From a virus: a stretch of DNA of 24,058 bases. Both the position numbers and the translations under genes were made by a program. The stretch spans positions 1 through 24,058 of IMG/VR virus record IMGVR_UViG_3300032134_000021, one strand, 5' to 3'. Below, in pieces: positions 1-24,058 of the stretch. The notes beneath the pieces were generated by a model. The model searched no databases. It was not told the origin of the DNA and saw only the letters and a list, made by a program, of their open reading frames with translations. Position 1 is the stretch's first letter. Every line of letters starts with the position of its first letter.

Positions 1-373
1 TGACCTCAATGGAATAGGCATTGCGCGCAGGTGCCCCGTAACGATTATGAAAACCACGGTCTTCATCCACTTTCTGAATAGCGTGGCTGCCAAAAACCAT
101 GCCGCCCAAGGACACAAGCATCAGCGGGATTCCGTTCTTTGCGGCCAAACGAACCGCCGCCAACGTGCCGGACCCGCCAAATTCCGTCGGGAACAACACA
201 CCGTTGATGGTGACAACGTCAGAACTTGGACCGGTCCATTGCAGCGCATTCAGCCGCCCCGCCGTTTGGATCTCGGCCCAACTCGTATCCAGCTTGCGAC
301 TGACATCGGTGTAACCAAAGCCGTGCGAATGGAACAAGAATGGCCCCAAGGCCATGGTGACAGGTCCAGACAT
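1..373 (-). CDS. U: Phage tail protein gpU (P2 GpU family), C-terminus beyond the window
   Basis: The frame opens at ATG 373 and runs uninterrupted to the left edge, giving 124 residues without a stop. The translation begins MSGPVTMALGPFLFHSHGFG and continues with a W-T-G-P segment, a V-T-I-N-G-V-L-F-P strand and an E-F-G-G-S-G-T motif, the layout of P2 GpU (short hydrophobic start, 'ING(V)LYPE..GG' core). GpU is a tail component made with the tape measure and needed to complete the contractile tail. The start follows the tape-measure stop by 11 bp, and a strong purine run (AAAGGGGG) lies just upstream of the ATG. The T-U gene order is that of P2. The family is recognised from pattern only; the rest of the gene, and D/X if present, lie outside the window. 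Confidence 0.82.
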   Translation of the reverse strand, partial: MSGPVTMALGPFLFHSHGFGYTDVSRKLDTSWAEIQTAGRLNALQWTGPSSDVVTINGVLFPTEFGGSGTLAAVRLAAKNGIPLMLVSLGGMVFGSHAIQKVDEDRGFHNRYGAPARNAYSIEV

Positions 374-384
374 CAGGTCCCCCT

Positions 385-3300
385 TTAATCGGAAAAGCTG
401 GCGGAAACGGTCGCCGAAATCCGGTCGCCCAACCGAGACTCCAACAGATCAACCAACCCTTCGGGGTCAGAAACGCCAGACGGAGCGGTAATGTGGATAC
501 CGCCGTGAATTTCGACCCGCGCATCGCCGAATTTGCCACCGGGCGCACCCTGCGGCCCACCAGATGCCACTGCAACCGAAGGCGCGACCATTCCCGCTGA
601 AACCGCAAGAGACGCCAGACCAGCGGTGCGGACACGCTGCGACATTTGCTGCAAACGCTGCATCCGTTGGTTGGTCGCGACGAATGCCGATTGGCTGGAA
701 AAGATAGGTTCCGGCCCACGCTCTCCTGCCAGATAGGGCAAGCCTGCCCTGATCGCCCCGCCAAAGGCCCGCGCACCCGCCAACGGCGTGACCTCGCGCG
801 CCGGGCCAACACTTGTCTGTGGCGCGCCGAATGATGGCGACATCCGAAGCCGCGCCCCCAAACCGGCGACGCGCCCCGGTTGCATAGCCTGCCTTAGATC
901 GCTGATGAGGGACGCTGACTGGTTGGAAAGAACAGACCTCATGCTCCCAAAAGCACCTACACGTGATATTACATCACGCGCAGGCCCTACACCCCGCCGC
1001 AAAGTATCTGATGGCGGGATACCCCCAATCCGTGCATGTGCAGCCCCGCGAACCCGGTGCGCCCTTTTCTGCAAACCCCGCCCCATGTCCACCAAATGCG
1101 CCCGAAAAACTGCCTGTGCCTGAGACACATTAAGAATCCCCCCTGACATCGACGGCACGAACCATTCCGAATTCGGTGTCTGTTCGTTCACGAGATAAGG
1201 AAGACCCGCGCGAACCGGCCCACCAAATGCACGCGCGCCTGCCGATGGCGTTTCTTCACGATTTGGAACCGTATTTGTCTGTGGTGCACCGGATGACGGC
1301 AAGGCCCGCAGCTTGGCGGCAAGTTCCTGCACCTTGGCCAATGCACGGTCGATAGATTCCGTGCTGATTTCTGGCGTGACCTCGGTGCCGGACAAAACTT
1401 GAAATGCAGCCGTCAGTTCTGCCAACGCTGCTTTGTCTTTTACAATCTGACCTTCAATGATTTCCAGGTCAGCAATCCGCGAAACCATTTCCGACTTTGC
1501 CCGCTGGTAATCCGGCGACACCAGATCATAGGCGTCCGATGGTGTGCCCAGCTTGTCCATTTCCTCTTGCAGGGCAGCAATTTCGAGTTTCAGCTTTTTT
1601 GCCAAATCCTGATAATCTTGCAGCCGGTCGGCATTCGGAAGGTTTTCGCGTCCCTGATAACGCTCTAGTGTTTCCACAGCGACCCGTTGTTCAGGTGGCA
1701 CATAGGCGTCTGGTGCAGGCGGCGGTTTGCCATGCACCCACTCAAACACCCGATCATACCCGTCCATAAGCTGCTTTAGGCCAGGTGCGTTCTGAAAGAA
1801 CGTGTCCATGTCCTTGACGTTGTCGGATTGGAACTTTTCCCAATCCGCCGGATCGTCGGGCACCTTTGACCAAAGTTGAAACATCTGGATGCTGGCAAAA
1901 ACCGACTTCCACTTCAGCGCGGCCAGTGAGCGGTTCATAGAGGTCGTCGCCGCCTGCGTCGCAGAAACCGCACGACCCATATGGCGACCAACACCATCGG
2001 CGTATCCCGCCGCATTTGACCCGGCGCGACCGAAATTTGGCAGCATCCGTCCCAACAGCCCCATTTCACCAGCCGCAAATGCCCCCCGCGCAGCAATCCC
2101 AGCCAGCCCAAAGCGCAGTATCGCCAGCGTGCCAATCAAGCCGGACGCAGCCGTCAGCAACGCCCCGCCAGCCACGGCCATACCACCCAACGCTATGCCG
2201 CTGGTGACCAGCAACTTTGTCAGTTTCGGGTGTTCCTTGGTCCACTTGACCAGCTTTTCGATAAAGACTTGCGACTTTTTCAGCAGGTCGTTCAACGGCG
2301 GCAGAACCACCTCGCCAACACTGACGCCCAGCCGCGTAAGCTGGTTGCGCAGCAACTGCATGTTGTTGGCGGTCGTCTTTGCGCGTTCGGCATATTCCGC
2401 CTCTGCGCTGCCTGCGTACTCGCGCTCTTCCCCGACCAAATCCAGCGATTCCAGCAACAGGTCAAGGTTCCCGATCAGCGGCGTCAGACCGCGTGCTTCA
2501 TCCCCGAATATCTGGGAAACTGTCGAGGACCGAAGGTGCGCGGGCAACTGATTGATGCGCTTCATCACATCCAGGGTTGTCCCAACTGCATCCTCCTGCA
2601 TTGACCGCGCCACGTTGGCCGCGTCCAACCCAAGCGCCTTGAATGCTGCGCGCTGTTTTGGCGTTGATGCCGCACCGCGCACCAGCGCCTTACCCATGTT
2701 ACGGAACGATGTGGCGGCAACATCCGCATTGGTTCCCGCCGCAATCATGGCCGATCCGAACGCAAGCGTTTCCGTCGCGTTGAAACCCTTGACCTTGCCA
2801 TCCGCCGCCACGCGCGTGGAAAAGTCCAAAACAGAGGGCGCGGTCGATGCCATGTTATTGGACAAATGGTTCATCGCATCAAACAACAGACCAGTTTCGT
2901 CTATGGTCAGGCCCAATGCTGTTTTGATCTTCGCCATCGACTCGCCCGACAGCCCCGCCGAGATATCAAAGGCTACACCAATCTTGGCTGCCATTTCCGC
3001 GAACCGGGTCAGGTCCGCTTGCGCGATGCCAGACTGACCGCCAGCCGCGACAATTTCCGCCAGCCCTGAAGCCGCCATCGGAATACGGGTGGACAGTTCC
3101 AAAATGTCATTCGACATCGCGCGGAAAGCGTCCGGGCTTTCAAAATCCACCACCTTGCGGACATCGGACATCGCGCTTTCAAATTCGACAGCCATCATGA
3201 TCGGCGCTGACATTGCATTCAATATACGACGGCCTGTCGCCATCGCGGCATTGCCCACAAAGCTGAGGTTCGCCGCCCGCGCCAAGGTTCGGTCCATCCG

Positions 3301-3828
3301 TTCGCGGCTGGCCGTGATGCGGTCCTGCATGGCCTTCAGGCGTTGCAGGCGTTCAACTTGCCGCCCCATAGCGGCATCCGCACGCCCCAAGGCCCCCACA
3401 AGACGGCGCTGTTCACCCGCAAGATCAGATGTATTCACACCCGCCGAACGCAACTTCCCTTGCAGTTGCGCCAACTCTGTCTTGTTTTTTTCATGTGCCT
3501 GACGCAGGCGTTCAGCAGCCCGTTTTGCTCGCTCAAACTCCTGCGTCATTTTCTTGGTGGGCGATGCGGTGGCCTTCATTTCAGCCCGAAGGGCCTTCAG
3601 CTTTTCGCGCGATTTACGGAGCGCTGCCTCAGACCTGCCGAACGTTGATTGCGCGGCTTTGAAGTCTTGAATCAGCTTCAGCGGCCCGCGCAGCCCCTGA
3701 AGCCGCCCAACATCTGACCGGACCTTGTCCGCAAACCGACCTGTCACGCCCGTCATATTCCGGATCATTCCCGAATATTTATCGACCGCCTTTACGACCA
3801 GTTCCGTTGTGATCCGCTTGTTTGCCAC
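385..3828 (-). CDS. T: Tail tape measure protein (P2 gpT-like)
   Basis: This is a protein of about 1147 residues that fixes tail length and fills the tube lumen. The N-terminal 190 residues are charged and predicted coiled coil (K/R/E-rich heptads). Residues about 200-500 form the conserved phage tape-measure region, with AVEFESAMSDVRKVVDFESP and the A-T-S-F-R-N-M-G-K-A motif of TP901-type tape measures. A hydrophobic stretch lies near residues 543-582 (LLVTSGIALGG, then LLTAASGLIGTLAILRFGLAG). The C-terminal third holds diverged repeats of a GARAFGG..RAGLPYL module. The longest frame opens at GTG 3840, but the GTG at 3828 gives a V-A-N-K-R-I-T-T-E-L start with AAGGTG nine bases upstream, so I prefer it. 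The gene follows E' after a 256-bp gap occupied by a plus-strand gene and precedes U. Confidence 0.93.
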   Translation of the reverse strand: MANKRITTELVVKAVDKYSGMIRNMTGVTGRFADKVRSDVGRLQGLRGPLKLIQDFKAAQSTFGRSEAALRKSREKLKALRAEMKATASPTKKMTQEFERAKRAAERLRQAHEKNKTELAQLQGKLRSAGVNTSDLAGEQRRLVGALGRADAAMGRQVERLQRLKAMQDRITASRERMDRTLARAANLSFVGNAAMATGRRILNAMSAPIMMAVEFESAMSDVRKVVDFESPDAFRAMSNDILELSTRIPMAASGLAEIVAAGGQSGIAQADLTRFAEMAAKIGVAFDISAGLSGESMAKIKTALGLTIDETGLLFDAMNHLSNNMASTAPSVLDFSTRVAADGKVKGFNATETLAFGSAMIAAGTNADVAATSFRNMGKALVRGAASTPKQRAAFKALGLDAANVARSMQEDAVGTTLDVMKRINQLPAHLRSSTVSQIFGDEARGLTPLIGNLDLLLESLDLVGEEREYAGSAEAEYAERAKTTANNMQLLRNQLTRLGVSVGEVVLPPLNDLLKKSQVFIEKLVKWTKEHPKLTKLLVTSGIALGGMAVAGGALLTAASGLIGTLAILRFGLAGIAARGAFAAGEMGLLGRMLPNFGRAGSNAAGYADGVGRHMGRAVSATQAATTSMNRSLAALKWKSVFASIQMFQLWSKVPDDPADWEKFQSDNVKDMDTFFQNAPGLKQLMDGYDRVFEWVHGKPPPAPDAYVPPEQRVAVETLERYQGRENLPNADRLQDYQDLAKKLKLEIAALQEEMDKLGTPSDAYDLVSPDYQRAKSEMVSRIADLEIIEGQIVKDKAALAELTAAFQVLSGTEVTPEISTESIDRALAKVQELAAKLRALPSSGAPQTNTVPNREETPSAGARAFGGPVRAGLPYLVNEQTPNSEWFVPSMSGGILNVSQAQAVFRAHLVDMGRGLQKRAHRVRGAAHARIGGIPPSDTLRRGVGPARDVISRVGAFGSMRSVLSNQSASLISDLRQAMQPGRVAGLGARLRMSPSFGAPQTSVGPAREVTPLAGARAFGGAIRAGLPYLAGERGPEPIFSSQSAFVATNQRMQRLQQMSQRVRTAGLASLAVSAGMVAPSVAVASGGPQGAPGGKFGDARVEIHGGIHITAPSGVSDPEGLVDLLESRLGDRISATVSASFSD
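720..1300 (-). repeat. Diverged tandem repeats encoding the tape-measure C-terminal module
   Basis: Two clear copies of a coding repeat lie at about 1185-1300 and 720-832. Both encode GAPQT, then P.RE..P.AGARAFGG, then RAGLPYL followed by an acidic turn. A degraded middle copy at about 940-1020 keeps only the GPARDV part. After each copy the text resembles a Q/M/R-rich helical segment. The pattern indicates duplication inside the gene followed by divergence, which lengthens the tape measure. Confidence 0.6.
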
Positions 3829-3841
3829 AGGTCTGCACACC

Positions 3842-3869
3842 TTGAAAAATTAGGGGAAATGCCTATTTT
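3842..3869 (+). promoter_or_regulatory. Candidate sigma70-type promoter for the plus-strand membrane-protein gene
   Basis: A TTGAAA hexamer (3842-3847) and a TATTTT hexamer (3864-3869) are separated by 16 bp, immediately before the plus-strand ORF. Transcription would be expected to start about 6-8 bp after the -10 box, that is at or next to the ATG at 3876, so the message would be nearly leaderless. The local AT-richness contrasts with the surrounding operon. The call is from motif resemblance only. Confidence 0.4.
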
Positions 3870-3875
3870 AAAGGC

Positions 3876-4094
3876 ATGGATGTTTTTGCGATGATCTTTG
3901 CTGTTCTGATGATTGCTGCCGCCATCGCGGCAACGGTCATCATCGGGGTTTATGCAGGCGGGATTTGGGGCGCAGGTGCCTTCGCACTGTTGCTGTTCAT
4001 CCTTTACCGGGCATTCACCCACCAAAGCGGCCCCGATCGACCAGCCGACCGGGACGCGCTTAATGCGTTTCAGCAACCACTGTCTGACGATTGA
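3876..4094 (+). CDS. Small two-helix membrane protein on the opposite strand, possible phage moron
   Basis: This 72-residue ORF is the only plausible plus-strand gene in the window. It begins M-D-V-F-A-M-I-F-A-V-L and is hydrophobic from about residue 4 to 45. The glycines near residues 27-33 could make a turn between two membrane helices. A hydrophilic tail follows (HQSGPDRPADRD, ending in acidic residues). Codons are G/C-ending in the style of the neighbours, and hydrophobic residues cluster as in a real membrane protein. No ribosome-binding site sits at the usual distance, but a promoter-like element ends seven bases before the ATG, which fits a leaderless message. It is convergent with E' (stops 2 bp apart) and divergent from the tape measure, in a spot where P2-type phages have no gene. 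The size fits a superinfection-exclusion or holin-like protein, but I cannot assign a function. An antisense ORF covers the same DNA and looks like a shadow. Confidence 0.5.
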   Translation: MDVFAMIFAVLMIAAAIAATVIIGVYAGGIWGAGAFALLLFILYRAFTHQSGPDRPADRDALNAFQQPLSDD

Positions 4095-4096
4095 CG

Positions 4097-4264
4097 CTAT
4101 TCAAACTTCAAACGGGTGGCATCAAACACCTTTTGTGCGGCGTCATACCAGTTGTTGAAGCTGGACATCTTCATCATCAAAACCTGCGGCAGTGGCGTTG
4201 AAAACACCGAGGCGACAAAGCCAGCGGCAAAGCGCAGGTCTTCTGCTACTTTGCCGGGTCTTCG
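4097..4264 (-). CDS. E': Tail assembly chaperone E' extension, reached by -1 frameshift from gpE
   Basis: This open frame has no convincing start of its own. It is entered from gpE after the slippery heptamer at 4264-4270: gpE is read through AAC, the ribosome slips back one base and continues with CGA. The joined product (complement 4264-4584 plus complement 4097-4264) would have 162 residues, close to the size of P2 E+E'. The extension begins RRPGKVAEDLRFAAGFVASV and carries a proline-glutamine turn followed by MMKMSSFNNWYDAAQKVFDA. The W-Y/D-A motif and amphipathic helices are typical of tail chaperone extensions. In lambda G/GT and P2 E/E', this extended form loads the tape measure for tail tube polymerisation. 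The adjacent tape measure and the gene order E-E'-T support the call. Confidence 0.8.
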   Translation of the reverse strand, partial: RRPGKVAEDLRFAAGFVASVFSTPLPQVLMMKMSSFNNWYDAAQKVFDATRLKFE

Positions 4265-4270
4265 TTTCCC
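4226..4270 (-). promoter_or_regulatory. Programmed -1 ribosomal frameshift signal (GGGAAAC plus stem-loop)
   Basis: On the minus strand the heptamer G GGA AAC (4270-4264) lies in the gpE frame as X XXY YYZ, the canonical -1 slip site. Eight bases downstream a perfect 7-bp stem can form, GGCAAAG (4255-4249) with CTTTGCC (4232-4226), with a 16-base loop that contains the gpE stop codon. Heptamer, spacing and stem together match known stimulators. Confidence 0.82.
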
Positions 4271-4584
4271 GACGTGCCACCAGCGCCGACGCCCTTGTCG
4301 ATCCCCATGACGGCCTCGCACGCTGCATTGACCGCCGGAAGGTCTGAATCCTTGATCTTGGCAGCTGCTGCTTCTGGAATACCCGCAAGTTGCCCGATCC
4401 AGAACCGACTGACCCGCCCCGCGTCAATGGGCGATGGCGGATCAGAGAACGTGGCCTCCAGTTCCGCATAGGCAATCTGTGCGCCAAGGTCGGGTTCATC
4501 AAACGACAACACGTCGTAGGTGATCCCATCCGGGTCCGGCATGACAATTGGCCGCTTCAGCGGGACGATAATCGGAAGGTCCAT
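4246..4584 (-). CDS. E: Tail assembly chaperone gpE (P2 GpE / phage tail assembly chaperone family)
   Basis: The protein has 112 residues and starts at ATG 4584, with AAGGGG about nine bases upstream. It begins M-D-L-P-I-I-V-P-L-K-R-P-I, and then has D-P-D-G-I-T-Y-D-V-L-S-F-D-E-P and an acidic helical region. The 'L..PI......I..L..R.P' start is characteristic of Mu/P2 tail assembly chaperones. It is a non-structural cytoplasmic factor that binds the tape measure during tail assembly. The gene follows the tube gene FII by 12 bp. Its last codons overlap the -1 frame that encodes E', and the slip heptamer lies 18-24 bp before the stop codon, so most ribosomes make E and a minority make E+E'. Family recognition rests on position and N-terminal pattern. 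Confidence 0.85.
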   Translation of the reverse strand: MDLPIIVPLKRPIVMPDPDGITYDVLSFDEPDLGAQIAYAELEATFSDPPSPIDAGRVSRFWIGQLAGIPEAAAAKIKDSDLPAVNAACEAVMGIDKGVGAGGTSGNEDPAK

Positions 4585-4596
4585 GGTGCGCGCCCC

Positions 4597-5109
4597 TTAC
4601 AACAGCAGCGCGGCGCGAACGTCCGCGTAGTGACTGACACCGGCAACTTTGATGTCAAAGTCGTCTGCCTCGATCATTTCGGAACCACCAATTTCCAGTT
4701 TGAGATAATCCCAGGCATACTCACAATCGAGCGCCTCAACTTTCTCGCCTGATTTGAATTCGCCAAAGTCGATACCCTTCAGGAATCCGCGCAGATAGCA
4801 GGTTGCGTTGGTCACCGTGCCGTCTTCGTCAACCAAAGCACCGGTAATCATCAACGTGCCGTTGTTCGTGCCCGGAATAAACCCAAGCCCGGAAACGACT
4901 TGTGGGTCCAGGCCCAATTCCTTGAACTTGGCATTCTCACGCTCGTAACCATACGGCGTCTCGCGTTCTGTGGCCATTCCGGCGTTTCGGAATTTCTCGG
5001 TTTTGGCCTTGAACGGCGGAATCGTCATGCCGCTGGCTTGACCAACCTTTACATCCTCGTTGAACCACAGCGCGCAGTCCTTAAGCAAATATGCGGGGGT
5101 GGATTTCAT
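4597..5109 (-). CDS. FII: Major tail tube protein (P2 FII family)
   Basis: This 170-residue protein starts at ATG 5109, with AGGAGA six bases upstream. It carries the FII family layout: L-K-D-C-A-L-W-F-N-E-D near the N-terminus, then I-P-P-F-K-A-K-T-E-K-F-R-N-A-G-M, where the 'lP...K.E..R.gGM' motif marks P2 FII tubes. A beta-rich C-terminal half includes LRGFLKGIDFGEFKSGEK and a YLKLEIGG strand. The protein polymerises on the tape measure to make the inner tube through which DNA passes. The size is close to P2 FII (172 residues). It lies between the sheath and the tail chaperone, as in P2. Confidence 0.93.
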   Translation of the reverse strand: MKSTPAYLLKDCALWFNEDVKVGQASGMTIPPFKAKTEKFRNAGMATERETPYGYERENAKFKELGLDPQVVSGLGFIPGTNNGTLMITGALVDEDGTVTNATCYLRGFLKGIDFGEFKSGEKVEALDCEYAWDYLKLEIGGSEMIEADDFDIKVAGVSHYADVRAALLL

Positions 5110-5127
5110 ATCACGTCTCCTGAACAG

Positions 5128-5143
5128 GCCATAATTTTATGGC
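5128..5143 (-). promoter_or_regulatory. 16-bp dyad in the sheath-tube gap
   Basis: GCCATAA-TT-TTATGGC is a perfect inverted repeat in the 102-bp gap between FI and FII, about 20 bp upstream of the FII start codon. It has no adjoining T-run, so it is not an obvious terminator. It could be an RNA hairpin at the 5' side of the FII message or an operator. A GGCCTG/CAGGCC hairpin (5204-5218) overlaps the FI stop codon in the same gap. Confidence 0.35.
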
Positions 5144-5211
5144 ATCAGAGCAGATGCGCAGACAGGATCATGTCGGCGCACCTGCATCATTGGGTTGGGA
5201 ACTGGCCTGGA

Positions 5212-6390
5212 TCAGGCCGCAGCCTGAATTGCCTGATTGGCCAGTTCCAGATAATATTCGATGTTGCGGTGTGCGATGAACCGAATGTCTTCCATTGGTG
5301 CTGGCGGCTCAAAATCAAGCGACAGTGTGATGCGACCCGACGCCAGTTGAATTGGCTCGTTCAGATCCTGGTTGAACCAGACCTTGCCGCCGATGATCGC
5401 GCCTTCAGCCTTGAAGGTGCGCATCGCGGCATTGCCGGACTCGATCATCAACTTGACGTTCGCAGCCGAAAACGGCTTGTCCACGAATTCCAGATACGCC
5501 TTTTCGATGGCTTCATTGATGAAGTCCGCCGTGCGGCGCACCGCAAGGAACACCCACATGTCATCGCCCGTTGCGCCACGGTTGCCCCAGGTGATGTAGC
5601 CTTCGCCGGTGTTGATGATCGTGTTGACGTGCTGTTCGTTCAGATAGTTTGAATGCGCCCCATAGGTCACCGGTCGCGTCACACCACCAATACCGTTGAT
5701 CGGCTTGTTGGATAGTGAATGCCAGAACCCCAGCGCCTTATCGACACGCGCCTGAACACCCGCAAAACGGGCCGAAGCAGGGCGCGCCACATAGGCGCTG
5801 GTTTCGGTATCCCAAACCAGAACTTTGGGGTCCACGACATAGACCCGCTGAGAACTGATCTGTTGGCGGTACAGGATCGCGGTTGCATCATCCGTGTCCG
5901 GACCATCGACAAAGGCAATAGCCCGCAAGGCATCCAGAACGCCAATCAGTTCAGCAACAACAGGGTTCGCCGCCACACCGTCACCAGAGGTGAAACCCGG
6001 TGCCGCAATCAGGCGCGGCTTGATGCCCAGCATCGGTTCAGACTTCAGCAGTGCGTGAACGCCGGTCCGCGCCGTCGCATCGCCGACCAGATTGGACATC
6101 GTGGCCGCAAGGTCCACGCCCTCCTCAACGCGGATGACAACGGTATAGGCACCGACCTGGTCAAACACGTCATCAATTGCGTCTTTCAGGGTGCCAGCGT
6201 CGCCAATTCCAGCTGCATCGGTTGGCGTACCCTTGAGCAATACAGGTGTGTTCAGTGGAAATTTCACAGGATCCGCATCAGGTGCCGTGCCCAACAGGCC
6301 CACGACTGCCGTTTGCGCTACTTGGACCAGAACGGGGGTTTCATTGGATTCCGACAGTCGCGTGCCGTGGTGAAAGCTGAGGTCAGCCAT
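5212..6390 (-). CDS. FI: Contractile tail sheath protein (P2 FI family)
   Basis: This is a 392-residue sheath subunit, close to P2 FI (396). It starts at ATG 6390 with AAAGGAGAG just upstream. The N-terminus has F-H-H-G-T-R, then V-A-Q-T-A-V-V-G-L-L-G-T-A-P and F-P-L-N-T-P-V-L, which matches the FI family opening 'HHGv.v.ei......i....taviG.vgtAp.ad...FPlN.pv'. The C-terminal part has the W-G-N-R motif near the middle, then RTADFINEAIEKAYLEFVDK, and a final NIEYYLELANQAIQAAA-type helix. Subunits form the outer helical cylinder that contracts during infection. The gene is first in a FI-FII-E-E' block, preceded by a terminator-like hairpin. Confidence 0.95.
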   Translation of the reverse strand: MADLSFHHGTRLSESNETPVLVQVAQTAVVGLLGTAPDADPVKFPLNTPVLLKGTPTDAAGIGDAGTLKDAIDDVFDQVGAYTVVIRVEEGVDLAATMSNLVGDATARTGVHALLKSEPMLGIKPRLIAAPGFTSGDGVAANPVVAELIGVLDALRAIAFVDGPDTDDATAILYRQQISSQRVYVVDPKVLVWDTETSAYVARPASARFAGVQARVDKALGFWHSLSNKPINGIGGVTRPVTYGAHSNYLNEQHVNTIINTGEGYITWGNRGATGDDMWVFLAVRRTADFINEAIEKAYLEFVDKPFSAANVKLMIESGNAAMRTFKAEGAIIGGKVWFNQDLNEPIQLASGRITLSLDFEPPAPMEDIRFIAHRNIEYYLELANQAIQAAA

Positions 6391-6407
6391 TGGTCTCTCC
6401 TTTGGTC

Positions 6408-6434
6408 AAAAGAAAACCCGGCACGCTGGCCGGG
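6408..6434 (-). terminator. Intrinsic-terminator-like hairpin in the leader of the sheath gene
   Basis: On the minus strand CCCGGC (6434-6429), a 6-base loop and GCCGGG (6422-6417) are followed directly by TTTTCTTTT (6416-6408), a textbook rho-independent terminator. It ends the fibre-gene transcript. It also lies only 18 bp upstream of the FI start codon, with the FI ribosome-binding site in between, leaving no room for a separate FI promoter. Confidence 0.75.
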
Positions 6435-6583
6435 GTAAAAGGCGAAATCGCCTATCATGTTGTGCGCACATGCGCTTCACTAGTTTGCCAGAACCGCCAA
6501 ACCGTTTTTCTCAGTATGTGAGTTTTAGATGGCGCAGCATCCAGAGGTCGCTCCCCGGAAAACGCGCCGCGACATCCGCCCCC

Positions 6584-6964
6584 CTACTGAGCGGCGGTAA
6601 GCGCCAGCGCCACGGCAGTTGCTCGATCTTCAATATCCTTCACGACACTATCCAGCCCCTTCAACATGAAGGGCAAGACAACCTCGCCTTCGGTCGGATT
6701 TTCCGTGTCGATCTTGGCAAGAAAACTCGCTGAGAGCAGCGCGAACGGTTCAGCAGCTTCACGCACCTCCGCGAGCGAATTGGCTGTGGAAAGTTTGGCG
6801 ACAAGCGCTGCGAGGCCATAAATAGCAAGCGCAGCCGCGTCCGATGTTGTTCCAAGTAGGCTGTCAGTATCGCCCGCCGCGCCCTTGACCCTCTGGCGAA
6901 CGGCAGATCGGTCAGCTTCCATTTGGAGCGCTTCCCACTCTTTCTGCGTCAGTTTTTCATCCAT
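6584..6964 (-). CDS. Unrecognised tail-tip protein, possible fibre-assembly helper
   Basis: This 126-residue protein starts at ATG 6964 with a strong AAGGAGG seven bases upstream. It is largely helical. A charged opening (MDEKLTQKEWEALQMEADRS) is followed by Ala/Leu-rich helices (AALAIYGLAALVAKL, then EVVLPFMLKGLDSVVKDIED). It has no membrane segment long enough to be convincing, no cysteines and no known motif. It occupies the place of P2 gpG, the tail-fibre assembly chaperone, directly after the fibre-like genes, so a small helper or tail-tip component is possible. No sequence similarity to gpG is evident. The gene begins 12 bp after the upstream gene ends and is the last of the V-to-fibre block before a terminator. 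Confidence 0.75.
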   Translation of the reverse strand: MDEKLTQKEWEALQMEADRSAVRQRVKGAAGDTDSLLGTTSDAAALAIYGLAALVAKLSTANSLAEVREAAEPFALLSASFLAKIDTENPTEGEVVLPFMLKGLDSVVKDIEDRATAVALALTAAQ

Positions 6965-6976
6965 CGTTCTTCCTCC

Positions 6977-7669
6977 TTATGCAGGGTGGTGGATCATACG
7001 GTTCAGTGAGAACACCGTATTCCCACCATAGGTGTCGATTGCCTGCGGAACCGCACCACCCGGCACCGCACCGCTATCGACCACTTCATTGACAAATCGA
7101 ACGTAGAGCCGACCGTTTGCAGAAATTCCGTCTTTGCGAACAACCGGAATACGGGCCAACGTGGAGACAACCATCGACAATCCGAAGGACGGCACATCAA
7201 CTTGGTTATCCGCAATCAGCAAGTTGATGTCGTCAGAAGACGCGTTGAGATTGGCCAGGATGAACTGCAGCCGCGTCACACTGTTATCGACTTGATAGGC
7301 TGGGTTTTCGCTCGCACCAGGCGGTGATTGCACCGCTTGGGCAATCGAAAGAACAGTTGGACCACCATCCTTGATGACCACGCGCGCCGCCGCCAATCCT
7401 GGCGTCACTTCGCCCCAGACCGTCCTCGTGGGGTCATTGACGTCAGCCGCCAGCGCCATGCCTGTTTTTGAGAAGGTAACGGCCGGGTCAAAAGAAAGCT
7501 CACTACCGAGCCAAATCTGGTCTTTGGCATTCTCGATAAAGTCATCGACTGCGATTTGATGTGCTGATTGATCGGCGGCGATTTGGGCGCGAACGCCTTG
7601 GAAATAGCCAAGCAGTTCTTCCGCTGTGCCAATCTGGCGAAGCAGTGCCTCGTGCGTGGTTTCGGTCAT
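6977..7669 (-). CDS. Putative tail-fibre or receptor-binding protein, unrecognised family
   Basis: The product has 230 residues. A helical N-terminal 60 residues (MTETTHEALLRQIGTAEELL, then a Q/A-rich coil) is followed by a beta-rich body with many G, T, V and N residues. Near the C-terminus it has ISANGRLYVRFVNEVVDSGA and then DTYGGNTVFSLNRMIHHPA. The gene is coupled to the upstream collar-fibre gene by an ATGA overlap at 7669. With position just after gpH-like sequence, the likeliest role is the distal, host-recognising part of the fibre or a protein bound to it. I do not recognise any named domain, and it lacks the long repeats of typical fibres. Confidence 0.72.
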   Translation of the reverse strand: MTETTHEALLRQIGTAEELLGYFQGVRAQIAADQSAHQIAVDDFIENAKDQIWLGSELSFDPAVTFSKTGMALAADVNDPTRTVWGEVTPGLAAARVVIKDGGPTVLSIAQAVQSPPGASENPAYQVDNSVTRLQFILANLNASSDDINLLIADNQVDVPSFGLSMVVSTLARIPVVRKDGISANGRLYVRFVNEVVDSGAVPGGAVPQAIDTYGGNTVFSLNRMIHHPA

Positions 7670-8214
7670 CAGTAGTCTCCTGTGATTTCTTGAACGCGGT
7701 CCGCCAAACGAAGGTTTTCCAGCCCGTTACGGAGGGCGAGTGTTGATAGGGTTGCCATTTCCCGTGTCATAAGCAGCTGCAACGGCGGACCGGCAGACAC
7801 GATATTGATGCTGGACGGATCAACCGCTTCCAGCACAAGTTCCAGGGCGATGGCAGCGCGGGAAATGGACGACTTCCAGATCAGTCCCTGCGTCGGATGT
7901 GACGCGATGGCAAACAACGTGCCGTCAGCCAGAAAGAACCCGACCTCCTTGATGAAGTAATCACCAGCACCCTCGACCACGAAGGAAATGTCTGTTTGAC
8001 CGTTTCCGACCTCGCGCGCGTCTTGGATTTCGACGCGCTGGCGCTCGCCAAACAGGGCGGTTTGCGTGGCTTTGCCGCTTGCATTTGTCGGCACCACATA
8101 GCCCGAACTGCCAACGGCGACATGGGTAATGTCTACCGCAAAGCCGCCGGTCTTGGCAGCAAGCGCGGCAGCAAAACCCGCCTCGGTGATAACCGGGGTG
8201 AATGTTTCTGACAT
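7669..8214 (-). CDS. H: Short tail-collar fibre protein (N-terminal gpH-like domain)
   Basis: This 181-residue product starts at ATG 8214 with AGAGGAAG upstream. It has the conserved N-terminal tail-collar domain of P2 gpH-type fibres: F-T-P-V-I-T-E-A-G-F-A-A near the start, I-T-H-V-A-V-G-S-S-G-Y, a Q-T-A-L-F-G-E-R-Q-R-V segment and Y-F-I-K-E-V-G-F-F-L-A-D-G-T-L-F-A. This domain attaches the fibre to the baseplate protein I/J. Whereas P2 gpH continues for several hundred residues of shaft and tip, this protein ends after a short helix (TLALRNGLENLRLADRVQEI). The fibre shaft is missing and the receptor-binding part may be the separate downstream gene. It follows gene I after 15 bp. Confidence 0.85.
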   Translation of the reverse strand: MSETFTPVITEAGFAAALAAKTGGFAVDITHVAVGSSGYVVPTNASGKATQTALFGERQRVEIQDAREVGNGQTDISFVVEGAGDYFIKEVGFFLADGTLFAIASHPTQGLIWKSSISRAAIALELVLEAVDPSSINIVSAGPPLQLLMTREMATLSTLALRNGLENLRLADRVQEITGDY

Positions 8215-8229
8215 AAGCTTCCTCTGATT

Positions 8230-8877
8230 TTAGGCGACGCGCCCGCGCGTGACGGAAATCGCTGATGCGTGGCCCGCCGGGACCGATTGTAATGGCAGGC
8301 GCGGCTCTTGCTGGATGACGTTCATCCGAAACCGCGCGAACCCGATTGATGACGCGCCCGCCGCCATCCGCATTGATGGAGGACGAAGCTTTGCACCAAC
8401 CGCCACCGTGAAACCGCGCGACACCGGCGCGACACGTTCAATGACCGCGATAATCGTGCGAACCATCTTTTGGTTGATGAACACTTCCTCATCAGAATAC
8501 AGTGCCCGCCCGGCATAGGCGGTCACGCTGAACGTCCCGCGCGTTCCTTCCGGGGCTTCCTGCCACCATTCCAATAGTTCTGCGCGGACATCCAAGGCTT
8601 CCAACGCGCGTTTTATCGCGTGTGGCGTGCCCTTAAAGCGGTGAACCTCTGCCGCCATTACGATAACGTTGCGCTTGATGTCTTCCGGCCAGTCGACATC
8701 CCAAACATCAACTGAATTTTCCCACGCCAGATGATCCAGTAAGGTCTCCGATACTGCCATCGGGTCTTTGGAAATCATCGCGACCGGCAGCAAAAACAAC
8801 CGTTCCTCTAGAATATCCAGAGCCTTGGCCAAGTCTGTTGCCGTGCGCGGCAGCAGCGATTGCGCACGATCAAACAT
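8230..8877 (-). CDS. I: Baseplate/tail protein gpI (P2 GpI family)
   Basis: The protein has 215 residues. The motifs L-L-P-R-T-A-T-D-L-A-K-A-L-D, L-L-D-H-L-A-W-E-N-S-V-D-V-W and a following D-W-P-E-D-I-K-R are diagnostic of P2 GpI, which reads 'LLP...t.le.al......p..lp..lrt.w.p..cp...LpwLAwa.svd.Wd..wp...kr'. It then shows K-G-T-P-H-A-I-K-R-A-L-E. GpI links the baseplate wedge to the tail fibre. The start could be GTG 8880 or ATG 8877; I choose ATG, which overlaps the end of J. J, I and H are in the P2 order. Confidence 0.93.
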   Translation of the reverse strand: MFDRAQSLLPRTATDLAKALDILEERLFLLPVAMISKDPMAVSETLLDHLAWENSVDVWDVDWPEDIKRNVIVMAAEVHRFKGTPHAIKRALEALDVRAELLEWWQEAPEGTRGTFSVTAYAGRALYSDEEVFINQKMVRTIIAVIERVAPVSRGFTVAVGAKLRPPSMRMAAGASSIGFARFRMNVIQQEPRLPLQSVPAGHASAISVTRGRVA

Positions 8878-9826
8878 CACGCCACCCCCCGGACACGGCC
8901 TCTGCGGTTACAGTCACTGCCGTGCAATGCGGGGCCTCAAACGGCCCAATATCCAGGTCAGCGACCGGCTTGGTGATGACAACATCAACGACACCGTCCA
9001 CGCTCAGGGCTGCCGCTAACGACGTGCGGTACAGCTTGCGACCGATGCGCAACCGATTGCGCATAAAGGCGTCCGCAGTGGCCTGCGCCGCCGCCAGAAC
9101 CGCCCCCGCTGTCGCCGCAGACGAGACGTGCAGAACAGCCTCGATCTCATAGGGCACAGGCGTCGCAGCAAAAACCGTCAGCTTATCGGCAACAGGGCGG
9201 CGCATGTCCGGAATGCAGTTGTCAAACACAGCATCCAGCAAGCCCTGGTCTGCGACCCCATCGCCCTCACTGGACAGGACGACCATATGCGCTTCAGCGT
9301 TTGGAACCGCCGGGTCCAAACCATGGTTTGGGCCATAGACAGCAACATCTACAACCCGGTCATCAGCGGCCAGCGCCCAATAGACATATGACCCTTCCGT
9401 GCCATGCGGCGAATAGGATTCCATCACCAACTGGATGCGGGCGCGGAACGCTTCGTCATCTTCCTCGATAACGTTATCGGGCTCAGCATCCTCCAGAATC
9501 TTACGCACAACCCCACGGTTCGCGCCGATCTGTTCAAGGTCTGATCCACGTGCCGTCGAAAGGAACACCGACCGGATCGCCGTGTTGATCTGGTTCAACA
9601 GATACAACTCTCGCGCTGCTGCCGCCTCATTCAGATACCGCATCGGGCTTGCCGCAATGTTTCGCGCCAGCGCCATCACTTCCGTTACCTTTGGCGCGTC
9701 AAATACCTCTGACAATTGCGCTTCCAGCTCTTGAAGACGCGCTTCCAGAATTGCGGAAAAATCCAAAGTCACGATTGAGGACAAGTCAGGCAATGTGCCA
9801 AGGTCAAGGGCTGCAAATCGGCTCAT
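8870..9826 (-). CDS. J: Baseplate wedge protein gpJ (P2 GpJ / gp47 family)
   Basis: This 318-residue protein starts at ATG 9826 in an ATGA overlap with gene W. A TTG further upstream at 9841 is less likely. Characteristic segments are F-A-A-L-D-L-G-T-L-P-D-L near the start, AREL (in AAARELYLLNQINTAIRSVF), ATARGSDLEQIG-type (STARGSDLEQIGANRGVVRK), and then E-A-F-R-A-R-I-Q-L with the conserved S-P-H-G-T-E-G-S-Y-V-Y-W-A-L segment. These match the baseplate J-like family ('g..dLd.lg...gv.R', 'D...R.ri......sta Gp..aY...A'). It forms the baseplate wedge with W and I around the V spike. Confidence 0.94.
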   Translation of the reverse strand: MSRFAALDLGTLPDLSSIVTLDFSAILEARLQELEAQLSEVFDAPKVTEVMALARNIAASPMRYLNEAAAARELYLLNQINTAIRSVFLSTARGSDLEQIGANRGVVRKILEDAEPDNVIEEDDEAFRARIQLVMESYSPHGTEGSYVYWALAADDRVVDVAVYGPNHGLDPAVPNAEAHMVVLSSEGDGVADQGLLDAVFDNCIPDMRRPVADKLTVFAATPVPYEIEAVLHVSSAATAGAVLAAAQATADAFMRNRLRIGRKLYRTSLAAALSVDGVVDVVITKPVADLDIGPFEAPHCTAVTVTAEAVSGGWRDV

Positions 9827-10212
9827 GCGGCAAGGCTCCAATTGTCTATCCGCGTGCCCTGCACCCGGATGACTTGCGCTTCATCATTCACAATCGTGAC
9901 ATCGCCCAAATGGGCGTTGGGCAGATGATTACCGGTCAGCTGCAATACCATAACCCCATCCGCGCCAGCAGAAAGGGTCACCTCCGTCAGTTCAAATCGC
10001 GGCTCCCAACGGTCGATGGCCTCGGCAACCGACACGTAAAGCGCCATGATGTTGGCATCGTTCATCGGCATGTCCACCATCACAGGGACGTCGGACCCAA
10101 ACTGGCGCATGAACACGCGCGTATTCAGTCGCGTCACCAATATGGTCTCGATGCTTTGGGCAACATGCGCCCAACCATCGACCGTGGCCCCCGTGTGGTG
10201 GTTCAGATCCAT
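9823..10212 (-). CDS. W: Baseplate assembly protein gpW (T4 gp25-like lysozyme-fold family)
   Basis: This 129-residue protein is a baseplate wedge component of the gp25 family that contacts the sheath. The GPW/gp25 signature is clear: H-H-T-G-A-T-V-D-G-W-A-H-V-A-Q-S-I-E-T-I-L-V-T-R, followed by the R-V-F-M-R-Q-F-G-S-D-V motif ('i..iLtTp.GsRvm.r.yGs'). It is named W after the P2 baseplate gene and is unrelated to the lambda head protein W also present here. It overlaps J by an ATGA. Confidence 0.93.
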   Translation of the reverse strand: MDLNHHTGATVDGWAHVAQSIETILVTRLNTRVFMRQFGSDVPVMVDMPMNDANIMALYVSVAEAIDRWEPRFELTEVTLSAGADGVMVLQLTGNHLPNAHLGDVTIVNDEAQVIRVQGTRIDNWSLAA

Positions 10213-10218
10213 GCCAAT

Positions 10219-10437
10219 TCAGCTTTCTGCTTTAGCGACCTTGTCAGCAGGCTTGCCGCCCACCTTTGCGCCAGGCTTGGCTTGGTGTTCAGAGACCAGT
10301 TTCAGACCTGTTCCGTATGGCGGAACGTAGTATTTTGCGGCGCGTTCGGTCATCTGAACCTTCTCGCCAACAGTTCGGTGTTGGCCGTTGATAAAACGCA
10401 CCTCTGTCACTTCGTAGTCTTTCAATTCGGTCGTCAT
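10219..10437 (-). CDS. Small hypothetical protein between baseplate genes V and W
   Basis: This 72-residue gene starts at ATG 10437 with AAAGGAAAG six bases upstream. The first half has beta-strand character with a V-R-F-I-N-G-Q-H-R-T-V-G-E segment and then M-T-E-R-A-A-K-Y-Y-V-P-P. The C-terminal 25 residues are basic and low complexity (KPGAKVGGKPADKVAKAES). The 'g......v.....A..l....' pattern resembles small phage proteins of SH3-like fold found near connectors, but I cannot name a family. It sits 11 bp after V and 6 bp before W, so it is co-expressed with the baseplate. Confidence 0.78.
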   Translation of the reverse strand: MTTELKDYEVTEVRFINGQHRTVGEKVQMTERAAKYYVPPYGTGLKLVSEHQAKPGAKVGGKPADKVAKAES

Positions 10438-10448
10438 GGGCTTTCCTT

Positions 10449-10991
10449 TCAGTTTGGTGTTCCAGTGTCTGCTGGCCCCGCGACCACACCTTTATGCGTG
10501 TGCGTGTCGCCAATATCCTTTCCGTTGTGAGACAACGCGCCACCGGTATTGACCGCCCCCGCAGCAGAAAGGGTCAGCGAATATCCCCCAATGGTCATGA
10601 CGATGGCAGAACCACCACCAGTGGCCTTGATTGATGCAGAACCAACCGAAAGCAGCACAAATTCATCACCAGCTCCTGACGGCCTGCCGTTAGCGTCCGA
10701 GTTCAGACTTCCCTGAATGCTCGCATCATGCAGATCACCGCTTTCAGACGTGATTTCCACCTGCTGGCCAACGGACGGCGGGTTGTGCGTCTTGTTCGCG
10801 CCAGCTGCCGGTTCAACCCACGGGATCCAGCCGGTCAGCATTGGCGCATCGCCTTCAGTCAATTGCACGCGGGCAAGACCCTTGGCGGCATCAACCTCTG
10901 TGACCACACCGGTACGACCTTGCGACCCTATGCGCCGTTCCAATTCGGACAGGCGACGGCGCAGGTCGTCAAATTGCTCAGCTATCCCCAT
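10449..10991 (-). CDS. V: Baseplate spike protein gpV (membrane-piercing tip)
   Basis: This 180-residue protein starts at ATG 10991 and overlaps the upstream gene by ATGA. Residues 1-25 are a helical leader with R-R-R-L-S-E-L-E-R-R-I. Residues about 26-105 form the OB domain, with G-V-V-T-E-V-D, A-R-V-Q-L-T-E-G and a W-I-P-W-V-E-P-A-A-G segment of the gpV family. A beta-helical stem of G/S/T repeats follows. The C-terminus has D-T-H-T-H-K-G, the H-x-H (His164 and His166) that binds the apical iron ion in P2 and phi92 spikes. A trimer of gpV forms the needle that pierces the outer membrane on contraction. The family length is about 200 residues, so it appears complete. Confidence 0.94.
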   Translation of the reverse strand: MGIAEQFDDLRRRLSELERRIGSQGRTGVVTEVDAAKGLARVQLTEGDAPMLTGWIPWVEPAAGANKTHNPPSVGQQVEITSESGDLHDASIQGSLNSDANGRPSGAGDEFVLLSVGSASIKATGGGSAIVMTIGGYSLTLSAAGAVNTGGALSHNGKDIGDTHTHKGVVAGPADTGTPN

Positions 10992-11764
10992 CAGCCGCCA
11001 TCCACTTCTGACGTGGCTTCGGTGATGTCAGTTGCCGAAGGGACGCCGCCGAAAGAATACAGTCGCAGCGATGCTGCATCGCGCGAAGTCATGCCGGTCA
11101 GCGCCTCATAGTCTGGATAATCTGCCGCCAACGGTTGGCCCAGCATCAACTGAAATAACCCAAGCTGCTTCACACCATGTTCTTCCATCAGCGCCAGAAA
11201 CGCAGGCCAGTGGCTGCCTTCCGCAAAGACATGCCCCAGCGGCGGGTCAGCAAAGGCATCAACCACCAGCTTGATCTGGCCACAGGCCAGTCGTACGTTC
11301 TCAGCCGCACTACTGGACCGCACCTGCGACTTGGACACCAGCGTGCACAGGTTGCCAAACACCTGCGCCCATGGATTGGCTGCGTCAGTCAACACCCGGC
11401 AAATCTGGCATCCAACCACATCAAGGATGGCCTCAAACTGCGCATCAGTTGACGGAAAGCCCTCAATGACTTCTGTTTCGCCAGTATCCTTGTTCGTCTC
11501 CCCCATCGTTAGCGAAACACCGCAATTGAATGTCAGTTCAACCCGGCCATTGGTGCGCAAGCCGGTGTTGCCCAAATCGTCAGATTTGGCGCTGTCCGAA
11601 TAGACCGCAATAAACGGGCGTTGCTGATCTGTCCGCAACTCACCGTCGACGGTCTGATCAATGGCCGAAATCTGGCTGTCCAACACGTTGGACCCAACCA
11701 GCGTCCCGCCCGCTTTCAACGCCTCTACAGCGGCAATTCGCAGCGCCATCATCGTCAATGACAT
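10991..11764 (-). CDS. Unrecognised connector/tail completion protein
   Basis: The protein has 257 residues and lies between a probable head-tail stopper and the spike, coupled to both by ATGA overlaps (11764 and 10991). It begins MMALRIAAVEALKAGGTLVG. It then has R-P-F-I-A-V-Y-S-D, a V-E-L-T-F-N-C-G strand and a long C-terminal helical domain with three cysteines in the middle (VVGCQICRVL and NLCTLV). The opening resembles tail-terminator proteins, whose helix is followed by 'R...iaVy.d......', and the position fits a tail terminator that caps the tube and sheath and joins the head. That role is inference; a separate C-terminal domain (about residues 120-257) is unexplained. Confidence 0.8.
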   Translation of the reverse strand: MSLTMMALRIAAVEALKAGGTLVGSNVLDSQISAIDQTVDGELRTDQQRPFIAVYSDSAKSDDLGNTGLRTNGRVELTFNCGVSLTMGETNKDTGETEVIEGFPSTDAQFEAILDVVGCQICRVLTDAANPWAQVFGNLCTLVSKSQVRSSSAAENVRLACGQIKLVVDAFADPPLGHVFAEGSHWPAFLALMEEHGVKQLGLFQLMLGQPLAADYPDYEALTGMTSRDAASLRLYSFGGVPSATDITEATSEVDGG

Positions 11765-12132
11765 CAGGCATCCCCCAATTCACAAATCAACCGAAGGTGT
11801 GAGCGGTCATCGACCGACAAAATCTCAAAAGCCGGTTCGCCGTCCCGCTCCAGTGCAACGATCTTGTCACCCTTGCGCATATCAATGTCCGGATAGGCCG
11901 AACGGTCGATGCGCAGATAACCACCTGCAGCCATGATGCCCGACCGCGCATTGATGCCACGGCCAAAGCTCATCCGCTCTGGCTCCCGGTCACCTGTCCG
12001 AACAACGGCCAGGAACTCGACCTGTTCACGCGTTTGGTCCTGTTGACCGGAAACCAGCGGAAGATGCCGCAGCGTTTCCGCCCAGACATCGTCCACCGCT
12101 TCCTTCAATTCATCACGCAGGACGTTGTCCAT
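11764..12132 (-). CDS. Probable head-tail connector (stopper/adaptor-like) protein
   Basis: This 122-residue protein starts at ATG 12132 in an ATGA overlap and ends in another at 11764. Its N-terminal helix (R-D-E-L-K-E-A-V-D-D-V-W-A-E-T) is followed by small beta strands. The last 40 residues are D-M-R-K-G-D-K-I-V-A-L, then F-E-I-L-S-V-D-D-R-S-H-L-R-L, the pattern of phage head-tail adaptor/stopper beta-barrels ('i..GDri.......yeil.V.d.....l.l'). Such proteins close the portal channel after packaging and accept the tail. The assignment rests on pattern and gene order (after capsid genes, before tail genes); lambda FII would be the positional counterpart. Confidence 0.82.
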   Translation of the reverse strand: MDNVLRDELKEAVDDVWAETLRHLPLVSGQQDQTREQVEFLAVVRTGDREPERMSFGRGINARSGIMAAGGYLRIDRSAYPDIDMRKGDKIVALERDGEPAFEILSVDDRSHLRLICELGDA

Positions 12133-12512
12133 CAGACTTGTAGCGCAGCCAAGGCGTCCTTAGCGGCTTGCAGGGCAGCGATCTCTGGCCCGGCAGGTTT
12201 TCCCAAGCCAACAGCATCAACGGCAGCCTGCGCGTCAACAACAGCCGCCTGAGCGTCTTCAATCTGCTTTGCCTTCGCAGCGGCAGCCAATTGTTCTGCG
12301 GTCTGCCCGGAAGTCTTCTTCGCGGCAGGTTTTTTCTTCGGCGCATCACATTTTGCAGCGATGCCATCCTGAACAACGCTGTCTGCATAAAACGCTGGAA
12401 CCTGAACGGGTTCGCCATCCTGGACCTGAAGGTCTTTATCTGTACCCGCCATGTCGGCAGGAATGGTCAGATTGCCTTTGAATGCCACCCACGTCTTTTT
12501 CACCGTTGCCAT
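12132..12512 (-). CDS. Hypothetical head-associated protein with Lys/Ala-rich C-terminus
   Basis: The longest frame opens at 12551, but ATG 12512 has AGGAGA five bases upstream and is chosen, giving 126 residues. The N-terminal 50 residues are beta-like (KTWVAFKGNLTIPADMAGT, then V-Q-V-P-A-F-Y-A-D-S-V). A basic linker P-K-K-K-P-A-A-K-K follows, and the final 60 residues are an Ala/Gln-rich helix likely to be a coiled coil. The position after capsid gene E is that of lambda FI, an assembly factor with a similarly helical, charged character, but no clear homology can be read. It overlaps the next gene by ATGA and is separated from the capsid gene by a hairpin terminator. Confidence 0.82.
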   Translation of the reverse strand: MATVKKTWVAFKGNLTIPADMAGTDKDLQVQDGEPVQVPAFYADSVVQDGIAAKCDAPKKKPAAKKTSGQTAEQLAAAAKAKQIEDAQAAVVDAQAAVDAVGLGKPAGPEIAALQAAKDALAALQV

Positions 12513-12540
12513 GATTGTCTCCTGTTCTGGCTGGATTCCA

Positions 12541-12556
12541 ATGCGGTCCACCGCAT
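12541..12556 (-). repeat. Perfect inverted repeat ATGCGG-tcca-CCGCAT
   Basis: Six-base arms with a 4-base loop lie between the capsid terminator and the ribosome-binding site of the next gene, about 28 bp upstream of its ATG. It has no T-run. It may shape the 5' end of the connector message or protect it from decay. Confidence 0.35.
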
Positions 12557-12567
12557 GGGGATACAGC

Positions 12568-12595
12568 CAAAGGCCCGGCGCAATCGCACCGGGCC
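12568..12595 (-). terminator. Hairpin terminator after the major capsid gene
   Basis: Minus-strand GGCCCGG (12595-12589) pairs with CCGGGCC (12578-12572) around a 10-base interior and is followed by TTTGG, a short T-run. The stem is strong but the tail is weak, so partial termination is likely. This would lower expression of the connector and tail genes relative to the capsid. Confidence 0.6.
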
Positions 12596-12624
12596 ACTGT
12601 CTTGGCTGGTTGGTCTTGGACCCG

Positions 12625-13617
12625 TTAGATGGTCAACTTGCGCAACGCGCCCGGACGGGTGCAAAGCGAAATCGCGTTCATCTGTGCGTCCAGATGGCGA
12701 CCCTTGCCGTTGGGCATTGCGTATTGGTGCGCATAGCGCGGCAGGCCAATCGTGTTCACCGTCTCTTCCAGGTCAGCAGGGGCAAACAGCGTGCTGAACA
12801 GATCCGCCACGCCGGTCGGGAACACACGGGCTTCATTGTCCGCGATGAATGCCGAATTGCCATTGGCAAGTTTTGCCCGACGCCCGGTGCGATACCGCTC
12901 CCAGGTCACGCTGCCAACGCGGAAAACATCCGGCGCACCGTCGCGTAATTGATAGCCTTGGTTGTCGGCAAGGAAGGTTTCACGAACTTCTTTTTGATCC
13001 CACAAGGCCGCATGAAAATCACGACCACACATGGCGTGCATGCCGTCATAGGTTTCGTCCAAATCGTCTTCGATGGAAAAGACCACATCGTTCTTGATCT
13101 TCGTGGCGATACCGGCAACTTGCGCCCCCAGCCCCATAACAACAGGCGCAGGAACTGCCAGTCCGAACCGGTCATAGAGGTTGTGCAACACACGCCCTTT
13201 GCCAGACAGCACGATGCCCTTGATGGCACCGACACGCTGATGTTCAAGCGTCGCATCAAAGCTGCGTGCGTGTTTGGCCAGCTTCGTGTCAATACGGTTC
13301 TGAACCGTTTCCAACTGGTCTGTTTCGCCAAACATGCGAACGCCCTGAACTTCGTCAGCCAGAACCGCATCATTGATTTCGAAGTGGTCGATTTCGAACG
13401 GGATCAACCGGCGGTCATCGTCATCAGATGTCTGACCGGGGCCACCACGGGCCGAAGGTTCGATAATGGCCAGCGTGCCGTTGTTTTCTTCGATCTTGAC
13501 CGTGGTCGTGGCCACCCCTTCTTCGCCAAAGATACCGGTCGCACCGACCTGACCGGGCACAAAGGGTTGGTTATTCAGCGCAGCAGTTAGCGCAATAACG
13601 GAAAATTCTTCCCACAT
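12625..13617 (-). CDS. E: Major capsid protein (lambda gpE family)
   Basis: This 330-residue protein (lambda gpE has 341) starts at ATG 13617 with GGAGACGAAG upstream. Family marks are F-S-V-I-A-L-T-A-A-L-N-N-Q-P-F-V-P at the N-terminus, a P-F-E-I-D-H-F motif (lambda 'fel.h......v.a..vqg.R'), and then A-D-E-V-Q-G-V-R. C-terminal segments are W-E-R-Y-R-T-G and A-R-V-F-P-T-G ('a.afP.g....f...faPa.....vnt.G.p.yak'). It has the HK97 fold and forms the icosahedral shell. It is preceded by the decoration gene, as in lambda. The symbol E follows lambda and is distinct from the P2-type chaperone E at 4246-4584. Confidence 0.95.
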   Translation of the reverse strand: MWEEFSVIALTAALNNQPFVPGQVGATGIFGEEGVATTTVKIEENNGTLAIIEPSARGGPGQTSDDDDRRLIPFEIDHFEINDAVLADEVQGVRMFGETDQLETVQNRIDTKLAKHARSFDATLEHQRVGAIKGIVLSGKGRVLHNLYDRFGLAVPAPVVMGLGAQVAGIATKIKNDVVFSIEDDLDETYDGMHAMCGRDFHAALWDQKEVRETFLADNQGYQLRDGAPDVFRVGSVTWERYRTGRRAKLANGNSAFIADNEARVFPTGVADLFSTLFAPADLEETVNTIGLPRYAHQYAMPNGKGRHLDAQMNAISLCTRPGALRKLTI

Positions 13618-13631
13618 AGACTTCGTCTCCC

Positions 13632-14015
13632 TTAGCGCACGCGGATGCCGACAGCGTTCAGCTGTTCGACTTTGGCGGCAGTTTTGGCGTCATCATCCAC
13701 CGACGCATCAAACGTCAGCATCAGAATCTTGGCTTCAGCGTCACGGTCGATGATGGTCACTTCCACATCGGCAGAAGTTGCATCGACCGAATAGGCCAGA
13801 ATGGCCGTCGCCACTTCAGCACCTTCGATGCCGACAGTTTCAGCAACAGGCGATGGAACGAAACTGCCAGCGGCAGCCGTCAATTCGCCAATCACCGTTC
13901 CTGCGGCAACCTTGCCAGTTCCGGACGGGATGGTCGCTTGGGCGCGGGAAATCCGGCCCGACCCTTCAGACAGAAGGAAGGCCAGATTGCGTGTTTGCAT
14001 TGTCGCGTTTTCCAT
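13632..14015 (-). CDS. D: Head decoration protein (lambda gpD family)
   Basis: This 127-residue protein starts at ATG 14015, three bases after the protease stop codon, with GGGG upstream. It has the gpD family features: an R-N-L-A-F-L-L-S-E-G-S-G-R-I-S-R-A-Q-A-T-I opening, a G-T-V-I-G-E-L segment and an A-I-L-A-Y-S-V-D-A-T region with V-E-V-T-I-I-D-R-D-A-E. In lambda, trimers of gpD bind the expanded capsid and stabilise it against internal DNA pressure. The gene lies between protease and capsid as in lambda (C-Nu3-D-E). The length is close to the family norm (about 110-130). Confidence 0.92.
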   Translation of the reverse strand: MENATMQTRNLAFLLSEGSGRISRAQATIPSGTGKVAAGTVIGELTAAAGSFVPSPVAETVGIEGAEVATAILAYSVDATSADVEVTIIDRDAEAKILMLTFDASVDDDAKTAAKVEQLNAVGIRVR

Positions 14016-14018
14016 AAC

Positions 14019-14399
14019 TTACGCCCCTTTCTGTGCGCGACGCTTGGCGTAGATGCTGCCTGTGTCGATGGTTGCGGCGGTTTTCTTGGGTGCAGGTGCA
14101 CCACCACCGGGCTGCGCCAAATCCGCAGCTGCCGACCGGCGGGCCTGATAGCCTTTGGGGTCGGCAGGCTCATCGTCGCCGGGCGTTGGGGCGTCCGACG
14201 CCGCCGCCTTCAGGGCCGCGATGGCGTCTTCAGCAGTGTCGTCACCATCGTAAGCCAGTTGGCTGGCCAGCGTTGGAAACTGCTTGGCCTCATCACAAGA
14301 CATGATGGCCTTGATCCGGGCCTTCACATCGTCAGAGGATACCGTCGCCGCTGTGGATGGCGCAGCGTTCGGGTCCGCTGTTGCGGGGTTTTGTGCCAT
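14019..14399 (-). CDS. Nested in-frame scaffold protein (Nu3-like) inside the protease gene
   Basis: An in-frame ATG at 14399 has a strong AAAGGAG sequence nine bases upstream, which the protease reads as K-V-K-E-K-P-T. It would yield a separate 126-residue protein, M-A-Q-N-P-A-T-A through to the shared C-terminus. The product has the composition of a scaffold: disordered, Ala/Asp-rich N-terminus, a helical core (A-R-I-K-A-I-M-S) and a basic C-terminal tail (Y-A-K-R-R-A-Q-K-G-A) able to contact the capsid shell. Lambda Nu3 is made the same way from within gene C. No other scaffold gene is visible. That the internal start is used is inference from its ribosome-binding site. Confidence 0.68.
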   Translation of the reverse strand: MAQNPATADPNAAPSTAATVSSDDVKARIKAIMSCDEAKQFPTLASQLAYDGDDTAEDAIAALKAAASDAPTPGDDEPADPKGYQARRSAAADLAQPGGGAPAPKKTAATIDTGSIYAKRRAQKGA

Positions 14400-15074
14400 G
14401 GTGGGTTTCTCCTTTACCTTGGCTTGGGTTGGGGCAGCGGACGCCGCCTTGCGCACCTCGGCTTTGAAGGACCAGTTTTCCTTCTTCGCCATGGCAACGA
14501 GTTTTTCGGGGGCATTTGCGTATTGACGAAAATCGAACGCCGCGACTGTTGACGACTTCGCCTTCACAGCATCCGTCGCAAAGCCGCGTTCAACCGCTTC
14601 ATCCGGTGTCAGCCAGATTTCGCCGTCCATTTCTTCCAGAAGCTCTTCGACATCTTGGCCGGACTTTTCGGCATAGATCTCGGCCATGCCCCGGCCCATC
14701 TTGCGGGCGCTCTCGGCATAGCTTTCAAGGTCTTTGGCTTTGCCATAGGCAAGACCAGAAGGACCGTGGATCATCATCTGTGACCCGGCGCGCATCGCGA
14801 CAGTGTCACCCGCCATTGCAATCAAGGAACCACATGAAGCGGCCATCGCATCCACGACGACAGCAACTTTGCCCTGATGCGCCGCGAGGGCATTGTAGAT
14901 GGCAATACCGTCATCGGTGTAGCCACCACCAGAGTTGATGCGGACGGTGATGTCTGTGTTCCGGCCAACTTCCGCCAAAGCATAAATGACATCGCTGGCT
15001 GTGAAGCCTTCATCCCAATAATTATCGCCGACAAACCCGTAAAGCACGAGTTCGCCGTCCACCAAAATGGCCAT
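14019..15074 (-). CDS. C: Prohead protease of the S49/ClpP fold fused to a scaffold domain (lambda C/Nu3-like)
   Basis: This 351-residue protein starts at ATG 15074 with AGGAGA nearby. Residues 1-200 are a ClpP-like serine protease. I-N-S-G-G-G at about 46-51 is the oxyanion strand, and A-A-S80-C-G-S-L-I-A-M-A-G holds the nucleophile Ser80. M-M-I-H103-G-P holds the catalytic His, and S-G-Q-D141-V-E-E-L-L the likely third residue. After a linker the C-terminal 126 residues (starting at M-A-Q-N-P-A-T-A) are acidic, Ala-rich and helical, as in scaffolds. Phage proteases of this type trim the portal and scaffold during prohead maturation. The gene sits between gpW and the decoration gene. Confidence 0.93.
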   Translation of the reverse strand: MAILVDGELVLYGFVGDNYWDEGFTASDVIYALAEVGRNTDITVRINSGGGYTDDGIAIYNALAAHQGKVAVVVDAMAASCGSLIAMAGDTVAMRAGSQMMIHGPSGLAYGKAKDLESYAESARKMGRGMAEIYAEKSGQDVEELLEEMDGEIWLTPDEAVERGFATDAVKAKSSTVAAFDFRQYANAPEKLVAMAKKENWSFKAEVRKAASAAPTQAKVKEKPTMAQNPATADPNAAPSTAATVSSDDVKARIKAIMSCDEAKQFPTLASQLAYDGDDTAEDAIAALKAAASDAPTPGDDEPADPKGYQARRSAAADLAQPGGGAPAPKKTAATIDTGSIYAKRRAQKGA

Positions 15075-15090
15075 TTCTGTCTCCTAAAGT

Positions 15091-15360
15091 TCAGGTAAAG
15101 CGGAACCGCTTTGCATAGCGGGTTCGCTTGGACATGCCGCCCTGCCGCGCGCATTCGCTTTCGTAGGTCGCGATTAATGAAGCCAACCGGCGGTCATTGG
15201 CGCGCATGAAAGTGACTTCTTCGCCGTCGATGCGCACGGTTTCCCGTACGCCACCGACAGCCAGCTTCAGCTGCATTTTCTTCAGCGCGGTCACCACATC
15301 GCACGGCTTCGCAATGTCGATCAGGTCAGCGCCGATTTTGACTGTGCTGGCAACGGTCAT
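15091..15360 (-). CDS. W: Head-tail joining protein gpW (lambda gpW family)
   Basis: This 89-residue protein starts at ATG 15360 in an ATGA overlap with the portal gene. The core R-I-D-G-E-E-V-T-F, then R-A-N-D-R-R-L-A-S-L-I-A-T-Y-E-S-E, matches the gpW/gp6-type family ('v.....v.y.....l..L......l'), which has a beta-hairpin and two helices. Lambda gpW (68 residues) joins the DNA-filled head and is needed for tail attachment. In lambda, W precedes the portal gene B; here it follows. The C-terminus is basic (S-K-R-T-R-Y-A-K-R-F-R-F). Confidence 0.87.
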   Translation of the reverse strand: MTVASTVKIGADLIDIAKPCDVVTALKKMQLKLAVGGVRETVRIDGEEVTFMRANDRRLASLIATYESECARQGGMSKRTRYAKRFRFT

Positions 15361-16961
15361 TCGACGACCTCCGTCTGAACAACAGGAGCATCAGCCTTGA
15401 CTGCGTAGGGTGACTCCATCCCCGCGCCCAAGTACCGCTCATGATCACGTTGACGCTCTTCAAACAATGCGTCCCCATCGATTCCCAAATCGCCTGTCTC
15501 GATAGCGATAGAGCTTGTACCATTTTTCAATCGTTCGCTTGACGCGCGGGCAGCCTTCCAATCATCTGCGGTCGGTTTCGCCGGACCCTGCCAAGAGGCC
15601 AGACAGACGCGTTTTCGGTTGGCCCTAAAGGTACGATAGCCCCCCTTGAACGGGATGCGACCTTCGCCGATTTCTTCATCCAGCCAACCTTCATAGACCA
15701 TCTGGCACATTGGCGCTGCGATCCGCTCCCGACGACGCATGACAACCGACCAGATCGAGGAGTTTTCCATGCGCACGCTGGAATAAGTTGCCGCAGTGTA
15801 ATCCATGGTCAGCCCGCCATAGGAACACCCGATTGTGCGCGCCATGTCGCGGGCAAGGCTGTTTGAGAACGGCAGAAAATCCTTGCCCGGAACATTGGCC
15901 GTTTTCAGCCCAAGCTTTTGACCCGGCCCCAGGTGCGATACCTGTGGATCTGCACCAACCGAAATCCGGCTTTCAGCAGCCGCATCCAGACTTCCAGCTA
16001 GATAGCCCAGATATTCCTTGCCGTACTCAACGCCATCACCGCCCTGTTCTTTCAGGACTTCCAGCGCCTCATATGCGTCCGCGCTTGGCGTCTCAGAGGT
16101 CAACGTGATGGCAAAGATGGTTTGCAGCAACGCCATCTGAAGCGTCGCGTCATCCAGCATTTCGGCCTGAATGTGTTTGCGGAACGCAGGTGCCAGTTTG
16201 GAAATCCCCCGCACATCCGTGGCATCCATCGGGTCAAAGATATGCATGACCAATGGCCGCCCATCGGCATCAAAGGCCGCGTAGTCCTGCGTGCGGCGCA
16301 CCCCATCCTGTCTGGTATCAAACCGATAGGATATTGCGCGCCCCTTGCCATCATGGCGAACACCCTGAAACAGCCCATCCAAACTGTTGGTCTCTTGAAC
16401 CAGCTTGGAAGGCGGCACCAAACACAGTTTTGTTCCCGTCGAAATGCCGTAATGGCTGCGCTCTGCATCCCCGAAGAAATCAAAGACGCCGGTGACCTCC
16501 CCAAAGGCGATGTCCCACCGCAGCCCAATATCGACCATCTGCGGGCCGGTCAGTTTGCCGCGCATGTCGCATTCTTTTTTGTCGTGCCAGAACGCCTTCC
16601 AGCGCCGCTTCAGCAAGCGGATAAAATCCGCCTTTTCTTCGTCCGAATAGCCCAGCCCGGTCAGGTCAGGGTCCGGCGTCAATGTCAGCCCAACACCAAC
16701 CGTGTCCGCAATCACCTGGTCACACGCCCCCTTCAGGCGACCGGAGTTCTGGATAAGGTCCATCGCCAGACCGGCACTGCGCGACCATGCGCGACGGATG
16801 TCATCACGGCTGTTCGTCAGTGGTGCGACACGCGACGCAATTGCCCCACTTTTGGTGTCCCGCAAATAGCGGGCGGTTGTGCGGGTGGACACAGAACCAC
16901 CCGTCGCAGGCGAACCATTGGCGCGCAGGAAACCCATCGCTTTTTTGATCAGGCCAGTCAC
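15357..16961 (-). CDS. B: Portal protein (lambda gpB family)
   Basis: This product of about 534 residues forms the dodecameric portal through which DNA enters and leaves. Family marks are S-R-D-D-I-R-R-A-W-S-R-S-A-G-L-A near the N-terminus, D-T-V-G-V-G-L-T-L, and the W-D-I-A-F-G-E-V-T-G and V-Q-E-T-N-S-L-D-G-L-F-Q-G-V segments. Downstream come H-I-F-D-P-M-D-A-T-D-V-R-G-I and F-S-N-S-L-A-R-D-M-A-R-T-I-G with Y-G-G-L-T-M-D-Y-T-A-A-T-Y-S-S-V-R. These match lambda-type portals (R.R.l..n......a......ViG.G, 'G.G..y....D....N.SS.R'). The reading frame can begin at GTG 16979 inside the terminase gene or at GTG 16961 just after the terminase stop; I choose the second. The stop overlaps gpW. Confidence 0.94.
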   Translation of the reverse strand: MTGLIKKAMGFLRANGSPATGGSVSTRTTARYLRDTKSGAIASRVAPLTNSRDDIRRAWSRSAGLAMDLIQNSGRLKGACDQVIADTVGVGLTLTPDPDLTGLGYSDEEKADFIRLLKRRWKAFWHDKKECDMRGKLTGPQMVDIGLRWDIAFGEVTGVFDFFGDAERSHYGISTGTKLCLVPPSKLVQETNSLDGLFQGVRHDGKGRAISYRFDTRQDGVRRTQDYAAFDADGRPLVMHIFDPMDATDVRGISKLAPAFRKHIQAEMLDDATLQMALLQTIFAITLTSETPSADAYEALEVLKEQGGDGVEYGKEYLGYLAGSLDAAAESRISVGADPQVSHLGPGQKLGLKTANVPGKDFLPFSNSLARDMARTIGCSYGGLTMDYTAATYSSVRMENSSIWSVVMRRRERIAAPMCQMVYEGWLDEEIGEGRIPFKGGYRTFRANRKRVCLASWQGPAKPTADDWKAARASSERLKNGTSSIAIETGDLGIDGDALFEERQRDHERYLGAGMESPYAVKADAPVVQTEVVE

Positions 16962-16963
16962 AG

Positions 16964-18916
16964 CTATTTCTTGCTCCACTTATTTCGGGTGCGATCTTTC
17001 ACGCTGTCCGATTTGCCCTGCGTTTCAGGCGTGACGGCTGCAGCTGGCTGCGTCGCCATTAGAAGATCTTCAAAGTCTGCCTGAACGTCTTCTGGCGGGC
17101 ATTCGCGTTCCGCCATCAGCTTGTCCCATTCGGTATCCGGCAGGCTACGTACGCCTAATCGGATGGCCGCAGTTTCTGCCTGCAAGTGGGTGTCCAGCCC
17201 CTCGTTCGCCTGATTTGGATCTTTGACCCAAAGGTAACGGGTGAACCCTGACTTTGCCTTTTGAGGCTTGCGGGATTCCGATGTCAGCTGCCGGAAATAT
17301 TCATCATCCAAGCCCTTGGGCAGCGCGACGAACCCGCGTTCTTCCGGGTCGTCTTTCTTCAGGTTGCGATACAACGCCATCTTCAAAACCGAAGACGCGA
17401 AGTTGAAGAACCGCTTTGAATACCGGACGATCTTGCCCCGCCGGTTGCGTTCCTTTTTGACCTGCGCCAACAACGGCGCTCCTTCTGGATGCACACCACG
17501 AACCATGATGACGCGACCGGCTGGATGCTTGCGCGACCAATCCCAAACATCTTCGGTGTAGGCGTTGCCGTCGATGGACAGAAGGTCGATTTGGACCTTG
17601 CGACCATATGCGTTTCGGAAACCCTGCTTCAGCAGACCGTTCAGATTGATCTGACATTTTTCATCCGAAATATGCCCGTTGAAAACACCATACTCCACGA
17701 CCGCCCGGCGCTTGTTCATGCCCCATGCGACCACCTGCCATTCAACCCGGTCACCCTGACAATCCACCCCGCAAGTCAGCAGCGGATAGCCCGCAGGAAT
17801 ATTGCCATGCGCATAGTCGGACTCTGACGCCCGGTCGCGCAGATCTTCCCACGGTGGCGACTCCCCAAGGACGCGATAGGCTTTGCCAACAACGTCATTC
17901 CAGAACGTTTGTTCCTTTGGTGGGTCACCCTTCGCCGCCAGCCATGAGCGCGCGATGCGCTCAAATGACTGCAAAGGCGAATAGGCTGACCACAGATAAA
18001 ACGAACGGTGATAACGCTTCTGCTTTGGATTAGACGCCCGCCATTCAACGTGCGGGATCATTTCCGAACGGTGATGATCTTCAATCGCACAGCCGCATTC
18101 TGGACCCTGACAGGTGAAATGCGCGCGTTCCGGATGGTCTTCATCCAGACTTTGCAGCATGTTTTCCCAGTCCAGCACCTGCATGAACCCGCAATGCGGG
18201 CACGGAACGAACGGATATTCTTGGCTTCCTCCATCAAAGTTCACTGTGATGCGGCACCCTGGAATGACCATGGGTGTCGATATCTTGAAGATCTTCGCAA
18301 ACTCGCGACCCTGACTGCGGCTGTCCGCTTGGTTCTCTGGGTCACCCGCGCTGTTCATATCCCACTTCGCAAGGTCATCCTGAACCTGACGGTTCATCGA
18401 AACCTGCGATAGCGATGCCGGTGAATTGGCACCAGAAATCAGGATGGCACCGCGACCGTCGCGGCGTTCCTTATAGGTCACCGAGTCCTGCCCATCGCGG
18501 GCTTTCATCGGGAAAATATTGCGCAGCGCCGTGGTGCCCTTCAGCATCGGCGACAGTTTCATCTTCGACCAGCGCCGCGCGTTCTCATCCGTCGGGTGGA
18601 CGTAGAGAAAATCACCGGGGTCCATGTCCATGGAGCCGCCGGTGAAGATGTTCGCCAGAACCGTGCCGCCGAGCTGTGCCGATTTGGCCAGCGTCACGAT
18701 GCGGCAAGGGTCATCAGGCGAAAGCGCCAGCAGGATGTCATCGAAATAGCGAAAGCGTTGACGGTTATATGGTCCGGAAAACTCGCTTTCACGTTCCGAA
18801 AAGACGATGTTTTCTTCAGCCCATTTCAAATAATCGACGGGAGGCGGCGGGTTCAGGATTTCGGCAAGCACATCGCCTGCCATCCACTCCGCACTGGTGA
18901 TTGCTATGTCCAACAT
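16964..18916 (-). CDS. A: Terminase large subunit (lambda gpA family)
   Basis: This product of about 650 residues starts at ATG 18916, overlapping the small-subunit stop (TGATG); an adjacent GTG at 18919 is possible. It contains the ATPase P-loop-like A-K-S-A-Q-L-G-G-T near residue 78, as in lambda gpA (K-S-A-R-V-G). Further segments are L-Y-V-H-P-T-D, a glycine-rich I-L-I-S-G-A-N-S-P-A-S-L-S-Q turn and D-D-L-A-K-W. A zinc-type pair C-P-H-C (about 240-243) and C-Q-G-P-E-C-G-C (about 270-277) follows, and a nuclease aspartate lies in L-T-C-G-V-D-C-Q-G-D. The protein cuts concatemeric DNA at cos and pumps it into the prohead through the portal. The length equals lambda gpA (641). Confidence 0.96.
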   Translation of the reverse strand: MLDIAITSAEWMAGDVLAEILNPPPPVDYLKWAEENIVFSERESEFSGPYNRQRFRYFDDILLALSPDDPCRIVTLAKSAQLGGTVLANIFTGGSMDMDPGDFLYVHPTDENARRWSKMKLSPMLKGTTALRNIFPMKARDGQDSVTYKERRDGRGAILISGANSPASLSQVSMNRQVQDDLAKWDMNSAGDPENQADSRSQGREFAKIFKISTPMVIPGCRITVNFDGGSQEYPFVPCPHCGFMQVLDWENMLQSLDEDHPERAHFTCQGPECGCAIEDHHRSEMIPHVEWRASNPKQKRYHRSFYLWSAYSPLQSFERIARSWLAAKGDPPKEQTFWNDVVGKAYRVLGESPPWEDLRDRASESDYAHGNIPAGYPLLTCGVDCQGDRVEWQVVAWGMNKRRAVVEYGVFNGHISDEKCQINLNGLLKQGFRNAYGRKVQIDLLSIDGNAYTEDVWDWSRKHPAGRVIMVRGVHPEGAPLLAQVKKERNRRGKIVRYSKRFFNFASSVLKMALYRNLKKDDPEERGFVALPKGLDDEYFRQLTSESRKPQKAKSGFTRYLWVKDPNQANEGLDTHLQAETAAIRLGVRSLPDTEWDKLMAERECPPEDVQADFEDLLMATQPAAAVTPETQGKSDSVKDRTRNKWSKK

Positions 18917-19617
18917 CACTCATCCAATTCAACTGAAGCCGTTGTGTTCCTTTCCAGGTTCGCGATGCGCGACCGCTCCTTTTGGGTGGCGGTCTGGCGC
19001 ACATTCCTGAATTCAGCTTTCAACAAGTGCAAAACATCGCGCTGCGGAACTTCAAACTGCGACGCGATCGTTGCAGCAAAATCGGTCAAAGACCCTTCAA
19101 ATATCTGCAGCATCATGCTGGCCACACGCGTCATCTGTTCGCGGGCATCTTCAGCTGACATCAGCTTGCCCTGCTGAAGCGCCTCCTCAGCCGCCCCCAT
19201 CCGGTTCTTGCGGTGCTGTTCTTCCAGCCTCGCCCGCTTCAGCTGGTCTTCAACTGTATCGACCTTTGGCTGTGCAAGTTCAGTGGCTGGTTTTCCGACC
19301 GCAGACGGCGCGGCTTCTGAACCCAATAGGTCTGGCTGGGTTTCAACGGGAGCCACAGTTGCAGGCGCAGCAGCACTAGACGTGGCTTCAGTCGAAGTCC
19401 GGGTTTCAATCCCATTCCCAAGGGCTTGTCCGACGTCACGGTTCCGGCGAACCTGTTCGACCGCGACCGCCAAAATCACCTTCCCCTTTTTATTGGGTTC
19501 GGTGAACGCATCATCGCGCAAGATGTCACGCTTTTTCCACTGACTAACAGCAGCGCGACTGACATCCATGTATCGCGCAAAGTCTGCCTGCGTCTGATGC
19601 TCCTGTGCTGGCTGCAT
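18916..19617 (-). CDS. Terminase small subunit (Nu1-type DNA-binding)
   Basis: This 233-residue protein starts at ATG 19617; a weak GGGAAG lies about 13 bases upstream, so initiation may be inefficient. Residues 8-40 are a helix-turn-helix: Q-A-D-F-A-R-Y-M-D-V-S-R-A-A-V-S-Q-W, then a K-K-R basic tail. This is the 'lA.ll.vs.rtV..W..rG' pattern of Nu1-type small terminases. A low-complexity Ala/Thr/Pro linker (about 75-110) is followed by a charged coiled coil and C-terminal helices that should bind the large subunit. The next gene is gpA and overlaps, as with Nu1-A in lambda. It recognises the packaging site, probably in the adjacent upstream gap. At 233 residues it is longer than Nu1 (181), due to the linker. 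Confidence 0.88.
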   Translation of the reverse strand: MQPAQEHQTQADFARYMDVSRAAVSQWKKRDILRDDAFTEPNKKGKVILAVAVEQVRRNRDVGQALGNGIETRTSTEATSSAAAPATVAPVETQPDLLGSEAAPSAVGKPATELAQPKVDTVEDQLKRARLEEQHRKNRMGAAEEALQQGKLMSAEDAREQMTRVASMMLQIFEGSLTDFAATIASQFEVPQRDVLHLLKAEFRNVRQTATQKERSRIANLERNTTASVELDE

Positions 19618-19800
19618 GATTTTTTAAACTTCCCAGGCGGGCTGCGTCATTTCCGATTGCCAAGCCGCTGTCTGTTAAGCAGCACCCTTCCATTGTTAAG
19701 GCTTTGCAAAAGCCGTCTGACTAGCGAACCCTCGGGCAGCTTCCGCACCGCGTGCGGCTGGAACAACCTACGGTCCCTAACTTTTCTGGCGACCCGAACG
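19618..19800 (-). other. Gap upstream of the small terminase gene; candidate cos/packaging or promoter region
   Basis: No standard gene is evident in these 183 bp. It holds a 6-bp-arm dyad CCGCAC-cgc-GTGCGG (19743-19757), a GGCTTT/AAAGCC hairpin (19701-19714), and a pair of CTTAACA heptamers 21 bp apart (minus strand, 19694-19700 and 19673-19679). In lambda, the cos site with its terminase-binding repeats lies directly upstream of Nu1, so this is the best place for it. The minus-strand frame with RVARKVRDRR and a KLPEGSLVRRLLQ segment is open for 58 codons, has no ATG and ends in TGA at 19644, inside the gap; it may be a remnant. Confidence 0.35.
19673..19700 (-). repeat. Paired heptamer repeat, locus 1 (CTTAACA-N14-CTTAACA)
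   Basis: On the minus strand two CTTAACA copies begin 21 bp apart (19700-19694 and 19679-19673), 56-83 bp upstream of the small terminase ATG. The same arrangement with the same spacing occurs in the opposite orientation at 21650-21677. Shared bases extend to CCTTAACAA-N12-GCTTAACA. Confidence 0.6.
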
Positions 19801-20613
19801 CTACAACAAGGCAGTTCGAACCGCCCTTTTTGTTATGATCAATTCACGCGCCGTCTTCGCAGCACCCGCTGCGACGGTGTATTTCAGCGAAACTTCCCGA
19901 AAGTGAAACGCTGCGAACAGTTCACGGACTTCCGGGCGATCATTGATGGACAGGACGAAGTTTCCAGTAATCTCGCCAAGCGCCTCCGCGATCAATGCAA
20001 ACTGGTCGCGGTCGAACATGCCCTTGCCATAGTCGTCCTCTCCACCCCAATACGGGGGATCAAGGTAGAACAGCGTGTCTGGCCCATCATAGCGGCGCAA
20101 CACCTCTGACCAATCAAGGTTTTCAAACACCACCCCATCCAATCGAGAATGAGCCGCATCCAACAACGGTTCCAGCTTTGTCAGGCTAAAGCGCGGGGCC
20201 GAGTCCTTTGCGACGCCGAACACGCCGCCCACCTGCCCGCCAAACGCCAGGCGTTGCAAAAACAGAAACCGGGCCGCGCGTTCCAGGTCCGTCAACGTGG
20301 ACGGATCGCACATCCTCAGGCGTTCAAATTCCCGGCGCGACGATATCTGAAACCGCATCACCTCCATGAACTGCGGATAGTGCCGCTGAAGGATGCGGAA
20401 CAGGTTGGTGATTTCGCCATTCAGGTCGTTCATGACCTCAAGACGTGGCCGCCATTGACGACGCAGGAACACGCCACCCATGCCCACAAATGGCTCCACG
20501 TAGGTTTGATGCGGTATTGCATCGATGGCTTCGATGATGCGCTGGTGTAGGGCTTTCTTCCCCCCCAACCACGCTGCCACAGGGGCTGCGGCGGAAACTT
20601 TGGTCATTGTCAT
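19801..20613 (-). CDS. D12-class DNA N6-adenine methyltransferase
   Basis: The enzyme has about 270 residues if read from ATG 20613 (a TTG at 20700 would add 29 residues of poor quality). It shows the alpha-group Dam order: motif X A-A-W-L-G-G-K-K near residue 15, motif I T-Y-V-E-P-F-V-G-M-G-G-V-F-L near 40 (AdoMet binding), and motif IV D-P-P-Y-W-G at about 185-190 (catalysis). F-V-L-S-I-N-D-R-P-E-V follows. It transfers a methyl group from AdoMet to adenine, which phages use to escape host restriction or to mark DNA for packaging; the target is not readable. There is no paired endonuclease, so it is solitary. It lies between a Z-like gene and the terminase, outside the usual structural order, with a palindrome just upstream of the likely start. 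Confidence 0.92.
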   Translation of the reverse strand: MTMTKVSAAAPVAAWLGGKKALHQRIIEAIDAIPHQTYVEPFVGMGGVFLRRQWRPRLEVMNDLNGEITNLFRILQRHYPQFMEVMRFQISSRREFERLRMCDPSTLTDLERAARFLFLQRLAFGGQVGGVFGVAKDSAPRFSLTKLEPLLDAAHSRLDGVVFENLDWSEVLRRYDGPDTLFYLDPPYWGGEDDYGKGMFDRDQFALIAEALGEITGNFVLSINDRPEVRELFAAFHFREVSLKYTVAAGAAKTARELIITKRAVRTALL

Positions 20614-20642
20614 TGTTGCGATGTCCAGAATAAAGAGGCCGC

Positions 20643-20656
20643 ACTCTCGCGAGAGT
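20643..20656 (-). promoter_or_regulatory. 14-bp perfect palindrome upstream of the methyltransferase
   Basis: ACTCTCGCGAGAGT is self-complementary over 14 bp and lies 30 bp upstream of the preferred methyltransferase ATG. It could be an operator site for a dimeric repressor or an RNA hairpin without a terminator tail. If translation begins at the upstream TTG, it lies inside the coding frame. Confidence 0.35.
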
Positions 20657-20754
20657 CGGGCGGCATATTCTGTGATGGATGTCGGCGCAGTTGGTCTCAA
20701 AGCAAGCTGCGTGGTGGTCGTTAAAAGCCACCCCCGCCCGCAAGCGGAAGTGAC

Positions 20755-20781
20755 AGCCGGTCAGATACCCAGCGACCGGCT
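20755..20781 (-). repeat. Inverted repeat across the Z-like stop codon
   Basis: AGCCGGTC (20755-20762) and GACCGGCT (20774-20781) form a perfect 8-bp stem with an 11-base loop, covering the stop codon of the Z-like gene. No T-run follows on the minus strand, so it would not be an efficient intrinsic terminator; it may stabilise the 3' end of that message. Confidence 0.4.
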
Positions 20782-21333
20782 GATTTCGTGATCAAGACGA
20801 CGCGGCAACACATCAGCCACGACAGCCTCAAATGCATCGGCGGTTTCGCCCTCGACCATTTCGATTGGGATGAACACGCCGGACTTCACCACCTTGAGGT
20901 CAAAGCGATATTCGCTCACCCGATCCAAGACGTGCCCACCGAAGGCACTCAGGTTTACCCGGCGAGGGAATGCGCCGCCCCTAAAGAAGGTTCTGTCAAA
21001 CAAGACCTTGCCGCGTGCCGTCCCCAGATGCGCAACGACGCCATCGGGCGTTTCACGCTTTTTGAAGAATTTCAGCGCCACATCGCCACCCGATGATGTC
21101 AGGCTGTACTCCAAATCCTGCCACGACGCCCGCTTGACCTTCACGGCCTTGCGGATGGTCTTTTGTGGCAGCCCTGTCTGTTTGGCCAACGCACGCACCA
21201 CATGGGTCTTCCCCATATCGCCAGTGCGGTTCAGGGCGCGGGTGATGACTTTTGGTGCGTTTTTCCCCAAAGCCCCCAGCATATTGCCGAACTGGTTCAG
21301 TTCACTGACATCGACATCACCAACACGGAACAT
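20761..21333 (-). CDS. Minor tail protein Z-like / tail completion protein
   Basis: This 190-residue protein starts at ATG 21333 with AGAGGG just upstream. It resembles the minor tail protein Z family: V-I-T-R-A-L-N-R-T-G-D-M-G-K-T-H-V-V-R-A-L-A-K-Q-T-G-L-P-Q-K-T-I-R-K-A-V ('a..raln....'; 'v...l....gl.....ir'). A beta-rich central part follows, and then F-F-R-G-G-A-F-P-R-R-V-N. In lambda, Z acts in tail completion, so that the finished tail can join the head. Its place upstream of the methyltransferase and terminase, far from the other tail genes, is unusual. HK97 gp10-like neck proteins are an alternative family. The gene probably has its own promoter or is read through from 21343-21489. Confidence 0.85.
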   Translation of the reverse strand: MFRVGDVDVSELNQFGNMLGALGKNAPKVITRALNRTGDMGKTHVVRALAKQTGLPQKTIRKAVKVKRASWQDLEYSLTSSGGDVALKFFKKRETPDGVVAHLGTARGKVLFDRTFFRGGAFPRRVNLSAFGGHVLDRVSEYRFDLKVVKSGVFIPIEMVEGETADAFEAVVADVLPRRLDHEISRSLGI

Positions 21334-21342
21334 CCAACCCTC

Positions 21343-21489
21343 TCAATCTTCGCAAGCGTAAGTCCCGCCATGAGCGTTCGCTTCATATTCGGCTCCCAGG
21401 TCTGATTGCAAAACACCGCACATCAACCGATGCCGATGCCACGTAAAAAAATAGCCCGGACGTTGCCGCCGGGCTTTGTGTTTGGGCAT
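21343..21489 (-). CDS. Possible 48-residue small protein just upstream of the Z-like gene
   Basis: ATG 21489 opens a 48-residue frame starting M-P-K-H-K-A-R-R-Q-R-P-G-Y-F-F and ending in G-A-E-Y-E-A-N-A-H-G-G-T-Y-A-C-E-D with TGA at 21343-21345. The ribosome-binding site of the Z-like gene overlaps its stop, which would fit operon coupling. Against it, the first third of the frame encodes the hairpin and T-run of a terminator-like structure, and the upstream ribosome-binding site (AAGAGA) lies very close to the ATG. The latter half reads as plausible protein with a possible Cys pair. I cannot name a family. Confidence 0.3.
   Translation of the reverse strand: MPKHKARRQRPGYFFTWHRHRLMCGVLQSDLGAEYEANAHGGTYACED
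21444..21475 (-). terminator. Intrinsic terminator-like hairpin upstream of the Z-like gene
   Basis: On the minus strand, AGCCCGG (21475-21469), a 9-base loop and CCGGGCT (21459-21453) are followed by ATTTTTTTA, a strong T-run. On the plus strand the stem is followed by TTTGTGTTT, so it may work in both directions. It would separate the Z/methyltransferase/terminase genes from anything transcribed from the radical SAM side. Confidence 0.7.
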
Positions 21490-21528
21490 ATCTCTTAATT
21501 TTAGACGCAGTGACTGGCTTTTGCCTTT

Positions 21529-21705
21529 TCACCTATCCGGGGGCCTTGGTTTGCCACTTCCAGCTTTCGCTGTGATTACCTCATTTGGCAGGGACCACTG
21601 GTCATCCTGAATCGCTGTTAACTCCGTTCCCCCGCACCTGTCAACAGCCCTTAACAAATCACACCCAACGCTTAACAATCGGCTGTCAGGCGCGAAGGAG
21701 GGCAT
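21529..21705 (-). CDS. Possible 58-residue ORF in the upstream spacer
   Basis: ATG 21705 opens a frame ending at TGA 21529, with segments R-L-L-S-V-G-C-D-L-L-R-A-V-D and D-D-Q-W-S-L-P-N-E-V-I-T. There is no recognisable ribosome-binding site and it uses TTA codons, rare in the neighbouring genes. The two TGTTAAG heptamers lie inside it, 7 codons apart, in the L-L-S and L-L-R codons. It may be a chance frame. Confidence 0.18.
   Translation of the reverse strand: MPSFAPDSRLLSVGCDLLRAVDRCGGTELTAIQDDQWSLPNEVITAKAGSGKPRPPDR
21650..21677 (+). repeat. Paired heptamer repeat, locus 2 (CTTAACA-N14-CTTAACA)
   Basis: On the plus strand CTTAACA occurs at 21650-21656 and 21671-21677, 21 bp apart, in the reverse orientation to locus 1. 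A further TTAACT (21618-21623) and TCAACA (21641-21646) lie nearby. Context fits a protein-binding array or the end of a mobile segment. Confidence 0.6.
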
Positions 21706-22027
21706 GATCTGCCGGAAAGAATTGGTTCATAGCCGCCCGCCACGTTGCAGGTTTTTTCGTTTACTCACCCGCCTAGAGCCGTCATTCACGACCCAATCCG
21801 GCCTTTCATCGAGAACCGCGTCGCCACAGATCGGCTTCCTAGAAGCGGACGTTGATCGTCGGCGCAGCATTCACATGTTCCGGATGACCGCAACGCGGAC
21901 ATTGTTACCCTTCGCTGCAGACGCACCAATGGCAGCTTCGGCGCGTAGTGATGATTATGTTATTTTGGATTTCTTGCTCCCTCGAGCTAAAAAAAGAGCG
22001 AGCCCACTTCAGTTCGAAGATTTGCGC
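21706..22027. other. Spacer between the paired repeat and the radical SAM gene, no clear gene
   Basis: About 320 bp without a convincing gene. A plus-strand frame (21704-22036) covers it and runs into the end of the radical SAM gene, but its codon use is unlike the neighbours, its AAGGAGG lies only two bases before the ATG, and no family pattern is visible. A run of seven T on the minus strand near 21990, just downstream of the radical SAM gene, has no good stem in front of it. The composition suggests degenerate chromosomal or inter-element DNA. Confidence 0.5.
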
Positions 22028-24058
22028 TTAAGCTAAAACTGCCATCGGTTCGGGCATATTCTCACTTAACCACTTATCGTAAAGCCCGTAACGCCCCGGT
22101 TCCCCAATTATTATTCCCTGTTCTACCCAGCACCTTAACACGGAATCATTCTGATTGGTCGTGTTAAACCCCTCTATTGCCCCATCATTCCGCAAGGTCA
22201 CTGCCTCCCGAAGTTCGGACATTCCATAAGCATCAGCATCAATCGTCTTGGCATCTGCTTCCGCTCCGATCAGAAGTATCCCCTTTGGTTCGCCCGTTCT
22301 CGCGTTCTCTAAAAACCGTATTGTAGGATTCACGTAAAAATCCAGTTCACTTCGAGGTATCGCCTTCGTGGAGGGCAACACATTTTTACCTAAGGCGAAC
22401 ATAGAAAACTTTCTGAAAGCCTCCCTAATTTTCTCTGACCCAATTTCATCCAATATTTCTTCCGAGGTGAACGAGGGCGAAGACCAGTGGGGGTCATCTT
22501 GAACGAAATGCTCTAAGAATTGCAGAAATTCCTCAACCGATCCGTAGTCGTAGTCGTAGGCTCTGAGTTGATTTTTTTGTTTCCCGTGAGTTGTTAACCA
22601 ATCAGCCCATCGTTTTACCAAATCCAAATGATCCGCTCCGTTCTCAGCAAGCATTTCATAGAGCCTCGGCATAACACCAATAACTGGGGCATACTCTTCC
22701 AGCACCCGAACGGCACGCATAACGGGCTTAGTTTTCAAAATCCGGCCCCATCTACTGTGCAATTGGCGATTTGCTGCAATCTCTGTGGCGTTCTTCTCTC
22801 GAATATCAAATGGGAGTGGGAAGTCTATAAAACGTTGTTCAAGAACAATTCTGCCTTCAATGTCCTTAAATGATGGGCTTCCCTTGTATGGCGCATAACC
22901 GAATATATGCGCAGTTACCTTCTCTTGGAGAAGGTAGTGATAAAATTCTTTCATCGTACCACGCAGACTTTCTTCATCATCTTGCGGCAAACCCGCAATC
23001 AAACCCACTGTCACTGCAATATTCGATTCTATGCATTTTTCGATCACCTTCCTACCCTTGGCTAGGTCAAGATTCTTGTCAATTCCGTCCTGTCCTTTAT
23101 CGGTTCCGGTCTCAATACCGAAGTAAATGCCATTGCATCCAGCGGCGGCCATGCGCTCAATCATTTCCTCGTCGATTGTATCGGTTCTAGAGCTGCAGCT
23201 CCATGAAATCTTTAATCCTGATTCACAAAAGGCATCGCATACCTGCAAAACCCATTTTCGATTAGTTGTAAATAAATCGTGGGTGAGATTATAATTGCCG
23301 CGAGCTATCGTTTCCTCAAAATACTTGAGTTCCTTTACTATCCGTTCTGGCGTTTTTACGCGATGCAAGCGATGCCAGAATGGGGCGGTCACGCAAAAAT
23401 TGCACTTGAACGGACAGCCGCGACCTACTTCCACCCACACATCATCTTTTGCATCAACCAAAACGTCATCAATGAACGGAAATGGTAGCTCGTCCAGCGA
23501 TTTGATAAGTGGGCCTTCAGGGTTTCTAATGGTCTCTCCTTGAAATCTATATGTAGTATTTGGGGTCTCAACAGGAACCTTATCATGTAAAATATCTGAA
23601 ACGAGCTTTGGGAAGTAGATTTCCCCTTCCCCGCGATAGATAAAGTCTATAGACGCTTCGCTTTCCAGTATTTCTACATCCAACATAGTCGGATGGACCC
23701 CACCCAATACGATACTGACATCGGGCGATCTGGCTTTCGCAACACGTGTCATTTGCAAGGTATGATGAAATGAATCGCAATCGACCATGAACGCTAGTAT
23801 TCTAGGGTTGCCCTGCAATGCCAAACTCGCCCAACGATTATAGATCGTTGAATCAACATTTACCGTTCCGTTGTTCACGTGCTTATTAATTTCCAAAATT
23901 CGGGCACTGCAACCCGCTTCCTCTACCGCTCTTTTAAGCGAGAGGAGCCCCATTGGAAGGAACGATTGGCAGATGTTTGCCGCAGTAGATGCATATTTGC
24001 GCTCTGCGTCGTGAAACAAAGGTGATCTATTTAGGTGCAAACTAGAGCAAAAAGTAAC
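22028..24058 (-). CDS. B12-binding-type radical SAM enzyme, N-terminus beyond the window
   Basis: The frame is open to the right edge, 676 residues being visible; a TTG at 24040 is in frame but the strand V-T-F-C-S-S-L before it looks like the start of a Rossmann-type domain, so the true start lies outside. Residues about 1-170 are a cobalamin-binding-type domain (L-G-G-V-H-P-T and G-E-G-E-I-Y-F), without the base-off DxHxxG motif. The radical SAM core follows with C215-P-F-K-C219-N-F-C222 for the 4Fe-4S cluster, then G-I-Y-F-G-I-E-T-G-T and G-L-I-A-G-L-P. The last 250 residues, ending in a helical unit (S-E-L-R-E-A-V-T-L-R), match no domain I know. Such enzymes do methylations and other radical chemistry, often in peptide or natural-product pathways. 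The AT-rich codons contrast with the phage genes, suggesting separate acquisition. Confidence 0.88.
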   Translation of the reverse strand, partial: VTFCSSLHLNRSPLFHDAERKYASTAANICQSFLPMGLLSLKRAVEEAGCSARILEINKHVNNGTVNVDSTIYNRWASLALQGNPRILAFMVDCDSFHHTLQMTRVAKARSPDVSIVLGGVHPTMLDVEILESEASIDFIYRGEGEIYFPKLVSDILHDKVPVETPNTTYRFQGETIRNPEGPLIKSLDELPFPFIDDVLVDAKDDVWVEVGRGCPFKCNFCVTAPFWHRLHRVKTPERIVKELKYFEETIARGNYNLTHDLFTTNRKWVLQVCDAFCESGLKISWSCSSRTDTIDEEMIERMAAAGCNGIYFGIETGTDKGQDGIDKNLDLAKGRKVIEKCIESNIAVTVGLIAGLPQDDEESLRGTMKEFYHYLLQEKVTAHIFGYAPYKGSPSFKDIEGRIVLEQRFIDFPLPFDIREKNATEIAANRQLHSRWGRILKTKPVMRAVRVLEEYAPVIGVMPRLYEMLAENGADHLDLVKRWADWLTTHGKQKNQLRAYDYDYGSVEEFLQFLEHFVQDDPHWSSPSFTSEEILDEIGSEKIREAFRKFSMFALGKNVLPSTKAIPRSELDFYVNPTIRFLENARTGEPKGILLIGAEADAKTIDADAYGMSELREAVTLRNDGAIEGFNTTNQNDSVLRCWVEQGIIIGEPGRYGLYDKWLSENMPEPMAVLA

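Follow-up and report, generated by a model that had tools for sequence, protein, structure and literature searches.

Two inverted pairs of the heptamer CTTAACA in the DNA of a marine prophage appear to belong to two different elements, the cosB part of a lambda-type cos (site B) and the promoter of the late operon (site A), and a comparison of related phages suggests that one protein, TerS, may bind both sites and autoregulate late transcription. We consider this model as a whole moderately likely. At the level of sequence, the comparison establishes the existence of A and B, the arrangement of the cos and of the promoter, and, at B, the covariation of word and TerS. The cos part is of a kind already known, and the sharing of its words with a late promoter is what is new.

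The window analyzed here is an IMG/VR virus record taken at its full length of 24,058 bases. Its DNA is that of a prophage of a marine bacterium, and its clear phage genes all lie on the minus strand; besides those in Table 1, they encode a ClpP-like protease, capsid E, sheath and tape measure proteins. Relatives were collected by TerS searches, which yielded approximately 35 viral contigs and 13 genome loci (Z as a query found 1 locus only). The close relatives come from Rhodobacteraceae, including Yoonia, Aliiroseovarius, Halocynthiibacter, Phaeobacter, Antarcticimicrobium, Thioclava, Ruegeria and Pseudooceanicola, among others.

Occurrence of the word pairs

A first-pass annotation of this DNA had reported two inverted CTTAACA-N14-CTTAACA pairs around the dam and Z genes. 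Both were found to be exact, they are the only matches in the window with up to 2 mismatches, and both carry the extended match CCTTAACAA-N12-GCTTAACA that had also been described. In the window and in its nearest relatives, A and B share this heptamer and the order of CCTTAACAA and then, after about 20 bp, GCTTAACA. A has a third word, GTTAACA, beyond the noted pair. The exact 21-bp spacing holds in the window but not as a conserved property, as the words of relatives are 19-21 bp apart at A and 16-21 bp apart at B, where a third word usually lies 13-15 bp beyond the second. These distances bear out the annotation's remark that the spacing is unlike the TTAA-N7-TTAA of CtrA.

Table 1. Coordinates of the features in the window and of NusG paralogue genes in four relatives
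Feature	Position	Strand	Remark
Site B pair, CTTAACAATGGAAGGGTGCTGCTTAACA	19673-19700	-	exact CTTAACA-N14-CTTAACA
Site A pair, CTTAACAAATCACACCCAACGCTTAACA	21650-21677	+	exact CTTAACA-N14-CTTAACA, inverted relative to B
B word 1 (R-type site), CTTAACA within AAAGCCTTAACAA	19694-19700	-	exact
B word 2, CTTAACA	19673-19679	-	exact
cosQ-like GGGACCG	19771-19777	-	76 bp before CCTTAACA; near-invariant spacing in ~30 relatives
cosN candidate, perfect dyad CCGCAC-GCG-GTGCGG	19743-19757	.	centre 50 bp from word 1
A word 1 (TGTTAAG as transcribed), upstream of -35	21671-21677	+	exact
A word 2, five bases upstream of -35	21650-21656	+	exact
Predicted late promoter -35, TTGACA	21639-21644	-	conserved spacer
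A word 3, GTTAACA, opposite in orientation to words 1 and 2	21616-21622	-	overlaps predicted -10
-10 candidate, TTAACA	21616-21621	-	conserved spacer
Conserved untranslated leader	21445-21615	-	intrinsic terminator at its end
Intrinsic terminator, AGCCCGG..CCGGGCTATTTTTTT	21445-21475	-	end of window leader
Z, minor tail protein Z / tail completion or Neck1 gene	20761-21333	-	PF06763, phrog_27
Dam-type adenine methyltransferase	19801-20619	-	PF02086, TIGR00571
TerS	18916-19617	-	phrog_57; predicted wHTH; recognition helix SRAAVSQW
TerL, GpA type	16964-18919	-	PF05876, PF20454
NusG paralogue genes of relatives	L012:4193-4858, L004:3593-4282, L023:3230-3886, L027:7241-7873		directly upstream of late promoter

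The annotation had also considered that the pairs might be of coding origin, 21 bp being seven codons. That they are chance or coding repeats has a practically negligible probability. The window holds 5 copies of CTTAACA where 0.97 would be expected, shuffled windows held a mean of 0.05 pairs, and two pairs were reached in 0 of 100 shuffles. In the sample of relatives used for counting (29 loci with 363,522 bases, some of them mutually close kin, so that counts are not independent), 120 copies of CTTAACA were counted, of which 58 fall in B and 57 in A, with 5 elsewhere. A coding origin in particular is unlikely, because A and B are both intergenic and are conserved as non-coding blocks in the relatives. 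The pair is not a host motif either. A search of six Rhodobacteraceae genomes (~25 Mb), a check that the annotation had proposed, matched it once, and the site of a host regulator was rejected because this single match lies on a prophage contig, that of Halocynthiibacter, near or within its A site. In the window, dam and Z lie between the two inverted pairs, which had been read as possible ends of an inserted dam/Z cassette. This reading was discarded and is hardly credible, given that dam-free relatives (e.g., L028, in which dam is missing between A and terS) keep both sites at variable A-B distances, that Z is present throughout, and that A has the features of a promoter and B those of a cos. 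Dam is instead optional cargo between Z and cos. The slot between A and cos holds additional length in L008 and L033.

Site B and the recognition helix of TerS

Judged from its layout, site B (19673-19700) represents cosB within a cos of the lambda type, an assignment that is close to settled. The annotation's suggestion of terminase-binding repeats of a cos region fits this site, where a cosQ-like element, a fixed spacing and a word that covaries with the TerS helix are found together. The block reads, in about 30 relatives and in this order, AGGGACCGTA, a CACGCGG segment, GCCCGAGGGTTCG, AGTCAGAC, AAAGCCTTAACA, 1-2 further words and terS. In nearly all close relatives AAGCCTTAACA follows GGGACCG by 76-77 bp, and in almost all relatives CTTAACA or CTTAACG comes 16-21 bp after word 1, with usually 2-4 words upstream of terS. 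Over some 70-80 phages, GGGACCG or GGGTCCT sits 72-77 bp ahead of the first word. Distant TerS homologues in alphaproteobacterial genomes have GGGTCCT, followed 72-75 bp later by an AGCC-word in the homologues measured, and Sinorhizobium phage phi2LM21 has GGGTCCT as well. In the lambda sequence, GGGTCCT precedes cosN base 1 by 29 bp and the first CGTTTCC by 82 bp, and this heptamer at -29 is the cosQ of lambda. The candidate for cosN is the perfect dyad listed in Table 1, in a region whose CACGCGG block is conserved in relatives, and we infer from sequence the position of the cosN end of the cosQ-cosN interval. In lambda, the cut made by terminase lies 47 +/- 2 bp from R (title of Higgins and Becker 1994, cited in PMC4669245).

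The same layout extends beyond phages with CTTAACA. A pattern search with the cos core only matched 75 viral contigs, nearly all of the same layout and many with different words, and the 30 viral contigs with the B pattern were all also recovered by TerS searches. One contig has an insert of approximately 1 kb that separates cosB from terS (L078:7000-7986). Around one conserved cos core, at least seven types of word were found, and they covary with the recognition helix of TerS: CTTAACA is paired with helix SRAAVSQW or SRARVSQW, GTGAACT with GKSAVSNW, GTCAACA with SRFAVSKW, CGCAACA with HRSQVTRY, GTTAACG with SKPAVSKT, CTTAAAA with KPARITQM, and CTAAAG or CTAAAC with SPGRVSQY and similar helices. 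The cleanest switch is that of phage L105, whose cos core resembles that of the CTTAACA clade and whose TerS still strongly matches the clade profile, with both helix and word exchanged.

Structure prediction from the window and locus sequences gave TerS a helix-turn-helix plus wing (wHTH), and the DNA-binding domain of gpNu1 (1j9i) was among its weak fold hits (TMt 0.61, E 0.95); a direct hhalign comparison with gpNu1 gave an E of 0.016 over the HTH at a probability of only 2.8%. We regard TerS as very probably the protein that binds the B words, because the word follows the recognition helix, a wHTH is predicted and the gpNu1 domain is among the weak fold matches.

The likeness to lambda includes the order of cosQ, cosN, cosB (R3, R2 and R1 in lambda) and terS, the GGGTCCT of distant relatives, a cosQ-to-R distance of 72-77 bp as compared with 82 bp in lambda, and a TerS with a predicted N-terminal wHTH, the recognition helix of which probably sets packaging specificity, encoded upstream of a GpA-type terL. 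The two systems differ in that all R words here have one orientation and lie 13-21 bp apart, gaps that leave no room for a lambda-like IHF loop (R3-R2), in that the TerS sequences are nearly unrelated, and in the recurrence of the cosB words at the late promoter. Phage N15 is also without the lambda-like R3-IHF-R2 layout (PMC4669245).

Site A, the leader and the NusG paralogue

Site A (21616-21677), about 2,000 bases upstream of B, has the sequence pattern of a late promoter and points towards Z, dam, terS and the structural genes, which fits the operator sites of a late regulator that the annotation had offered as another meaning of the pairs. In the orientation of TerS, its consensus reads [TC]GTTAAG, about 13 bases, TGTTAAGGGGGN, TTGACR, 17 bases and TTAACA, with words at fixed positions. 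The spacer between the candidate -35 and -10 is 17 bp in 28 of 30 promoters, and the gap between word 2 and the -35 is 5 bp in 25 of the 30. TTGACA fits the -35 of sigma-70, and TTAACA is a weak -10 that was absent from the output of a generic promoter scan. This promoter/terminator scan missed both the A promoter and the leader terminator, the former for its weak -10 and the latter probably for a loop longer than the scan allows. The distance of A from terS varies among relatives from approximately 1.0 to 2.1 kb. In the Halocynthiibacter prophage, additional CTTAACA words upstream of A form an extended operator-like array (L003:3722-3867). A match to the late-promoter pattern in another phage, L082, was set aside as chance.

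The leader between this predicted promoter and Z, the first gene after it, falls into three classes among relatives, T1, T2 and T3, of which the window has T3; the terminator of the T1 class reads GGCCCG..CGGGCCTTTTT. An alignment of T2 leaders (A3: L012:4893-5100, L013, L014, L015, L018, L021, L022, L032, L040, L068 and L073) contained 20 pairs with compensatory change on both sides, a number reached by 0 of 500 shuffles. There were 13 compensatory pairs in T1 and just 2 in T3, and folding of the window leader as a single sequence was not significant (z -1.16). The case for leader covariation thus rests on T2 and, more weakly, on T1. Rfam gave no hit in the window or four relatives and no family above threshold for the T2 leader RNA, and matches to the leader pattern in L177 and L179 were unrelated.

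The gene upstream of A in most relatives encodes a NusG paralogue with NGN plus KOW (PF02357, phrog_6386), and phi2LM21 has the same gene order with an upstream gene annotated as NusG. Compared with solved structures, the profile of this protein is closest to NusG and more weakly related to RfaH, and its matches to UpxY and RfaH fell below the cut-off. An NGN plus KOW protein beside the operon, a leader element and a terminator were accordingly found together in the relatives, where the T2 leader is a possible recruitment element for the paralogue, and we infer NusG-paralogue antitermination on the late operon.

In the window, the slot upstream of A (22028-24058) is occupied by a B12-binding radical-SAM gene that is weakly ApyD/BchE-like and runs to the record end. 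A lone CTTAACA inside it (22134-22140, plus strand) is probably a chance occurrence. The NusG gene of the window phage probably lies beyond the record, because relatives often have cargo genes that separate A from the NusG gene (L028, L069, L014, L135/L170). A prophage end (att) next to A was considered, as the B12/radical-SAM gene abuts A, and was judged less likely because L028, L069, L014 and L135 show such cargo.

In lambda, where Q acts by antitermination, the late promoter pR' lies just downstream of the Q gene, and a leader with an intrinsic terminator separates it from the late operon. The arrangement here is alike, with a late promoter downstream of a candidate regulator gene, a leader, an intrinsic terminator and the late operon, but the candidate regulator in the position of Q is the NusG paralogue, the operator words equal the cosB words, and the leader is long and, in at least one class, structured. 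LoaP, a NusG paralogue of Bacillus, acts on dfn with a leader RNA hairpin (PMC12691694, PMC7819879). The likeness to LoaP/dfn is one of layout, namely a NusG paralogue beside its target operon, a structured leader and an intrinsic terminator, and no membership is claimed; the present system differs in being phage-borne and alphaproteobacterial, with a different, larger RNA, a late virion operon as its target and an action that is predicted only.

TerS at the late promoter

In the model that we favor, the words are binding sites of TerS and, at B, serve as the R sites of a cos consisting of cosQ, cosN, cosB and terS. TerS bound there would position TerL to cut, with which DNA packaging starts. 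At A, the same words, together with one over the -10, would lie on the promoter from which the late genes (Z, dam, terS, terL and the virion genes) are transcribed, and TerS, made late from this promoter, would probably return to it and repress it. Autorepression is ranked above activation because one word covers the -10. Such repression would link late expression to the pool of packaging-ready TerS, and full late transcription would additionally have to pass the leader and its intrinsic terminator, most likely with the NusG paralogue.

Binding of TerS at A is likely in our judgment, and the phages in which TerS has switched its word favor it, these cases being few and not independent. Of 29 phages with a CTTAACA-type TerS, 27 have at least two of the three A words, as compared with 0 of 2 TerS-switched phages. 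The L135 phage, whose TerS is of the GTCAACA type, has no old A words, and its new word at the late promoter is the only copy of GTCAACA outside cosB in 39.5 kb; this word overlaps the TTGAC of the -35, and the match is therefore partly expected. The conservation of word 3 likewise has a second cause in its overlap with the -10.

The observations on L105 can also be read in favor of a separate early phage regulator, an activator or a repressor, that would bind A through the same word, e.g., by a shared ancestral HTH, with TerS bound to cosB at B. Two of the three A words are gone from L105, but it keeps word 2, beside the -35, although its TerS reads GTGAACT. Additionally, the upstream A words sit where activators usually bind, and A-type words are absent outside the clade; there, in phi2LM21 among others, R words show no clustering at any fixed position ahead of cos. 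We nevertheless regard such a regulator as unlikely, given that most A words were lost in both TerS-switched phages, that a non-exhaustive search recognized no second conserved HTH gene beside A, and that the same 9-mer and word order occur at A and B. This last identity would equally suit a second packaging element, in which remote TerS sites at A aid terminase assembly or looping to cos and the promoter is nearby by chance, and for phage N15 an accessory TerS site outside the main cosB has been proposed (PMC4669245). The fixed spacing between words and promoter, combined with the variable distance from A to terS, points instead to transcription and makes this reading distinctly improbable.

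A partial precedent for TerS binding at late promoters is found in phage SPP1, where pac overlaps PL1/PL2 and gene 1 and the sites of its TerS (gp1) coincide with the late promoters (PMC6316719). There, the promoter lies inside the packaging site, whereas here the words recur as copies at a promoter that is 1-2 kb away from cos. Literature searches of incomplete coverage returned no report in which TerS acts at a late promoter remote from cos or in which a NusG paralogue of a phage serves the late genes, and no tested case of such remote promoter control by TerS is known to us.

TerS is normally viewed as a packaging factor only. The fuller proposal, that it doubles as a regulator of the late operon through cosB words copied to a remote promoter, in a feedback loop between packaging and virion genes that is set atop NusG-paralogue antitermination with a covarying leader RNA, seems to us evenly poised. 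If true, one protein would tie the expression of virion genes to the packaging of the genome. A NusG-paralogue system in a phage, with a leader RNA that covaries, would be a further yield of this family, and the natural code of words and helices may help to predict where cos sites lie and which packaging specificity they have in phages of alphaproteobacteria.
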